From: Flavobacteriales bacterium
GTDB lineage: Bacteria; Bacteroidota; Bacteroidia; Flavobacteriales_D; Sanyastnellaceae
Direction of reading: 5' to 3'
Assembly: GCA_018402085.1 (NCBI GenBank)
Contig: JAGYJM010000002.1
Span: 3,301,501-3,365,500 of the forward strand
Length of the DNA stretch: 64,000 nt
The notes beneath the pieces were generated by a model. The model did not search any database. It saw only the letters and a program-made list of their open reading frames with translations, and was not told the origin of the DNA. This document shows positions 1-64,000 of this stretch, one piece after another (the first letter of the stretch is position 1; each line of letters opens with the position of its first letter). The translations under genes and the position numbers were made by a program.

Positions 1-504
1 CCAGGTATCGGTTGGAATATCATATTCCCACCAGTCGTTGAGGTTTTCAGTATTGTTGCCCATACCCATATAGATTTTATCGTCGAGTTGAATAAAGGCA
101 GGGTGGTAGCGGCCAATACAGGGGCAATTCGAAAGCTGGGTCCACTCTTCGGTTACAGAGTCGTATTCCCACAAGTCATTGAAGGTGGTGAAATCATTTC
201 CACCAAATCCGAGATATGCTTTGCTTCCTCGTGACGTACCGTATGAATAACTCCTCGCGACCCCGGGGAAGTCAGGAAGGTTTTCCCAACTGTCGGTCAC
301 GTGGTTGTAGCGCATAAAGTCGTCAGCGGGGCCTCCGAATATGGTGCCCATTAACAGGTACCCGTAGCCGTCAATCGAGAAGGTTACCGGGTGATGCCGT
401 GCGTCAGCAATACCTTCTGGCAATGAAGCGACCTGCTCCCAGGTTTGCGACGAGGCGAAGTTAACACTGAAAAAAAAGACGAATAGGAGGATAAAATTTT
501 TCAT
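1..504 (-). CDS. kelch-repeat-like secreted protein, 3' end outside window
   Basis: The reading frame opens at an ATG at 504 and runs off the left edge, so only the N-terminal 168 residues are visible. It starts with a lipophilic signal peptide (MKNFILLLFVFFFSVNFASSQ) and continues with kelch-type blades, seen as repeated motifs such as YNHVTDSWENLP, WEYDSVTEEWTQL and WWEYDIPTDTW. Kelch proteins of Bacteroidota are beta-propellers exported to the periplasm or cell surface, often with a C-terminal sorting domain that cannot be seen here. The ligand is unknown. A weak TACTTTAA promoter-like element lies just upstream (515-522). The kelch-propeller assignment is confident; the cellular role is not. 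Confidence 0.8.
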   Translation of the reverse strand, partial: MKNFILLFVFFFSVNFASSQTWEQVASLPEGIADARHHPVTFSIDGYGYLLMGTIFGGPADDFMRYNHVTDSWENLPDFPGVARSYSYGTSRGSKAYLGFGGNDFTTFNDLWEYDSVTEEWTQLSNCPCIGRYHPAFIQLDDKIYMGMGNNTENLNDWWEYDIPTDTW

Positions 505-794
505 TGCATTGGGTTTAAAGTACCCCGGACGGTTTTTGTAGCCATAAAACAGCTGCTCAGGGGCCTTTTGTTCGATGCGCCCGGAGAAGCTCCCGGAAGG
601 CACATGACAACAGGCCTTAAAAGGTAAGGCGGATGAGAGGTGTTTGATTCCCGACCGGATGTGATTTCACAGGCACTATTGGATTTGCAAGCGGCGGGAG
701 GCACCATGGGAGAAGGGGCAAAAGGAAATAGGGTCTTTCAACCAGCACGCAATAGAGACCTTCTTCATAGACGGGATGAAACGCCTGAAGACGG
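505..794. other. intergenic region, no gene seen
   Basis: This 290-base gap lies between two minus-strand genes. I see no convincing coding frame or RNA gene. An imperfect hairpin with stem GCCTT/AAGGC at 614-630 is followed by GGATGA, which resembles the hairpin-GGATGC repeat family found elsewhere in the window but has a seven-base loop. Confidence 0.5.
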
Positions 795-3527
795 CTATTT
801 CCTGATGAAGCTTTTCGATTGAATGCCGGTGTGGGTATAAGCGCGAACAAGATATAGTCCGCGAGGGAGGTCTGAAATGACAACTTCTACCGATGGGGCG
901 TGTACAGGCAGCGAACGATAGCACACACCATTCGAAGAATAGATGTCAAGTCTGTAAATCGATTCAGTAGACGATATCACAACGGTTTCTGAAGCAGGGT
1001 TTGGATATAAAGTGAGCTGATCGCTTTTGCTCTGAATACCCGCAATAGAGTTGGATGCGTTGCATAGCGCAAAGGAGTGGTTCGTCATTGGGCTGTGGTC
1101 AATAGGCGAAGATTGCTCCCAGCAATCCAAAAACTCGAAATCATCGAAATAGTTTGCCTCAAAATAACCCTCGTCTATAAAATGACATGATGGAATGGAG
1201 CGGCTGATATCGGTGGAGCTGACCACACCGCCTTGAACCAACGGCGAAGGTGAACAACCAGAGGGCTGGATTCCGCCGGCAAAGGCCAAGCCGGTCTGGT
1301 TAAAGATCTCTTGATTGGAGTTATCGACCACCAAATTGGCGTAGGCGCCTGACGCTATTCCGGCGTTCTGGGTGCTGATAGGCACATAATCCGCAGCCTG
1401 CTCGTTATAGTAGAGTGTTTGCTCGCTGAGACCGTCGAGGTTCATGGTGATTCGATCCGGGATCAAGAAGAATTTTGCAGCGTACTCAGGGTCAAGAAAG
1501 GATATTGAACCTGATAAAGCTTCTTCGCCGCAAAGCTTAATATTTGCTTCGTTGATAAAATCATAATCCGAAATCCGCTGGCCAAACACCACATGTTCAA
1601 TACGGATATCACGCAGATCTCCCTGAGCCCGACTGTCTCGCTGTGGGGGTATAAGCTGAAGGTCGGTCTGATTGGTAAACGCTCCGCCACAAAGATGAAT
1701 TTGACCTTGCATAGGGGGGGTCATACCGGTTTCAAATCCGTTGATCATAAGCTCATTCCAGAGGCTTTCGTTAGAGACTGTTTGCCAGCAACGAACTCCT
1801 TCAGATTCAGGAATGACTTCTGTATTCACAACGCGCAGATGATTGAATGTGAAACGTTCACAATTTTGGAGCTCTACGCCAAAGCGAGACATGTTCCAGA
1901 TAGAGAGGTCGTTGAATGTTGTATGAACGGTTTCAAGGTAAGCATCCGTGAGCGTTGTGATGTCTTCAAATAAGGTTGCGTGCACATAGTAAGCAGCAAA
2001 CCCATTGACACCGCAGTAAGCAGTATTGTTATCAAAAGCCAGCACAGGCACCCACCAACTTTGAATGTAGTCAAGGTCTCCGAGCAATTCACCATTAGGG
2101 ATGTTCGATACGGCGAACATATTTTGCAGATCAAAAATGGTGCTCACCTCTCGTTGCCCTTCCGTCCAGAATATGAAACCATGACCCGAGTGGCCACTGG
2201 AAACATTGCCGGAGATGACAACACCACCTCCGTGAAACCAGAAACCATCGCCCTGAAAAGCAAAGTCCTGAGAGTCTTCCCGAATGTCAACAGGGGCCGT
2301 TGCAGGGTCAAGAAGAGGGTAGTCAGGATTGATGGTGCGCAACGCAATATTATCAATGAAGCTTCCTATCTCGTCACCAGACTCGGTCTGGTAAGCCCCG
2401 CCAACCACGTTGTAAGAGACATTGTCAATGAAATCGACATTCGACGAATGGTTTACGTATGCCCAGCCCGGGTCGTCTTCAATGACACAAGCTCTCACCA
2501 CCGCAGGAGACGTTGTATTCGGGTTAACCCCACCCCTGTGGAAATGACATGAGTAGCGCCCTCTGATATTGGTGCGATCACCAAAAAAATAATCGTCGGC
2601 CACCAGGGTCGGAAAGAACCAGTCGTCAACCTGAACACGTTTGTCGGTCCTCCCAAGCTTATGCATTCGCACATGGTGCATATTGACATCCAGGCTATTC
2701 ATGAACATAACATGAGCGCGACGGTCAATTGCCTCATTCTCAGACTCCAGAATAACATTACGGGATAAGTTGGCGACATGCACGTTAAGTTCGTAGCCTT
2801 GAGGTGCGGTGTGGTCCATTTCAAGGGGCGCATCCAGCCCAATCGTTAAGCCATTAACCGATGTAATGGTGCGCTTTTCGTCTGACTCCGGATTTCCGAG
2901 TTCAGTAGCTGCAATAACAATAACATCTCCGGTATTCCAGCCTGCGGGCGCCTGTGACAGAGACAAAGCATCCTGGCCTGTAAGCGCCGGTGATTCAAGG
3001 CTCATCCACGAAACCTTTTCGGCGCCATACATTTCTACTTTTCCCTCTGTAACAAGGCCCTTGCCAAATTGACCTTCATCATTATCGAGATCAAGAGGCC
3101 CTTCGTCAATGAAGAGTATACGTGCGTTGAATTCGGGTTGAACAGGGTTCGTCGCATCTCCTATCTTCAGTTCAGAGGAGCTTGTGCCAATAATGCTTTC
3201 AACCAATAGTTCGGTATTTGCATCAGGAGCAAACAACAACTGACCCTCAAGACGGATGGTGCGAATCCGCGTGCTCATAACACTGCTGATGGTGATTTCA
3301 ACGCCTTCCGGAATCATTACACGCGAGCCTTCCGCAGGAAGGCCATTGTCCCAGTTTTCAGCATCAGACCACAGTCCTGACGCAATCGCGGTGTGGGTGA
3401 CTTCGGGTAAGGGTACAACATCATAGGGGGAGCCAACTTGCGCTTCAGAAGTACAAAACAACAAGCAGAATACAGGCAGCAGTAGTGCACCTGAAAGGTG
3501 AGTGTTTATTCGACAGACCAGATTCAT
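795..3527 (-). CDS. G8-domain T9SS cargo protein with type A sorting domain
   Basis: This large secreted protein of about 910 residues starts at the ATG at 3527; an upstream in-frame TTG at 3551 would add eight residues before the signal peptide. After the signal peptide come a G8-like domain (W-x-N-W...LP motif, rough residues 40-170) and a right-handed beta-helix region with many N/H-rich turns, the architecture of CEMIP/TMEM2-like proteins that bind or degrade polysaccharides. The C-terminus carries a type A T9SS sorting domain (LTLYPNPASETVVI ... GLYLVRAYTHTG). The inferred location is the cell surface or medium. Substrate specificity is unknown; glycosaminoglycan-like polymers are only a guess from the family. 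Confidence 0.82.
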   Translation of the reverse strand: MNLVCRINTHLSGALLLPVFCLLFCTSEAQVGSPYDVVPLPEVTHTAIASGLWSDAENWDNGLPAEGSRVMIPEGVEITISSVMSTRIRTIRLEGQLLFAPDANTELLVESIIGTSSSELKIGDATNPVQPEFNARILFIDEGPLDLDNDEGQFGKGLVTEGKVEMYGAEKVSWMSLESPALTGQDALSLSQAPAGWNTGDVIVIAATELGNPESDEKRTITSVNGLTIGLDAPLEMDHTAPQGYELNVHVANLSRNVILESENEAIDRRAHVMFMNSLDVNMHHVRMHKLGRTDKRVQVDDWFFPTLVADDYFFGDRTNIRGRYSCHFHRGGVNPNTTSPAVVRACVIEDDPGWAYVNHSSNVDFIDNVSYNVVGGAYQTESGDEIGSFIDNIALRTINPDYPLLDPATAPVDIREDSQDFAFQGDGFWFHGGGVVISGNVSSGHSGHGFIFWTEGQREVSTIFDLQNMFAVSNIPNGELLGDLDYIQSWWVPVLAFDNNTAYCGVNGFAAYYVHATLFEDITTLTDAYLETVHTTFNDLSIWNMSRFGVELQNCERFTFNHLRVVNTEVIPESEGVRCWQTVSNESLWNELMINGFETGMTPPMQGQIHLCGGAFTNQTDLQLIPPQRDSRAQGDLRDIRIEHVVFGQRISDYDFINEANIKLCGEEALSGSISFLDPEYAAKFFLIPDRITMNLDGLSEQTLYYNEQAADYVPISTQNAGIASGAYANLVVDNSNQEIFNQTGLAFAGGIQPSGCSPSPLVQGGVVSSTDISRSIPSCHFIDEGYFEANYFDDFEFLDCWEQSSPIDHSPMTNHSFALCNASNSIAGIQSKSDQLTLYPNPASETVVISSTESIYRLDIYSSNGVCYRSLPVHAPSVEVVISDLPRGLYLVRAYTHTGIQSKSFIRK

Positions 3528-3785
3528 GCACAATGAAAATTTGAGAAACAATGCTTCGCGGCACCGTTTTACAACGAAACAAAACCGAATAAGGGTGAAG
3601 ATAAGGTGAAAGTTAGAAACGAGGCTGAATTATCCGACCAGTGGTTCAGAAGAAATGTCTTTCTGAGATGATGGTGTCAAGCAAAAAGAGCGTTGGCTCT
3701 TCTTGCTATGGGATGAAGTTGGTGAGCTTCGCCCGCAAGCCGGTCCGCCCATTTCACCTTACCTTAGCAACCCAATCGCACGTCT

Positions 3786-4304
3786 ATGAAAGCAACGGTC
3801 AACGAAAAGTCAAACCTTACAGTTGAGCTCAAAGGAGAAGCTCTTGCTGTGAATGATGTTAAATCGCCCGCGACATGGGAGTTTTTAAGCAATGACCGTG
3901 TGGTTCTCACTTTGCCGGGAGATGACGGTGAGCCCCGCACTGTTGAAGCAGAGTTGTTGCACCTCGACCGGCTTACCAAGAAGGCGACCCTGCATGTGAA
4001 CGGACAATCGTACACGGTTCAGCTCAAAAATGAGCTGGATGAGTTGCTTGAAAAAATGGGTATGGGCCCGGGTGCCGGCTCCGTTCAGAGCAAAATCAAA
4101 GCGCCGATGCCGGGCATGGTTCTCGATGTGTTTGTGGAGCCGGGTAAGACTGTTGCCAAAGACGAACCTCTGCTCATTCTCGAAGCAATGAAGATGGAGA
4201 ACGTCATTAAAGCTCCGCAAGATGGAACCGTCAAGCTGGTGGGTGTGGTGAAAGGCAAAGCCATCGAGAAAAACGCCTTGCTTGTTGAGTTCGAGGTGGA
4301 GTAA
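3786..4304 (+). CDS. biotin/lipoyl carrier protein (BCCP-like)
   Basis: This 172-residue protein ends in a biotinyl domain with the canonical EAMKMEN motif; Lys136 should be biotinylated. Residues 104-172 form the domain (APMPGMVLDVFVEPG). The N-terminal half is a small beta-rich region usual for carrier subunits of acyl-CoA carboxylases in Bacteroidota. The protein would shuttle CO2 between a biotin carboxylase and a carboxyltransferase of acetyl- or propionyl-CoA carboxylase type. No carboxylase subunit lies next to it here, so the partner enzyme must be encoded elsewhere. A TACCTTAG element at 3760-3767 may be its promoter. Confidence 0.88.
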   Translation: MKATVNEKSNLTVELKGEALAVNDVKSPATWEFLSNDRVVLTLPGDDGEPRTVEAELLHLDRLTKKATLHVNGQSYTVQLKNELDELLEKMGMGPGAGSVQSKIKAPMPGMVLDVFVEPGKTVAKDEPLLILEAMKMENVIKAPQDGTVKLVGVVKGKAIEKNALLVEFEVE

Positions 4305-4584
4305 AGTCTGATGGTCTCACTGTCTGATGGGCGGCTCCGCATTGACGATCAAGATCTTTGAACATGAGTGTGATAACTTGGTCTGTGAACCCTCAAAAGG
4401 CCCGCAAACGAACCCGACCCCAGACTCCTGACCCCCGTCTGGTATCACAATTCCGCTCATTTTACGTTCTGTACACACAGCCGTGTGAAAAAGAGCTGCG
4501 ATACTGCGAACCCCACCCGCGCCAAATCGTACCTTTACTCTTTAAGAGGAAACGCCGGTGAACGCCACGTTGACGATAAACCCA
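4305..4584. other. intergenic region with GTCTG-type low-complexity words
   Basis: This gap of about 280 bases upstream of the adhesin operon has no convincing gene. It contains repeated short words, GTCTGATGG at about 4307 and 4320 and a CAGACTCCTGACCCCCGTCTGG block near 4424-4445, which resemble the sequence between 60830 and 60927. A TACCTTTA element near 4530 could be the -7 promoter of the downstream operon. Confidence 0.45.
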
Positions 4585-5562
4585 ATGTTAAAATATCTTT
4601 CGATAATCACCCTTTTTGCAGGGGTAGCAGCACAAGCACAAGATTGCTCAGATCCTGCCCTCCTTTGCGCTGAAACGGCGAACAGCGTCGTGCTCGATCA
4701 AAACGCACCCGTTGACTACCTCTGCCTCGAAGCCGAATACACCACTTACTTTCAGTTCGAAACCAACACCAACTCCGGAAATACCGGAAATGTAATTGTC
4801 TCCATCAACGGAATCCAATGCCAGAGCAATGCCCTGAACGACACCATTCAAATGGTGATCGTACAGGTGCCTGATGGAGGCGACCCCTGTGTGCCGGCAA
4901 GCTATGTGACCGTCTCCGATTGTGTCGCAGATACACTTGATTTCTTCGTCGTGAGCGAAGACCTCCAGGCAAACAGCCAGTATATGGTCATCATCGGGTC
5001 AGATCATGACCCTTTTTTAAACGATTGTGCATTCGACGTGGTCATTGAAGGCCCGGCGGTCGATATCGATGCCTGTTGCGATGCACAAATCCCTCTCGGA
5101 CAATCCGAAACCTTCACCGTAACAGGCGGTGAAGCCATACCCGGATACTCCTGGGCGCCGGCGATCACACTCGATGAAGCTACAGGTGATGAGGTGACGG
5201 CAACCCCCGAACAAACCACAACTTATACCGTCTCCGGGAATGTAGGCGAGTGCCAGGTGACTGACCAGGTGACTCTCACCATTGGTCCGCCCATATCCGT
5301 GCCTAATACCATTACGCCTAATGGTGATGGTATTAACGATGTATGGAGAATCTCCGGTATTTCTGACTTTCCGCAGGCACAGGTAACCGTATTCAGCCGG
5401 TGGGGGCAGGTGGTCTTTCGAGATATTGGCTACGCAGAACCGTGGGACGGAACCAACCGCGGCAAGAGACTGCCTACCGCTACGTACTATTACGTGATCG
5501 AACTGAATTCATTCGAAGTAGAGATTCCGCCGGTTTCCGGCTCTATAACCCTCGTGCATTGA
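4585..5562 (+). CDS. T9SS type B (gliding-motility C-terminal domain) surface protein
   Basis: The start is taken at the ATG at 4585, which opens a clean signal peptide (MLKYLSIITLFAGVAAQAQ); a GTG nine codons upstream (4558) is also in frame. The mature protein has a Cys-rich N-terminal domain, an Ig-like segment (about residues 165-230) and a C-terminal type B sorting domain: TITPNGDGINDVW, VFSRWGQVVF, W-D-G and TYYYVIEL. Proteins of this type cross the outer membrane through T9SS and are often anchored or helped by a PorP/SprF-like protein. Exactly such a gene follows, with its ATG overlapping this stop (TGATG), so the two are probably translationally coupled. The specific binding function is unknown. 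Confidence 0.88.
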   Translation: MLKYLSIITLFAGVAAQAQDCSDPALLCAETANSVVLDQNAPVDYLCLEAEYTTYFQFETNTNSGNTGNVIVSINGIQCQSNALNDTIQMVIVQVPDGGDPCVPASYVTVSDCVADTLDFFVVSEDLQANSQYMVIIGSDHDPFLNDCAFDVVIEGPAVDIDACCDAQIPLGQSETFTVTGGEAIPGYSWAPAITLDEATGDEVTATPEQTTTYTVSGNVGECQVTDQVTLTIGPPISVPNTITPNGDGINDVWRISGISDFPQAQVTVFSRWGQVVFRDIGYAEPWDGTNRGKRLPTATYYYVIELNSFEVEIPPVSGSITLVH

Positions 5563-6494
5563 TGCGAATACAGTTGCTTCTGTTTGCCTTTCTGCTGACG
5601 GCCATCGCCGGCTATAGCCAGCAAATGCCGCTGTATTCCCACTATGTGCTGAACTACTTTCAGATCAACCCGGCCGTCGCTGGCTCCAAACCCTGCCTCG
5701 ACATGAAGCTGGGGTACCGCACGCAATGGACCGGTATCGAAGGAGCACCCAGAACAGCTTTCGGAAACATCCACGGAAACTTCGGAAAGAAGAAAGGTAA
5801 CTTTCATGGTATTGGCGGACAAGTGCAGACAGATGATACCGGCCCGCTAAGCTTCACAGGCATGAACCTCGCTTATGCCTATCACATGAAGATGAACCGC
5901 AAGTACACCCTCAGTGCCGGTGCCTCGGTAGGCTTCATGCAATACCGGGTGGATGTGGGCGGAATCGTATTGCCCGAATTCCAGTACCTCAATGACCCGG
6001 CATTTGACGGAGGCGCCGCAGAATTCCTATTCCCACAAATCAATTTCGGACTCTGGCTTTATAAAGATGACCGATTCTATGGCTTTGCCATTCATAATGT
6101 AGTCGAGAACCAGTACCAGACCATCGGCCTGGATGCTGCGATGCGCAGAAATTTTTCAATAGCGGCAGGTCGAGCCATTGAGATGCAGGATGGCTTCATG
6201 TTCAAGCCGTCCGTACATCTGCAATACGTGGCATCTTCGCGTGTTTCGCTTGATGTGACAGGTATGTTTGATTACAAAGATGTCTTTGAACTGGGGGTGG
6301 GATTCAGAAGTGAACACGGAATCACCGGACTGGTGCGCGTTGATTTGTTCAGGTATGTGACCCTCGCCTACGCCTATGATCACTCGCTGTCACGCATCCG
6401 TTTCGGAGGCAGACATACACATGAAGTGGTGCTCGGTATTCAGGCCTGCGCCCGTGGAGAAAGCAGAGCGACGCCTTGCGCCGCATACGACTAA
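5562..6494 (+). CDS. PorP/SprF family type IX secretion outer-membrane protein
   Basis: The start at 5562 overlaps the upstream stop by one base and begins a signal peptide (MRIQLLLFAFLLTAIAGYSQQ). The mature protein has the PorP/SprF signatures: PLYSHYVLNYFQINPAVAGS near the N-terminus, YRTQW, the G-rich beta-strands, and a C-terminal strand typical of an outer-membrane barrel. In Flavobacterium johnsoniae SprF is needed for secretion of the SprB adhesin, and related proteins accompany type B sorting-domain cargo. The position directly after one such cargo and before a giant SprB-like gene supports that role. The length of 310 residues is normal for the family. Confidence 0.92.
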   Translation: MRIQLLLFAFLLTAIAGYSQQMPLYSHYVLNYFQINPAVAGSKPCLDMKLGYRTQWTGIEGAPRTAFGNIHGNFGKKKGNFHGIGGQVQTDDTGPLSFTGMNLAYAYHMKMNRKYTLSAGASVGFMQYRVDVGGIVLPEFQYLNDPAFDGGAAEFLFPQINFGLWLYKDDRFYGFAIHNVVENQYQTIGLDAAMRRNFSIAAGRAIEMQDGFMFKPSVHLQYVASSRVSLDVTGMFDYKDVFELGVGFRSEHGITGLVRVDLFRYVTLAYAYDHSLSRIRFGGRHTHEVVLGIQACARGESRATPCAAYD

Positions 6495-6525
6495 CCTGAC
6501 TGTACGTGAAACTCATTGAAGGCTC

Positions 6526-9500
6526 TTGCCGTACATAGAAGAGCAGTCAACTAAGTATAGTCTTTTGAGAACACGAATTCTCTTACTTGCCTTCACAGGG
6601 CTTATCGCGCTGAGCGTCAATGCTTCAGATACCTTTTACTGGGTCGGAGGGAATGGCGATTGGCAAGACCCGGCCTCCTGGTCGCTGGCGCCCGCCGGCA
6701 CCCCGGGCGCGGGTATTCCGAATGAAGCCACAGACGTGGTATTTACAGGTCAGGCCGCGGTCTCGGTCTCGGCTCCAACGGCATGCAAAACCCTCGTTAT
6801 TCAAGACGATGCTTCGGTTGAGCTCCAGGTCAACCACTCATTCAGCCTCTATGGAGACCTTGTCAATCAGGGCTCTCTGACCATTGAGGCCACCGAACTT
6901 CGCATCATGCCGGGCGTCCACCAAATGGCAGGTGCTACAAGCTTTCTAACGAACATCTCCCTCGCTGATGGCGCGCTGCTAAACCTTCAAGATCACCTCA
7001 GCCTGAGCGGTTTCACCTTCGACTTGGCAAACGCTGCACTGAATACGAATGGTTATGCGATTCACTGCGGTTCTTTTTTCGCCGCAGAAGCGGCGGACGC
7101 TAACCTGCTCGGTGCAATCATCATGGCCAATGACGCCGTAAATGTTCACCCGGGCGCGCGGGTTCAACAGTCAGGCCCTGTCATCTGGCCCGTTCCGGGA
7201 GCATCCATCATGCCGGGCCCCATCGAAGTGAACGCCGCAAGAATCAATACCTGTGGAAATGGACCCGGACAAACACTCTTCACGGTAGAAGCATCGGTGG
7301 CCAGCAACTACAGCGGCCAGGACGTGTCGTGCAACGGTGCCGCAGATGGTGTTGCAACCGTTAGCGTCGTTGGTGGTGTTGGACCGTTCTCGTACCAATG
7401 GATCGGAGGAGACTCCCCGGGATTTCTGCAAACTTATACCGGACTCGAAGCCGGAACCTACACCGTGCTGGTGACCGATCTCGGACAAGGAATCACTTGC
7501 GTTGACAATGTGCAGGTGACTGAGCCATCACCACTCACGGTGTTCGATTTCACATTCACGCCGCCTTCTTGCGAGGGGGAGTGCAATGGCTCAGGAACAC
7601 CCATCGTGATCGGTGGTGTGCCCGGATACACCTTCACATGGGGCAATGGTGAAACCACCCAAACGGCTTCAAGCCTATGCGACGGTCTCACAACTTTGGA
7701 GATCACTGACCAAAACAATTGTGCATTTGATACCAGCTTCACTGTTGAACTCGTACCCATTTTCGCGAACGTCAGCGTGACGGATGTACTTTGTAACGGA
7801 CAGGCTACCGGAGAGGCAACAGCCAGCCCCGATGGAGGCGCTGGTGGCCCCTATAACATCAGCTGGTCAAGTGGTGACACCGGAACCTCTGCAGAGAACC
7901 TGTCAGCAGGTAATTATACCGTCACGATTACTGATAACAGCGGGTGTGACTACGACACAACGTTTACGGTCAATGAGCTACCACCCATAGATATCGTGCT
8001 CGACGAGGCGGCAGACGCGTCATGCTTCGGAGCGTCAGACGGGTCGGTTTCCATTACCGTCAGCGGGGGAGCACCGCCTGTTTTAACCGACTGGACAGGC
8101 CCGGGCGGTTTCACAGAAGGCAGTGAAGATCTGACCGGACTGGTCGCAGGTGACTACACCGTACTCGTGACCGATGATAATGGATGTACAGCACTCTTGA
8201 CGGTATCTGTAGGAGAACCGGCCGAGATTATAGCAACGGCAGACATCACCGATGTCTTATGCTTCGCAGAAACGACGGGTGCTCTTGATGTGACGGTTTC
8301 AAATGCCGTGCCTCCGGTTAATTACAGCTGGACAGGCCCGGGTGGCTTTAGCTCAAGCGATGAAGACCTGACGGGGCTTGAAGCCGGCAGCTATGACCTG
8401 ACCGTGACCGACAACAGCGGCTGCAGTGAAACATTCACTTTTACGGTGAACCAGCCCACTTCAATCGACATCAATTCGTTCATCACTGATGTGGCCTGCA
8501 ACGGCGATAACTCCGGGGTCATTGATGTGAATCCTTCCGGCGGTACACCACCCTTCACCTTCTCATGGAGCGGTCCGGGTGGATTCACTTCAGCGAACGA
8601 AGACCTGACCGGCCTCCAGGCCGGAGTCTACGAACTGTCGCTCACAGATGGTGCGGGTTGTATTCATCTCTTCTCGTTTGAGGTACTTGAGGCAGACCCG
8701 ATCGACGTCAGCACCGACCTTACGCCCATTTCGTGCAACGGAGCCGACGACGCAGACATCAACATTACAGCATCCGGCGGTTCTCCGCCGTATAATTTCA
8801 GCTGGACAGGCCCCGGCGGCTTCACTTCAAACGACGAAGACCTCAACAACGTAGGTTCTGGCACCTACGACCTGACCCTCACCGACGATCAGGGATGCAC
8901 AGCGCTGGCCTCCGTCGTCATCAATGAACCGGATCCACTGACGCTCATCCTCACGCCGACAGACGTGAGTTGCGGGGGCTCGGCAGACGGAGAAATTGAA
9001 TTGAGCATCCTCGGAGGTACACCGGCCTACACGCAGGTATGGAACGGCCCGAACGGCTTTACATCCACTGACGAAGACCTCGCCGGTCTCGAAGCCGGTG
9101 AGTACACCGTAGACGTAACAGACCTGGAAGGCTGCACGACTTCTCAGTCAGTTAACATAAATGAAGTGCCTGAACTGATGGCTGATCTGACGGTTACGCA
9201 GATTAGCTGCAACGGAGCGAACGACGGCTCAATAGACATGACCATTGTTGGCGGGCAGCCTCCGTATACAATCGACTGGGCCGGCCCGAACCTCTTCACC
9301 TCAAACGATGAAGACCTGACCGGCCTCGAACCCGGCCTCTACAATGTGCTGATCGTTGATGCCAATGGGTGCTTCTTCGAAACTGCAGCAGAGATCAACG
9401 AACCGGCACCACTCGATACAGAACTGATTACCGTTGACCCAACCTGCGCAGGCGCGGCTAACGGAGCCATCACACTCAATGTCAGTGGAGGAACACCTCC

Positions 9501-11541
9501 TTACACCATCAACTGGAACAATGGGCAAGTGGGGCCGAGCCTCAGCGGCTTGCCCGCCGGAAGCTACACGGCAACCATCACGGATGACGCCGGCTGCGTG
9601 ACGGTTCTGCCCGCAGCCCTACTTGAAGACCCCAATCCGATTGTGATTGACCTGACTTCTACACCAATTCTCTGTAACGGAGACAACGACGCGACGATTG
9701 ACGCCGAAGTCAGTGGGGGTGTGCCGCCGTTCGTGCTGAACTGGACCGGTCCTGACGGCTTCAACAGCACAGATGAAGACCTCTCAGGACTTGCCCCCGG
9801 AACCTACACACTTGAAGTTACAGATGACGACGGGTGTACCATAACGCAAGACGTAACCATTGAAGAACCGCAACCGCTCGATGCACAAGTTGCGGTGACG
9901 GCACTGCTGTGCAGCGACGACCCGGCAGACATTGACCTGACGGTATCTGGAGGTGCCGCTCCGTATACCATTACATGGGTAGGCCCGGATGCATTTACAA
10001 GCAATGACGAAGACCTGACACAGGTTGAGCAGGGAAGCTATGACCTCCAGGTGCTTGATGCCAACGGGTGTGTTTTCGTGGGTAATTACACCGTTAGTGC
10101 CCCAAATCCTCTCATCCTTACAGCTGACACGTCACCACTTGACTGCACCGGAGACCCGATCGGAGCAATTGACCTGACCATCACCGGTGGAACCGCCCCA
10201 TTTGCAACTAGCTGGGTTGGAACGGGTGGCTTCAGCAGCAACGACGAAGACCTGACGGCATTACAGGCAGGAGCTTATGAGGTTGAAGTGTTAGACAACA
10301 ACGGCTGCGCGCAGATCTTAGTGGTAACACTTGACCCGGTTGACCCCATCAATGTTGATGTTGTTGCCACAGACCCCCTTTGCAATGGAGAGAATACAGG
10401 CAGCATCGATATCGAAATTAACGGTGGTGTTGCGCCTTACACGGTAAGCTGGAGTGGCCCGGATGGATTCAGCTCGGCGGCGGAAGACATTTCAAATCTC
10501 GCTGCGGGCACCTATGATGGGCTGATCACCGATGCCGAAGGCTGTGCGACAAACCTTTCTGTTGAACTCAACCAACCTGATGAAATTACCCTCGATGCAG
10601 CGATCACTGATGTGCTCTGTGGTGGGGAGGCCAGCGGAGCAATCGATCTCACCGTCAGCGGTGGAGTGGGCCCCTATGTGTACGTTTGGTCAGCACCCGG
10701 ATTTACCGCTGATCAGGAAGACATCACAGACCTCGTAGCAGGAAATTACCAGATCGACGTGCTCGACGCCAACGGATGCGCAGCTCAGGCAGTGTTCTCT
10801 GTAGCAGAAAATGCACCGGTAGAAGTTACGCTTGACATCACGAACTCGACCTGCAACGAGAGCAACGGTTCGGTTACGGCCACCGCCACAGGAGGCACAC
10901 CTCCTCTCGATTCAGGCTTTTTGGATGAGGATATGAATCCGATTGCGACGGGCACAACCCTCACAGACCTTGGTGCGGGCAATTATTTCTTCGCGGTTTC
11001 AGATGCCAACGGCTGTATCACAACAGAAGCCTTCAGCATTAGCGATAGTGACGCGATTCAGCTTGATGCCAGTGCAACCTCTCCGCTTTGCAACGGCGAT
11101 ACAAACGGTACCATCGACCTTACCGTGACAGGCGGAACCGGAACCGTGACGATTTCATGGAGCGGTCCGAATGGTTTCACTTCTTCTGATGAAGACCTGA
11201 GTGACCTTGCCGCCGGGTCTTACACCGCAGAAGCGGTGGATGAGTTGGGCTGCCAATCTACATTAACCGTAGAACTGAATGAGCCCGAGGAACTGACGGT
11301 AAATGCCGTTGTTACGAATGTGAGCTGCGACGCGACAGATGACGGAGCCATTGATGTAAGCCTGAGCGGCGGAACAGCACCCTTTGTGTTCTCATGGAAC
11401 GGGCCGGGAGGATTCACGGCAACGGATGAAGACCTCAACAGCCTCCTTGCGGGCAGCTATGAACTGACTGTAACGGATGCCAACTTTTGTACATCTGAAG
11501 CAGCCTTCACTGGTCGATCAGCAGGTAAGTGTAGATGCTGA
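6526..11541 (+). CDS. giant SprB-like adhesin, 5' part (frameshifted)
   Basis: The frame lacks an ATG start: it opens with TTG at 6526, or more plausibly TTG at 6565, which gives a clean signal peptide (MRTRILLLAFTGLIALSVNA). A beta-solenoid-like domain (FYWVGGNGDWQDPASW) follows, then about 18 SprB-type repeats of roughly 75-80 residues with the pattern C-N-G...G-x-I...V-S-G-G-x-P-P-Y...W-x-G-P-x-G-F...E-D-L...A-G-x-Y...V-T-D-x-x-G-C. The frame ends prematurely at 11541 after the sequence leaves the repeat pattern at T-G-R-S (11509-11520). Removing one G at 11512-11513 restores T-V-D-Q and joins it to the next frame, so this is one gene of about 7.7 kb. Related SprB is the mobile gliding adhesin of flavobacteria. 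Confidence 0.85.
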   Translation: MPYIEEQSTKYSLLRTRILLLAFTGLIALSVNASDTFYWVGGNGDWQDPASWSLAPAGTPGAGIPNEATDVVFTGQAAVSVSAPTACKTLVIQDDASVELQVNHSFSLYGDLVNQGSLTIEATELRIMPGVHQMAGATSFLTNISLADGALLNLQDHLSLSGFTFDLANAALNTNGYAIHCGSFFAAEAADANLLGAIIMANDAVNVHPGARVQQSGPVIWPVPGASIMPGPIEVNAARINTCGNGPGQTLFTVEASVASNYSGQDVSCNGAADGVATVSVVGGVGPFSYQWIGGDSPGFLQTYTGLEAGTYTVLVTDLGQGITCVDNVQVTEPSPLTVFDFTFTPPSCEGECNGSGTPIVIGGVPGYTFTWGNGETTQTASSLCDGLTTLEITDQNNCAFDTSFTVELVPIFANVSVTDVLCNGQATGEATASPDGGAGGPYNISWSSGDTGTSAENLSAGNYTVTITDNSGCDYDTTFTVNELPPIDIVLDEAADASCFGASDGSVSITVSGGAPPVLTDWTGPGGFTEGSEDLTGLVAGDYTVLVTDDNGCTALLTVSVGEPAEIIATADITDVLCFAETTGALDVTVSNAVPPVNYSWTGPGGFSSSDEDLTGLEAGSYDLTVTDNSGCSETFTFTVNQPTSIDINSFITDVACNGDNSGVIDVNPSGGTPPFTFSWSGPGGFTSANEDLTGLQAGVYELSLTDGAGCIHLFSFEVLEADPIDVSTDLTPISCNGADDADINITASGGSPPYNFSWTGPGGFTSNDEDLNNVGSGTYDLTLTDDQGCTALASVVINEPDPLTLILTPTDVSCGGSADGEIELSILGGTPAYTQVWNGPNGFTSTDEDLAGLEAGEYTVDVTDLEGCTTSQSVNINEVPELMADLTVTQISCNGANDGSIDMTIVGGQPPYTIDWAGPNLFTSNDEDLTGLEPGLYNVLIVDANGCFFETAAEINEPAPLDTELITVDPTCAGAANGAITLNVSGGTPPYTINWNNGQVGPSLSGLPAGSYTATITDDAGCVTVLPAALLEDPNPIVIDLTSTPILCNGDNDATIDAEVSGGVPPFVLNWTGPDGFNSTDEDLSGLAPGTYTLEVTDDDGCTITQDVTIEEPQPLDAQVAVTALLCSDDPADIDLTVSGGAAPYTITWVGPDAFTSNDEDLTQVEQGSYDLQVLDANGCVFVGNYTVSAPNPLILTADTSPLDCTGDPIGAIDLTITGGTAPFATSWVGTGGFSSNDEDLTALQAGAYEVEVLDNNGCAQILVVTLDPVDPINVDVVATDPLCNGENTGSIDIEINGGVAPYTVSWSGPDGFSSAAEDISNLAAGTYDGLITDAEGCATNLSVELNQPDEITLDAAITDVLCGGEASGAIDLTVSGGVGPYVYVWSAPGFTADQEDITDLVAGNYQIDVLDANGCAAQAVFSVAENAPVEVTLDITNSTCNESNGSVTATATGGTPPLDSGFLDEDMNPIATGTTLTDLGAGNYFFAVSDANGCITTEAFSISDSDAIQLDASATSPLCNGDTNGTIDLTVTGGTGTVTISWSGPNGFTSSDEDLSDLAAGSYTAEAVDELGCQSTLTVELNEPEELTVNAVVTNVSCDATDDGAIDVSLSGGTAPFVFSWNGPGGFTATDEDLNSLLAGSYELTVTDANFCTSEAAFTGRSAGKCRC
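7081..7100 (+). repeat. hairpin-GGATGC repeat, copy 1
   Basis: GCCGC-AGAA-GCGGC followed by GGACGC. It lies in the giant adhesin and encodes AAEAADA in phase 0. Confidence 0.75.
11224..11243 (+). repeat. hairpin-GGATGC repeat, copy 2
   Basis: ACCGC-AGAA-GCGGT followed by GGATGA. It lies in an SprB repeat of the giant adhesin, encoding TAEAVDE in phase 0. Confidence 0.75.
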
Positions 11542-14188
11542 CTTCACCATCAGTGACGTCGATTGTGCCGGTGAAGCCACAGGCAGCATATCGGTGAATG
11601 TGCTCTCAGGGCAATCACCATACACGTTTGCATGGACCGGGCCGGAGGGCTACTCCAGTGGCAATAGTGACATTGCAAATATTGAAGCCGGTGCTTACAA
11701 CCTGCTACTTGAAGACGCCGATGGTTGTGTGCTTGACACCAACCTAACGGTTATCGAAGGTGCCCCGATTGAGCTCAGCATCGATCAGGTGCAGCCTACT
11801 TGTCAAAGCAGTGATGGAAGCCTCGAAGCAATTGTTACAGGAGGCACCGTAATGGATGATTACACTTATTTCTGGTATGACCTCGATAATGGCAACGTTC
11901 TTGTCGGAAACACGGCATTGATCGAGAACCTGTCTTCAGGCTCATACTTCATTGAAGTTTTTGATGATGCCGCTTGTACCGTGAGCCAGACCATCACCCT
12001 CGCAGATAATGCTGGAGACCTTGAAGCAAGCATGACTTCACCGCTTTGCAATGGCGATGCGAATGGAACCATTGATCTGACCGTTAACGGATTTAATCCG
12101 CCATACACGTTCAGCTGGAGCGGCCCGAATGGCTTTAGCTCTGCAAATGAAGACATTGCTGACCTGCAGGCAGGAGAGTACACCGTTGAAGTGACAGATG
12201 CCCTCGGATGTCTGTTGATTGATGCATTTACATTAACAGAGCCGGATGCGCTCGCTGCTGACATTGCGGCAGGAGACGCGCTCTGCGCTGATCAGAACAA
12301 CGGAGTCGCACAGGCCACCATTTCAGGTGGTACCGAACCTTACACGGTAAGCTGGACTGGTCCGGAGGGCTACTCGGCGACCGATGCTATGATCGCAGAC
12401 CTCGCACCAGGGTGCTATCAGCTCTCTGTAACAGATGCCAACGGATGTCAGGTTACCGGAGAAGCCTGTGTAAATGCACCGGCGTCTATTGACCTCGAAG
12501 CCGTAACCGTCAATGTAGATTGTTTCGGCGACAGCACAGGGAGCATTGATCTCTCCGCCACAGGCGGTGCGGGAGGATTCATTTACTCGTGGTCAGGCCC
12601 CGGGGGCTTCTCAGCAGATACAGAAGACCTCGCCGGCATCACCTCTGGTGCTTACACGGTGACGGTTACCGACGCCAATATGTGTAGCCAGGACAGCCTG
12701 TTTGTGCTCTCTCAAAACCCGCAGATACTTGCAAATGCAGACACTCTGCATCCGACTTGTAGCGGTTTCGATGATGGCAGCATAACGTTGCAGCCATCAG
12801 GAGGAGGAGCGCCTTACGCAGTAACCTGGGAAGATGAAAATGGCATCATCGGATCCGATCCTTTACTGAGCGGCGAGGGGGCAGGATCATATGACTACAC
12901 CATCACCGATGACCTCGGTTGTGTTATCGAAGGAACAATCGAGCTTGTGGAGCCCGAACCCCTCAGCAGCAACCTTGAAGTTCAAGATGTGCTGTGTGCA
13001 GGCGATGACAACGGTACACTGACAGTTGAACCAAGCGGCGGAACAGAGCCCTACAGCGTATTCTGGATAGGCCCCAATGGCTTCAGTTCAACGGCTCTTC
13101 AGCTCGCTGATCTCGCCCCCGGTAGCTATGAGCTTACCATCGGTGATGCCAACGGCTGCGCGATAACAGAAACCATTGACATTACTGAACCGGAAAACCT
13201 TACGGTGTCACTTGACGGTTTGCAGCAGACCAGTTGCCTGGACTCAGAAGATGGAGAGATCAACATCACGGTTGAAGGCGGCACCGAGCCATTCACCTTT
13301 GCGTGGTCGAATGACGAAGGCGACACTTTCGCTGACGAAGACCTAAGTGCCGTAGGCACAGGCAATTATAGCCTGTTAGTGACTGACGCCAACGGCTGTA
13401 CCGGTGAACTACCGATGATACCGCTCGGTTTCGGCGGGGATGTCACGGCAGATGCCGGACTCGACGATGGCGTTTGCTTCGGTGAGACTGTTGAACTTTT
13501 CGGAGCGAACACAGGAGCAGACAGCGAAGGGTGGGAAACACTTGACGGAACAACTTTATCTGACGAAGCAAGCTACATCGTGAACGAAGAGCCGGGTGAA
13601 TACGTCTTCATTTACACCGCAACAGACAATACCTGCACGGATACCGATACCGTCGTTGTGAATGTCTTTGAACTTCCGACAGCAGATGCCGGACCTGATC
13701 AGGACGTGTTCTTCGACGAAGGCACTACGCTCGGTGGTAACCCAACCAGCGAAGAGGGCAACCTGACGATCTGGACACCCGAAGATTTCCTCGTTGAAAC
13801 AGACGTCATGAACCCGGAAACACGACCACTTACCGAAAGCCAGTGGTTCTTTCTCGAGGTTATTGACTTGAACGGATGCACCGCCGAAGACTCGGTCTTA
13901 GTGAATGTCATTCCTGAAATTGAAATCGTCAGCGGGTTCACGCCGAATGGCGACGGCATGAACGAGCTCTGGACCATCGAGAATACCGAAATGTATCCGT
14001 CTTTAACGGTGCAAGTGTACAACCGCTGGGGAGAGCGCCTCTATCTCAGCGAGAACGGCTATACGCAACCGTGGGATGGCAACTTCAATGGTAACCCCTT
14101 GCCGATCGGCACGTATTACTATGTGATTACGATCGATGAACCACAATACAAAACTACGCTGACCGGTCCGGTAACTATATTGAGATGA
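11477..14188 (+). CDS. giant SprB-like adhesin, 3' part with T9SS type B sorting domain
   Basis: This is the continuation of the preceding gene in the next frame; the ATG at 11477 is unlikely to be a real start because its first residues are out-of-frame translation, and homology to the repeat pattern begins at about 11513. It holds about eight further SprB-type repeats, two Ig-like domains (TADAGLDDG..., TADAGPDQD...), and a C-terminal type B sorting domain (SGFTPNGDGMNELW, VYNRWGERLYLS, TYYYVITI). The stop overlaps the start of the following PorP/SprF gene (ATGA, 14185-14188). With the 5' part, the intact product would have about 26 repeats and roughly 2550 residues and would sit on the cell surface. 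Confidence 0.85.
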   Translation: MPTFVHLKQPSLVDQQVSVDADFTISDVDCAGEATGSISVNVLSGQSPYTFAWTGPEGYSSGNSDIANIEAGAYNLLLEDADGCVLDTNLTVIEGAPIELSIDQVQPTCQSSDGSLEAIVTGGTVMDDYTYFWYDLDNGNVLVGNTALIENLSSGSYFIEVFDDAACTVSQTITLADNAGDLEASMTSPLCNGDANGTIDLTVNGFNPPYTFSWSGPNGFSSANEDIADLQAGEYTVEVTDALGCLLIDAFTLTEPDALAADIAAGDALCADQNNGVAQATISGGTEPYTVSWTGPEGYSATDAMIADLAPGCYQLSVTDANGCQVTGEACVNAPASIDLEAVTVNVDCFGDSTGSIDLSATGGAGGFIYSWSGPGGFSADTEDLAGITSGAYTVTVTDANMCSQDSLFVLSQNPQILANADTLHPTCSGFDDGSITLQPSGGGAPYAVTWEDENGIIGSDPLLSGEGAGSYDYTITDDLGCVIEGTIELVEPEPLSSNLEVQDVLCAGDDNGTLTVEPSGGTEPYSVFWIGPNGFSSTALQLADLAPGSYELTIGDANGCAITETIDITEPENLTVSLDGLQQTSCLDSEDGEINITVEGGTEPFTFAWSNDEGDTFADEDLSAVGTGNYSLLVTDANGCTGELPMIPLGFGGDVTADAGLDDGVCFGETVELFGANTGADSEGWETLDGTTLSDEASYIVNEEPGEYVFIYTATDNTCTDTDTVVVNVFELPTADAGPDQDVFFDEGTTLGGNPTSEEGNLTIWTPEDFLVETDVMNPETRPLTESQWFFLEVIDLNGCTAEDSVLVNVIPEIEIVSGFTPNGDGMNELWTIENTEMYPSLTVQVYNRWGERLYLSENGYTQPWDGNFNGNPLPIGTYYYVITIDEPQYKTTLTGPVTILR

Positions 14189-15087
14189 GAAAACGGATGC
14201 ACCATATTGCTTTCGTGGCGGCTCTTTTGCTACTCGGTATTGCCGGCGAGGCCCAACAGCTTCCGCAGTTCAGTATTTTTCAGGATAACGCCTATATCCT
14301 GAACCCCGCTTTGGCAGGAAGTAACCCCTTCTTCGAAGTTAGGGGTACAAACCGCAGCCAATGGAGCGGTATACAGGATGCGCCGAGAACCTTCTCACTT
14401 TCAATGCAAGGACCGCTTCGCAACCCGCACATGGGTGTGGGAGGCTACCTCTTCACCGACAATGTGGGGCCTACCCGCCGAACAGGGATACAGCTTAGCT
14501 ATAGCTGGCATTTCTTTCTGAATGAAGACCTGCGCCTCGCACTCGGTCTGTCTGGCGGAGCGCTCCAGTTCGCGATTGACGGGTCAAAAATAACCTTGGC
14601 AGAAGACGGAGACCCGGCGCTCTTCGGGGAGTTGCAGTCACAGACAATGTTCGACGCCTCCTTTGGAGCCTTCCTGTACACCGATGAGTACTACATTGGG
14701 TTTAGCGCTCCGCAATTGTTGCAGAATCAGGTGCGCCTGTATGACAGTGTTGACCAATCAGGCAACCGCCTCGAAGACCACTATTATCTTATGGCAGGAT
14801 ACCGCTACCAGATCAGCGATGATTGGAGGGCAGAACCGTCATTGCTGATTCGCTATGTGCATCCGGCTCCCTTGAAGTGGGAACTGGGAGCGCGCGCCTG
14901 GTGGCGTAACATGGTCTGGGGGGGCATCAGCTACCGCAGCAATGACGCCATCATTGCCATGGCCGGCTATGAATACCGCGAGTCTTTGAGTATTGGCTAT
15001 GCGTACGACATCACCATGTCTGGCCTCCGCCAGCATACTTCCGGCACCCACGAAATTGTGCTGGGTTTTCGGTTTAACCAGCAGTAA
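14185..15087 (+). CDS. PorP/SprF family type IX secretion outer-membrane protein
   Basis: The ATG at 14185 overlaps the adhesin stop by four bases, so translation is probably coupled. A signal peptide (ends GIAGEAQQ) is followed by the family signatures QFSIFQDNAYILNPALAGS, RSQWSGIQDAPRT, a glycine-rich GVGGYLFTDNVGPT segment and a terminal barrel strand (HEIVLGFRF). The 300-residue length matches PorP/SprF. It is the second such gene in the operon and probably serves export or anchoring of the giant SprB-like protein, as SprF does for SprB in Flavobacterium. The two paralogues are clearly diverged from each other, consistent with separate cargo partners. Confidence 0.93.
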   Translation: MRKRMHHIAFVAALLLLGIAGEAQQLPQFSIFQDNAYILNPALAGSNPFFEVRGTNRSQWSGIQDAPRTFSLSMQGPLRNPHMGVGGYLFTDNVGPTRRTGIQLSYSWHFFLNEDLRLALGLSGGALQFAIDGSKITLAEDGDPALFGELQSQTMFDASFGAFLYTDEYYIGFSAPQLLQNQVRLYDSVDQSGNRLEDHYYLMAGYRYQISDDWRAEPSLLIRYVHPAPLKWELGARAWWRNMVWGGISYRSNDAIIAMAGYEYRESLSIGYAYDITMSGLRQHTSGTHEIVLGFRFNQQ

Positions 15088-15307
15088 TCGCATCCGCCGG
15101 TTTTCCGGCGCCTGAAAGCAAACCGTGAACAGTGCAAAACCACGGCGGATTGTCAAGCATCACTGTTTCTCCTCCGTAATAGAGGTTGCCGGCTGACCCT
15201 TCTTCAGCTAATCGTGGGGTTAATGGGCCGTAGACCACCGGAATCACATGATCAGCGCTCTTGCAAGAAATGCACGTGCGATAAAGCGACTTTCGATGAC
15301 GCGTCAT
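15074..15307 (-). CDS. small CxxC conserved protein
   Basis: This 77-residue frame resembles a widespread small zinc-ribbon-like family: C-x2-C-x-S near the N-terminus, I-x-V-V-Y-G-P-x-T-P, E-E-x-x-x-G-N-x-Y-Y-G-G, and a C-terminal P-x-W-F-C motif. In the usual family the last motif is C-x-x-C-G; here it reads CTVHG, with His replacing the last Cys. The C-terminal residues GAGKPADA come from one of the hairpin-GGATGC repeats (15090-15110), and the 3' end overlaps the convergent PorP/SprF gene by 14 bases. Function is unknown. The match to the family pattern is my reason for calling this short frame a gene. Confidence 0.58.
   Translation of the reverse strand: MTRHRKSLYRTCISCKSADHVIPVVYGPLTPRLAEEGSAGNLYYGGETVMLDNPPWFCTVHGLLSGAGKPADAITAG
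15090..15110 (-). repeat. hairpin-GGATGC repeat, copy 3
   Basis: On the minus strand CGCCGG-AAAA-CCGGCG precedes GGATGC-type sequence (GGCGGATGC). It sits in the 3' end of the small CxxC protein, encoding GAGKPADA in phase 0, three bases after the PorP/SprF stop. Confidence 0.75.
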
Positions 15308-15371
15308 ATCAGGAGTTTTCAGAAGTTTACGCCAAGCAAGTGAGCCGGTTTTACTTCATACCTCTTGAATT

Positions 15372-15722
15372 ATGAACATAGAAATCCTGCGGGAGCATTG
15401 TCTCAGCCTTCCTGCAACGTCTGAATCCTTTCCATTTGATAACGAAACGCTCGTTTTCAAGGTTGTGGATAAAATGTTCTGCCTGGCGAATGTTGAACCC
15501 TTTGAAAGCTTCAATGTCAAGTGTGATCCGGAACGTGCGGTAGAGCTGCGTGAACAATATCAGGCGGTTAAACCCGGTTATCATATGAACAAACAACACT
15601 GGAACACCATCAGCGCTGACGGAAGTATTGCAGATGAGCAATTGCTGCAGTGGGTCTCCGATAGCTATGAACTGGTGGTCAAAAGTTTATCAAAAGCACG
15701 GCGCAAAAGCGCCGGACTCTGA
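15372..15722 (+). CDS. MmcQ/YjbR family protein
   Basis: This 116-residue protein has the MmcQ/YjbR signatures: an N-terminal helix, L-P-x-T-x-E-x-x-P-F-x-x-x-x-L-V-F-K-V-x-x-K-M-F, a central strand block with F-N-V-K-C-D-P, and P-G-Y-H-M-N-K-x-H-W-N-T. These small alpha/beta proteins have a CyaY-like fold and were described as a DNA-binding-like family; the real function is unsettled. The last residues (RRKSAGL) are encoded by a hairpin-GGAC repeat at 15700-15719 that runs almost to the stop codon. It is followed closely by the next operon, whose promoter-like TACTTTTG lies 18 bases past the stop. Confidence 0.88.
   Translation: MNIEILREHCLSLPATSESFPFDNETLVFKVVDKMFCLANVEPFESFNVKCDPERAVELREQYQAVKPGYHMNKQHWNTISADGSIADEQLLQWVSDSYELVVKSLSKARRKSAGL
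15700..15719 (+). repeat. hairpin-GGATGC repeat, copy 4
   Basis: GGCGC-AAAA-GCGCC followed by GGACTC at the 3' end of the MmcQ/YjbR gene. It encodes RRKSAGL, the one coding-orientation copy in another phase. Confidence 0.72.
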
Positions 15723-15740
15723 TTTCCGCGCTGAACCTGC

Positions 15741-15748
15741 TACTTTTG
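15741..15748 (+). promoter_or_regulatory. TAnnTTTG -7 promoter element
   Basis: TACTTTTG is a perfect match to the Bacteroidota -7 consensus TAnnTTTG. It ends 11 bases before the ATG at 15760 and supports that start over the longer upstream frame. Confidence 0.65.
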
Positions 15749-15759
15749 CAGCACGATCT

Positions 15760-16542
15760 ATGAGTAAGCCGAAATTACACGATCTGCTTGCTGCGCTGCA
15801 GCAAGATCTTGACCGCCTTGAAGAGGGCACCCTGCAGCTTTCAGAGCTACAGGAAGCCACAGACCATGCGCGCACGCTCTATGAGCGCCTCCTCGTGCTG
15901 AATTACCTCGCTCAAGAACGCCTCGTAAAGGGCGACAAAGAGCACACGAAGATACCGTTCAGGCTCAATGCCATTCATCCCGGCCAAACCTCGCTGATTG
16001 ACGCAATTGAAGAGGTCAGCAAAGGAGACCGGTCGGACGACGGGCAACCGCAATTACCATTGCAGCAGCCAACTTCGCAAGACGAGCATAATGATCGGGC
16101 GGCAGAAGAAATCAGTAAGGGTGCTCAAAGACTCAAGTTTAACTCGCCGCAGGCAGAAGAGCCCCTTGTTTCGCCTCAAGCGAAACAAGAAGTCTCTAAG
16201 CCACAAAAAAAACCGGAGCCGGTGCGCGAACAGCCGGCTAAACCCGTAAAGAAAGTCACACCTCCGGCAGAAGAAGCTTCACTGGCTGATAAGCTGAGAA
16301 GAACACCGATTGAAGACTTGAGAAAGGCAATATCACTCAACCAGAAGTTTCAGTTCATTAAGTCATTCTTTGAAGGTGACGCCGCCATGTACGATCGGCT
16401 GATCGATGAGGTGAACGGAGCAAGCGATCTCGGCGAAGCGATAGCGAAAGTGGAGGTACACGTGCCAGGCATAGAGCAGAAGGCTGAAGAAGACGAAGTG
16501 GCAGCGAGCTTGCTTGACCTGATCGAACGCCGCTTCTTATGA
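15760..16542 (+). CDS. conserved hypothetical protein next to rsmI
   Basis: The start at 15760 is chosen because a TACTTTTG promoter element lies 11 bases upstream; the longer frame from 15628 runs through the preceding gene. The product has about 260 residues: an N-terminal helical region (about 1-95), a low-complexity linker rich in E, K, P and Q (about 95-175), and a conserved C-terminal helical domain (TPIEDLRKAISLNQKFQFIK ... LFD-like). I recognise this C-terminal pattern from uncharacterised Bacteroidota proteins but know no function for it. The last codons overlap the rsmI start (ATGA at 16539-16542), which indicates one operon and translational coupling. Confidence 0.82.
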   Translation: MSKPKLHDLLAALQQDLDRLEEGTLQLSELQEATDHARTLYERLLVLNYLAQERLVKGDKEHTKIPFRLNAIHPGQTSLIDAIEEVSKGDRSDDGQPQLPLQQPTSQDEHNDRAAEEISKGAQRLKFNSPQAEEPLVSPQAKQEVSKPQKKPEPVREQPAKPVKKVTPPAEEASLADKLRRTPIEDLRKAISLNQKFQFIKSFFEGDAAMYDRLIDEVNGASDLGEAIAKVEVHVPGIEQKAEEDEVAASLLDLIERRFL

Positions 16543-17225
16543 GTAAGCTGGTTCTTGTACCAACCCCAATCGGCAACCTTGCTGACATCACTTACCGGGC
16601 TGTAGAAACCCTGAAGGCTGCAGATTTTATTCTGGCAGAAGACACCCGAACCAGCTCAAAACTCATGAAGCATTACGGCATTGACCGTCCGCTTCGACCT
16701 TTCCACCAGCATAACGAGCATAAGGTTCTGGGGCGAATCCTCGACGAAATCGCGCAAGGAGCGGTGGTCGCTCAGATCAGCGACGCGGGTAGTCCGGGTA
16801 TCTCAGACCCCGGGTTCTTACTGGTGCGAGGAGCAATTGAGCGCGGTATTCCAGTTGAGTCGCTGCCCGGCCCCACGGCCTTTGTTCCTGCGCTTGTCTT
16901 GTCAGGCTTGGCGCTGGATCGCTTCATGTATGAAGGCTTTTTGCCGCACAAAAAAGGGCGTCAGACACGATTAGAAAAAATCGCCGCTCTGGAGGTGACT
17001 ACGGTGCTATACGAATCTCCCTACCGAATGGTAAGGCTGCTCGAACAACTCATCGAACACTGTGGCGAAAACCGGCGGGTTTCAGTCAGTCGTGAGCTGA
17101 CCAAGATGTTCGAAGAAACCGCGCGCGGAACACTTACTGAGGTACTGCAACACTTTAAAGAACGCCCGCCGAAAGGTGAGTTTGTAGTGGTGCTCGAAGG
17201 TGCAAGTCAGAAAAGTAAACGATGA
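16539..17225 (+). CDS. rsmI: 16S rRNA (cytidine1402-2'-O)-methyltransferase RsmI
   Basis: RsmI uses S-adenosylmethionine to methylate the 2'-hydroxyl of C1402 in the decoding centre of 16S rRNA. The 228-residue protein shows the family motifs in order: LVPTPIGNLADITYRA at the N-terminus, AEDTRTSSKLM, QISDAGSPGISDPG, SLPGPTA and GFLPHKKGR, followed by the YESPYRM segment and a C-terminal EFVVVLEG. It is a tetrapyrrole-methylase fold enzyme of normal length. The start overlaps the upstream gene by four bases. Its 3' end overlaps the convergent radA gene by 19 bases, with no terminator visible in between. Confidence 0.97.
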   Translation: MSKLVLVPTPIGNLADITYRAVETLKAADFILAEDTRTSSKLMKHYGIDRPLRPFHQHNEHKVLGRILDEIAQGAVVAQISDAGSPGISDPGFLLVRGAIERGIPVESLPGPTAFVPALVLSGLALDRFMYEGFLPHKKGRQTRLEKIAALEVTTVLYESPYRMVRLLEQLIEHCGENRRVSVSRELTKMFEETARGTLTEVLQHFKERPPKGEFVVVLEGASQKSKR

Positions 17226-18568
17226 AGGTCGGCAACCTTGTCGATTCCGATCAACGCGAGATCTCCGTACTTCTTCTTCACGTTTCTGTTATACGATGAG
17301 GTGATGAAGCGCTTAAAGCCCATTTTTTCAGCTTCTGCGATGCGTTGTTCAATCCGGCTAACCGGACGCACTTCTCCGGAAAGGCCAATTTCTGCAGCAA
17401 ATACGGTGTCTCGGGCGAGAGGCAAGTCGAGGCTGCTTGACAGGCATGCAGAAACAACGGCGAGATCATTTGCAGGGTCTTCTACTTTCATTCCGCCTGC
17501 AATATTCAAGAAGACGTCTTTCATGGCGAGTTTGAAGCCGCAGCGTTTCTCAAGCACGGCCAGGAGCATATTCAGTCGCCGCAAATCATAGCCGGTAGCA
17601 CTACGCTGGGGAGTTCCGTAAACAGCAGAACTGACCAGGGCCTGAATTTCAAGTAACATGGGGCGCATGCCCTCCAGAGATGCCGCAATGGCAGAACCGC
17701 TTAGAGAGGGGTCTTTCTCTCCAATTAATACGGCAGATGGGTTGGTGACCGCATTGAGGCCATCCCCACGCATTTCGTAAATGCCCAGCTCATGGGTAGA
17801 ACCAAATCGATTCTTCACCGTGCGCAGGATGCGGAAAGCATGGTAACGGTCGCCTTCAAACTGTAAAACCACATCCACCATATGTTCAAGCACCTTTGGT
17901 CCGGCTATAGAACCTTCTTTGGTAATGTGACCAATGAGAAATACCGGAATGTGCCGTGTTTTAGCGAGGGCAAGCAGCTCGGCAGCGGTTTCTCGTATCT
18001 GGCTCACGCTGCCCGGAGAAGATTCGATATCGGGCGTATGAAGCGTTTGTATAGAGTCAATCACGAGCAAACGGGGCTTCACTTTTTCTGCCTGATCAAG
18101 AATGGTCTTCACATTCGTCTCAGGAAGCACCAGCAAGTGCTCACCCAGGTGACCAATGCGTTCGGCCCGCATGCGTATTTGCTCAGGGCTTTCTTCGCCC
18201 GAAACATAAAGTACCGTTCCGCCGGTATAGCGCATCGCAGCCTGCAGCAGCAAAGTAGATTTACCAATACCCGGTTCACCTCCACAAAGGATGAGGCTGC
18301 CAGGCACAAGTCCGCCCCCCAGCACCCGGTTCAATTCTTCATCTTCAAGGTGCTCGCGGCGCCCTTGCTCCTGACTAAAGGAGCTCAGTGGGGCAGCTTC
18401 TGGTCGTGTGTCAGGGAGCATCAGGCTGCGCTTTGACTGGCGCCCGGCAGGCACAAGGGTTTCTTCTACAAGGGTGTTCCACTGTGCACATGAGTTGCAC
18501 TTACCAAGCCACTTCGGTGAGGTGGCACCGCACTCCTGGCATACATACTGCGTCTTCGTTTTCGCCAT
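17207..18568 (-). CDS. radA: DNA repair protein RadA/Sms
   Basis: RadA is a RecA-like ATPase and branch-migration helicase acting in recombinational repair. The start is placed at the ATG near 18568 (MAKTKTQYVCQECG); a GTG eight codons upstream lies within the hairpin of a terminator and is unlikely. The protein has an N-terminal C4 zinc finger (CQECG ... CNSC), a Walker A motif GEPGIGKSTLL, Walker B RLLVIDSIQT, the RadA-specific KNRFG motif, and a C-terminal Lon-protease-like domain (AEIGLSGEVRPV). Length is about 453 residues, normal for the family. It overlaps rsmI tail to tail. Confidence 0.96.
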   Translation of the reverse strand: MAKTKTQYVCQECGATSPKWLGKCNSCAQWNTLVEETLVPAGRQSKRSLMLPDTRPEAAPLSSFSQEQGRREHLEDEELNRVLGGGLVPGSLILCGGEPGIGKSTLLLQAAMRYTGGTVLYVSGEESPEQIRMRAERIGHLGEHLLVLPETNVKTILDQAEKVKPRLLVIDSIQTLHTPDIESSPGSVSQIRETAAELLALAKTRHIPVFLIGHITKEGSIAGPKVLEHMVDVVLQFEGDRYHAFRILRTVKNRFGSTHELGIYEMRGDGLNAVTNPSAVLIGEKDPSLSGSAIAASLEGMRPMLLEIQALVSSAVYGTPQRSATGYDLRRLNMLLAVLEKRCGFKLAMKDVFLNIAGGMKVEDPANDLAVVSACLSSSLDLPLARDTVFAAEIGLSGEVRPVSRIEQRIAEAEKMGFKRFITSSYNRNVKKKYGDLALIGIDKVADLHRLLF

Positions 18569-18583
18569 TTGATTGCAAAAAGA

Positions 18584-18603
18584 AGGGGGCACGGGCCCCC
18601 TTT
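18584..18603 (-). terminator. Rho-independent terminator
   Basis: A hairpin with stem AAGGGGGC/GCCCCCTT and a four-base loop is followed on the minus strand by TTCTTTTT. It lies about 25 bases past the stop at 18628 and should end the adhesin operon transcript. It overlaps the region just before the radA start. Confidence 0.8.
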
Positions 18604-18627
18604 AGAAATGAATGATTTTCGCGCAGA

Positions 18628-21600
18628 CTATTGTCCGCGTGTGATCGTCACAGAACCTTTGTATTCGAAACCGTTAGGCAAAAGAAGCACGTACCAGTAT
18701 GTGCCGTCGCTGGCATCTTCGCCCTTCCAGTCTCCGTTTTCGTAGTCTTGGCTTTCATAAACCTTGTTTCCCCATCGGTTATAAACGTACAACTGTACGT
18801 CATTGTACACATCGAGACCATCAATCACAAAGCTCTCATTTGGAGGTGTACCGTCAGGGGTAAAGATGTTCGGAATATTGATTTCACAGGGGTCAATGAC
18901 TACTTCAAAGCTGGCAGAAGCTGAGCCGCAGGGGTTAAATGCAGTGCCGTTGAGGGTCAGGATTTGCCCCCAGCAATCTTGCGAAAGCTGAGATGAGGCA
19001 AGACCAAGATCATCAGATCCGCTCAGGTTGATGACCTCTCCGGCACAGTTGATAGACCAGGAGTAGTCGATGCCAAAGGTGGCATTGAGTGAGAAGGTAT
19101 TCTCTATTTCCGGACAAAGGGTAATGAGTTCGTTTGGAGAAGGGCTCAGTTCGGGAGATTCTCCAATGAACACGTTGGTGCAGTATGTTTCCGTAGCGCA
19201 GTTACCCGGGTCAGTTATGGTAGCGCACAATTCACCCTGTGCGCTGGTTTGATAGACATAACCCTCTGAACCATCCGGCCACACGACCGTCCAGCCATCA
19301 GACGGAAGGTCAGCCACAACCGTTGCTACATCACCACCATCGCAATCAGGGGTAGAGGGATCAAAAGGGTCAATTTCGGCGGCAATGCTAAGTTCTGCGC
19401 AGTCTTCTACACCTTCAGGAAAGCACTGGTTGCTGATGTTTACACAGTATTCTCCTGTTTGATCCGCTTCAAGGGTCTCCCCATCAGCCATGAGGTTGTC
19501 ACCATTAAATGACCAGGTGTAAACAAGGTCGTCTGTATCATTGTCGATCGGATCAAGCGTAACAGCACCGCCCTCGCAAAGTATTTCATCTTCGAGAACA
19601 GGATCTTCAGGCTCAAATTGAGCAATGATTGAAAGCGGGGCACTGGCTGAGCCACAGCCATTTTCAATGGTCACTTCGCCATCAACTACCGTAGGCGTAT
19701 CGAAACTGTAGGTGTTGGTCAGTACGTTATCTTGCCCCGGAGTTGGCCAGTCAATGGTTGCGGTACCTCCAAGATCTTCAATGGTTGCCGTGATGCTGGC
19801 GTTCTGTGTGCCGCAAAGCAAAAACTCATCTTCGCTAAGAGAGATCGTAGGTGCCTCAGTAAACTCGAGTTCGTAGCAATATTCTACGCCACAGGCCGCC
19901 TCACTGAAGCAAATCTCATAAAGACCGTAGTCGCTCGGGGTGAAGTCGGTGTCAAACTGGGTCTCGTCTGAGAAGTCACCGTCAGGGCCACTGACGATGT
20001 TCCACTCACCGAAGGCCGGTTCTGCACTACATCCTGACATTCCCTCGAAGAGAATCTGTCCGTCTGTAAATGGTGGCGAGGGGTTCACCCCATTCTGGTT
20101 GCTGCAGTTAAAGAACTCTACATCGTTGAATTCGTCACCGGAGCCGGAGCTGATGTACTCAATAAGGATCTCCTGGTTGCCCTCAATAGGGACGGTAAGG
20201 ATCTGAAACGACGTGGTCGCCGTCAGAATTTCCACAAGCTCGCCATCAATGTAAACATTGAGGAAAGATCCTGACCACCCTTCGTCGTTACTTGAAGACA
20301 TCCAGAAGGTGAGGTTACCCTCTGACGGGTTGCTGAATCCGCCGTCAAATGTCACGGTCTCGAGGCCTTCACAATAAGCGCCTGACCAGATATCGTCAGG
20401 AATGAATGCGTCTACGCTTTGCACAATGAATACACGCTGGCCAAGGCAGCCGTTTTCTTGTTCAACCTGCAGGCGGTAGATTCCCGGTGTCACTTCTGCG
20501 GTCTGCCCATTGTCAGTAACCACTTCACCGCCGCCGCCATCCCAGTCGGCCTCCCAGATGTATGAATCATAGTCTTCTTCAACGGTTACTGTAGCAAGTT
20601 CATCTGAACAAACCGGGTTCGGGTTGATGTCGATGTCAGGCAGAATGTAAGGGGTCTGATCAATAGGAATGAGTTCTGAGGCAGAACACCCCTCCTCAAT
20701 AGAAGCCTCTACAAATACCTGTCCGCCCGTACTCACTTCACAGCTCGGTGTGGTACACCCGGTGCTCCAGACGTAGCTGTCAAAACCTTCAGAGGCCTCC
20801 AATACAGTAGATGCACCGGCGCAAATCGTGGTGTTTCCGGAAATTGTGAGTACCGGCAGCTCGACGTCAATCACATCCACGACGATCACTAGCTCGGTCG
20901 CCGCTTCAGGTGAACCGTTGTCGGTGGCCGTGATGGTAATGGTGTTGAAACCGAGGTTGTCGGGCCCGCCGACATATCCGGCGACGATTGACGCGTTGGC
21001 GCCGTTTAATATCTCATCAATGAATAATCCGTCTTCGTTACCGTCAACCGAGGCTTCTATCGTAACCTGCTGGTTGGTTTCAGGCGCAAGGAATTGCAAG
21101 TCAATCTCAAGGGTATCGTTCTGGCAAAGGGTGATGGTATCACAGCCTAGGTTTGCCGTTGGAATGGGGGGTACGTTATTCTGCTGGCTTACCGTGCTGA
21201 AGGTAAACTGCTTGTTGGTCAGCCAGTACACACCATCTTGCTCTGAAGGAGCATCACCGTAAGGCCCGTTGTAGGTAAAGTCGAGGAAGTTGAAACGGCC
21301 ATACTGAATATTCGGACCCGTCGTGGAGGCGCGATCGGCTCCAACGGTGCCGGGGTTCGGTCCGCAACAGCCGGAGTTACCACCCACATCACCATGTGCC
21401 CACCCCATATCCCGGTAGCAAAACTGCACATTGTTGTCTCCCGGCAAATAATCACTGTCTTCAGGAGTGAAGATGATCTGAAAGGTGTTGGTCTTGTCGT
21501 CATGGTTGTTGAAGTAGCCGACGTCAATGAAGTTTACGAATACCGCCTCCGCAGTCACTTTATACCATAATTCGCCCGTTGCACGAAAGTCAGCGTCGGC

Positions 21601-22167
21601 CCAGTACGCAGCCAGCTGGTCGTATGTTGCACCCGGAAACTCCTCGGGAGTCCAGTCAATGTAACCGCCGCCAAACGAGACCGTACCTTTTGAGTTGATG
21701 TAAAAGTTCGGGTAGTTCTGGCCGTACAGGTTGAAATTCCAGATTTCACCGTCTTCGATAAGGGTGATCGGACCCAACCATGAGTCTACATCCGGGCCCG
21801 CACCGCCCGATTCTACCCAGTCATTAGTCGTTACCAGGGTGTAGGTGTCATCGGGTTCAACCCAGCAGTCGCAGCCTGAGGCAGAGGCCATTCGAGCCTG
21901 CTTGCGCTGCTCGCGATCTTTGGCAGTCTCCTTTTTGCGCTCTTGAATGATTTCGATCACGCGGCTTTCGTCGTAACCCTCCCAGGCACGAAAAACAGAC
22001 CATTCGTCGCGCGTCATCATCCAGACGGCTGCTTCGTAAGTTCCATATTTGGCGATTATAGCCGCAGCTTCCTTTTCGCCTTTCTTCGCTTCAACTGGGT
22101 TTGCAGTTTGTGCAGAGACAACGATGCTCAGCACGAGACCCGTTGCGATCAATAAAAATTGCTTCAT
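18628..22167 (-). CDS. large nidogen-like T9SS type B surface protein
   Basis: The ATG at 22167 opens a signal peptide (MKQFLLIATGLVLSIVVSAQ); a GTG seven codons upstream is also in frame. The protein of about 1179 residues has a Glu/Lys-rich helical N-terminal region, a nidogen-like (NIDO) domain (residues about 130-270: NFYINSKGTVSFGG, ELWYKVTAEAVFVNF, NTFQIIF, NVQFCYRD), a series of Ig/PKD-like Cys-containing domains, and a type B sorting domain (IPNIFTPDGTPPNESFVI, VYNRWGNKVYES, GTYWYVLLL). It should be a secreted adhesin or matrix protein. It is the last gene of the operon led by an ECF sigma factor and is followed by a strong terminator. Confidence 0.87.
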   Translation of the reverse strand: MKQFLLIATGLVLSIVVSAQTANPVEAKKGEKEAAAIIAKYGTYEAAVWMMTRDEWSVFRAWEGYDESRVIEIIQERKKETAKDREQRKQARMASASGCDCWVEPDDTYTLVTTNDWVESGGAGPDVDSWLGPITLIEDGEIWNFNLYGQNYPNFYINSKGTVSFGGGYIDWTPEEFPGATYDQLAAYWADADFRATGELWYKVTAEAVFVNFIDVGYFNNHDDKTNTFQIIFTPEDSDYLPGDNNVQFCYRDMGWAHGDVGGNSGCCGPNPGTVGADRASTTGPNIQYGRFNFLDFTYNGPYGDAPSEQDGVYWLTNKQFTFSTVSQQNNVPPIPTANLGCDTITLCQNDTLEIDLQFLAPETNQQVTIEASVDGNEDGLFIDEILNGANASIVAGYVGGPDNLGFNTITITATDNGSPEAATELVIVVDVIDVELPVLTISGNTTICAGASTVLEASEGFDSYVWSTGCTTPSCEVSTGGQVFVEASIEEGCSASELIPIDQTPYILPDIDINPNPVCSDELATVTVEEDYDSYIWEADWDGGGGEVVTDNGQTAEVTPGIYRLQVEQENGCLGQRVFIVQSVDAFIPDDIWSGAYCEGLETVTFDGGFSNPSEGNLTFWMSSSNDEGWSGSFLNVYIDGELVEILTATTSFQILTVPIEGNQEILIEYISSGSGDEFNDVEFFNCSNQNGVNPSPPFTDGQILFEGMSGCSAEPAFGEWNIVSGPDGDFSDETQFDTDFTPSDYGLYEICFSEAACGVEYCYELEFTEAPTISLSEDEFLLCGTQNASITATIEDLGGTATIDWPTPGQDNVLTNTYSFDTPTVVDGEVTIENGCGSASAPLSIIAQFEPEDPVLEDEILCEGGAVTLDPIDNDTDDLVYTWSFNGDNLMADGETLEADQTGEYCVNISNQCFPEGVEDCAELSIAAEIDPFDPSTPDCDGGDVATVVADLPSDGWTVVWPDGSEGYVYQTSAQGELCATITDPGNCATETYCTNVFIGESPELSPSPNELITLCPEIENTFSLNATFGIDYSWSINCAGEVINLSGSDDLGLASSQLSQDCWGQILTLNGTAFNPCGSASASFEVVIDPCEINIPNIFTPDGTPPNESFVIDGLDVYNDVQLYVYNRWGNKVYESQDYENGDWKGEDASDGTYWYVLLLPNGFEYKGSVTITRGQ

Positions 22168-22251
22168 TTCACCAATGGTAAGTTTCACGTCCGGTTTCAG
22201 TTGAAAGATGCTTTCTGCCTAGTCGTAGCTGACAAATATAGTGTTTACAAT

Positions 22252-23394
22252 CTAACGTTCCAGTCGAACCACCTGCCGCTCATTGAAGGGCTGCCCACGT
22301 TCCGAAACGGCTCGCAGTACAAGGATGTAGTTTCCGTCCGGAAGCTCATTCCCTGAAATGTCAGCTCCATTCCACCCGGGGCCTTCTCCATACTGGCTGA
22401 AGACTTCCCGGCCATTGGAATCGTAAACAATCATCTGCTCAATCACGACCTTGCGCGATCCATTTCCAAGGGTGAGGCGGTCATTGACACCGTCGCCGTT
22501 GGGCGTGAATACGTTGGGCAGTTCGAGGCGGGCAGGAAGGTAGACCTCCAGCTCTCTGTTCAATTCTTTCTCTTTGGTTCCGTTGCGATAGGCGCGCAAT
22601 TGCAGCGCATAGACGCCTTCGCGGTCAAACTGGTGGTACACTTGCGCACCGTCTGCGATCACTTCGCCATCGATCAGCCAGCTGTAGTTGTACCCCTCAT
22701 CTCCGGGTGCCGAAGCACTGAAGCGGTAAAGCAACGATTCACGATCTTCGGTTTCAACAGATATCGTCGGCTCCGGCAACGCTTCTTCCCGCTCATCTTC
22801 AGGTGCAGAGGTGCCTGTTGATGAATGCTGAACCGACGGGTCGTGAGAGGGCGAGACCTCACGTTCTTCGGCGCCACGAATGAGCGGACTCCCGCTTTGC
22901 TCTTCGACGCGTTCGATGGTAATGGTGTCGGCTGCCGGATCGCTGTTGATGGCTTGTACCCGCTCGCGTGAAGGCTCGGCAATGGCAGCTGAATTGGGGT
23001 GGTCGCTCTGAGCTTCTTCGGGTTCCGATGAGGGTTCGGGTTTTTTGCCGGGTTCTTTTTCCGGCGATAAAACGCCGGATGTGGACGCGTCGTTTTCAGA
23101 CGGAATGGCTTCGGGCTCCATGATGACCGTCGCATCCGCCGCTTTTGCGGCGTCATCATCACCTGTCGCAACGAAATACACGATCGCCGCCGCCGGAATG
23201 ACGGCCGTGAGAAGACCAATCGCCCACTTCGCGGTGGCCGTCAGTCCGGAAAAACCCGTGCTTCCTGACGCTCCCCCCGCCGGGGCAGACGGCAACTGCT
23301 GCTGCACCGCCTCCCAGACAGACGCGTCAACCGGTGCTTCGGCCTCTTGAAGCCGCTCTTGCATCAGACGTATGATTTCCTCTTCTTTCTTCAT
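22252..23394 (-). CDS. membrane-anchored anti-sigma-like protein with PKD and T9SS type B domain
   Basis: This 380-residue protein has no cleavable signal peptide. Residues 1-50 form an acidic, probably cytoplasmic helical region (W-E-A-V-Q-Q-Q-L); one transmembrane segment lies at about 54-75 (WAIGLLTAVIPAAAIVYFVA). An E/P/S-rich linker (80-220), a PKD-like domain (about 220-290, SWLIDGEVIADGAQVYHQF) and a type B gliding-motility domain (VFTPNGDGVNDRLTLG, GNYILVLRAV) follow. The start overlaps the stop of the ECF sigma gene by four bases, the usual arrangement of anti-sigma factors, but no zinc-binding anti-sigma motif is seen. The sorting domain on a non-secreted membrane protein is odd. 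Two hairpin repeats lie in the linker. Confidence 0.78.
   Translation of the reverse strand: MKKEEEIIRLMQERLQEAEAPVDASVWEAVQQQLPSAPAGGASGSTGFSGLTATAKWAIGLLTAVIPAAAIVYFVATGDDDAAKAADATVIMEPEAIPSENDASTSGVLSPEKEPGKKPEPSSEPEEAQSDHPNSAAIAEPSRERVQAINSDPAADTITIERVEEQSGSPLIRGAEEREVSPSHDPSVQHSSTGTSAPEDEREEALPEPTISVETEDRESLLYRFSASAPGDEGYNYSWLIDGEVIADGAQVYHQFDREGVYALQLRAYRNGTKEKELNRELEVYLPARLELPNVFTPNGDGVNDRLTLGNGSRKVVIEQMIVYDSNGREVFSQYGEGPGWNGADISGNELPDGNYILVLRAVSERGQPFNERQVVRLER
23061..23082 (+). repeat. hairpin-GGATGC repeat, copy 5
   Basis: CCGGCG-ATAAAA-CGCCGG followed by ATGT, inside the anti-sigma-like gene. It is in reverse orientation to the gene and encodes SGVLSP. Confidence 0.7.
23132..23151 (-). 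repeat. hairpin-GGATGC repeat, copy 6
   Basis: On the minus strand GCCGC-AAAA-GCGGC-GGATGC, about 50 bases from copy 5 and in the opposite orientation. It encodes AAKAADA in phase 0. Confidence 0.8.
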
Positions 23395-23924
23395 GGTTGC
23401 TCAAGGCTGCTTATCTGCATCTGCAGGTGCTTTCGCGCTTTAAAAAACTGGGTCTTTGACGTGCTCTCCGAAATGCCAAGCTGCGCAGCTATCTCTTTAT
23501 GGCTGTAGCCTTCTATGGCGTAGAGGTTAAATACCGTGCGGTAGCCGTCAGGAAGCTGCGCAATCAGTTTCAGCAACTGATCGGTGGCTAGTTTCGCATA
23601 CACAGACACATCTTCTTCGAGAAAGTCAGCCTGTGCGTCGGTATCTTCGTGAAAGAAGTGCTTTTTTTCACGACGCAGATACAAGAGGGAGGTATTCACC
23701 ATAATGCGCCGAATCCAGCCACCCAAGGCTCCGTCTCCGGAGTATTGACCCAACTTTTCAAAGACCGTAATAAAGCCTTCCTGCATCATGTCAGACGCTG
23801 TTGAGGCATTGCCCCCGTAACGAAGGCAAATAGCCATCATACGCGGACTAAACCGATCATAAAGTGCCTTCTGTGCACTCCGGTCGCCCTTGCGGCAAGC
23901 ATCAACAAGTTCTCGATCCGACAT
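23391..23924 (-). CDS. ECF-type RNA polymerase sigma-70 factor
   Basis: This 177-residue protein has sigma region 2 (LYDRFSPRMMAICLRYGG, DMMQEGFITVFEKL) and region 4 with its helix-turn-helix (LPDGYRTVFNLYAIEGYSHK, EIAAQLGISESTSKTQFFKA). No region 1 or 3 is present, which places it in the ECF group that redirects RNA polymerase to a dedicated regulon. The gene is followed by an overlapping membrane protein and then a T9SS adhesin, so the regulon probably involves the cell surface or the T9SS. A TACCTTTA element (23931-23938) lies six bases before the start. Confidence 0.93.
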   Translation of the reverse strand: MSDRELVDACRKGDRSAQKALYDRFSPRMMAICLRYGGNASTASDMMQEGFITVFEKLGQYSGDGALGGWIRRIMVNTSLLYLRREKKHFFHEDTDAQADFLEEDVSVYAKLATDQLLKLIAQLPDGYRTVFNLYAIEGYSHKEIAAQLGISESTSKTQFFKARKHLQMQISSLEQP

Positions 23925-23930
23925 CGCAGG

Positions 23931-23938
23931 TAAAGGTA
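23931..23938 (-). promoter_or_regulatory. TAnnTTT(A) -7 promoter element
   Basis: On the minus strand this reads TACCTTTA, one base from TAnnTTTG. It ends six bases before the sigma-factor ATG at 23924, so the transcript would have almost no leader. Confidence 0.5.
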
Positions 23939-24042
23939 GGATACATCTATGCTTCGGAAAGTTGTCTGAAGAACGTGATTTTCTGCTCAGGGATTTTCAG
24001 CGAACTATTTGGCGAAACAACGATTTATTCAGGCTTTCAGGC

Positions 24043-24050
24043 TATTTTTG
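24043..24050 (+). promoter_or_regulatory. TAnnTTTG -7 promoter element
   Basis: TATTTTTG matches the consensus exactly and ends six bases before the lepA ATG at 24057, so the mRNA is predicted to be leaderless or nearly so. It also argues against the longer reading frame that starts at 24009. Confidence 0.65.
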
Positions 24051-24056
24051 CTGTCT

Positions 24057-25847
24057 ATGGAGAACATCCGCAATTTCTGCATTATCGCGCACATCGACCA
24101 CGGCAAGAGCACGCTGGCTGATCGATTGCTGCACATCACAGGTACGATTTCTGATCGCGAACTTCAGGAACAGACGCTCGATGATATGGACCTTGAGCGA
24201 GAGCGAGGCATTACCATCAAGTCGCACGCCATTCAAATGAAGTATGCGCAAGAGGGCAAAGAGTACATCCTGAACCTCATTGATACCCCCGGGCACGTTG
24301 ATTTTTCATACGAGGTCTCCCGTTCAATTGCAGCCTGCGAAGGGGCCTTGCTCATCGTAGACGCCTCCCAGGGCATTGAAGCGCAAACCATTTCGAACCT
24401 TTATCTGGCAATCGAACATGACCTCGAGATCATTCCGATCCTGAATAAAATGGACCTTCCGAGCGCGGAGCCCGAAGAAGTGACAGACCAGATTGTTGAC
24501 CTCATCGGGTGTGAACGGGAAGACGTGATCCCGGCCTCCGGAAAGACCGGCCTCGGGGTAGAAGACATCCTCAAGGCTGTAGTGGCGCGTATTCCAGCGC
24601 CAAAGGGTGACCCCAATGCACCGCTTCAGGCAATGATCTTTGACTCTGTGTTCAATTCGTTTCGCGGGATCATCGCCTACTTCAGAATCATGAACGGGCG
24701 CATTAAGAAAGGTGACCTCGTGAAGTTTATGAACACCGGGGGTACTTACCATGCTGATGAAATTGGCGTGCTGGGCTTAGATCTCATACCACGGAAAGAC
24801 CTTAGCGCCGGAGATGTAGGCTACATCATTTCCGGCATTAAAAACGCACGTGAAGTGAAGGTCGGAGACACACTCACTCTGAAAGGAAACCCCTGTGAAA
24901 AGGCAGTGAAAGGGTTTGAAGATGTGAAGCCCATGGTCTTCGCCGGTGTCTACCCTGTGGATACCGAAGACTACGAAGAGCTGCGCTTCTGCATGGAGAA
25001 ACTCCAGCTGAATGACGCTTCGCTCACGTTTGAACCGGAAAGCTCGGCAGCACTCGGTTTCGGCTTCAGATGCGGATTCCTCGGAATGCTCCACATGGAA
25101 ATCGTACAGGAACGCCTCGAACGGGAGTTTGACATGTCAGTGATCACAACGGTGCCAAACGTGTCGTACACAGCGCAGCACAAAAACGGTGAGGAGATCG
25201 TCATCAACAACCCGAGCGACATGCCTGACCCTTCTAAGTTAGACTGGGTCAAGGAGCCCTACATCAGTGCCCAGATCATCACCAAAGCTGATTACGTTGG
25301 TGCGGTCATGACGCTGTGCATTGAGAAAAGGGGTATCCTGAAAAACCAGGTTTACCTTACCTCAGACAGGGTAGAGCTTACCTTTGATATGCCGCTTGGC
25401 GAGATCGTCTTCGATTTTTATGATAAGCTCAAATCAGTTTCACGCGGCTATGCCAGCTTTGACTACTTCGCTGCTGATTACCGCGAATCGCATCTCGTAA
25501 AGCTTGATATTCTCCTGAACGGCGATCAGGTGGATGCCCTTTCGGCACTGATTCACCGCGACCACGCCTTTGAACTCGGGAAAAAGATCTGCCTGAAGCT
25601 GAAAGAGCTCATCCCTCGCCAGCAATTCATGATTGCCCTCCAGGCTGCGATCGGCGCGAAGATCATCGCACGGGAGACCATCAAGCCGCTCCGTAAAGAC
25701 GTAACCGCCAAGTGTTACGGTGGTGACATCACCCGTAAGCGTAAACTGCTTGAAAAGCAGAAGAAGGGTAAGAAGAAGATGCGTCAGGTCGGAAGCGTAG
25801 AGGTGCCGCAGGAGGCCTTCCTCGCTGTGTTGAAACTCGACAGCTAG
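24057..25847 (+). CDS. lepA: translation factor LepA (elongation factor 4)
   Basis: LepA/EF4 is a ribosome-binding GTPase that affects initiation and back-translocation. The start at 24057 gives the canonical N-terminus [20 protein letters not shown] (G1), followed by [10 protein letters not shown] (G2), DTPGHVDF (G3) and NKMDLP (G4). Domains II, III and V and the LepA-specific C-terminal domain ([18 protein letters not shown]) are present; 596 residues is normal. A TATTTTTG promoter element lies six bases before the ATG. The stop codon overlaps that of convergent rlmN at a CTAG, so the two share their last bases. Confidence 0.98.
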
Positions 25848-26902
25848 GCCGTTTTTTTCTTGGCGATATCGTTTTTATTAGCCAACTGTCCGCAGGCGGC
25901 ATCGATGTCTTTGCCACGTGATCGCCGCACATTGACCACCAGGTTGCAGCGCTCCAGAAAGGCGGCGAAAGCATCTACATCTTCTTCGTTAGCTTGCTGA
26001 AACTCACCGTCGTCAATCGGGTTGTACTCGATGATGTTGATCTTGCACGGCACATTCTTGCAGAATTCAGCGAGTTCGCGGGCATCTTCCAGCTTGTCGT
26101 TGAAGTCTTTGAAGATGATGTACTCGTAGGTGACGCGAGTGCCCGTGCGCTCATAGAAGTATTTCAGGGCATCAGCCAACGCCTCCAGATTGTTGGTGTC
26201 GTTGATGTCCATGATCTCACTGCGCTTCTTGTCATTGGCTGCATGCAATGAAAGGGCAAGGTTGAAGCGCACTTCGTCATCACCCAATTTTCTGATCATC
26301 TTGGCAATGCCTGCCGTGCTCACCGTGATCCGTTTCGGCGACATACCCAAGCCCGGAGTTCCGGTGATCTTGTCAATGGCACCCATCATGTTTTTGTAGT
26401 TCAGCAGCGGCTCTCCCATGCCCATGAAGACGATGTTCGAAAGCGGCACATCGTAGCGCTCTTCAGCGAGGCGACTCAGGTGCACCACCTGATCGTAGAT
26501 CTCACCCTGCTGCAAGTTCTTCATGAGCTTGAGCTTGCCCGTAGCGCAGAACTTGCAGGCGAGACTGCAACCCACCTGGCTTGAAATGCAGGCCGTCATC
26601 CGGTTGGTGGTAGGAATAAGCACCCCCTCCACCACACCGCGCTCTACGTCAAAGGCGCACTTGATGGTTCGGTCGCGGCTGACCTGCTCATCCGCCGCTT
26701 TTGCGGCGCTCAGAATAAACCACTCATCAAGTTTATCACGCAACTCTTTGCTCAGGTTGGTCATCTCGGAGAAGTCCATCACTGACTTCGTCCACAACCA
26801 CTCATAGACCTGCTTCGCGCGAAAAGCCTTCTCTCCCTGATCGGTCAGAAAAGCACTTAACTCGCTGAGCGTCAAATCGCGGATGTCTTTCTTTTTGAGC
26901 AT
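25844..26902 (-). CDS. rlmN: 23S rRNA (adenine2503-C2)-methyltransferase RlmN
   Basis: RlmN is a radical-SAM enzyme that methylates C2 of A2503 in 23S rRNA and of A37 in some tRNAs. The start at 26902 ([15 protein letters not shown]) fits the family and lies five bases from a TATATTTG promoter; the frame extends 30 codons further up without support. The [11 protein letters not shown] radical-SAM cluster (C-x3-C-x2-C), [14 protein letters not shown] and the C-terminal AACGQLA with the catalytic Cys are all present. A hairpin repeat at 26688-26707 encodes AAKAADE in a region before [10 protein letters not shown]. Length is about 352 residues. Confidence 0.97.
26688..26707 (-). repeat. hairpin-GGATGC repeat, copy 7
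   Basis: On the minus strand GCCGC-AAAA-GCGGC-GGATGA in rlmN, encoding AAKAADE in phase 0. Confidence 0.8.
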
Positions 26903-26906
26903 GGTG

Positions 26907-26914
26907 CAAATATA
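26907..26914 (-). promoter_or_regulatory. TAnnTTTG -7 promoter element
   Basis: On the minus strand this reads TATATTTG, a perfect consensus match, four bases before the rlmN ATG at 26902. It fixes the rlmN start and predicts a leaderless transcript. Confidence 0.65.
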
Positions 26915-27060
26915 CGGCTTAGAAGTTCGGGGATCACGGCGGGCTACAAACCGCTCACGGCTGTCTGTATACTGACAATCATCAGATCTCAATGTGCATC
27001 AGGTTACATAAAAAGCCCAGGCTGTATACTTTCTTTGCGGTTATTCCAATCAACTACCTG

Positions 27061-28680
27061 ATGATACGCCAGACCCTGATCATTGCGCAAATGCTGCTGG
27101 CAATAGCCGGTGCACAGGCACAAACGCCGTTTACCGTGACTGTTGAAGAAATTGAGTTTGCTGACGCGCCCGCCGTGCAGTCGTTTGTGCACGCGCAGCA
27201 CGATGGCAAGTGGCTCTTGCTGGGCGGACGTACCGACGGGCTGCACCAGCGACAGCCTTTCGCAAGTTTCCTGGTGGAAGGCAACAACACGATGGTGTAT
27301 GTCATGGACATTGAGGCGGGTACAGTGGCTTCAGCGAACCTTGACGGCCTTCCTCCGTCGGTTTATGAAGCCCTTCAGTCTACCAACCAGGAATTTGAAC
27401 AGCGCGGTAATACGCTCTACACGATGGGTGGGTATGGGTACAGCGCAGAAGCGCTGGATCATGTCACCTTCCCCTACCTCACGGCGATTGATGTTCCGGC
27501 ATTGATTGCTGCGGTTGAGGTGGGAGAAACCGGAGCTGCGCTCGCACCTCACTTTCGCCAGATCGAGGATGAGTTCTTCGCCATCACCGGCGGCTACCTC
27601 GGTTTGCTCGATGACGTGTTTTATCAGGCCGGCGGACAATACTTCGAAGGACGCTACAATCCGATGGGTCCGGATCACGGTCCCGGATTCACACAACAGT
27701 ACACGGAAACCATCAGCCGCTTCACGATTGAAGACAATGGTGAAAACCTGAGCTTTACGGTACTTGACACCTGGAATGACGCAGATAACCTGCACCGCCG
27801 CGATTACAACATGGCACCTCAGGTGTTTCCTGACGGCACACAGGGGTTTACCATGTTTTCAGGGGTGTTTCAGCACACGCAAGACATCCCCTGGCACAAC
27901 ACGGTTGACCTGACCGCTGATGGATACACCGTCAACAATGATTTTGACCAGCTCCTGAACCAGTACCACAGTGCTCACATGCCCGTGTACGATGGTGAAG
28001 GGAATGCAATGACCACCATATTCTTTGGTGGAATGAGCCGCTACTACTTCAATGAAGACGGTGATCTTTTTGACGATGTCAATGTGCCGTTCGTGTCGAC
28101 GATTTCAAAGGTGACCCGCTATGCAGACGGCAGCATGTCTGAGGCCGCCATCGGGGAGATGCCCGGTTTGCTGGGTAGTGGCGCTGAGTTCATTCCGGCT
28201 GAAGGCATCATTGGCTCAGCGCACGGTGTCATCAACCTCGATGATCTTCCCAATGAACCGGTTACCGTGGGGTACATTCTGGGTGGGATCGAAAGCAGCG
28301 CAGACAACATCTTTTTCGTCAATGACGGCAGCCAGAGTGCCGCGAGCACACGCGTGTTCAGGGTAACGATTGAACGAAATGCCGTTGGAGTGGAGGAAGC
28401 CGTGATCAACGGGACAGTCTATTTCGATCCGCAGGCTTACCCGAACCCCACGAACGGGGCACTTCACCTCGAATTCCACCTCCGGTCGGGTGGCGAAGTT
28501 GAGGGTGCCTTGCTCGACAGCAGCGGCAGGGAGGTACAACCTCTTTTTACCGCTCAGAAGCCTTCCGGCTGGGCAGCCTACGACATCGATCTTTCAGGCT
28601 TTGAGCCGGGAGTCTACCACATTCGCCTGACCAATCACAACCACGCCGAAACCATCCGTGTGGTGCTGAAAGACCGGTGA
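27061..28680 (+). CDS. secreted beta-propeller protein with T9SS type A sorting domain
   Basis: The start at 27061 opens a signal peptide (MIRQTLIIAQMLLAIAGAQAQ); an upstream ATG (26992) adds 23 residues that do not look like a leader. The 540-residue protein has a kelch-like propeller body with repeated G-G and aromatic motifs (WLLLGGRTDG, LYTMGGYGYS, FFAITGGYLG, TIFFGGMSRY, VGYILGGIES) and a C-terminal type A sorting domain (AYPNPTNGALHLEF ... GVYHIRLTNHNH). It is presumably exported through the T9SS to the surface or medium. The ligand or reaction is unknown. A hairpin repeat (27442-27461) encodes SAEALD. A bidirectional terminator follows the stop. Confidence 0.85.
   Translation: MIRQTLIIAQMLLAIAGAQAQTPFTVTVEEIEFADAPAVQSFVHAQHDGKWLLLGGRTDGLHQRQPFASFLVEGNNTMVYVMDIEAGTVASANLDGLPPSVYEALQSTNQEFEQRGNTLYTMGGYGYSAEALDHVTFPYLTAIDVPALIAAVEVGETGAALAPHFRQIEDEFFAITGGYLGLLDDVFYQAGGQYFEGRYNPMGPDHGPGFTQQYTETISRFTIEDNGENLSFTVLDTWNDADNLHRRDYNMAPQVFPDGTQGFTMFSGVFQHTQDIPWHNTVDLTADGYTVNNDFDQLLNQYHSAHMPVYDGEGNAMTTIFFGGMSRYYFNEDGDLFDDVNVPFVSTISKVTRYADGSMSEAAIGEMPGLLGSGAEFIPAEGIIGSAHGVINLDDLPNEPVTVGYILGGIESSADNIFFVNDGSQSAASTRVFRVTIERNAVGVEEAVINGTVYFDPQAYPNPTNGALHLEFHLRSGGEVEGALLDSSGREVQPLFTAQKPSGWAAYDIDLSGFEPGVYHIRLTNHNHAETIRVVLKDR
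27442..27461 (+). repeat. hairpin-GGATGC repeat, copy 8
   Basis: AGCGC-AGAA-GCGCT followed by GGATCA in the secreted propeller gene, encoding SAEALDH in phase 0. Confidence 0.72.
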
Positions 28681-28763
28681 TTCTGTTTCAACAAGAGGAA
28701 TGGAAGACCTATAGACTCATTTATTCTTTACTACGTATTATTCAGCACTTATACTTTTAACAA

Positions 28764-28795
28764 AAACCCCGGAAAGGCCGTTGCCCCCGGGGTTT
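28764..28795. terminator. bidirectional Rho-independent terminator
   Basis: The stem AAACCCCGG/CCGGGGTTT with a 14-base loop lies between two convergent genes and is flanked by an A-run on the left and T residues on the right, so it could stop transcription from both sides. Confidence 0.75.
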
Positions 28796-28835
28796 GTCTG
28801 TATGATGATGAGATGAGAAATAGTCGCCGTCGTCT

Positions 28836-29201
28836 TTAGTCTTGCGGACGGAAGACGAAGCGGTAACGCATTAGGAGCTCACCTTCAGTCTGAAGGTTGA
28901 GCCGAATGTCTTGAAGTTTTCGTGTGACGTATTGCGCCAGCTCTGGGTGGTCGGTCTGGATGGTCTTGATGTCGAGACTGCCATCAGTATTCACTGAAAA
29001 CTGCACGTCTACCTTACCGTAGAGGGCTTTGCCACGGGCGTCAACCGGGAAGATGACGGTGCGGTCAATGGCTTTGCGCACCCGGTGCTCGATTTTTGAG
29101 GTAGTAAGAGAGTCGCCCCTGCCATTTTCTCCACTTGAAGCGGCGGTTACAGGTGCGCTGAGGAGGAGTGCGAAGAGGATTGAGATTAAAAACGGTTTCA
29201 T
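28836..29201 (-). CDS. small periplasmic protein, TonB-C-terminal-like
   Basis: The ATG at 29201 (MKPFLISILFALLLSAPVTA) begins a signal peptide; a TTG two codons earlier is less likely. The mature part, about 100 residues, resembles the TonB C-terminal fold: F-P-V-D-A-R-G-K-A-L-Y-G-K-V-D-V-Q-F-S-V-N-x-D-G-S-L, followed by a helix and a final strand. There is no transmembrane anchor or proline-rich region, so it is not a full TonB. It may be a periplasmic envelope or partner-binding protein. The function is uncertain. Confidence 0.7.
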   Translation of the reverse strand: MKPFLISILFALLLSAPVTAASSGENGRGDSLTTSKIEHRVRKAIDRTVIFPVDARGKALYGKVDVQFSVNTDGSLDIKTIQTDHPELAQYVTRKLQDIRLNLQTEGELLMRYRFVFRPQD

Positions 29202-29241
29202 AGCCAAGCGATTTATGTGATTTCAACCGTATGACGCACAA

Positions 29242-29271
29242 AGGGCCCAATCGTTACAAACGAGGGCCCTA
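29242..29271 (-). terminator. probable terminator hairpin
   Basis: A two-step hairpin, outer stem AGGGCCC/GGGCCCT and inner stem TCGTT/AACGA, lies downstream of the LytTR regulator on the minus strand. The T-run after it is short (TTTG), so it may be a weak or assisted terminator. Confidence 0.55.
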
Positions 29272-29299
29272 AAATGGAGGAACGGTCAGAAAGAGACCT

Positions 29300-30028
29300 T
29301 CAGCGGATGATGCCGAAGACTTTCGAAACCGCCGCTTTGAAATCGTCTTTCCGCCGGGTGCTGATACGGCACTCCATGCCGTTGATGAGGTGGCATTTTC
29401 GTCGCCCGAATTCGCATGAGCGCACCATTCTCAAGTTGACGATAGCGCTGTTGTGCACGCGGTAGAACGAACTATGGCGCAATGATTGCTCCAGGCTCTT
29501 CAGATTGCGCGAAACCACCATACGTTTGCCGTCGATCAGGTGCAGCCGCGTGTAACTGCCCATCCCTTCAGCCATCACCAGGTCGCTGTGGCGCACGTAA
29601 TTCATTTTCCCATTCTCGAAAACCTCAAGCTTTCTGAAATACTCCGGTGCGGCCGATCTGCTGCGGCGGTCTTGTTCAGCCATCAATCTACTGATGCACG
29701 CTTCAAGATCTTCTGATCCACATGGCTTGACCAGGTAATCAAAGGCACTTCTTTTAATAGCGTCAAAGGCGTGTTTATCGTCGTCTGCGCAGTAAACAGT
29801 ATAATAAGGACGCGATGGCAGGCGGTCAATGATCTCAAACCCGGTTTCGTCTTCGAGAATGACATCCATAAACAGCAAATCAGGTTGCATTTTGCGTAAG
29901 AGATTATATGCCTCTTGCGCAGATCCGGCCTCCGCGACGACACTCACCTCGGGGTGCTCTTCTGCCAACATGCGGCATAGTCCTTCGCGAAAACAAGGGT
30001 CGTCATCGACAATAACAGTAGAAATCAT
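29300..30028 (-). CDS. LytTR-family response regulator
   Basis: The start at 30028 (MISTVIVDDDP) is preferred over the ATG three codons upstream. Residues 1-115 are a receiver domain with the acidic pocket VDDDP, the phosphoacceptor Asp in LLFMDVIL, and the lysine in YLVKPCG. Residues about 140-240 form a LytTR DNA-binding domain (VSRNLKSLEQSL, FYRVHNSAIVNL). LytTR regulators in Bacteroidota usually pair with a histidine kinase of the LytS/YehU type; none is adjacent here. The neighbours are a TonB-like protein on the same strand and a divergent beta-barrel gene that it could control. Confidence 0.93.
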   Translation of the reverse strand: MISTVIVDDDPCFREGLCRMLAEEHPEVSVVAEAGSAQEAYNLLRKMQPDLLFMDVILEDETGFEIIDRLPSRPYYTVYCADDDKHAFDAIKRSAFDYLVKPCGSEDLEACISRLMAEQDRRSRSAAPEYFRKLEVFENGKMNYVRHSDLVMAEGMGSYTRLHLIDGKRMVVSRNLKSLEQSLRHSSFYRVHNSAIVNLRMVRSCEFGRRKCHLINGMECRISTRRKDDFKAAVSKVFGIIR

Positions 30029-30233
30029 TGAAAACATGCTAGTTCGTTTAAAGGTTGGTTAGACTTGGCTTTCTGAGTAGTGAAATTGATACAGAGTAAC
30101 TTTACCTTCAATATTGAGTTAGGATTTGGCTCAATGAGTTTAGAATTCGGAAATCAGAAAAGAATATTCGGCCGAGCTGTAACGAACGGGGTAAGCACTC
30201 CGTCATACCACCAAACAAGCAAAAACGAAGACG

Positions 30234-31073
30234 ATGAAAAAGTTATGGATCGCAATGCTCGGTATGCTGATGGCTACTACGGCCATGGCTCAGGAAGAAG
30301 GGAACGACACCACTAAGGTGAGGATGGGCTCTTTTGAAGTGAACATTCGGAGCGGTGTAGATATCGACGATGATGAGAAAGAGGAGCCGAAAGACACCAT
30401 ACCCGATGAAAACAACTTCAGCCACTGGGGAGGGATAGACGTAGGTACATCGCTGCTCCTCAATGCTGACGGAGGCACAGGTCTTCCTGAAGGTGCAGGT
30501 TGGCTTGACCTCGACGAAGCGCGTTCATTGACCTGGAGCATTAACTTCGCTGAAGTGCGTCTGCCTATCTACAAAGAGCACGTTGGTATCGGCACGGGGC
30601 TCGGACTTACTTACCGAAGCCTTGGGTTCAGTGATAACATCAGCCTACTCGCCAACAGCGACTCTACCTACGCCGTAGATGTGCCTGACTCCCTCTATAC
30701 CTTTGATCGAAACAAACTACGAGGTACCTACATTCGAGTGCCTGTGCTGCTCGAGTTCAACACCAGCAGAATACCATCGAAGAATTTTCACGTGTCAGTT
30801 GGTGCAATCGGAGGCTTGCGTATCGGATCGATCACCAAGCAGATTTATGATTTCGAAGGACAGAAGTACACCGATCGGGTAAAAGATGACTTCAACCTCT
30901 CACCTCTTACCCTCGACGCCACAGCACGAGTGGGCTACCGCTGGGTCAACCTGTGGGCGACTTACTCGCTGACACCACTTTTTGAAAACGGAAAGGGTCC
31001 GGAGGTTTACCCGCTAACCGTAGGTCTGAGCTTCTCGATCTTTGACGACGGAGACCCTGACGGCTGGGATTGA
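30234..31073 (+). CDS. outer-membrane beta-barrel protein, PorT-like
   Basis: This 279-residue protein starts with a signal peptide (MKKLWIAMLGMLMATTAMAQ), then an acidic segment (DDDEKEEPKDTIPDEN) and a series of amphipathic strands ending in aromatic residues (LPIYKEHVGIGTGLGLTYRS, YIRVPVLLEFN, YPLTVGLSFSIF). This is the appearance of a small outer-membrane barrel of the PorT/OmpA-like superfamily; whether it is a transport, adhesion or assembly protein cannot be told. It is divergent from the LytTR regulator and ends in a strong UUCG-loop terminator. Confidence 0.8.
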   Translation: MKKLWIAMLGMLMATTAMAQEEGNDTTKVRMGSFEVNIRSGVDIDDDEKEEPKDTIPDENNFSHWGGIDVGTSLLLNADGGTGLPEGAGWLDLDEARSLTWSINFAEVRLPIYKEHVGIGTGLGLTYRSLGFSDNISLLANSDSTYAVDVPDSLYTFDRNKLRGTYIRVPVLLEFNTSRIPSKNFHVSVGAIGGLRIGSITKQIYDFEGQKYTDRVKDDFNLSPLTLDATARVGYRWVNLWATYSLTPLFENGKGPEVYPLTVGLSFSIFDDGDPDGWD

Positions 31074-31100
31074 TCAAGGTCGGCGATTCCATAAAGCTTA

Positions 31101-31131
31101 AACTCCTGCAGCTTCGGCTCAGGGGTTTTGT
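31101..31131 (+). terminator. Rho-independent terminator with UUCG loop
   Basis: The stem AACTCCTG/CAGGGGTT, continued by AGC/GCT around a TTCG tetraloop, is followed by TTTTGTTTT. It ends the transcript of the beta-barrel gene just before the convergent exonuclease gene. Confidence 0.85.
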
Positions 31132-31132
31132 T

Positions 31133-31855
31133 TTACACGTTGATGACGGCCTCCTCTTCAATCAATGGCTCACCCCGGTAGCGCATCACGAGTTGTGCCG
31201 TGGCGAGTACGTCTTTGCGACAGTACACCTCAATGCGATCAACATCGCCTTCTTCATGATACACCGCTCCCACCTGGCTGCCGTCGATGTCGTCTTTCGG
31301 CGTGGGGATGTCAAACAGCTTCGCCAGCAGCTTGAGCGAGGTGTAGTTCTTGAAGTCACCAAACTTCCACAACTCAAGTGTGTCGATGTGGCTGACCTCC
31401 CAGGGCTTTTTGCCCGCGTTGTTCAGCAGCTCCGGAAGCCGGATGCCATTGACAATCATGCGTCGGCTGATGTAGGGAAGGTCAAATTCCTTGACGTTAT
31501 GTCCGCACAGATGGTGCTGCCGCGGATTGTTGAAGTGGTTGCTCAGCAGGTTCGCAAAGTCTTGCAGCAGCTTCTTCTCATCGTGTCCGTAGAAAGAGGT
31601 CGTGCGGTACTTGCGCTCGCCCTGCACCTGACGTAGGAAGCCCACCGAGATGCACACGATTTTTCCGAATTCGGCGTAAATGCCGGCGCGCTCATACGAG
31701 GCCTCAAGTTCCAGCGCTTCGCGTTCGCGAAAGAAGCGCGACTTTTCTTCCCACAGCTTCTGCCAGTCTTCGTCGAGTTCGTTGAAGTCGGCCACGGCGG
31801 GCACTGTTTCGATGTCGAGAAACAAAACGTTCTCCAGGTCAATGTGATGGATCAT
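31133..31855 (-). CDS. predicted 3'-5' exonuclease, PolB-like DEDDy family
   Basis: This 240-residue protein has the RNase H-like exonuclease core: LFLDIETV (exo I, D and E), CGHNVKEFDLPYISRR (exo II, N-x3-F-D), and VYCRKDVLATAQL with Y-x3-D (exo III, DEDDy type). These residues coordinate two metal ions for 3'-5' hydrolysis of DNA or RNA. The family matches archaeal/bacterial PolB-like exonucleases found across Bacteroidota. It is the last gene of a minus-strand operon and starts nine bases after the preceding stop. Confidence 0.88.
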   Translation of the reverse strand: MIHHIDLENVLFLDIETVPAVADFNELDEDWQKLWEEKSRFFREREALELEASYERAGIYAEFGKIVCISVGFLRQVQGERKYRTTSFYGHDEKKLLQDFANLLSNHFNNPRQHHLCGHNVKEFDLPYISRRMIVNGIRLPELLNNAGKKPWEVSHIDTLELWKFGDFKNYTSLKLLAKLFDIPTPKDDIDGSQVGAVYHEEGDVDRIEVYCRKDVLATAQLVMRYRGEPLIEEEAVINV

Positions 31856-31863
31856 AATTCAGC

Positions 31864-32268
31864 TCATTTGATCAAAACTCCCTGTTCGTCGACGTAGGGA
31901 ATCGCGATAAAATTATCTGCTGAGATGCTTCCGGGCACAAAAACATATTTTTTGTCGTAAATCGTTTTACCGATGTAAAAACTAACCCAGTATTGGTTGG
32001 TCAGTTTGAAGGCTTCTTCCAGAATCGGCTCGATCTTCAAGGCACTCTGCGCCGCAAGCTCCGGGAAAAAACGCCGCAATTCTGTCGTTTCGTAGGCGCG
32101 GCCTTCATGTTCACCATACCCGTTTGAGCGCACCAGAATATTTTCGATCGGCTCGTTCTTCATATTGAGCAGGTAAGCGTAGTAGTTGTGCTCACTCCCT
32201 TCTCCGCGCTCGTCAACAATAGCGAGAGCGACGCCTTCCACTTTCGGGTTGTCAATGTCTTTCAGCAT
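31864..32268 (-). CDS. conserved hypothetical protein
   Basis: This 134-residue protein has an alternating alpha/beta appearance with the segments VEGVALAIVDERGEG, YYAYLLNMKNEPIENILV, a long helix (FFPELAAQSALKIEPILEEA) and KKYVFVPGSIS. I see no signal peptide, transmembrane region or catalytic motif that I recognise. It lies one base downstream of the serine hydrolase stop and nine bases before the exonuclease, so it belongs to that operon. Function unknown. Confidence 0.72.
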   Translation of the reverse strand: MLKDIDNPKVEGVALAIVDERGEGSEHNYYAYLLNMKNEPIENILVRSNGYGEHEGRAYETTELRRFFPELAAQSALKIEPILEEAFKLTNQYWVSFYIGKTIYDKKYVFVPGSISADNFIAIPYVDEQGVLIK

Positions 32269-32269
32269 A

Positions 32270-33436
32270 TCAGTCTTTCCATTTCATTCCGATTTCAATC
32301 AAACGGGGCAGGTCCGGACTCATGGTCGCCCCTTCATCCCGCGTTTCATCGCGGCGGTGCCCCAGGCGTACCACTACGAGCTCGTGTTCAGGAACCACCA
32401 CGATGTACTGTCCGCGCATGCCGCGGGCGGCAAAGTGCCAGGGCTCGGCATTCTGAGGGGCGAGCCACCACTGGTAGCCGTAGTGCTCGGTCATGCGGCC
32501 GTTGCGATCGGGTCGGTTTACCGGCTGAATCGAGGCCTCAACCCAGTCTTCGCTTACGATTTGTGTGCCATTCCACGCTCCGCCGTTGCGCATCATTTCG
32601 CCGATACGGGCAAAGTCACGGGCGGTGGCGTAGTAGCCGCTGAAGGCTTTCTCCATGCCTCCTTCACGGTCGAGGTTCCAGTAAGCGTCGTGCTTGCAGC
32701 CAATGCGCGACCAGACGGTCTCGCTGAAGAATTCGCTGAGGGTTTTGCCGGACACCTGCTGAACGATTTCTCCCAGAATCACGGTGTTGCCGCCTTCATA
32801 AGCCCACGTGGTGCCCGGAACTCCCGATACACGATAAGGCGCGGTCAGAGCGAGCAAATCAGTGCCGTAGTAGGCCTTCGCCTGATAACCGAAAGGATTG
32901 GTATAGCTCTCGCCAAAGTCAATGTTGGAGCGCATCTGGAGCAGGTGCTCAATGGTCAGCTCATTGCTGCTGCCTTCATTAAAGCGATCAATGTACTTGC
33001 CCACAGGGTCGCTGATCTTCAGCAAGCCTCTCTCCTGCGCGGCACCCACGGCCAGCGAAGTGAAGCTTTTTGCCATCGAGAAGGAGTTGGAGCGGGTATC
33101 TTGATCGTAGGCTTCGAAATACTGCTCCAAGACGATTTTTCCGCGGTGAACGACCAGGTAGGCGACCGTTCCGAGCGAGTCGCAGTAAGCGGCGTCTTCA
33201 GGAGCGAGTTGCCGTGTTGAAAGCTGCGGGTGCTTAGCCCACGGAGTATGCTCTCCGGCTTCAACTTCACGCAGGTCAAACCAGCCGGCGTCGTCGATGT
33301 CCGGACGTCCGTTACCGCTCAGGTAGGTTGGCGGCAGGCCATACAGGATGTGCTCATTGCCGGTCAGATAGAGCCCTGCCGCTGCCAGCGCAATCAACAC
33401 AAGCAAACCAAGAAAGAAGCGTTTCAGTATTCTCAT
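32270..33436 (-). CDS. beta-lactamase-fold serine hydrolase
   Basis: The start at 33436 (MRILKRFFLGLLVLIALAAAGLYL) gives an N-terminal membrane anchor or uncleaved signal; the frame extends 15 codons upstream without support. The class C beta-lactamase/PBP fold motifs are present: SMAKS (S-x-x-K, catalytic Ser and Lys), YEGGN in the place of Y-x-N, and HFAARGMRGQ near the third motif. Such proteins act as esterases, D-Ala-D-Ala peptidases or other amide hydrolases in the periplasm, and the substrate cannot be named. Length is about 388 residues. A probable hairpin repeat copy lies near the 3' end (32335-32354). Confidence 0.9.
   Translation of the reverse strand: MRILKRFFLGLLVLIALAAAGLYLTGNEHILYGLPPTYLSGNGRPDIDDAGWFDLREVEAGEHTPWAKHPQLSTRQLAPEDAAYCDSLGTVAYLVVHRGKIVLEQYFEAYDQDTRSNSFSMAKSFTSLAVGAAQERGLLKISDPVGKYIDRFNEGSSNELTIEHLLQMRSNIDFGESYTNPFGYQAKAYYGTDLLALTAPYRVSGVPGTTWAYEGGNTVILGEIVQQVSGKTLSEFFSETVWSRIGCKHDAYWNLDREGGMEKAFSGYYATARDFARIGEMMRNGGAWNGTQIVSEDWVEASIQPVNRPDRNGRMTEHYGYQWWLAPQNAEPWHFAARGMRGQYIVVVPEHELVVVRLGHRRDETRDEGATMSPDLPRLIEIGMKWKD
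32335..32354 (-). repeat. hairpin-GGATGC repeat, probable copy
   Basis: On the minus strand CCGCG-ATGAAA-CGCGG-GATG in the serine hydrolase gene. Six-base loop; counted as probable. Confidence 0.55.
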
Positions 33437-33501
33437 AGCAACACGAAAGGTAAGAACTCCGTCTGCGAAAACCTTTTGCATCGAAAGCAGTAAAAAGAAA
33501 T

Positions 33502-34338
33502 ATGAACCGCATGCTTTTCACGCTCCTCACTACCGCACTGCTTTCTCAGGCTTCATTTGCCCAGCTCGGGCGGCTTGAAACGCTCTACGAAGAGGGCCGG
33601 TATGATGAAGTTATCGCGTTGCTGCAAGAGCCGCAAACCGCAGGTGAGTGGCTGCTTCAGGCAGATGCGCTGCATAAAACCGGCCATTTCAATGAGGCAC
33701 TCCAAGCCTATGACGCCGCTGAAACAGAGGGCTACGAGGCGCCTGACCTGAACCTCCACCGCGGCATTTGCCTCTTCAGTCTTGGGGCCTACGAAAGCTG
33801 CCTTAATGAGTTGTCTCAGGCGCACACTCATTTGCCGCAAGAGCCCCGCATTCCATATTACTTTGCCGCTGTTTCGTATATGCAGCATCAGTACAAGAGG
33901 GCAGCACGCTACCTTGAAGACGCGCTCACGATGGCTCCGGGCTATTTTGATGCGCACTACCTGATGGGTGCGGTGTTGCTTGAATTAGGTGACGCCGCAA
34001 AAGCGGCGGATGCGTTCAGCCGCTGCAACACTCTGAATGCGGATGACCAACGAACGAAGTTAAACATGGCTATCGCATTGTCGAGAGATGCGTCTTACAG
34101 CGATGCGCGCAGGATCCTTGACGAGGTGATCAACGAAGCTGAAGAGGAGGTGCTTCGTGACGCCTTCTACCACCGCGGAGTGGTGCGCTACCGACTGCAT
34201 GATGACACAGGTGCCTGCGAAGACTGGTTCATGGCCGCGGGACTTAACGATCGTGAAGCCGCGGTATTACTACTTGATATGTGCGAAAAACAGCAGAAAA
34301 GACTGAAAGACCGAAAAGGGGTTTACGTAGCTTTCTGA
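33502..34338 (+). CDS. secreted TPR-repeat protein
   Basis: This 278-residue protein begins with a signal peptide (MNRMLFTLLTTALLSQASFAQ) and then consists of tetratricopeptide repeats, with typical G-x-Y-x-x-A-x-x-x-(L/Y) spacings (GRYDEVIALL, GHFNEALQAY, GAYESCLNEL, HQYKRAARYL, GDAAKAADAF). TPR proteins act as periplasmic scaffolds; the partner is unknown. A hairpin repeat at 33994-34013 encodes AAKAADA within the fifth repeat and fits the TPR pattern. The 3' end overlaps lipB by 16 bases. Confidence 0.88.
   Translation: MNRMLFTLLTTALLSQASFAQLGRLETLYEEGRYDEVIALLQEPQTAGEWLLQADALHKTGHFNEALQAYDAAETEGYEAPDLNLHRGICLFSLGAYESCLNELSQAHTHLPQEPRIPYYFAAVSYMQHQYKRAARYLEDALTMAPGYFDAHYLMGAVLLELGDAAKAADAFSRCNTLNADDQRTKLNMAIALSRDASYSDARRILDEVINEAEEEVLRDAFYHRGVVRYRLHDDTGACEDWFMAAGLNDREAAVLLLDMCEKQQKRLKDRKGVYVAF
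33994..34013 (+). repeat. hairpin-GGATGC repeat, copy 9
   Basis: GCCGC-AAAA-GCGGC-GGATGC in the TPR gene, encoding AAKAADA in phase 0; identical in core to copy 6. Confidence 0.8.
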
Positions 34339-35036
34339 TCCGCCTCCACGATATCCACATCAAAGAGGTTCGCGATGTGGAGCTTGAGCTTTTCTTTCAC
34401 CTCTTGTTCATTCACTTCATGACCCAGCTCACGCTGCATGCTGGTCACGTCTTTGTCGTCGATGCCGCACGGCACGATTTTCGAGAAGTAGCTCAGGTCT
34501 GTATTCACGTTGAAAGCAAAGCCGTGCATGGTCATCCACCGGCTGCATTTCACGCCGAGAGCTGCAATTTTTCGTGGATTTTGCCCGTCGTCATCCAACC
34601 ACACACCCGTTAACCCGTCGATGCGGCCGCTCTCGATGCCGTATTCTGACAAAGTGAGAATTATGGCTTCTTCGAGGGTGCGCAGGTAGCGGTGAATATC
34701 GGTGAAGAACTGCTCGAGGTCAATGATGGGGTAGCCGACGATCTGGCCGGGACCATGGTAGGTGATGTCTCCGCCACGATTGATGTGGTAATAGTCGATA
34801 CCCGCCGCATCCAGCGCTTTTGCGCTGAGTAACAGATGCTGCTCATCACCACTTTTACCGAGGGTAAAAACGTGCGGGTGCTCAACGAAGAGGAGGCGAT
34901 TCTCAGGCTCAGGCAACGACTCTCCTTTGCGAATGGCAATTTTGCGCTCAATCGCTGCTTTGAAAAGCGCTTCCTGGTAATCCCAGCACGATTTGTACGA
35001 CTGGAGACCGAGGTCCTGGAACTGAAAGGTGCGCAC
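34323..35036 (-). CDS. lipB: octanoyltransferase LipB
   Basis: LipB transfers the octanoyl group from acyl carrier protein to the lipoyl-domain lysine of 2-oxoacid dehydrogenases and the glycine cleavage H protein. The 237-residue protein has RGGDITYHGPGQIVGYP (catalytic-site loop), the Lys of KIAALGVKCSRW and GFAFNVNTDLSYF. Its GTG start at 35036 shares a base with the TAG stop of the isomerase gene (TAGTG), so the two are translationally coupled. A hairpin repeat at 34807-34826 encodes SAKALDA. It converges on the TPR gene with a 16-base overlap. Confidence 0.95.
   Translation of the reverse strand: MRTFQFQDLGLQSYKSCWDYQEALFKAAIERKIAIRKGESLPEPENRLLFVEHPHVFTLGKSGDEQHLLLSAKALDAAGIDYYHINRGGDITYHGPGQIVGYPIIDLEQFFTDIHRYLRTLEEAIILTLSEYGIESGRIDGLTGVWLDDDGQNPRKIAALGVKCSRWMTMHGFAFNVNTDLSYFSKIVPCGIDDKDVTSMQRELGHEVNEQEVKEKLKLHIANLFDVDIVEADQKAT
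34807..34826 (-). repeat. hairpin-GGATGC repeat, copy 10
   Basis: On the minus strand AGCGC-AAAA-GCGCT-GGATGC in lipB, encoding SAKALDA in phase 0. Confidence 0.8.
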
Positions 35037-36022
35037 TATGCTTTTGACAATTCTGATTTGAGATGTACGATCGGCACGATGGCAACAGGATCAACACCGT
35101 AATGCTCGGCAAGGAGCAGTGAAAGCCAGTCACCTTGCTGGATGAGGTCAAAGCAGCGTTCTTCGCGGGTGTGACCTATGGCGTCTACAAATTCAAGGAG
35201 GGCGCCTTTTGAACGCAACATGTCTTCTGTGATCTCCATACGCAGGCGGCTGCGTTCGTGATCGTCTTCAGAACGCAGCACGATAATGCCAAAACGACTG
35301 TCGCCGCCTTCCCAGCCTACGAGTTCGTTGTGGTTCATTTCCGGGTATACATGATGCCAGCACAAGCGTTTCGCGTTCTCATTGATCTGCTGGCGCCATC
35401 GCACGGCCACGCCTGAGTTGTTCTGAGCGGCGTAAAGAATCACGATGCGGTCAGCAAGGGTAGCCACCAGTTCTTTCGCGCGTGCGCGGTGTGCTTCCTG
35501 CCGGTCGCTAAGGAATTTACCCAGAGAGGCCAGGCGTTCAAAGCGGTCAGCAGCGATCAATCCGTAAGCGGTGAAGATGCGCAACTGCGAAATGGCTGAA
35601 AAACCGAATTGTGAACGGGGAGGGTTTCCTCCGGGAATGGTAATGCAGTCAAAGCCCTTTTGGCGTGCAAGCTCTCCTATGATACCCCCGCTGGTGATGC
35701 ATGCAACCTGCGCATTCTTTGCGATGGCGTCTTGCAGTGCGGCATAGGTTTCTTCTGTATTGCCCGAGTAACTGGAGGCGATGACAAGGGTAGAAGCATT
35801 GACAAACGCCGGCAGTGCATAGTCGTTGACTACTGCTACCGGCACCATGCACTCGTCTTGCAGCAGTTCAGCGACGATTGTACCACCGATGCCGGATCCT
35901 CCCATGCCGCAGATGACTACGTTGTTGATCGGCGCAGAAGCGCCGGATGGCTTGAAAATCAGGGCGTTTTGGTAAGCCTCTTCGATTTGCCGGGGAAGCC
36001 CCTCAATTAGCTCTCGCATCAT
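35036..36022 (-). CDS. bifunctional phosphoglucose/phosphomannose isomerase
   Basis: This 328-residue protein has two SIS (sugar isomerase) domains. The first has CGMGGSGIGG and SSYSGNTEET, the sugar-phosphate-binding loops. The C-terminal half carries EMNHNELVGWE, which fits the bifunctional PGI/PMI family. It would interconvert glucose-6-phosphate, mannose-6-phosphate and fructose-6-phosphate. The family is well represented in archaea and Bacteroidota. A TACCTTTG promoter lies 23 bases upstream. A hairpin repeat at 35931-35950 encodes SGASAP near the N-terminus, before the first SIS domain. Confidence 0.9.
   Translation of the reverse strand: MMRELIEGLPRQIEEAYQNALIFKPSGASAPINNVVICGMGGSGIGGTIVAELLQDECMVPVAVVNDYALPAFVNASTLVIASSYSGNTEETYAALQDAIAKNAQVACITSGGIIGELARQKGFDCITIPGGNPPRSQFGFSAISQLRIFTAYGLIAADRFERLASLGKFLSDRQEAHRARAKELVATLADRIVILYAAQNNSGVAVRWRQQINENAKRLCWHHVYPEMNHNELVGWEGGDSRFGIIVLRSEDDHERSRLRMEITEDMLRSKGALLEFVDAIGHTREERCFDLIQQGDWLSLLLAEHYGVDPVAIVPIVHLKSELSKA
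35931..35950 (+). repeat. hairpin-GGATGC repeat, copy 11
   Basis: GGCGC-AGAA-GCGCC-GGATGG in the isomerase gene, reverse to the coding direction, encoding SGASAP. Confidence 0.75.
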
Positions 36023-36045
36023 AGGTAGAAGACGTTAGTGCGTGG

Positions 36046-36053
36046 CAAAGGTA
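36046..36053 (-). promoter_or_regulatory. TAnnTTTG -7 promoter element
   Basis: On the minus strand this reads TACCTTTG, a perfect consensus match, 23 bases before the isomerase ATG. It probably drives the isomerase-lipB pair. Confidence 0.6.
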
Positions 36054-36091
36054 GCAACTGCCCGCTGCTATGCGAGATCAAACGCTAAGCT

Positions 36092-39000
36092 TTAACGTAA
36101 AATTGTCACACTGCCGTTGAGAATGCGTCTGCTGGCATATTCTTCAGTGGCAACTTCGAGCTGCCAGATGTACATACCATCGGGCACAAAATGGTCGCCA
36201 CCCCGGGCATTGCCCGCCCAACCCTCACCCGGATCGGTCGACTCGAAGATCATTTCACCCCAGCGATTGAAAATGCGGAAGGTATACTCAGAAATGAGGT
36301 CTCCGGAGATAACCGGACGAAAGACTTCGTTGGTGCCATCCTGGTCAGGCGTGAATGCGTTGGGCACGTAGACCACAAGGTCGGGAGCCACTTCGATTTC
36401 AAGCGTCAGACTGTCAGTGCAGCCAAAGGCGTTGGTTACGAATTGCTGGATCTCATAGACGCCCTCGCCCGGAAAGGAATGCTCAAAATCAGGTGTGTTG
36501 TAGAAAGCCCCATCACTTACAAAGTACTCCCATTGGTCAGCGCCTACTGATCGGTCATCAACGAAAGTGAATGGTGCAATGGTGGTAGGATCGTCTGGCT
36601 GAAAAACAAAGTCTGCGAAAGGTGAAGGCCAGATTTCAAGCAAGCCTTCAACAGAGGCCGTTGCGGTGCAGCCCTCATCACTGGTGACGGTTAAAGAAAT
36701 GTCATAAATACCGGCCTCATCGGCGGCGTAGGCTGTCTGCTCACCACTGCTGAAAAGCTCACCGTTCACAAACCAGTCCCACGCGATGATTTCGCCGGAG
36801 CTGATGAATGAATTGTCATTAAGATCGATTGAACCAAATTGGCAGAATGCGGTTTCGGAGGCATCAAATCCGGGTGCCGGAAGAGGGAAGACCTCAAATG
36901 AGAACCCCGTATCGGTCACACAACCAAAGTCGCTCGTCATAACAAGGTTTAATTCATAGCCGCCCGGATTGGGGTAAGTAGCATCAAAATTTTGAGTTTC
37001 GGACGCGTTTCCGAAGCTGTCAAACCACTGGTAGCTGATGATGTTGCCTTGCGGGATGCCGGAGTTGTTGGTTGCATTGAACGGACTGTCTGCGCAAACG
37101 GAACTGAGGTCGACATCGGTCTCAGGCAGGGGGTGAACCGTAACCACGGTGGTAGCTGTATCAGTGCAGCCGTCGGAGGTTGCGGTGATCAGCTCAATTT
37201 CGTAATCGCCCCACAACGGAGGGCTGTACCCGCCGGGGTTCTGTCCTGTTGCAGACGGCGCTCCATTTACAGACCAGGCCCAGAAACTTAGGGGAGCTCC
37301 CTCAGAGGTGCTTTCATCGGTCAGTGGAATGTTGGTGTTGGCGCAGACATCTTCGGTACTGAAAGCAGCCACCGGAGCGGCGAAGACCTCGAAGGTTTGA
37401 GTATTTTCGGAAATGCATCCCGCATCTGACGTGACGGTAAGGGTTGCACTGACCGTCACCGGGGCCTCAGCTGAGAAAGCGCCAGATGTGCCATCTTGCA
37501 GCAGCGTAGCATTGTCAAGCGTCCATTCGGTATTCACAATCGAGCCTTCAGCAATGACCGCGTCGCTCTGAAGCGGGAGCTCGTCTTCATCGCACAGGTC
37601 GGGTGCTTCGAAAAGAGCTTCCGGTTGTGCGTTGACTGTAAGCGGCGCAACGGCGGTGTTGGTGCAGTTGTTCTGATCAGTGAACGAATAGGTCACATCG
37701 AAAGAGCCGAAGCCACTTGTTTGAGGGTCAAACGCAGTGATCAGGCTGCCATCCCATTCGTAGGTGCCGCCTGCGGGCAGGCCGCTGTTGAGCAGCAGCG
37801 CCTGATCTGCCTCGCAAAGAGGATCCGGCGCAACAAAAGTCACAACGGGTAGGGCATTGATCGTCACAATAGAGGTATCGCTGTTAAGGCAGCCGTTGTC
37901 GTCGGTATAGTCGTAGATAATCGTATAGTTGCCGGGTTCGGTTTCGGGGTCAAAAGAAGTAGCAGGCACATCGTTTATACTGTATACCCCGGAAGGGCCT
38001 GACGGCAAGCCGGTGTTCAGTTCAACCACCCCGGCATCGGTACAGAGAGCTTCAGGAAGCTCAAGCGTCACGTCAGGCAGCGGATTCACTGTCAGGTCAA
38101 CAAATTGCTCTGAGACGCAGTCGCCGAAAGTCCCCGTGACCTGCAATTGTACGCTTTGGTCGGACCAGATGTCATAGGTCGTTTCTTCTACAAGCTGAAA
38201 GTTCTCAGGGTTGCTGAAAGTGTAGGTTTCAGCGCCATTAAAAGTAACGGTAGTGCTGTCTCCAAAACAAATAGGGTCTACCGCAGAAATATCGAAGATG
38301 AACTCTTCAACGACGATGGGCTCTTCACATTCGATAAGGAATGGGCAGCCGTTAGCGTCTTCCAGAATCAGAGAAGGGCAATAGGTGCCCGGTTCATTGT
38401 AGGTGTGGTTGGTGACCGTGTTGTTATTCGGGTCTCCAAAGCCGTCGTCAAATTCCCAGAAGTACGAAAACGACTGGTCAGCGGTGTTGTAAGCTTCAAA
38501 CTCTACTTGAAAAGGAGCGCACAGCGTGTCATCAAGAAAGGTGGTGTAAGGGCCAATGACATTGGCGAAATTGAAGATATCATTCGTTGAGGTTGTATCG
38601 TAGCATCCGAACTCATTGCAGACGACCAGTTCCACATCATAAACCCCGATGGGATAAGTGTGAAAAGGTGTCATGCCGCCACCAAACTGCCCGTCACCGA
38701 AAGACCACTGCGAGCATAGCACATTTCCGTCGGTTGTGTTCTCAAATTGAACACCGAACAGGCAATTGTTCATCTGGCTGTTGAAGTCAAATGAAGCCAC
38801 CGGGCTCAGGATTTCAATAGCGTTTTCGATGCAGAAGGTTTGCACACAGCCACCTGAGTTTTCAGCAGAAAGGCAGATGTCGTATTCACCGTTTTCTTCA
38901 TAGGTAAAGGTGGGAGCCTCCCCGTTTTGCACGTTGCCAGGACTGCCCGGCGCGCCAAAGTCCCAAGTGTAGTTCACAACGTCCCCTGTGGAGTTATTGG

Positions 39001-41737
39001 CCACCTGCACCTGGTCACCAATGCAGGTAGGGCTCACTTCAATCGAGAAGGCAGGAATGGGCGGCGGCACCAAATCAACAACGACGGTATCGGTAGAAAA
39101 GCATCCGAACTGGTCATTGGCTTGCAGTGTTGCCGCGAAGGTCGTGTCCCAGGGCATCTCAAATTCGTGCACCGGTGCCGCTTCAACGGAGGTTTCTCCG
39201 TCACTGAAGGTCCAGCTATAGCTTGTGATGAAAGGGTTGTCGGTTTCAAACTGGATCAAGACGCTGTCACAGCCCTCGAGTATGGTGGGTTGGATCTCGG
39301 CAAAGCTCAAGTCGTTGAAAACCTCAACGGCCTCTTCTTCTACGCCTGCATACGAGCAGCCATTGCTATCTGTAACCGTGAAGCTGATATCGTATATGCC
39401 ACCTTCCGTGTAAGGGATGTAGGTAGGCCACCAGTTTGCGCCCAAGCCAAAGGTTTGGGAATTGACCAACAATGGACCATTGTAAACTTCAAGCCACCAG
39501 GTGTTGCCTATTTGTTCGGAAGTGAGCGTATAACCATTGCCAAAGTCGACTTCCCAAAGTACGTATTGGTTTTGGTCAGGTGAACTGAAGAACGGTGTAA
39601 TTGGCGCACACCCGGTGGCAGAGCTGGCGTTAATGGCGACCTCTTCAGGCTCGGTCACGACCAGCTGTGTTACATCGTCTTCGCAGCCTGATTCAAAATT
39701 GAAGGCGACAAGGGTTACGGTGTAAGTGCCCGGGCTAGCGTAGGTGTGCACCGGGTCAGGCACATCGATGACCAGCGGAGAGCCGTCGCCGAAATCCCAA
39801 ACCAGTGAGTCGGCCTCAATGCATTCTTCAAAGAATTGCACGGTGCCAAGATTAGCACAATCTTGCTCGAAGTCAAGCTGGGCAATTGGGGGCGGAACGT
39901 AGATGTAATCTTCGAGTTCAAGAATAGACGAACAGGCGGCGTTGTAGACAGACAAGGTCACGTCGAAATAACCGGTGTCTTGATAGTCATGTGTGATGCA
40001 GTCGTTCGGGAAGGATGTCGTGACCCATCCTGACCCGTCGCCAAAATTCCACCCATAGGTGGTAGACTCTACAAGGTCTTCAGCGCAGAATTCAACGGGT
40101 TCACTTGCACAAACTTCTGTCGCGGCGGCTTCGAAGGCTGAGACCACGTCGGGTTGTACTTCAATGCTTTGATCCGAGATGATATTGCTTGTGCAGCCGC
40201 CGGTGGTCTCAATAAACACTTCAACGTTGTAAATACCGGGGTCGCCGTATTGAAAGATCGGATTATCTCCGGTGATGTCTGTAATACCATCGCCGTCAAA
40301 ATCCCACAGCAGGTTCGCAATTTCTTCAACCGAATCTACTTCGATATTGCTCAGCACCACATCCTCCCCGGTGCAGATAATATCCGGTCCTGAGAAAGAA
40401 ATGGTCGGACTTTGAATCACGATGTGGTCTTCTAGCTGAAGGGTGTCACTGCAACTGGAGGTGTTTACGACCAGTCCAACATCGAAAACCCCATAGTCGC
40501 CGAAGGTGTAGCTGAGGTCTTCATCTGTTCCGCTGCTGACACCATCAATGAGCCACTCGTAGCCAAGAATATTCTGTCCGGTACTAAGGTTGCCAAAGTT
40601 CACATCAACGGGTGTCGAGCAAGCAACGGTAACATCCGTTGAGAAATCAATGTTGAGCGGGGCAAGTACTTCAATTGACATGCTTCCATCACTTTCGCCT
40701 GAGCAAGTTGGTGAGTAGTCAGCGTAAAGCACCGGGTTAAAAATGCCCTGGTCATTGTATACGAAAGCAACGGTATCACCAATCGCGTCTATGGTTCCGT
40801 CGCCGTTAAAATCCCAGCTATGTGCGTTCGGCATGGGGTTGCTGGTGGCCTCGAAGATGACCGTACCGCCGGCACAGGTTACACTTTCAGACATGTTGAA
40901 TGAGGGCTCAGGAGCATCTACAATGGCGATGGTCACACAGCTGTCTACCACACAACCAATGGCATCTTCTACACTAAGGCAGACGTTGTAATCGCCCAGG
41001 GCATTGAAAGTATGTGAGATGTCAGAAGGTGCCGTGGTCGTTTGCGTGAGCCCGTCGTCAAAGTCCCAGCTTGAAATGAGGTCGTCACCGCTCGAATTGT
41101 TGGCGAAGTCGATGGTCGAGGGCAGATTGCAATCAGAAAGGGATGAGGGTTCAAAAGAAGCGACAGGGTAATCGTCTACAACGGTGATCATTTGCGGTAC
41201 CGAGATGGAACTGAAGCAGCCGTTTTCATCTTCAATGCTGAATACCGGCGTGAAAACGCCGGGATTGTCATAGCAGGCTGTAGGGTTTTGCACGGTGCTT
41301 ATGTTACCGCTGCCAAGGTCCCACGTCCATTCTACAATGTCGCCACCACTGGCTACTGACTCATCTGTGAAGGTGGCGCAGAACGGTGCACAACCGATGG
41401 TGTCGTTCACGCTAAACGCCGCTACGGGCGGTGCATTAACCACTACCATTCCGGTCACGGTCACTGTTTCGGTGCCGTTAATGGTAAGCGTCACATCGTA
41501 GGCTCCACCCATCGAGAGAATATCGATGTATTGCGACGAGGTAGATGTTTCAACGGTGTTGTCAGGGTAGGTAACTTCCCAGAAATAGGAAGCAATGGTT
41601 CCGGGACCGGGATTGGTCACAGAGATGATGATAGGGTGAGGCGCACAGCCCACGTCTTCACTTACTGCTATCTCTACCTGCGCCTGCAAGCCCGTGAAGG
41701 CCAGCAACAAGGTTGCTATGGTTATCCACTTAGTCAA
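36092..41737 (-). CDS. giant PKD-repeat T9SS type B surface protein
   Basis: This 1881-residue protein begins with a signal peptide (MTKWITIATLLLAFTGLQAQ). I count about 21 PKD/Ig-like domains of roughly 80-90 residues, each with a conserved Cys near its start and GC near its end (WDFGDGS, HTYNEPGTY, SVEDAIGC). The first 13 are PKD-like; the later ones are shorter and carry PLP-type linkers. One domain (around residues 720-820) has an unusual Trp-rich insert (NTWWLEVYNGP ... GANWWPTY). The C-terminus is a type B sorting domain (VPNAFTPDQDGTNEVF, IFNRWGEMIFES, DGMYIWQLEV). It should be a surface adhesin or matrix protein exported by T9SS. The ligand is unknown. Confidence 0.92.
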   Translation of the reverse strand: MTKWITIATLLLAFTGLQAQVEIAVSEDVGCAPHPIIISVTNPGPGTIASYFWEVTYPDNTVETSTSSQYIDILSMGGAYDVTLTINGTETVTVTGMVVVNAPPVAAFSVNDTIGCAPFCATFTDESVASGGDIVEWTWDLGSGNISTVQNPTACYDNPGVFTPVFSIEDENGCFSSISVPQMITVVDDYPVASFEPSSLSDCNLPSTIDFANNSSGDDLISSWDFDDGLTQTTTAPSDISHTFNALGDYNVCLSVEDAIGCVVDSCVTIAIVDAPEPSFNMSESVTCAGGTVIFEATSNPMPNAHSWDFNGDGTIDAIGDTVAFVYNDQGIFNPVLYADYSPTCSGESDGSMSIEVLAPLNIDFSTDVTVACSTPVDVNFGNLSTGQNILGYEWLIDGVSSGTDEDLSYTFGDYGVFDVGLVVNTSSCSDTLQLEDHIVIQSPTISFSGPDIICTGEDVVLSNIEVDSVEEIANLLWDFDGDGITDITGDNPIFQYGDPGIYNVEVFIETTGGCTSNIISDQSIEVQPDVVSAFEAAATEVCASEPVEFCAEDLVESTTYGWNFGDGSGWVTTSFPNDCITHDYQDTGYFDVTLSVYNAACSSILELEDYIYVPPPIAQLDFEQDCANLGTVQFFEECIEADSLVWDFGDGSPLVIDVPDPVHTYASPGTYTVTLVAFNFESGCEDDVTQLVVTEPEEVAINASSATGCAPITPFFSSPDQNQYVLWEVDFGNGYTLTSEQIGNTWWLEVYNGPLLVNSQTFGLGANWWPTYIPYTEGGIYDISFTVTDSNGCSYAGVEEEAVEVFNDLSFAEIQPTILEGCDSVLIQFETDNPFITSYSWTFSDGETSVEAAPVHEFEMPWDTTFAATLQANDQFGCFSTDTVVVDLVPPPIPAFSIEVSPTCIGDQVQVANNSTGDVVNYTWDFGAPGSPGNVQNGEAPTFTYEENGEYDICLSAENSGGCVQTFCIENAIEILSPVASFDFNSQMNNCLFGVQFENTTDGNVLCSQWSFGDGQFGGGMTPFHTYPIGVYDVELVVCNEFGCYDTTSTNDIFNFANVIGPYTTFLDDTLCAPFQVEFEAYNTADQSFSYFWEFDDGFGDPNNNTVTNHTYNEPGTYCPSLILEDANGCPFLIECEEPIVVEEFIFDISAVDPICFGDSTTVTFNGAETYTFSNPENFQLVEETTYDIWSDQSVQLQVTGTFGDCVSEQFVDLTVNPLPDVTLELPEALCTDAGVVELNTGLPSGPSGVYSINDVPATSFDPETEPGNYTIIYDYTDDNGCLNSDTSIVTINALPVVTFVAPDPLCEADQALLLNSGLPAGGTYEWDGSLITAFDPQTSGFGSFDVTYSFTDQNNCTNTAVAPLTVNAQPEALFEAPDLCDEDELPLQSDAVIAEGSIVNTEWTLDNATLLQDGTSGAFSAEAPVTVSATLTVTSDAGCISENTQTFEVFAAPVAAFSTEDVCANTNIPLTDESTSEGAPLSFWAWSVNGAPSATGQNPGGYSPPLWGDYEIELITATSDGCTDTATTVVTVHPLPETDVDLSSVCADSPFNATNNSGIPQGNIISYQWFDSFGNASETQNFDATYPNPGGYELNLVMTSDFGCVTDTGFSFEVFPLPAPGFDASETAFCQFGSIDLNDNSFISSGEIIAWDWFVNGELFSSGEQTAYAADEAGIYDISLTVTSDEGCTATASVEGLLEIWPSPFADFVFQPDDPTTIAPFTFVDDRSVGADQWEYFVSDGAFYNTPDFEHSFPGEGVYEIQQFVTNAFGCTDSLTLEIEVAPDLVVYVPNAFTPDQDGTNEVFRPVISGDLISEYTFRIFNRWGEMIFESTDPGEGWAGNARGGDHFVPDGMYIWQLEVATEEYASRRILNGSVTILR
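41245..41266 (+). repeat. hairpin-GGATGC repeat, probable copy
   Basis: CCGGCG-TGAAAA-CGCCGG followed by GATT in the giant PKD gene. It resembles copy 5 closely, but the protein motif here (NPGVFTPV) is natural for PKD repeats, so it is counted as probable. Confidence 0.5.
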
Positions 41738-41771
41738 GGCCCAATCTTTCCTTCTTCACAATTCCGGATGG

Positions 41772-41779
41772 CAAAAATA
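41772..41779 (-). promoter_or_regulatory. TAnnTTTG -7 promoter element
   Basis: On the minus strand this reads TATTTTTG, a perfect consensus match, about 34 bases before the ATG at 41737. It is the best promoter candidate for the giant PKD protein. Confidence 0.6.
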
Positions 41780-41916
41780 CCATCTTATCAACATAAAGAC
41801 GCTGACTACCAACATAGAGTTGCTCCAAAAACCTGTATTTCGTCGAGTTGTTCAATGATTAACGTCGATTTACCGCGAACCAATTATGTAATTTCGCACA
41901 ATTAACTGAAAAAGGT

Positions 41917-43623
41917 ATGCATATTTTGAGTGAACAGGAACGCATTCGGCGGGAAGCGCTGAATGAGATGCGCAACATGGGAATTGACCCTTACCCCGCT
42001 GCTGCTTATGACGTTTCTCATGCGATAAAGTCACTCTTACATGACTTTGAAGAAGGGGTGGAGGTGAAACTGTCAGGACGGTTGATGAGTCGCAGGATCA
42101 TGGGCAAGGCTTCTTTCGGTGAACTTCTTGACAGTAGCGGGCGCATACAGGCGTATTTCAATCGCGATGAACTCTGCATCGGTGAAGACAAAACGATGTA
42201 CAACACCGTTTTCAAAAAGCTGTTAGACATTGGCGATTTCATCGGTATCGAAGGTGCCACGTTTACGACCCAAACCGGAGAACCCTCTGTCATGGTGAAG
42301 TCTCTGACAGTGCTCGGGAAAGCCCTGCGGCCGCTTCCGGTGGTTAAAAAAGATGAAGATGGTAAGGTATATGATGCCTTTACCGACCCCGAATTGCGTT
42401 ACCGGATGCGCTACGTTGATCTGGTAGTAAACGAAGGTGTGAAAGAAACCTTCATTGCGCGCACCCGCATCATTCAGAGCATGCGGGAGTACTTCAACAA
42501 CCACGGTTATCTCGAGGTTGATACCCCCGTTCTGCAACCGATTCCCGGAGGTGCGGCAGCACGCCCGTTCGTGACACACCACAACGCTCTTGACATACCG
42601 CTTTACCTGCGGATTGCCAATGAACTCTACCTTAAGCGTCTTATCGTGGGTGGCTTTGACGGAGTGTATGAGTTCTCACGGAACTTCAGAAACGAGGGCA
42701 TGGACCGCACCCACAACCCGGAGTTCACGGTGATGGAAATCTACGTAGCCTACAAAGATTACCACTGGATGATGGCCTTCACCGAGCAGATGCTCGAGAA
42801 AATTGCACTGGATCTGCACGGCACCACAAAAGTGCCATTCGGTGACCACGAAATCAACTTCAAGGCACCGTTCAGGAGGGTCACGATGCTCGATGCGATC
42901 AAGGAGCATACGGGTTATGACATCTCTGAAATGGACGAACCCGGTATTCGCGAAGTGTGCCGGAAGCTCGAAGTCGAGGTTAACGAGACAATGGGTAAAG
43001 GAAAGCTCATCGACGAGATTTTTGGCGAAAAGTGCGAAGGCCACTTCATTCAGCCGACTTTCATTACTGATTACCCCATCGAAATGTCGCCCCTGTGCAA
43101 GCGCCATCGCGACAACCCCGAACTTACTGAGCGCTTCGAGCTCATGGTGAATGGCACCGAGATCGCCAATGCATACACCGAGTTGAACGACCCGATTGAT
43201 CAGCGCGAACGCTTCGAAGAGCAGGTTCGCCTGCAGGAACGCGGTGATGACGAGGCCATGTACATTGATCAGGATTTCCTTCGTGCGCTTGAGTTCGGTA
43301 TGCCACCGACCTCCGGGATGGGCATCGGCGTTGATCGTCTCGTGATGCTTTTGACCGGCAAGACCTCCATTCAGGAAGTGCTGCTCTTCCCGCAAATGCG
43401 GCCTGAAAAGTGGGAGACTGGGCCTGACCTGAATAGCTTCAAGGCCCTCGGGGTGCCGGAGCAGTGGCTTGAACACTTGCCCGCAGCCGGGTTCACCAGC
43501 AAAGAAGAGCTGCTCGAAGCGAAACCTACCGCCGTGCACCAAAAGCTCAACGGGTTTAGAAAAAAGAACAAGCTTGACATCCCGGCGCTGCTGCTTGAAG
43601 AGGTGCAGGCCTGGTACAACTGA
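41917..43623 (+). CDS. lysS: lysyl-tRNA synthetase, class II
   Basis: LysS charges tRNA-Lys with lysine in a two-step ATP-dependent reaction. The 568-residue protein has the N-terminal OB-fold anticodon-binding domain (KLSGRLMSRRIMGKASFGEL) and the class II core: motif 2 FSRNFRNEGMDRTHNPEFT, and motif 3 GMGIGVDRLVML. The C-terminal extension of about 75 residues past motif 3 (LEHLPAAGFTSKEELLEA ...) is longer than in E. coli LysS and contains a helix-hairpin-like segment common in Bacteroidota. The stop abuts that of the convergent lipoprotein at TGATCA. Confidence 0.97.
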   Translation: MHILSEQERIRREALNEMRNMGIDPYPAAAYDVSHAIKSLLHDFEEGVEVKLSGRLMSRRIMGKASFGELLDSSGRIQAYFNRDELCIGEDKTMYNTVFKKLLDIGDFIGIEGATFTTQTGEPSVMVKSLTVLGKALRPLPVVKKDEDGKVYDAFTDPELRYRMRYVDLVVNEGVKETFIARTRIIQSMREYFNNHGYLEVDTPVLQPIPGGAAARPFVTHHNALDIPLYLRIANELYLKRLIVGGFDGVYEFSRNFRNEGMDRTHNPEFTVMEIYVAYKDYHWMMAFTEQMLEKIALDLHGTTKVPFGDHEINFKAPFRRVTMLDAIKEHTGYDISEMDEPGIREVCRKLEVEVNETMGKGKLIDEIFGEKCEGHFIQPTFITDYPIEMSPLCKRHRDNPELTERFELMVNGTEIANAYTELNDPIDQRERFEEQVRLQERGDDEAMYIDQDFLRALEFGMPPTSGMGIGVDRLVMLLTGKTSIQEVLLFPQMRPEKWETGPDLNSFKALGVPEQWLEHLPAAGFTSKEELLEAKPTAVHQKLNGFRKKNKLDIPALLLEEVQAWYN

Positions 43624-44193
43624 TCAGGGACGAGTGAACACCACCTTTTTTGATCCGCAGGGGGCAACCCCTTCGCGGAGGTCAAACCATACCCGGGCAT
43701 AGAGATAGCGTCCGTTCGCGGAACAAGGTGTCACATGCAAGGCATGACGGATGCCCAGATCCGCGAGATCCTCTGCAAATTGCCGTATCGAGACCGCGTC
43801 TTCCGGGTACCAGAGTGAGTAGCCATGATCCGTGGGTGCAAGCGCCTGACGAAAACGAATGTAAGGGTCGTCAGAATTGACGGGCTCGCCCGAAACAACG
43901 AGCGCAGGTAAATCATCCAGGGTTTTCGGAGCGGTTTCAGACGGAGCAGGCGTGTTCGCATCCGCCGTTTTCACGGCGAAATCGCCTATCGGAAGCTTGA
44001 GTACCGCGTTTGAAGCCACGACCGAACTGTCAGCAATGGATGCCTGCACATTCACGAAGCGCACCTCATAATAGGTGTTGCCGGAGGGCGCTGTCACGAG
44101 CTGCTGCTCAACGCTATGCTCAGGTGTGCAGGCGAGGATGTTACACAGCGCGAGCGCTGTCAGCAGCGGCCACAGCAGGTTGAGGTTGAACAT
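43624..44193 (-). CDS. probable lipoprotein next to M23 peptidase
   Basis: This 189-residue protein begins with a lipoprotein signal: a hydrophobic core followed by the lipobox N-I-L-A-C (Cys22). The mature part has a linker containing a hairpin repeat (43958-43978) and a C-terminal alpha/beta segment (SIRQFAEDLADLGIRHALHV ... YARVWFDLREG). I do not recognise the domain. The start overlaps the M23 peptidase gene by 53 bases on the same strand, an unusually long overlap in different frames; both ends look genuine because the lipobox needs this start. It is probably cotranscribed with the peptidase. Confidence 0.72.
   Translation of the reverse strand: MFNLNLLWPLLTALALCNILACTPEHSVEQQLVTAPSGNTYYEVRFVNVQASIADSSVVASNAVLKLPIGDFAVKTADANTPAPSETAPKTLDDLPALVVSGEPVNSDDPYIRFRQALAPTDHGYSLWYPEDAVSIRQFAEDLADLGIRHALHVTPCSANGRYLYARVWFDLREGVAPCGSKKVVFTRP
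43958..43978 (-). repeat. hairpin-GGATGC repeat, copy 12
   Basis: On the minus strand CGCCG-TGAAAA-CGGCG-GATGC in the lipoprotein gene, encoding AVKTADA in phase 0. Confidence 0.75.
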
Positions 44194-45406
44194 CGATGGA
44201 GTCTTTGAGGGATTCTAAGCGTTCAACTTCTTTGAGGAAGGCGGGCATTTCTGCCTCACCAATCGGGTCAGAAGGCGGAAATTCTTCGCTGAACGGATCT
44301 ACTTGCTGACCGTTCTTCCAGAAGCGGAAGCAGACGTGCGGACCTGTCGCCAGGCCGGTGCTGCCTACATAGCCGATCACATCACCCTGGCGCACCTGAT
44401 CTCCGGCGTTGACAGCACGACGGCTCATGTGCAGGTACTGCGTCGTGTAGGTGCCGTTGTGACGAATCTTGACGTACTTACCGTTACCGCTCGTATAGCT
44501 TGACTTGATGACGGTTCCGTCGCCTACAGCCACGATGGGCGTGCCGTGTGGAGCCGCGTAGTCAGTGCCCAGGTGGGCTTTATAGCGCTTCAGCACCGGG
44601 TGAAAGCGGCGCTTGGTGTAGCGACTCGAAATGCGGCTGTACTTCACGGGTGCCTTCAGGAAGGCTTTCCGCAAACTTTCGCCTTCGCGGTCAAAGTACC
44701 CGTAGGTGCTGTCGTTGCCAAAGAAGTAAGCTTTACGCGGGGTCCCGTTGTGCTTGAATTCAGTGTAGAGGATCTCGCGTTTGCCGGTGGGCTCGCCGTC
44801 AACCATTTCTTCTTCGTAGAGCACCTCAAACGCATCGTTTTTCTGGAGGCGATAGAAGTCAATGGTCCACGCGTAAATGCTGCTCATATCGAGTGCCAGC
44901 TCAGTTGGTGCGCCGGCATCCTGCAGGGCTTCGTACAGCGAGCTGGTGACCGTACCACTTGAAAGGCGTAAATGCTTCTCGACCGGTTTACTGCCCTCCC
45001 AAACAGCCAGGCTGTCTTGCAACGCGAAGACAACGTAGTCGCGGACGTTTTTTTCGTAGATGAAGAATGAAGGTGCAGCAGCGGTGTCACTCTGGTAGAG
45101 GCTCACCCATTTGCGGTTCGGGCGAATGTTGCGTACGTCGAAGACCGGACGGCTTTTTTCGACGAGGCGGCTCAGTTCACCGTGACTGACTCCAAGTGGA
45201 ACGAGTACTTTGCTGAGCACATCGCCCGGACGAATCATGCCTTCAACGATGTGCCAGGCTTCTTCTTTGAAACCGTAGATCAGCTTTTCGGGAACTTCTT
45301 CTTTGACCGCCTTGACCACTTCCTGCTGCACGCTGCGGCGCGACTGTTCAGTGCACGCAGCCAGCACGGCGATCACTACGATTAACAAAATGGCAATACG
45401 CTTCAT
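44141..45406 (-). CDS. M23-family murein endopeptidase (lipoprotein)
   Basis: This 421-residue protein starts with a lipoprotein signal (ILLIVVIAVLAACTEQ, Cys18). The N-terminal half has a LysM/OapA-like region (RPGDVLSKVLVPLGVSHGEL). The C-terminal M23 peptidase domain has the zinc ligands in AHLGTDYAAPHGTP (H-x3-D) and GPHVCFRF (final His), plus the conserved QYLHMS. Such enzymes cut peptide cross-links of peptidoglycan or regulate other peptidases. The C-terminal tail after the domain (about residues 385-421) is low complexity and encodes the overlap with the next gene. A TATCTTTG promoter lies upstream. Confidence 0.94.
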   Translation of the reverse strand: MKRIAILLIVVIAVLAACTEQSRRSVQQEVVKAVKEEVPEKLIYGFKEEAWHIVEGMIRPGDVLSKVLVPLGVSHGELSRLVEKSRPVFDVRNIRPNRKWVSLYQSDTAAAPSFFIYEKNVRDYVVFALQDSLAVWEGSKPVEKHLRLSSGTVTSSLYEALQDAGAPTELALDMSSIYAWTIDFYRLQKNDAFEVLYEEEMVDGEPTGKREILYTEFKHNGTPRKAYFFGNDSTYGYFDREGESLRKAFLKAPVKYSRISSRYTKRRFHPVLKRYKAHLGTDYAAPHGTPIVAVGDGTVIKSSYTSGNGKYVKIRHNGTYTTQYLHMSRRAVNAGDQVRQGDVIGYVGSTGLATGPHVCFRFWKNGQQVDPFSEEFPPSDPIGEAEMPAFLKEVERLESLKDSIDVQPQPAVAAADSARAV

Positions 45407-45423
45407 TTCCTTGAGGTTCTCAA

Positions 45424-45431
45424 CAAAGATA
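45424..45431 (-). promoter_or_regulatory. TAnnTTTG -7 promoter element
   Basis: On the minus strand this reads TATCTTTG, a perfect match, 17 bases before the M23 peptidase ATG at 45406. Confidence 0.6.
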
Positions 45432-45475
45432 GTACGGTAAATTCAGGTGATTTGTTCGTTGAGACGAACGGTAAC

Positions 45476-46447
45476 TCACGCTGTCTGGTTGAAAACCACA
45501 GATTCAACCCATCCGCGGCCCCATTCATCGAGTTCTTTCTGTGTCCAAACTTCAGGGAAGAAAATGCGCTTCTGGAAGCGCGGCGGCAGGTATTTCTGCC
45601 AGTTGGTTCCGCCGGTAGCCGCGATATCTTCAGGGTTTTTCTGGAGGTAACGAACGGCAGACTTGTAGTGCACCAGCGGCCAGTTGACATTGACGTTGGT
45701 ATCAAGCCAGCGGAGGGCTTCCATCAGGGCCGGGTTCTTCTGGTCGGACTCCGGGAGGCGATGTACGATGGAGCGCAGGTTGCTGTCTTTTACCGATTGT
45801 GCCATCTCGATGAGTTGCTTGCTGTACTTGCGTTCAAATTGACGGAGGGTAAGTGTTTTTTTGCCGGTTTGGAGCTCGGTGGCCCCTTTCTTCCAGTAAA
45901 TGTATTCGTACATCTCCGGAATATCTTCAGTGCTGAAGTTTTCTGTAAAACGATGGCGTTCGCTCGGTTCTACCAGGCGATCGAAGGTAGTAGAATAGAC
46001 TTCGATCATGCGGTATTGGCCAGACTGAAAGCCGCTGGCGGGCAGCAGCGACATCCGGAATTTGAGAAACTGCTCTTTCTCCATACCGTCAACCATGATA
46101 TCAAAGCTCTTGGTCAGGGCCTCAAAGTAACGGTTGACGCGGTTAACCCTGGCTATCAGGAAGTCAGCGACAACATCTTTCTTCTCTGAAATCTGCTTTA
46201 ATTCGTGCAGCGAGAGCTTGAAATAGAGTTCAGTGATTTGGTGGTACATGATGAAGATCTCTTCATCAGGAAAGGGCGTAGTCGGTGTTTGAAGGCTCAG
46301 CAGGGTGTCGAGGTGGATGTAATCCCAGTAGGTGAGGTAATCGGCGTACAGGAGGCCGTCAAGGTAAGACTCGAGGTCTTGCCCCATCGCGGCATACTTG
46401 GCCTGTAACAGCTGAATCTTCTCAATGATGTTCTGATTCAGTTCCAT
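45476..46447 (-). CDS. tryptophan 2,3-dioxygenase family protein
   Basis: This 323-residue helical protein matches the heme-dependent tryptophan 2,3-dioxygenase fold: Y-A-D-Y-L-T-Y-x-x-Y, EIFIMYHQITELYFKL (the substrate-pocket helix), FRMSLLPASGFQSGQYRMIE, and near the C-terminus LVHYKSAVRYL followed by ATGGTNWQKYL, which holds the likely axial heme His and the TGGT loop. The normal reaction opens the indole ring of L-tryptophan to N-formylkynurenine. No kynurenine-pathway neighbours are present, and the N-terminal half is diverged from classical TDO. The annotation of the fold is firm; the substrate is inferred. Confidence 0.85.
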   Translation of the reverse strand: MELNQNIIEKIQLLQAKYAAMGQDLESYLDGLLYADYLTYWDYIHLDTLLSLQTPTTPFPDEEIFIMYHQITELYFKLSLHELKQISEKKDVVADFLIARVNRVNRYFEALTKSFDIMVDGMEKEQFLKFRMSLLPASGFQSGQYRMIEVYSTTFDRLVEPSERHRFTENFSTEDIPEMYEYIYWKKGATELQTGKKTLTLRQFERKYSKQLIEMAQSVKDSNLRSIVHRLPESDQKNPALMEALRWLDTNVNVNWPLVHYKSAVRYLQKNPEDIAATGGTNWQKYLPPRFQKRIFFPEVWTQKELDEWGRGWVESVVFNQTA

Positions 46448-46495
46448 AGCGGTGCGTTGAAAATTGCATCGGCAAGTTAGGAAATTGCCTTCGGC

Positions 46496-47320
46496 TTAAT
46501 CGACTTTCGCAATCGGGTTGCGCAGGCCCTCATACTCGACCATCTGCATTTTGAGCGAGCCGACCACCAGTTCAGACTTCACGAGAATCGGGATCTTATT
46601 CGCGTCATCGGTCACCCACACATGCAGGTCGTCTTCATCTTTCCAGATTCGGCCTTCCTGAATGACGGGGACAAACTTCATGCAGCGGAATTTTCCTTTG
46701 CGCAGCTTAATGGTCTCTTTGCCAACGTATTTAATCTTGAGCGGATATACCTCACCGTCAACGAAGGTGGTGATTTCGAACTCATCGCCTTTTCGGGCGC
46801 GTGAAAAGTCAAGCGTACGGGCGTAATAGAACCCGGAGAGCAGGTCTTGAATAAACTCGGGCGTGAGGTATTCTTCTTCTTCGTGCGTGCGCATGGCGCG
46901 CTTTTCAGGGTGAAATTTGTAGTCCTGAAAAATTTCATACCCCCCTTCGTAACAGTCACGAATGAAGCGATAAGGGAACACGCCCTGCTTGTCGATGTAG
47001 GTTTCATAGCGGTCGCGCACCTTGAACACCCAGTCGAAAGCACCGAGGCTGCGTCCGGTACCCACTACGTGATAGGCGTCGCGGTCACCGAATTTCCACT
47101 TTGATTCTTTGACTTCGAGCACCGCTTCGCCGGCATCTACGAACCCATAGTGAATGCGGTACGTCAATCGCTCGCCGGCTTTGAATGCCCGGTTGGTGAC
47201 TGATCGCAGCGGCTGCGTGGCTTCGAGCGTGTCAATGGCCACCTTTTCAGGTTTTTTTCCCTGCGCGAAAGCGCAGGATGCGACCACGAGCGCCAATAAG
47301 AGGGTGATCAACTGTTTCAT
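46496..47320 (-). CDS. DUF3108-like secreted protein
   Basis: The start at 47320 (MKQLITLLLALVVASCAFAQ) gives the signal peptide; the frame extends about 49 codons upstream through palindrome-rich intergenic sequence without support. The 274-residue protein has the DUF3108 pattern: F-K-A-G-E-R-L-T-Y-R-I-H-Y-G-F-V-D-A-G-E-A near the start, strands KWKFGDRDAYHVVGTGRSLG, and D-L-H-V-W-V-T-D-D-A-N-K-I-P near the end. It is a periplasmic beta-rich protein of unknown function. A hairpin repeat at 47262-47281 encodes the last part of the signal peptide (ASCAFAQG). Confidence 0.85.
   Translation of the reverse strand: MKQLITLLLALVVASCAFAQGKKPEKVAIDTLEATQPLRSVTNRAFKAGERLTYRIHYGFVDAGEAVLEVKESKWKFGDRDAYHVVGTGRSLGAFDWVFKVRDRYETYIDKQGVFPYRFIRDCYEGGYEIFQDYKFHPEKRAMRTHEEEEYLTPEFIQDLLSGFYYARTLDFSRARKGDEFEITTFVDGEVYPLKIKYVGKETIKLRKGKFRCMKFVPVIQEGRIWKDEDDLHVWVTDDANKIPILVKSELVVGSLKMQMVEYEGLRNPIAKVD
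47262..47281 (+). repeat. hairpin-GGATGC repeat, copy 13
   Basis: TGCGC-GAAA-GCGCA-GGATGC in the DUF3108-like gene, reverse to the coding direction, encoding ASCAFAQ at the end of the signal peptide. Confidence 0.8.
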
Positions 47321-47378
47321 ACTGTGTAAGGTACAAACACCGTGCCATGATGCTTGGTAATCCCTCAACGCTTTAGGT

Positions 47379-47646
47379 GCGCATTGCATTGCGCGCCACG
47401 AAACAGATGTAAGCGCAGACTTCAGTCTGCGCATGGAAATCGAAATGGGAATGGAAATACGCCGCATCCTTGCGGCGATTCCGGATTAAGGTAGATCGCA
47501 GATAGGGGCGCCTCCCAGGCGTCCGAGAATCGTAAATGCTGCAGGCATTCATTAAGCAGGGGCCGCGCATATGGAGCTCCCGCAGGCGCCCGAAATACCC
47601 CTCTGTCTCCCGAAGCTTCGGGGCCGACATCTCCCCTAAATTTAGG
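47379..47646. repeat. cluster of unrelated short palindromes
   Basis: Seven hairpins or palindromes occur within 270 bases: GCGCA/TGCGC (47379-47394), GCGCAGAC/GTCTGCGC with TTCA loop (47413-47432), CGCCGCA/TGCGGCG with TCCT loop (47460-47477), GGGCGCCT/AGGCGTCC with one G-T pair (47506-47524), AATGC/GCATT (47535-47549), CCCGAAGCTTCGGG (47609-47622) and CCTAAATTTAGG (47635-47646). The sequences differ from each other, so this is not a tandem repeat. It may be a mosaic of small repeated elements. Confidence 0.7.
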
Positions 47647-47886
47647 AGAGGCGATCAATTGCTGATTTCAGATTGCTGATTTTGCTGTGGCAACCAATGC
47701 CTTTTTAGCTGAGAAGAACCATTTTTTGCGCGCCGGTCAGACTATCGCGCGTCCGAAGAAGAAGGTCTTTAACCAGGCGCAACCCCCACCGCACCGTCTC
47801 AAAACAGGCGGTTACCAATCAGAGACGAAAGAAGAAATCAGCAACGGGCAGTCGAAAATGAACACCCGGCAGTCGCCAATCCTTAT

Positions 47887-47894
47887 TACTTTTA
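47887..47894 (+). promoter_or_regulatory. TAnnTTT(A) -7 promoter element
   Basis: TACTTTTA, one base from consensus, ends five bases before the ATG at 47900 and supports that start. Confidence 0.5.
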
Positions 47895-47899
47895 CAGCG

Positions 47900-49405
47900 A
47901 TGCGCAACGTACTCTTGATAAGCTCCTTGCTGATGCTGATCGCCTCGGGTGTTCATGCCCAGTCATCTTATGACCGCGAAATGGAAACACTGGCGCGACT
48001 GATCAACACCGCCGTGAACGTTTCAGGTAAACAACGCGTAGCAGTGCTTGACTTTACAGACATTGACGGACGAGGCAATACACTGGGGGCGCATGTAGCT
48101 GAAGACTTGCGCTACTGGTTGCTGCAGACCAACCGACAATACACCGTGCTTGAGCGCAGTGCACTTGATCGTGTGATTGATGAGCAAAAGCTCAGTGCAG
48201 AGGCCATTATTGACGAAACCAGCGCGGTTGAGTTTGGTAAATTACTCGCGACAGACGCCATCATTTTCGGCACTGTTGTGGTTGACAGACGGAAAGCCAC
48301 TGTTACGGCCAAAGTCATCGATGTGCAAACCGGTGTGTTGCTGTCGATGGAACGCGCCCAGGTAAAAGTGAGCCGAACCACATCGAAAGAGTACGAGCAG
48401 GCAGACGACTGGATGCGGAAAAAGCCTGCAGATCAAAAGGTCAGCAGGGAAGCACCACCTTACCAACCGGTCACTTTGACCCCGGCTATCGGGGTGCACA
48501 GATTTTATGATCGCTCGCTGATGACGGCCGGACTTAACCTCACGATTCATCGTCCTGGGCAACCTCAGGTGATTGAGGGCAAACGACGCGAAGTACCGTC
48601 GAACAGGGCCATTGTTTTGAGCGCGAATTATTTCCGGAATGTAACCGATTACAACGCGCCTTATACCCTGGGTTTCCGCGAAGTGATGGGCAACAGCAGC
48701 GATGGCCGACCGATGGCTCTCAGAGAGACCGGTGACAACATTGCGGGCGGAGACGTGTGGCTGCTCGGTAACAATCCGGCAGCTTTTGACGATTACTTCC
48801 TTGACCCGTCGATCGAATCGTCTCGCGTTGCCCACGTGCAACTCCGCGACATTCAGGTACAACATTTGTATTTTGATTTATGGTACAAGGTGTACCTGAC
48901 GCCCGACTATTATTACCGCGATGCCTTCAGGTTTTATGCAGGTGCCGGCTTTGGCCTTGATCTCTTGCTCATTCGCGCCCGATACGAGGGTGAAGAGGCG
49001 TTCTATGAATCAAGCGGAGACGCGGGCGACCCCTCTTTTTCGTACAGTGTGACAAGCTTCAGCGAAAGCAGTTTTCCGTTCGAGGGCTTCAATAACAATG
49101 TTGCCTTTTTTAACTGGAACCTTTACCTGGGCGTTGAGCAAGGCCGATTTGGGCTTCAAACCGTATGGGGTCTTAGCGGTATGTGGGGAGACACCCCACT
49201 CTTTTTACCTTACCTCAACAGTAAGTATACTGAAAGCAGGGAGGTAGAACGCAGTATCGAAGAAAGCGGGTTCTACCTCGTTGATCAGGTTCTTCCCGAA
49301 AGCTCCGGCAGCTCTTCAACGAACGTGTCAGTTAGGCCAAATACAGACAGTAACCCCTTTACAGAACGGTTCAACGCAGGCATCAGGCTCACGTATACTT
49401 TCTGA
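47900..49405 (+). CDS. CsgG/FlgO-like protein with outer-membrane barrel
   Basis: The start at 47900 (MRNVLLISSLLMLIASGVHA) is a signal peptide; the longer frame from 47687 passes through intergenic sequence. Residues about 30-160 are a CsgG/FlgO-like domain: VAVLDFTDIDGRGNTLGAHV, LQTNRQYTVLERSALDRVI, LLATDAIIFGTVVVD, VIDVQTGVLLSMERAQV. This resembles proteins that assemble lipoprotein-like secretion pores or bind curli-type components. The C-terminal half (about 330 residues) has amphipathic strands ending in aromatic residues (RLTYTF), like a beta-barrel. The combined architecture suggests an envelope assembly protein. The product has about 501 residues. Confidence 0.78.
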   Translation: MRNVLLISSLLMLIASGVHAQSSYDREMETLARLINTAVNVSGKQRVAVLDFTDIDGRGNTLGAHVAEDLRYWLLQTNRQYTVLERSALDRVIDEQKLSAEAIIDETSAVEFGKLLATDAIIFGTVVVDRRKATVTAKVIDVQTGVLLSMERAQVKVSRTTSKEYEQADDWMRKKPADQKVSREAPPYQPVTLTPAIGVHRFYDRSLMTAGLNLTIHRPGQPQVIEGKRREVPSNRAIVLSANYFRNVTDYNAPYTLGFREVMGNSSDGRPMALRETGDNIAGGDVWLLGNNPAAFDDYFLDPSIESSRVAHVQLRDIQVQHLYFDLWYKVYLTPDYYYRDAFRFYAGAGFGLDLLLIRARYEGEEAFYESSGDAGDPSFSYSVTSFSESSFPFEGFNNNVAFFNWNLYLGVEQGRFGLQTVWGLSGMWGDTPLFLPYLNSKYTESREVERSIEESGFYLVDQVLPESSGSSSTNVSVRPNTDSNPFTERFNAGIRLTYTF

Positions 49406-49450
49406 AGCTTTTTGTGCACGTTTCTTTATCTTTAGGTCAAACCTTTGACC

Positions 49451-50440
49451 ATGAAGTACCTGGCTCTTTTTTGTGCCCTCTTCGCCGTAATCACATTGAA
49501 CGCCCAGTCGTGCGATCCTGCCAATGGCAATGTTGTGATTTATGCAAACTACGACGGTGGGGTGCTCAACATCAATGTCGATGAGAATATCCCTAACCTA
49601 AAAATTGGAGTCTGCACTTATGAAGACTGTGAGGTCAATATTTCGGGGCCGTTCGCGGGTAACGTCACCGAGGTCATCTACGCCGGCTTTCAAGGAGACA
49701 ATGACAACTGCAACTCGGGAGTGAATAGCACTTCAATTAACGGGGTTTCGCCCGCGATTACTCAAGTGCTCTTTGCCCCAGCGGCCACTACGGGAGACCC
49801 CAACGGCTGGTCAAGCATCATCTGCGCGTACACCTGCGGCAACGGTAACCAGGGCGGGTGCAATACTGCGACGCAGGTCGTAGATTTCTTTTTGACGCAG
49901 TTTGGTGGCACACTCCACAGCTATTTCACCCAGTATGCCTGTTTCAGCGGAGTGTATGATGTGAGCGACGAGCTCTGTTGCAGCTTCCCGCCGAATGACC
50001 CGGCTGTCAGCGTTACGGCCTCAGTGAATGACGAGTTGATTTGTACAGGCCAATGTGTTGACTACAATGCCACCGCAACCGGCGGCGCTGATGAGTTCAC
50101 CTGGAGCTTCCCCGGAGCCACGGTCAATGCTTCTTCACTTGAAGACCCTCAAGGCATCTGCTACCTCGTGCCCGGAAGCTACACGACAACGGTAACGGCT
50201 TCGAACGGAGGCAATAGCGATGTTTCCACGGTCAGCATTACGGTCGCCACCTGCGGCGTGCCGGGCTGCACCTATCCAGACGCGGTCAACTTTAACCCGG
50301 GCGCCACAATCGATGATCAATCATGCACCTTCGATTGCGAAGAAGATGATTGTCCTGCCGACATCGATAACGACGGCTTCATCAACACCAATGACCTCCT
50401 GGAGTTTCTCGGTGTGTTTGCTACATCGTGCCCGAATTGA
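49451..50440 (+). CDS. secreted PKD protein with Ca-binding C-terminal motif
   Basis: The ATG at 49451 opens a signal peptide (MKYLALFCALFAVITLNAQ); a TTG two codons earlier is also in frame. The body has a Cys-rich N-terminal domain, a PKD domain (about residues 180-265), the motif GCTYPDAVNFNPGATIDDQS that recurs in Bacteroidota secreted proteins, and the dockerin-like segment DIDNDGFINTNDLLEFLG at the C-terminus. The last motif resembles a calcium-binding EF-hand-like loop. I see no type A or B sorting domain, so surface attachment is uncertain. Ligand unknown. Confidence 0.78.
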   Translation: MKYLALFCALFAVITLNAQSCDPANGNVVIYANYDGGVLNINVDENIPNLKIGVCTYEDCEVNISGPFAGNVTEVIYAGFQGDNDNCNSGVNSTSINGVSPAITQVLFAPAATTGDPNGWSSIICAYTCGNGNQGGCNTATQVVDFFLTQFGGTLHSYFTQYACFSGVYDVSDELCCSFPPNDPAVSVTASVNDELICTGQCVDYNATATGGADEFTWSFPGATVNASSLEDPQGICYLVPGSYTTTVTASNGGNSDVSTVSITVATCGVPGCTYPDAVNFNPGATIDDQSCTFDCEEDDCPADIDNDGFINTNDLLEFLGVFATSCPN

Positions 50441-51208
50441 TCACTTGAGACCAGCCGCCACCTGACGCAGTTTATTCACCCGCAATTTTTGGGTTTCAAC
50501 AAGCTTCTGTTGTTGTTGCTGCTGTTCGGTATTGTCTTGGCGGGCCTGTTCGAGCGTATTGATTTTCTTCTCGAGGTCTTCGATTTCCTGCTGCAGCTCT
50601 TCGATTTCTTCCTTCTTCTTTTCAATGCTCTTTTGAGCGTCTTGCTGATCGTCAGCGAGGTTCTCGCCTTCTTTCACGAGCTTGCTCATCGCCTTTTCGA
50701 CGTCATCGAGTTCATCTTCTTGCTCTTTCACTACTTCTTCGTAGGCGTCTTTATAAAAGCTTCGGCCAAAGGCTGAAAGCATGCGGTCAAGAGAAGCACT
50801 GGCTTGCGGGTGATCGCTGTGGTTAAGTGACCGTCCGCCAAGGTCCACTACTACGCGCAGGCGGCAGCCGTCTTTTTCTTTCTCCACATCGAAAGCGAGG
50901 GTGGCCGTTTCAGCGATGATATCATTCATAACGATGCCCACGGCGGCATTCATGCCTTTTTCATTACCGAATTTGACGTCGTATTTGTCTTCAAAGAACT
51001 TTTCTGCGGCCTTTTCTACGTCTTTGTCATCGCCATAAAGAAAGAGCGTGTGCGCCTCGTGTTTCATTTTATTCCACTTTAAATCGCGCGTCTCCGGCTG
51101 TACATCAGGCATTTCTGTCATGGCTTGCGCTCTCTCATCCTGCGCTTTTGCGCAGAAAAAAGACATTGAAAAAGCGAGCATCAGAAAGGTAGAAAGCAAC
51201 AATCTCAT
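50441..51208 (-). CDS. secreted coiled-coil protein of unknown function
   Basis: A run of four Met codons precedes the protein; the fourth (51208, MRLLLSTFLMLAFSMSFF) opens the signal peptide. The mature N-terminal domain (about residues 30-150) resembles no family I can name. Residues about 160-255 are a long predicted coiled coil rich in E, K and Q (EKAMSKLVKEGENLADDQQD ... DLEKKINTLEQARQ ... EQQQQQQKLVETQ). A hairpin repeat (51135-51154) encodes CAKAQDE at the signal-peptide end. The stop abuts that of the convergent PKD gene at TGATCA. Probably a periplasmic scaffold. Confidence 0.75.
   Translation of the reverse strand: MRLLLSTFLMLAFSMSFFCAKAQDERAQAMTEMPDVQPETRDLKWNKMKHEAHTLFLYGDDKDVEKAAEKFFEDKYDVKFGNEKGMNAAVGIVMNDIIAETATLAFDVEKEKDGCRLRVVVDLGGRSLNHSDHPQASASLDRMLSAFGRSFYKDAYEEVVKEQEDELDDVEKAMSKLVKEGENLADDQQDAQKSIEKKKEEIEELQQEIEDLEKKINTLEQARQDNTEQQQQQQKLVETQKLRVNKLRQVAAGLK
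51135..51154 (-). repeat. hairpin-GGATGC repeat, copy 14
   Basis: On the minus strand TGCGC-AAAA-GCGCA-GGATGA in the coiled-coil gene, encoding CAKAQDE in phase 0. The stem matches that of copy 13. Confidence 0.8.
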
Positions 51209-51333
51209 CATCATCATTTTTATTTATGACGAACTTAAGCAAAGGATGTCACACCCTTTATGATGAATCTCATCATTGGTAAAAGCGATTGCGGCGTTGA
51301 TAAAGTTTGATTGGCGAGGTGATGAAACGGCTG

Positions 51334-51341
51334 TACTTTCG
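51334..51341 (+). promoter_or_regulatory. TAnnTTT(C)G -7 promoter-like element
   Basis: TACTTTCG (one mismatch to TAnnTTTG) ends five bases before the ATG at 51346 and favours that start over upstream ATG or TTG codons. Confidence 0.45.
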
Positions 51342-51345
51342 TGAC

Positions 51346-54300
51346 ATGGGCGATCAAGCAACGTTGTTTTATGATCTTCTCCGCGCGAAAGCGCGGGATG
51401 CAGATGCGGGCGAACAGAACACCAGGGCGCTTGCCAAAGACCTACAGTTCATTTGTACCGAACTGCTGCGAGACCGGGAGGTGCGTTTTCCGGATTTCTT
51501 CAGCAGGTTGTCTTTTCTGGTGCGTGAACTGAGGCTGACACCAGCAGAGCGACATTACTTGCATGCTTTGCGCGTTGCCGGAAAGCCCACGGCCAAGACA
51601 ACGGTAGACGCAGCTACGTACAGACACTTTATATCGGCGAGTATTTTGCTGGTGGCGAGGGCAACGGCGACTTCTCCGCCGGAAGACCTTCAGCCGGCAG
51701 CACTCACCACTCCGGAACGGATGCAGGCAAGCGGAAAAGTACAGGGCGACTTGCGTGTGGTCGTGCTCGAAACCGCAGCAGATCACGTGCGTGTAGAAGC
51801 CGATACGGAAGAGGGTGAACACCGGTTCACGCTAAAACATGATCAACACCCCCTCTTTACTCAAACAATGCATGCACTTGAGCCTGGAGATAAGCTTTCG
51901 CTGGTAGATGCGGTGGCCATGGCACAAGAAGCATCAGCCGCACAGGAGGCGGACGAGCTCTTGCAGGCGAGGCTCATTGTATTTGAACCCGACTACCTCC
52001 TGGATGTCTCTGCCCTTGCCGAATGCTTTCAGGAGTTGGCCCGCAAACGCATCGCCAGCCCATCATTGTACTTCATCTCGGCCTATAAAGAGCGGGTGAA
52101 CAGTGTACCGCTGTTTCTAGGTAACCTCGTCAACACCTTTCTTGATAAGCTCATCTATGATACGGATGAAGACCGGTCGTTCAAAAAGCTTTTTCGCGAG
52201 AGTTTTCATGAGTCGCCGCTCTCGTATGCCGAGCTCTTTCCAGACGACGACCTGCTGAAAGACTTTATGAACCATCGGGCAAAGCCGCAATATGACAACC
52301 TCCGAAGGGTGATTGACGGAGAACTGCATCGGCTGACTCCTCCGGTATTGCTCAATGAATGTACCCTGGAGCCTTCTTTTTTAAGTCCGGTGCTCGGTTT
52401 GCAGGGCCGCCTTGACCTTCTTCACCTTAAGCCTGAATACGCCACCATTGTGGAGTTGAAGAGCGGCAAGGTGCCCTGGCCGCCTGAAGACTCTGATGCG
52501 ATTGGTGAAAGTCACGGTGCGCAGGCAAGGCTATACCGGATGCTCTTGCACAAAGTGCTAGGCATTCCTAACCGCAACATTCACACCTATCTGCTGTATT
52601 CTTCTGCCGCAGAGGGTGGTACGAATCTTCGTTATGTAGCCCGTGTGGCAGAGCTTGAGCAGCGATTGATTGCCGTGCGCAATGCGATCGTCAGAGCTGA
52701 ACGGCAACTTGCTGTGGCAGAAGCACCCGAAGAAGCATTGGCGCTGTTCAGGCAATGGAACTATGCGTCTTGCGGGTTTGAAGCCGATGCCCGCGTGCCG
52801 GGCTGGTTCGCAGAGAAGTTTGAACGCTTTCAGGATCAGCTTTCGCACATGACAGCAAGCGACCGCGACTATTTTTTTGCGTTTAGTGCGTTTGTGACCC
52901 GCGAGCAGTGGCTGAGTCGGGTAGGTGACGGTACGTGGCGCAAAGGCCACAGCGGGTTATGGAACAAAGCAGACCACTCTGAACAGGATGAGCGCGCTCA
53001 ATTAGGCCCGCTGACCATCATTGAAAACCGTATCAGTGAGAAAGAACCCACCATTCGCCTCGACCTGGGCGAACTGGATGCGGCGCAATTTGACTTCCGT
53101 AAAGGAGACATCTGTGTGCTGTATCCACTGAGCGATGAGCACCGCACGGCGGCAGACGGACAAGTGATAAAGTGTTACCTCTCGGAAGAGCCTGACCGAG
53201 CAAACGTGCTGACCCTGGGTTTTCGCTATCCGCAGCGGTACACCGGGCTCTTTGACGCGCATACATCTTGGGCGATTGAGCACGACCACCTCGACTCGGG
53301 TTTTCGTGCCATGCAACGGTCATTATTTGGTTTCGCGACAAGTGAAAACCCGAAGAAACGACTGTTGTACCTCGAAGAAGCTCCGAGGGAGCCTTCTGAG
53401 TCGACCATAAAAGAATGGGTGAGTATCGAAGACGTGCCGCTTGCCGAGAGCAGGAAAGAGCTCAACGGTCTCTTGCACTGCGCCTTCAATGCCGAAGACT
53501 ACTTCTTGCTGGTGGGTCCGCCCGGAACAGGGAAAACCTCCCTTTTTCTCCGCCATCTGGTTATGCAGACCCAGGCACAGGGCGAAACGATCTTGCTGCT
53601 GGCCTATACCAACCGCGCAGTAGATGAGATATGTGAGGCTGTGACCGACGGACTGGGAGAAGGCGCTCCGTACCTCCGCATCGGCAGCAGCACCTCTTGC
53701 GGAGATCGTTACAAACACAAGCTACTGCATCGCCTGGCGGCGGGCAGTTCGAGCCGCAAAGAGCTCAGTACGCTGATCGCAGACCATCCTATAGTGATTG
53801 GCACGGTCAGCTCAATCCTCAGCCGAACAGATATTTTCAGGCTCAAGCAGTTTGACCGTATTGTGGTGGATGAAGCTTCTCAGGTACTTGAGCCGATGCT
53901 TTGCAGCCTGTTGTTGCGCGCCAAGCGCTTTGTGTTGATCGGCGATGACAAGCAGCTTCCGGCAGTAGTGCAGCAGCACAAGGTCAAGGCGCCGGATTCC
54001 GAAGCCTTGAAAACGATGAAATTGACACAACTCAGCAACTCGCTTTTTGAGCGATTGCTGATGGCGGCACGTGAGAATAATTGGCAGCATTGCTGGGGCA
54101 CCCTGACCCACCAGGGAAGGATGCACCCGGTATTGATGGAGTTCGTGAACCATCAGTGGTATGGCGGAATTCTTCATCCGGCCGAAAGGCCGCATCAGAA
54201 AGAAGAAGAGCAGCTTCCGGCTGAACTTTTAACGGCTATGCGATCGAGATGGGTATTTCTGAGCAGTGGGGAGCCTACAGGTGACAGGTCAAAGGTGCAT

Positions 54301-54783
54301 CCCGAAGAGGCGCTGTTGGTTGCTGAAACCGTGAGGCAGTTAATGAATGCGCTGCGAGCTGACGCTGACCCGGCGCAAGCCATCGGGGTGATCACCCCGT
54401 ACCGCAGTCAAATTGCAGCCATCAAGGGGGCGCTGCGAGCCACGAGACTGCAGGGTGCGGAGCAGATAACGGTAGATACCGTAGAGCGCTATCAAGGGAG
54501 CCAACGCGATCATATAGTTTACAGCACCGTGGTTTCGACGCCTTTGCAGTTGCGCTTTTTGACCTCCAACACCCAGAAAAACCCCATAGACGGAGTGGAG
54601 GTTGACCGAAAATTGAACGTAGCTGTAACACGCGCCCGCAAGCAATTTGTGCTGGTCGGGAACGAGAAAACCCTGGCACAGAGCAAGCAGTATGCAGCCT
54701 TGATCAGCCACATCCGCGCAAACGGGAAGGTGCTGTCAGCCAATGATTTTTTTCATCTGGCACAAGAGAAAGAAGAGGTTTAG
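51346..54783 (+). CDS. Dna2-like nuclease-helicase
   Basis: This large protein of about 1145 residues has an N-terminal region of unknown fold, a PD-(D/E)XK nuclease-like domain around residues 350-375 (LQGRLDLLHL ... IVELKSGK) and a C-terminal SF1 helicase: Walker A VGPPGTGKTS (about 722), RIVVDEASQ (motif II), ITPYRSQ (about 1018) and LNVAVTRARKQFVLVG. This arrangement is that of Dna2-like or Cas4/Upf1-like enzymes that process DNA ends or flaps. The start is chosen at 51346 because of the TACTTTCG element; longer starts at 51307 and 51322 are possible. A hairpin repeat (51382-51401) encodes RAKARDA near the N-terminus. It may serve in repair or in defence. Confidence 0.85.
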   Translation: MGDQATLFYDLLRAKARDADAGEQNTRALAKDLQFICTELLRDREVRFPDFFSRLSFLVRELRLTPAERHYLHALRVAGKPTAKTTVDAATYRHFISASILLVARATATSPPEDLQPAALTTPERMQASGKVQGDLRVVVLETAADHVRVEADTEEGEHRFTLKHDQHPLFTQTMHALEPGDKLSLVDAVAMAQEASAAQEADELLQARLIVFEPDYLLDVSALAECFQELARKRIASPSLYFISAYKERVNSVPLFLGNLVNTFLDKLIYDTDEDRSFKKLFRESFHESPLSYAELFPDDDLLKDFMNHRAKPQYDNLRRVIDGELHRLTPPVLLNECTLEPSFLSPVLGLQGRLDLLHLKPEYATIVELKSGKVPWPPEDSDAIGESHGAQARLYRMLLHKVLGIPNRNIHTYLLYSSAAEGGTNLRYVARVAELEQRLIAVRNAIVRAERQLAVAEAPEEALALFRQWNYASCGFEADARVPGWFAEKFERFQDQLSHMTASDRDYFFAFSAFVTREQWLSRVGDGTWRKGHSGLWNKADHSEQDERAQLGPLTIIENRISEKEPTIRLDLGELDAAQFDFRKGDICVLYPLSDEHRTAADGQVIKCYLSEEPDRANVLTLGFRYPQRYTGLFDAHTSWAIEHDHLDSGFRAMQRSLFGFATSENPKKRLLYLEEAPREPSESTIKEWVSIEDVPLAESRKELNGLLHCAFNAEDYFLLVGPPGTGKTSLFLRHLVMQTQAQGETILLLAYTNRAVDEICEAVTDGLGEGAPYLRIGSSTSCGDRYKHKLLHRLAAGSSSRKELSTLIADHPIVIGTVSSILSRTDIFRLKQFDRIVVDEASQVLEPMLCSLLLRAKRFVLIGDDKQLPAVVQQHKVKAPDSEALKTMKLTQLSNSLFERLLMAARENNWQHCWGTLTHQGRMHPVLMEFVNHQWYGGILHPAERPHQKEEEQLPAELLTAMRSRWVFLSSGEPTGDRSKVHPEEALLVAETVRQLMNALRADADPAQAIGVITPYRSQIAAIKGALRATRLQGAEQITVDTVERYQGSQRDHIVYSTVVSTPLQLRFLTSNTQKNPIDGVEVDRKLNVAVTRARKQFVLVGNEKTLAQSKQYAALISHIRANGKVLSANDFFHLAQEKEEV
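51382..51401 (+). repeat. hairpin-GGATGC repeat, copy 15
   Basis: CGCGC-GAAA-GCGCG-GGATGC in the nuclease-helicase gene, encoding RAKARDA in phase 0. Confidence 0.8.
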
Positions 54784-54800
54784 TCTTTCTGGCTTTTGAT

Positions 54801-54808
54801 TACTTTTG
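54801..54808 (+). promoter_or_regulatory. TAnnTTTG -7 promoter element of tRNA gene
   Basis: TACTTTTG matches the consensus exactly and ends seven bases before the first base of the tRNA, where the -7 element should sit if transcription starts at or just before the tRNA. Confidence 0.65.
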
Positions 54809-54815
54809 CGACTCC

Positions 54816-54889
54816 GCGCCCATAGCTCAGTTGGTTAGAGCAACGGACTCATAATCCGTGGGTCCCAGGTTCAAGCCCTGGTGGGCGCA
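54816..54889 (+). tRNA. tRNA-Met (CAT anticodon; Ile2 not excluded)
   Basis: A cloverleaf can be drawn: acceptor stem GCGCCCA/TGGGCGC, D-arm GCTC/GAGC, anticodon stem ACGGA/TCCGT with loop CTCATAA (anticodon CAT), and T-arm containing GGTTCAAGCC. The 3' CCA is not encoded. Discriminator base is A. CAT-anticodon tRNAs may be elongator Met or lysidine-modified Ile2; sequence alone does not settle it, but elongator Met is more likely. Its own promoter element and terminator make it a single-gene unit. Confidence 0.93.
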
Positions 54890-54897
54890 CAATTGAA

Positions 54898-54924
54898 AAC
54901 GCCTCTTTCAAGGAGGCGTTTTTT
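54898..54924 (+). terminator. Rho-independent terminator after tRNA
   Basis: The hairpin AACGCCTC/GAGGCGTT with a seven-base loop is followed by TTTT, nine bases after the tRNA. Confidence 0.88.
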
Positions 54925-54942
54925 AGTTGAATTCAGTTACAT

Positions 54943-57132
54943 TTGAAAAGCCTGATTTGGCAGATTAAGGTGTTATCCCTGCTGACCTTGAGACGACTGA
55001 CTGTTCTTCTGATAATCTTAGCTGTTCATCTTGCGCATGTTGTTCAGGCGCAGGATTTCGTGCGCGAGGTGCAAAAAACCTGCGAAGAGTGGGGGGTGCG
55101 TACAGCATTGCTGGATGAGCAGTGGCAAAACGGAGCGCCACAAATCCTTGTTGATTTTGAAAACAGGCATCGGGAATACCTGAACAATGTCTCGGTGGAA
55201 CAGTCTGACGCCTTTATTACTGCGGTAGATTCATGCTCGCCTAACGCAGAATTGAAGCTGTGGGCGGCAAATCAGCGATTTCTCGCTCATCCGGATGAGC
55301 TGTCAAGCGATGGTTTTGGAGAGTTGGTTCAGCAGTTTGCCGATCTGGAAGACTGTTCAAAGTACGTGCGCATTCATCACTTGTACCTCACCATGTCAAG
55401 TGAAATTCTGAAAAGACCCAATGTGTTTTATGCCAACATCCTGAAGAATCTTCGGGAGCAGGCAGCACAGGAAGGCTGCCGGGAAGGGGAAATACTGATG
55501 CGACTCACAGAAGTTCACCGGCTCAACACGCTGAAAAGGGTCAACGAAGCTGTGGCAAGGGTGAACAGCATCACCCTTCAGCAGGGCTCCTTATATTTAC
55601 GTGATTGCATCATAAGAATGCATATCGAAACCAATATCTCGGCCGGAAACTTCAAGGCGGCAATTCAGTGGCTCCAACGCCGAAGAGTGCAGATGGCTGA
55701 TCAACTTGACGCCGCTGAGACGATTGGTGTCCTTAATGATATCGGGTATTGTTTTCATCGCTACGGAGACCTCGATAGCGCAAGATATTACTACACGATT
55801 GCACAGGAACGGGCACAGTTGTTTGATCACAGAGCTTGGCAGGGCATCTTGTCAGGCAATATGAGCATGGTACTGAAAGACGAAGGGCGCTACGAAGAAG
55901 CCATCGTAGGCTTGCTGAATGATTACAGAAACACGATCAACACCCACGATTTTATGAGTGGGGTGCGTGCCCTGCTCAGTGTGAGTGAGTCGTATCAAAT
56001 GCTGGGCAAGCTTGATTCAGCTTTATACTGGCTTGATAAAGCCGAAGGAGAACTTGGCAGGCCAGGCGGAGATCTGGAAGCAGACTCCGATTCAAGGCGA
56101 AGTATTCATTACCTGAGATACAGCCTCCATCGAGCTCAAGACAATGCACCGGAGGCGCTATTGGCTTTAGAACAGTATCAACGCATACATGACTCGCTTA
56201 CGGAGTTAAATCACCGCCGGAAAACCAGAAACCTGACAGCGGTGATGACCGCAGAAAAGCTGGAAACGGAAAAAACGGCGCTGCAACAAGAAAACACCTT
56301 GAACAGACAATTACTCAAGAAGCAGCAAAACAACCTGTTTACTGTTCTGGTGTTTACAGGGGGGCTGCTCGTGGTGCTTACCTTCTTGTTCTACTCTTAC
56401 AGGGAACAAAAACGCGCGCGAACTGAGACCTCGCAGCTTCTGGCACTGACGCGTCAGCAAAACGAGAAGCTGAAGAATTTTGCCTTAATCGTGTCACACA
56501 ACCTGCGTGGTAGCGCCGGCAATATTAACGGCTTGATCAACTTGATGGAGGAGGCCGAATCGGAAGGTGAAAGCAAACGCTTCAGAGGAATGCTTCGTGA
56601 ATCGAGTGATAAACTCAACAAAACTGTAGGCGGATTACGCAACCTGATTGAGAACTATGCTATTCGAGGAGGCGAGGAGGAGGTGTTTGCGGCGAAGCCC
56701 ATCATTGATAGGGTCGTTGATGAAGTGCGAAATAACATCAAGCATAAAAGCCTTGAGGTTCAAGTGGAGGTGCCTGAAGCCCTCAAGGTCAGAGGCATCC
56801 CCTCTTACATGGAAAGCATGGTGCATAATTTCGCAACCAACGCATCAAAGTACCGTCATCCGGATCGCACGCCACGGCTCATCATACGGGGTGAAACCCA
56901 AGACGGGGAGGTGGTCTTTCGGTTTGTCGACAACGGACGAGGTATGGATTTAGACGCCTACGGAGACCAGATTTTCGGTCTCTTTAACACCTTCCACCAA
57001 CACGAAGACTCACAAGGCGTGGGCTTGTACGTGACGCGTAATCAAATTGAAGGAATGGGAGGCAGCATCGAAGTCAAAAGCACACCAGACAAAGGCACAA
57101 CCTTTACCGTGCGCCTTCAGTCTCCGAACTGA
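54943..57132 (+). CDS. TPR-domain sensor histidine kinase
   Basis: The frame opens with TTG at 54943; no ATG lies near, and TTG or GTG codons further in (54970, 54988) are alternatives, all giving a signal-like hydrophobic start. About 730 residues: an N-terminal periplasmic region with TPR-like helices (about 100-440), a coiled coil, one transmembrane segment (about 465-487, NLFTVLVFTGGLLVVLTFLF), and a kinase core: H-box SHNLRG (about 519), N-box HNFATNASKY (about 630), G1 VDNGRGMD (about 663) and GVGLYVTRN. This is the common hybrid of periplasmic TPR sensor and histidine kinase in Bacteroidota. No response regulator is adjacent. The 3' end overlaps rnr by 16 bases. Confidence 0.88.
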   Translation: MKSLIWQIKVLSLLTLRRLTVLLIILAVHLAHVVQAQDFVREVQKTCEEWGVRTALLDEQWQNGAPQILVDFENRHREYLNNVSVEQSDAFITAVDSCSPNAELKLWAANQRFLAHPDELSSDGFGELVQQFADLEDCSKYVRIHHLYLTMSSEILKRPNVFYANILKNLREQAAQEGCREGEILMRLTEVHRLNTLKRVNEAVARVNSITLQQGSLYLRDCIIRMHIETNISAGNFKAAIQWLQRRRVQMADQLDAAETIGVLNDIGYCFHRYGDLDSARYYYTIAQERAQLFDHRAWQGILSGNMSMVLKDEGRYEEAIVGLLNDYRNTINTHDFMSGVRALLSVSESYQMLGKLDSALYWLDKAEGELGRPGGDLEADSDSRRSIHYLRYSLHRAQDNAPEALLALEQYQRIHDSLTELNHRRKTRNLTAVMTAEKLETEKTALQQENTLNRQLLKKQQNNLFTVLVFTGGLLVVLTFLFYSYREQKRARTETSQLLALTRQQNEKLKNFALIVSHNLRGSAGNINGLINLMEEAESEGESKRFRGMLRESSDKLNKTVGGLRNLIENYAIRGGEEEVFAAKPIIDRVVDEVRNNIKHKSLEVQVEVPEALKVRGIPSYMESMVHNFATNASKYRHPDRTPRLIIRGETQDGEVVFRFVDNGRGMDLDAYGDQIFGLFNTFHQHEDSQGVGLYVTRNQIEGMGGSIEVKSTPDKGTTFTVRLQSPN

Positions 57133-59276
57133 GCCATTTCTGAGATCTCAAAATCAAGCTGCCGCTTCATCAGGTTGGCGCCTACTACACGAATGGTCAC
57201 TTCATCACCAAAGTGGTACTCTTGTCCTTTGTTCTTCCCAATGTAACACAACTGCTCATCATCGAAGATATAGTGGTCGTCGAGTAAAGAGTCGCGGCTG
57301 ACCATGCCCTCGCATTTGTTGTCAACAAGCTCTACGTATAGCCCCCATGAGGTCACTCCTGAGATGATGCCCCGGAAGTTTTCACCCACCTTGCTGTGGA
57401 GGAACTCAACTTGTTTATACTTGATCGAGGCACGCTCGGCTTCAGCGGCTTTTTTCTCCCTTTCAGAGCTATGCCGGCACTTGCTTTCATAGTCTTCGGC
57501 ATTTACATCTGCACCACCATCGAGGTAGTGCTGCAACAGGCGGTGTACCATCACATCCGGGTAACGCCGAATAGGAGAAGTAAAGTGACTGTAGAAGTCA
57601 AATGACAGTCCGTAGTGTCCGATATTATTGGTGCTGTACTCAGCCTTCGCCATTGAACGGATGGCCATGGTCTTGATGATGTCTTCTTCGGGTTTCCCCT
57701 CTACTTTTTTCAGCAGGTCGCGAATGATGAATTCGGCGTTGTCACGGCTTGCTTTCGGCAGTTTGTAGCCGAAGCGCGCCACGAAGTCGCGCAACTTGTG
57801 AAGCTTGTCAACATCCGGGAGGTCGTGAACCCGGTAGACGAAGGTCTTTGCCTGCTGCTTTTCTTTGGCCTTGCCGATGAAACGTGCGACTCCCACATTT
57901 GCCAGCAACATGAAATCTTCAATCAGCTTATTGGCTTCTTTCATCACCTTGAGGTACACGCCCACAGGCTTGCCTTCTTCATCCAGCTTGAATTTGACTT
58001 CTTCAGTATTGAAATCGATGCCACCTTTTTCGAAACGTCGTTTTCGAAGGGTTTGTGCGAGTTCATTGAGGGTGAGGATCGCTTCGCTATGGTCGCCCTT
58101 TCCGGATTCAATGACTTCTTGCGCCTCTTCGTAGGTGAAACGCCGGTCGCTGTGAATCACGGTGCGGCCATACCACTCATTGACCACTTTTGCATGATTG
58201 GTCATTTCGAAGATGGCTGAAAAACACAGTTTATCTTCATGCGGGCGAAGTGAACACAATTCATTGCTGAGTACTTCCGGGAGCATCGGAACGGTGCGGT
58301 CTACAAGGTAAACCGAGGTTGCCCGTTTGTAGGCTTCTTCTTCAAGCAGGGTGCCGGGCTGCATGTAGTGGGTCACATCAGCAATGTGCACGCCGATTTC
58401 CCAGTTTCCGTTGTCCATCTTTCGTAGCGAAAGGGCGTCATCAAAGTCTTTGGCGTCATAGGGATCAATGGTGAATGTCAGCACATCGCGCATATCGCGA
58501 CGCTGTGCCACTTCTTTCTTCGTGATCTCTTTAGGAATTTCGTCTGCCTCGTCTACCACCTCTTCAGGGAAGTAGTACGGAAGTCCATACTCCACCATGA
58601 TCGCATGCATCTCTACATCATTGTCACCCGGCGTCCCCAGCACGTTGACTACATGTCCGATCGGACTGTCTTCCGGATCGTCCCAGGCGGCCATTTCAAC
58701 GATTACTTTATCACCGTCGGTTGCGTTGTTGAGCTGGTCAGGTGGAATGAAAAAGTCAATATGCACCTTAGGATCTGTAGGGATGCCAAAAGCGAATTCG
58801 CGGCCTTTTTCTTTTTGCAGAATGCACACATACTTTTCGCGAGCCCGCTTGACGATATTCACCACCCGGGCTTTGGGCCGGCGTGCAGAAGGATTGAAGG
58901 CGACCTCTACGATGTCATTATGAAGGGCCATACCCGTTGAGCCGCGGGGCACTTCAACGTCTTGATCACGACCTTCAATGATCACAAAGCCGCGACCGAA
59001 TCGTGTAATTTCGATACGTCCCTCCATGCGGTCACTGCCACCGCCGCCCCAGATATATTTACCTCTTCCGGCGGGCTTTAGTTTTTCTTTTTCAGCTTCT
59101 TCCTCCATCAGGGCCGCAAGAAGGTTGCGCAGGCTATCGTCATACACGCCCAGGGTGCTGGCCACTTGTTTATAATTCATGGGTTTGCGGGGCTGACGTT
59201 TGAAAACGGCCAGCATCTCTTTGCGTAAATTCCGCTGGTTTTCACCTTTTGCGGGTTTTTTGGATTTCTTACTCAT
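57117..59276 (-). CDS. rnr: ribonuclease R
   Basis: RNase R is a 3'-5' exoribonuclease that degrades structured RNA. The start at 59276 (MSKKSKKPAKGENQ) is preceded by a spurious six-codon extension. The roughly 719-residue protein has a basic N-terminus with a winged-helix segment (YKQVASTLGVYDDSL), OB cold-shock domains, the RNB catalytic core (TIDPYDAKDFDDALS, with metal-binding Asp residues) and a C-terminal S1 domain (FRGIISGVTSWGLYVELV). Its 3' end overlaps the histidine kinase gene by 16 bases. Confidence 0.96.
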   Translation of the reverse strand: MSKKSKKPAKGENQRNLRKEMLAVFKRQPRKPMNYKQVASTLGVYDDSLRNLLAALMEEEAEKEKLKPAGRGKYIWGGGGSDRMEGRIEITRFGRGFVIIEGRDQDVEVPRGSTGMALHNDIVEVAFNPSARRPKARVVNIVKRAREKYVCILQKEKGREFAFGIPTDPKVHIDFFIPPDQLNNATDGDKVIVEMAAWDDPEDSPIGHVVNVLGTPGDNDVEMHAIMVEYGLPYYFPEEVVDEADEIPKEITKKEVAQRRDMRDVLTFTIDPYDAKDFDDALSLRKMDNGNWEIGVHIADVTHYMQPGTLLEEEAYKRATSVYLVDRTVPMLPEVLSNELCSLRPHEDKLCFSAIFEMTNHAKVVNEWYGRTVIHSDRRFTYEEAQEVIESGKGDHSEAILTLNELAQTLRKRRFEKGGIDFNTEEVKFKLDEEGKPVGVYLKVMKEANKLIEDFMLLANVGVARFIGKAKEKQQAKTFVYRVHDLPDVDKLHKLRDFVARFGYKLPKASRDNAEFIIRDLLKKVEGKPEEDIIKTMAIRSMAKAEYSTNNIGHYGLSFDFYSHFTSPIRRYPDVMVHRLLQHYLDGGADVNAEDYESKCRHSSEREKKAAEAERASIKYKQVEFLHSKVGENFRGIISGVTSWGLYVELVDNKCEGMVSRDSLLDDHYIFDDEQLCYIGKNKGQEYHFGDEVTIRVVGANLMKRQLDFEISEMAQFGD

Positions 59277-59322
59277 TAGCTGCAAGTTGGTCAATCTAAG
59301 CGGGGAATTCTAACTTTCGCAC

Positions 59323-60207
59323 ATGGAATCAGCGTGGCAACGTTTCCAGCCAAAAGGCTGGGATGAATATAGTCTGCTCGACAGTGGCGACGGCATGAAG
59401 CTCGAGCGTTTTGGTGCCGTAACGGTCATCCGGCCTGAAGTTACGGCAATCTGGCATCCCGCGCTTTCGCGCGGTGAATGGAAAGCTCAGGCAAACGCTG
59501 AATTTGTGCAAGATGGCGCGCGTTCAGGACACTGGAAAACGTATACGAAAGTGCCTGAACACTGGACGGTCACGTATGATCAGCGTCCGTTGCGATTGAC
59601 CTTTCGCCTGCAGCTTACGCGCTTCAAGCATGTGGGTCTGTTTCCTGAGCAGGCGGCCAATTGGCATTTCATTCACCAGCAGGTGGAGCGTCTCGGTCAG
59701 GGGGCAAAGGTGCTCAACCTCTTTGCGTATACAGGGGGTGCTTCTTTGGCCGCAAAAGCGGCCGGAGCTGAGGTTACGCACGTAGACAGCATCCGACAGG
59801 TGGTAGACTGGACGCACAGCAATATGGAGTTGAGTAAGCTTGAGGGCATTCGATGGGTAGTGGAAGACGCACTGAAATTTGTGCAACGTGAAGCAAAACG
59901 CGGCAACCGCTACCATGGAATCATTATGGATCCACCCACTTACGGAATCGTTCCGGGAAAGGGAAGTAGAAAATGGAAGCTCGAAGATCAATTGCAGAAC
60001 CTGCTCAGCAGCGCCGGAAAACTTCTGGAACGCGAACATTTTGTAGTGCTGAACACGTACAGCGGACTGGCGAATTCAACCTTGGAGACGATGGTGCGCC
60101 AGGCGATGCCGGTGGCGAACACGGCTTGCGGAGACCTCATACTCGCTTCTGATACCGGGCAACTGCTCGCAACGGGTAGCTGCTTGCGGGCTTCGAATGC
60201 CATGTGA
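59323..60207 (+). CDS. class I SAM-dependent methyltransferase, probable rRNA type
   Basis: This 294-residue enzyme has the SAM-binding motif I region VLNLFAYTGGASLAA, the acidic loop THVDSIRQVVDW, and the catalytic DPPTYG motif IV. The pattern matches the RlmI-like COG1092 methyltransferases, which modify C5 of cytosine in 23S rRNA; it lacks an N-terminal PUA domain, and the first 100 residues form another beta-rich region. The exact target is not certain. Two hairpin repeats (59454-59473 and 59748-59768) lie in the gene; the second falls in motif I without disturbing it. Confidence 0.85.
   Translation: MESAWQRFQPKGWDEYSLLDSGDGMKLERFGAVTVIRPEVTAIWHPALSRGEWKAQANAEFVQDGARSGHWKTYTKVPEHWTVTYDQRPLRLTFRLQLTRFKHVGLFPEQAANWHFIHQQVERLGQGAKVLNLFAYTGGASLAAKAAGAEVTHVDSIRQVVDWTHSNMELSKLEGIRWVVEDALKFVQREAKRGNRYHGIIMDPPTYGIVPGKGSRKWKLEDQLQNLLSSAGKLLEREHFVVLNTYSGLANSTLETMVRQAMPVANTACGDLILASDTGQLLATGSCLRASNAM
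59454..59473 (-). repeat. hairpin-GGATGC repeat, copy 16
   Basis: On the minus strand CGCGC-GAAA-GCGCG-GGATGC in the methyltransferase gene, reverse to the coding direction, encoding HPALSRG. Same core as copy 15. Confidence 0.8.
59748..59768 (+). repeat. hairpin-GGATGC repeat, copy 17
   Basis: GGCCGC-AAAA-GCGGCC followed by GGAGC in motif I of the same methyltransferase, encoding LAAKAAGA in phase 0. Confidence 0.72.
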
Positions 60208-60211
60208 TGCT

Positions 60212-60219
60212 TACTTTTG
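60212..60219 (+). promoter_or_regulatory. TAnnTTTG -7 promoter element
   Basis: TACTTTTG ends four bases before the miaE ATG at 60224, so the mRNA should begin at or within a few bases of the start codon. It fixes this start over an upstream in-frame ATG (60197). Confidence 0.68.
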
Positions 60220-60223
60220 CATT

Positions 60224-60826
60224 ATGGCTTCGAACGACAAAGTAATGCTCGGTCTGCGCCTGCCGACCGACCCCCGCTGGGTGAATGTGGTAGAGAAAAA
60301 CATTGAGGAGATCCTTACTGATCACGCCTGGTGCGAGCAGAAAGCAGCTTCCAGTGCCATCAGCACCATTGTGCGTTTTCCTGAATACCCTGACCTGGTT
60401 GAAGAGCTGACCCGGATCTCACTCGAGGAGATGGAGCATTTCGGCATGGTGCACGAGAAAATCAAAGCCCGCAACCTTAAGCTCGGCTTTGAGCGCAAAG
60501 ACCCTTATGTACACGACCTCGCCGGATTCATTAAAAAAGGGGGGTCACGCCAACATCAGTTGGTCGATTGTCTGCTGTTTGCAGCAATGATCGAGGCGCG
60601 CTCATGCGAGCGTTTCCGCATCCTGAGCGAAGAGATGGCTGATGAAGACCTGCGTAATTTTTATCGCGAGCTGATGATCTCCGAAGCGAACCATTACACC
60701 ACCTTTTTAAAGTATGCCCGCAAATACGGCGGCAGCATCGATGTAGATGCCCGGTGGCAGGCGTTTCTCGACTTCGAAGCCACGTTGATGGAGAAGTACG
60801 GCAAGACGGAGACGATGCATGGGTAG
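60224..60826 (+). CDS. miaE: tRNA-(ms2io6A)-hydroxylase MiaE
   Basis: MiaE is a di-iron oxygenase that hydroxylates the isopentenyl side chain of A37 in tRNAs. The start at 60224 (MASNDKVMLGLRLPTDPRW) agrees with the family. The 200-residue helical protein carries the ferritin-like metal ligands: E in W-C-E-Q-K-A, E-E-M-E-H-F, E-A-R-S-C-E-R and S-E-A-N-H-Y. The role is to complete the ms2io6A modification that follows MiaA and MiaB, encoded elsewhere. A TACTTTTG promoter sits directly upstream, just after the methyltransferase stop. Confidence 0.95.
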   Translation: MASNDKVMLGLRLPTDPRWVNVVEKNIEEILTDHAWCEQKAASSAISTIVRFPEYPDLVEELTRISLEEMEHFGMVHEKIKARNLKLGFERKDPYVHDLAGFIKKGGSRQHQLVDCLLFAAMIEARSCERFRILSEEMADEDLRNFYRELMISEANHYTTFLKYARKYGGSIDVDARWQAFLDFEATLMEKYGKTETMHG

Positions 60827-60829
60827 CCT

Positions 60830-60924
60830 TCGGCTGTCGGGAGTCTGGAGTCGGGGGTCTGGGGTCTGGGGATGTCTGTAGTCTGTAGACCGACGGCAGA
60901 CAGCAGACAGCTGACCGCTGACGG
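60830..60924. repeat. low-complexity GTCTG/CAGAC repeat region
   Basis: Between two convergent genes lies a run of near-repeats: AGTCTGGAGTCGGGGGTCTG GGGTCTGGGG, then GTCTGTAGTCTGTAGAC, then GACGGCAGACAGCAGACAGC and TGACCGCTGACGGC. The second half is roughly complementary to the first, so a hairpin is possible. A related block occurs at 4424-4445. Confidence 0.65.
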
Positions 60925-61296
60925 CTAATACTTTTGCTTCTCCGGAATCACTCCTCGTACACCCCCTCTCGGGTCAGTCATATCGCCGGTGTAGCGGGGG
61001 ATGAGGTGGATGTGGACATGCATAACGGTTTGTCCGGCGGGGCGGCCGATGTTGACACCGAGGTTGAAGGCGTCTGGTTTCTGTTCGGCCATGAGGATAA
61101 GCCGCACTTCACGTACCAATTGATGACATGCTGTGTGCTCTTCTTCCGTCAGCTCAAAATAGTCAGCTACATGCCGTTTCGGAATAATGAGCGCATGCCC
61201 CGGAGCCACCGGGTACTTATCATAAATCGCAAAGGCATGCGCGTTCTCGGTGATGGTTTGGCGGTCGATATCGCAGAACGGACAATATTCAGGCAT
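60925..61296 (-). CDS. HIT-family (histidine triad) protein
   Basis: The start at 61296 (MPEYCPFCDIDRQ) lies two bases after the HNH nuclease stop; a longer start would overlap it. The 123-residue protein has the HIT fold with C-P-F-C-D-I near the N-terminus, the NIGRPAGQTVMHVHIHLIP histidine triad (H-x-H-x-H), and typical spacing. HIT proteins hydrolyse or transfer nucleotides, usually nucleoside phosphoramidates or dinucleotides. Tight coupling to the HNH nuclease is the notable context. Confidence 0.93.
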   Translation of the reverse strand: MPEYCPFCDIDRQTITENAHAFAIYDKYPVAPGHALIIPKRHVADYFELTEEEHTACHQLVREVRLILMAEQKPDAFNLGVNIGRPAGQTVMHVHIHLIPRYTGDMTDPRGGVRGVIPEKQKY

Positions 61297-61298
61297 GA

Positions 61299-62423
61299 TC
61301 AGGCGCGGTAAGACCACGGTTCGAATCCGCGGGTGTTGATGAGGTAGTCGCAGTTTTCTTTGAGTCGGCTGAAGGCAGTTTCGAGGCTGAAGTCTTTCGT
61401 GCCGAGGAGGGAGGTGCGCATTTCGCGATCGAAACGGGAGCCCTCAGCTCGCTGTAGTTCGTTCCAGTAATCGAAGATGAGTTCCTTTCGTGTTTCGAGA
61501 AACTCAGGTTCCGGAATCTTATCGCTTTTATTGCCGTTCACTGAAGCTTTCGCAGGCATGAGATTCCATAAGTCATTGTTGCGCCAAACAGCAAAAGGAA
61601 GCACGTGATCGAGGTCGTATTTACTCACCTTTGTTCCGGACCAAACACAGTAAACATGCCCCTGTTTTGAGTGCAATTCGCTGTAAAGCCGTTTGCTCAA
61701 ACTTACATCACGATCTGTGACTGGAGACGAGAGCATCGTTGAAAGCACCCTCTCATGCGTTAGGTCCACAGTCTTGGTATTGACCGAGAACACGGCCCAT
61801 TTTGTGACAATAGAATCTTGTCCGGAGATAAAACTACCCAGGGTTCTGAAAGCCTCGTAGTAGTCTTTGGGGATCGAGAATGTTCCATTTGCTTCAATAA
61901 GCCACTGAAAATTCAATCTGTCAGCCTGAAGGCGACTGACGCCGGATTCTTTGCGAAAAATGCCATACGGCTCACCGGTTACTGAGCTGCCGATGTAGTA
62001 CATCGGATTCTTTTTGATTGTATCTCTCAGCTTCTTTACGAGTTTGATAAATGCCGCCTCGATTTGAAAAGGTATTTCGTCATGGTGCAAATCAATGTAG
62101 AAACGTGAGATGCCAAGGCGGTCCGATTCCTCGTAGAATTTCAAAATCGGGTCGAACTCATCTTCAAAGGCCAGCCGCACATTCTTCCCGTGAATCTGTG
62201 TGGATTGAATGCCGTCTCTGAAAATCGGATAGTAGTAGAAAATCCACTTTTCGACGACTGCTCCCACGGGCATGTATACCCGGTCACCAATCACCTGGAT
62301 AAAAGGAGAGTTCTCGGCAATCACATCAATCGTAGCGCGAAGGAGGGCAAATTTATAGGTAGATGTCTTGCTCTCCCGTTCGATGATGCGGGCAATATTT
62401 TTTAAGGTGACCTCAAGAGACAT
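61299..62423 (-). CDS. HNH endonuclease family protein
   Basis: This 374-residue protein has a C-terminal HNH core: Y-C-V-W-S-G, then KYDLDHVLPFAVWRNNDLWN (D-x-D-H, catalytic His), and LMPAKASVNGNKSDKIPE (second N and K). The usual zinc-binding cysteines of HNH are incomplete. The N-terminal 250 residues form a domain I cannot name, perhaps DNA-recognising, with the segments FIQVIGDRVYMPVGAVVEKW, FYIDLHHDEIP and YIGSSVTGEPYGIF. It is followed by a HIT gene after two bases. It may be a restriction, defence or housekeeping nuclease; the family of the N-terminal region would decide. Confidence 0.82.
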   Translation of the reverse strand: MSLEVTLKNIARIIERESKTSTYKFALLRATIDVIAENSPFIQVIGDRVYMPVGAVVEKWIFYYYPIFRDGIQSTQIHGKNVRLAFEDEFDPILKFYEESDRLGISRFYIDLHHDEIPFQIEAAFIKLVKKLRDTIKKNPMYYIGSSVTGEPYGIFRKESGVSRLQADRLNFQWLIEANGTFSIPKDYYEAFRTLGSFISGQDSIVTKWAVFSVNTKTVDLTHERVLSTMLSSPVTDRDVSLSKRLYSELHSKQGHVYCVWSGTKVSKYDLDHVLPFAVWRNNDLWNLMPAKASVNGNKSDKIPEPEFLETRKELIFDYWNELQRAEGSRFDREMRTSLLGTKDFSLETAFSRLKENCDYLINTRGFEPWSYRA

Positions 62424-62497
62424 GGCTCGAATTTAAGCAAACATGCATCGTCATTTACCCCCCCCCAACCAATCCCACCTTTCCCTATCTTCACTTT

Positions 62498-63832
62498 ATG
62501 AATCAATTGACCTTACGCAAAGGCCTGCTGCTGGCCGCCTCCTGCATGGCCACCGTGTTGGCGCAAGCACAGGAGAACCCCAACCCGAACCCGGAGGTAG
62601 ACGCCTTCATCGAAGAGGAGATGACCTCTGAACAGCTGCCCGGGGTGGCGACGGTAATAGTGAAAGACGGACAAATCGTCTGGCTGCAGGCTTACGGCCT
62701 GGCTGACGTTGAAAACCAGGTGCCGGTGAGCCCCAACACCTCGTTCTTACTGGCATCGGTCTCGAAACTCTTCACCGGATTGTCAGCGATGCACCTTGCC
62801 TCAGAAACAGACTTCTCGATCGACGATGATGTGAACGACTACTTACCCTGGCAAGTAGCCATTCCCGGCTACGAAGATCAACCGATCACCCCGCGCCAGC
62901 TGATGACCCATACTTCTTCAATCATTGACGACTTTAACACGATGGATGCCTACTACGACTACCCCGACCCCGCCATCAGCCTGGCTGAATGCATGGAGCG
63001 CTACCTGACACCGGGCGGGGTCGACTATGACCCGGAAGACAACTTTCTCGAAGCGGCACCCGGCACGGAGTTCGAGTACTCTAATATGGGCACGGCCCTA
63101 AATGGCTACGTAGTAGAGGTTGCATCAGGTCAGCCTTTCGATACCTATTGCAACACCCACTTATTCGAACCCATGTGCATGGAGAACACCGCCTGGTTTT
63201 TCGCTGACCTCGACTCAGCCAACGTCGCTCGTCCGCACAGCTGGAGCAACGGAACCTACACGCCTTACCCGCACTTCGGCTTTGCAGACTACCCTGACGG
63301 ACAACTGCGCAGCTCGGCCATCGATCTCGCTAATTTTATGATCGCTTGCCTGAACGACGGTGCCTTTGGTGAAGCGCAAGTGCTGCCGGAAGGCACATTG
63401 GACGCGATGTGGACACCACAGCTTGGTGGCGTCGAAGGCACAATGGGACTCAACTGGTACGAAGAGGTGCTGTTTCACGATGGAGGCACAGCCACGGTCT
63501 GGGGCCATAACGGAGGCGAGCAGGGAACCTCCACTGATCTGTACATTGACCCCGTGAATAATATCGGCCTGTGTGTACTGGCCAACGGCGAGGGAAGTGG
63601 CCTGTTCATCTGTGACGAGCTGTACAATTATGCACTCTCGCTCGACCCCGCATCAGGATACCCTTCGCCCTGCCTGACGACCTCGGTTCTTGAGGTTGGA
63701 ACAGAGAGCAGCGATCGTGAACTGGTGAAGGTGATCGATATGCTCGGACGTGAAACGAAACTTCGGCTGAATACGCCATTGATCAAGATCTACAGCGACG
63801 GCTCAACAGAGCGGGTTTTCATCACTGAATGA
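62498..63832 (+). CDS. secreted beta-lactamase-fold serine hydrolase
   Basis: This 444-residue protein starts with a signal peptide (MNQLTLRKGLLLAASCMATVLAQAQ). The beta-lactamase/PBP class C motifs are S-V-S-K (catalytic Ser and Lys), Y-S-N and H-N-G-G-E-Q-G. The substrate is unknown: such enzymes range from D-aminopeptidases to esterases. The C-terminal tail (VKVIDMLGRETKLRLNTPLI ... DGSTERVFI) is a shortened variant of the type A T9SS sorting domain that lacks the Y-P-N-P part. It has a relative in the window (32270-33436), which is membrane-anchored instead. Confidence 0.9.
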   Translation: MNQLTLRKGLLLAASCMATVLAQAQENPNPNPEVDAFIEEEMTSEQLPGVATVIVKDGQIVWLQAYGLADVENQVPVSPNTSFLLASVSKLFTGLSAMHLASETDFSIDDDVNDYLPWQVAIPGYEDQPITPRQLMTHTSSIIDDFNTMDAYYDYPDPAISLAECMERYLTPGGVDYDPEDNFLEAAPGTEFEYSNMGTALNGYVVEVASGQPFDTYCNTHLFEPMCMENTAWFFADLDSANVARPHSWSNGTYTPYPHFGFADYPDGQLRSSAIDLANFMIACLNDGAFGEAQVLPEGTLDAMWTPQLGGVEGTMGLNWYEEVLFHDGGTATVWGHNGGEQGTSTDLYIDPVNNIGLCVLANGEGSGLFICDELYNYALSLDPASGYPSPCLTTSVLEVGTESSDRELVKVIDMLGRETKLRLNTPLIKIYSDGSTERVFITE

Positions 63833-63858
63833 CGAGGGTTGGCCGCACGGCGACCCAC

Positions 63859-63999
63859 TCATTGCGCTGAAACACGCGCCGCCTTGAGTCGTTCACATTC
63901 GCGACGGTGCGCATCGAAGTCGCCAAAGGCAAGGGCGTCCAGCATTTCGCTCCGCGTCATGTTGGGCTGGTTGAGCTTGGCGCGAATTTTCTCCGGACA
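63859..63999 (-). CDS. C-terminal end of an unrecognised protein (partial)
   Basis: On the minus strand the sequence opens at the right edge and reads CPEKIRAKLNQPNMTRSEML DALAFGDFDAHRRECERLKA ARVSAQ before a TGA at 63859-63861. The composition looks coding and the frame is open to the window edge. No domain can be recognised from 46 residues. It is convergent with the serine hydrolase. Confidence 0.55.
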   Translation of the reverse strand, partial: CPEKIRAKLNQPNMTRSEMLDALAFGDFDAHRRECERLKAARVSAQ

Positions 64000-64000
64000 A

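Follow-up and report, generated by a model that had tools for sequence, protein, structure and literature searches.

A conserved ECF sigma factor gene coupled to a putative anti-sigma membrane protein with a modified T9SS-type C-terminal domain in Bacteroidota

The window analyzed here, the whole of a 64,000-nt stretch of DNA to whose positions the coordinates below refer, carries on its minus strand a gene for an ECF sigma factor of 177 aa (23391..23924), a gene for a putative anti-sigma membrane protein of 380 aa (22252..23394) and, as a conserved neighbor, a gene for an adhesin-like T9SS cargo protein of 1186 aa (18628..22188); every feature of this locus given below lies on that same strand. 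The first two genes share a 4-base ATGA overlap at 23391-23394. Identification of the sigma factor draws upon Pfam and NCBIfam matches as well as its homologs: the protein comprises regions 2 and 4 only, as defines an ECF sigma factor, each above its family cut-off (in Pfam, 50 bits for Sigma70_r2 and 67 bits for r4_2), and TIGR02937 likewise scores above cut-off in NCBIfam. Identity of 44-53% relates it to Bacteroidota ECF sigma genes that precede anti-sigma genes of the same superfamily, and its tie to the ECF21 group is one of association with Dma-like genes only.

The 380-aa partner has been delineated by Pfam and NCBIfam matches, homolog alignments, and an AF2 model. Its N-terminus forms an acidic, putative anti-sigma domain of two helices (residues 1-34; 23293..23394), recognized from alignments, from the model, and from homology to the N-termini of the barrel-type proteins described below; helices are modeled at residues 2-17 and 24-33, and the alignments reveal the motif L..KL...E.PV....W..I...L, within which Trp27 is invariant. 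Hydropathy and charge bias place a single transmembrane helix, oriented N-in, at residues ~58-76 (23167..23223). This sole hydrophobic segment has 57 residues before it, no N-terminal signal peptide was found in the protein, and the cytoplasmic side of the helix is the more positive in 32 of 38 homologs, in keeping with the positive-inside rule. There follows a predicted periplasmic tether, acidic, proline-rich and, by AF2 pLDDT values mostly < 50, disordered (residues ~77-207; 22774..23166); values mostly under 50 span residues ~38-194 in all. A PKD-fold domain (residues ~208-284; 22543..22773) is assigned from a sub-threshold Pfam match (21.9 bits for the protein alone, under the cut-off of 27), from a family profile of the region, which scores 57 bits against PKD domains of known structure, and from the model, in which the region folds with pLDDT of about 90-98. 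The C-terminal domain (CTD; residues 288-380; 22255..22533), of the CHU_C or type B-like kind, matches PF13585 and TIGR04131 (CHU_C, 50.2 bits against a cut-off of 27; TIGR04131, 38.2 bits against 35) and is modeled with pLDDT of about 88-98. Together, tether and PKD domain separate the transmembrane helix from the CTD by 193 +/- 22 aa (n=38 homologs). A Foldseek comparison against the PDB yielded generic Ig/FN3-like matches only. The first-pass annotation had described an ECF sigma gene overlapping by four bases the gene for a single-pass protein composed of an acidic N-terminus, a linker, a PKD domain and a CTD, and these analyses confirm its coordinates, strand and domains. An open frame of 181 aa in another frame of the minus strand (window 22674-23219) overlaps the linker of the anti-sigma gene and is probably due to chance.

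A protein search of 100 relatives recovered full-length homologs of the 380-aa protein in the genus, the family and the order. In 27 family and order loci the sigma gene directly precedes the membrane protein gene, usually with an overlap, and the order of N-terminal motif, transmembrane helix, variable linker, PKD domain and CTD is kept; the same pair architecture is present in about 11 named genomes elsewhere. The search for this architecture beside other ECF sigma genes, suggested in the first-pass annotation, was thus productive and, given such recurrence, the pairing of sigma factor and membrane protein is not due to chance. A phylum-wide search with the full 380-aa protein returned mostly cargo CTDs. 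The genome itself contains a second pair (L231, G000:C2:925500-945000), in which a sigma gene with a GGCAAC-type element upstream is followed by a CTD-bearing anti-sigma gene, ASF2, and three large CHU_C genes. A third sigma homolog of the genome (L062; L232, G000:C2:1796000-1803000) is followed by a membrane protein of 240 aa that lacks CHU_C.

For a survey of neighbors across the phylum, 80 named homologs of the sigma factor were retrieved, and for nearly all of them the next protein has the same N-terminal motif and a transmembrane segment at about residue 40-110. The C-terminal parts of the 78 such neighbors comprise an OMP_b-brl_2 beta-barrel (26/78), CHU_C (13/78) and others, short tails included. 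Profile comparison of the N-termini of CHU_C-type and barrel-type proteins by hhalign gave 98.1% with an E value of 6.6e-14, and, with E<1e-3 as the limit, a profile of the N-terminal domain matched 23 of the 41 proteins of the barrel type; among background neighbors it gave 20 matches, the same number as there are anti-sigma genes in that set (20), and the matches listed were such genes. Since the N-terminal domain of the 380-aa protein has homologs in the ECF-linked anti-sigma proteins found throughout Bacteroidota, it is very probable that the protein acts as an anti-sigma factor, Dma-like in its architecture and with an end derived from a T9SS CTD, and this homology likewise makes the sigma/anti-sigma relationship postulated at the outset very probable; the protein would presumably inhibit the sigma factor of the window. 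When sigma factor and anti-sigma domain were modeled as a pseudo-fusion (L173, TAA stop read as Gly), the pTM was 0.56 and the N-terminal helices had pLDDT of 64-73, no gain over the helices modeled alone. Short tails, in proteins of about 240-280 aa without a recognized domain, occur at L115, L119, L124, L129, L130, L137, L163, L166, and L168; these homologs, from Dyadobacter, Fulvivirga, Ekhidna, Runella and relatives, represent a third design upon the same chassis.

Comparison with characterized regulators places the protein more precisely. In B. thetaiotaomicron, deletion of a Dma factor activates its cognate ECF21 sigma factor (PMC13088901). The window protein resembles the Dma factors, likewise of Bacteroidota, in the adjacent ECF sigma gene, the N-terminal anti-sigma domain, the transmembrane helix, the long disordered tether, and a C-terminus presumably directed to the outer membrane; moreover, its N-terminal domain is shared with barrel-type loci of Dma architecture, the homology being to these and not to Dma1 or Dma2 themselves. 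It differs in having a PKD domain and a T9SS-type CTD where Dma has a beta-barrel, and known Dma outputs are the formation of OMVs and PULs. Since a CHU_C domain stands in place of the outer membrane barrel, the protein has not been filed as a Dma factor. With the FecR-type anti-sigma factors of Bacteroidota it shares a single-pass design and a position beside an ECF sigma gene; unlike them, it contains no FecR or STN domain according to Pfam, and a TonB-dependent receptor was not seen beside the pair. In a literature search that covered few subscription papers, no account of a T9SS CTD on an anti-sigma factor was found. The pair is real and conserved, and represents a novel version of anti-sigma factors of the dual-membrane type.

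The C-terminal domain and the CTD of T9SS type B cargo, SprB among others, are homologous; such cargo is served by PorP/SprF shuttles (PMC12618676; PMC9143113). In F. johnsoniae, type B secretion depends on five conserved motifs, none of which is dispensable (PMC12618676). The anti-sigma CTDs keep four of the five, A, C, D and E (FTPNGDG, WDG, G-x-Y and the terminal strand), at cargo-like frequency, with the Trp invariant and the Tyr near-invariant. The exception is the site at which cargo CTDs have RWG, probably motif B of the F. johnsoniae set; here the window protein reads SNG (residues 326-328; 22411..22419, by CTD alignment). RWG is absent from all 38 anti-sigma CTDs, but among the distinct CTDs of the family's cargo proteins it is found in 45 of 46. 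Outside the family, strict RWG is found in 15 of 35 rows from other genomes of the class, two of these rows being anti-sigma proteins themselves, and an aromatic residue occupies the site in 30 of 33 cargo CTDs from such genomes. The robust form of the criterion is therefore an aromatic at the site and not strict RWG: overall, 75 of 79 cargo CTDs have one, compared with 0 of 38 anti-sigma CTDs, in counts that are not phylogenetically independent. A 281-aa protein held out for lacking RWG (L089) turned out to be encoded directly behind a sigma gene and to contain the anti-sigma domain. On a tree, built from few columns, anti-sigma and cargo CTDs form separate clusters (2 changes versus 28 in shuffles), with a single outlier, the anti-sigma CTD of L118, placed among cargo CTDs. 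The C-terminal Arg is missing in several anti-sigma lineages. The anti-sigma CTDs are thus modified, probably non-exported tags, and loss of RWG may equally mean that the domain has stopped binding the T9SS altogether.

These observations bear upon a rival account, in which the 380-aa product is a T9SS cargo or surface protein tethered to the membrane, with the sigma gene as no more than an incidental neighbor. Its CTD does pass TIGR04131, as such an account would have it; the protein nevertheless lacks a signal peptide and the RWG site, begins with 57 cytoplasmic residues bearing the conserved two-helix motif common to ECF-linked anti-sigma proteins, and is encoded in translational overlap with the sigma factor in many lineages, all of which render this account very improbable. 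The first-pass annotation had likewise held that the protein could not be ordinary T9SS cargo, and that view is borne out by the missing signal peptide, the N-in membrane anchor and the consistent loss of the RWG aromatic. The anchoring in the inner membrane sets it apart from type B cargo, as does the absence of a shuttle gene beside the pair: an adjacent PorP/SprF-like gene is common, if not universal, for such cargo. By another route, PorA and PorXY-SigP of P. gingivalis offer a precedent for a CTD protein with influence on a sigma factor: PorA, which bears a T9SS CTD, acts upstream of an ECF sigma factor controlling T9SS genes (PMC7712824). PorA differs in having a signal peptide and a surface location and in acting through a two-component system, and is not an anti-sigma factor (PMC7712824).

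Upstream of the sigma gene is an ECF-like promoter, GACAACTTT-N14-TATC (23940..23966), that is conserved in the family: the form GRCAACTTT-N14-YATC precedes the sigma gene in 12 of 12 family genomes scanned, and comparable elements precede it in other lineages. Because the element is found in all 12 genomes, autoregulation of the sigma factor is likely. With the strict promoter pattern, the sigma gene alone recurs in all 12 genomes, the 18 other sites comparing with 13 for a reversed-pattern control; the relaxed pattern gave 78 sites versus 64 in the control, and hence no second target was found. Nor did these 12-genome scans detect an ECF promoter in front of T9SS genes.

The adhesin gene that follows the pair encodes NIDO and CHU_C domains, by Pfam and NCBIfam, and a CTD of the RWG type. 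The first-pass annotation had proposed it as the regulated output of the sigma factor, and a related possibility is that the three genes form a circuit dedicated to the adhesin, the adhesin or its export being either signal or output. Consistent with both, the neighborhood is well kept: an orthologue lies directly downstream of the pair in 14 family loci, CHU_C genes are also downstream in L103, L104, L106, and L141, three CHU_C genes follow the pair at the second locus of the genome, and no terminator was found between the anti-sigma and adhesin genes in the window, where read-through from one into the other is possible. Against this, the adhesin gene has a -7 box of its own, TATATTTG (22233..22240), identified by conservation across loci. 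Its consensus, TAnnTTTG, known as the housekeeping -7 element of Bacteroidota, occurs right after the anti-sigma stop codon in 16 of 18 loci, as compared with 1.3 in shuffles. No ECF promoter was found before the adhesin gene; at the second locus, a GC-rich terminator-like hairpin with a T-run parts ASF2 from the first adhesin; and the adhesin is missing from two family loci as well as from pairs of the order's other families examined. The conserved box and the hairpin of the second locus suggest that the adhesin is probably transcribed independently, at least in part. The conserved neighborhood thus stands, while the proposal of a regulated output is weakened by the adhesin's own conserved housekeeping-type promoter, and we regard the adhesin-dedicated circuit as rather unlikely. 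A further terminator-like hairpin lies 3' of the adhesin gene (18583..18602), in a region whose match count is at chance level. In L186, L188, L189, L190, and L198, a very large CHU_C protein is also encoded directly upstream of the sigma gene.

SprA scored above cut-off in 11 of 12 CHU_C-type genomes, the exception, with a weak match only, being the MAG that contains L118; among barrel-type genomes it did so in 11 of the 21 taken first in the query, and genomes classed later were mixed. In the genome under study, CHU_C domains number 48 and PorP/SprF paralogues 15; no PorP/SprF paralogue adjoins the pair. Both the distribution of SprA and the PorP/SprF counts fit a T9SS role for the CTD, and sensing of T9SS state by this domain is plausible on circumstantial grounds: its descent from a tag, SprA in those 11 genomes, and the repeated adjacency of T9SS adhesins. 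The last two of these, together with the four motifs retained at cargo-like frequency, argue against a CTD-like domain devoid of any T9SS role, which an ordinary anti-sigma factor with a single membrane pass would use simply as an Ig-like periplasmic sensor or for protein-protein interaction, in response to some other envelope cue. Such a domain would, for its part, account readily for the missing RWG aromatic, the lost C-terminal Arg, the lack of an adjoining PorP/SprF gene, and the beta-barrels or short tails found on sibling proteins with the same N-terminus, and we consider it conceivable but doubtful. SprA of this genome is encoded outside the window in two adjoining open frames (G000:C2:2716693-2723858; model positions 3-1416 and 1414-2318), reflecting either an indel introduced during assembly or a genuine division of this T9SS translocon gene.

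Taken together, the data lead us to favor, as probable, an autoregulated ECF sigma factor controlled by a translationally coupled anti-sigma factor whose non-exported, tag-like CTD most likely reports the state of outer membrane secretion or of adhesins. According to this model, the two-helix N-terminal domain would bind the sigma factor and keep it at the inner membrane, the single transmembrane helix and about 130 disordered residues would cross the periplasm, and the CTD, not itself exported, would be positioned against the outer membrane, on its periplasmic side, and serve as sensor or anchor. There it would most likely report the state of the secretion and adhesin machinery through contact with the T9SS, possibly by competing with genuine cargo to dock on a PorP/SprF-like shuttle or on the SprA translocon. 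A change of state would release the sigma factor, by proteolysis or unfolding, and the freed sigma factor would first induce its own sigma/anti-sigma operon. Because many relatives have kept the pair, the cell may sense its own surface-secretion machinery by means of an altered tag that is not exported. More tentatively, such proteins might constitute a class of anti-sigma factors widespread among Bacteroidota that possess a T9SS, in which a tethered, non-exportable mimic of the tag directly senses occupancy of the secretion machinery and couples export to transcription within one protein. These ideas address the question of how Bacteroidota sense the state of the outer membrane and the T9SS: if true, a single tethered protein makes a sensor of an export tag, where other lineages have fitted the same chassis with a beta-barrel. 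The difference at the RWG site, meanwhile, provides a simple sequence test to distinguish regulators from cargo, both of which are annotated as 'T9SS type B sorting domain-containing'.

Elsewhere in the window, positions 28836-31073 encode a small TonB_C-like protein, a LytTR response regulator and an OMP_b-brl_2 protein, in an order conserved in the family beside lepA and the gene at 25844-26992.
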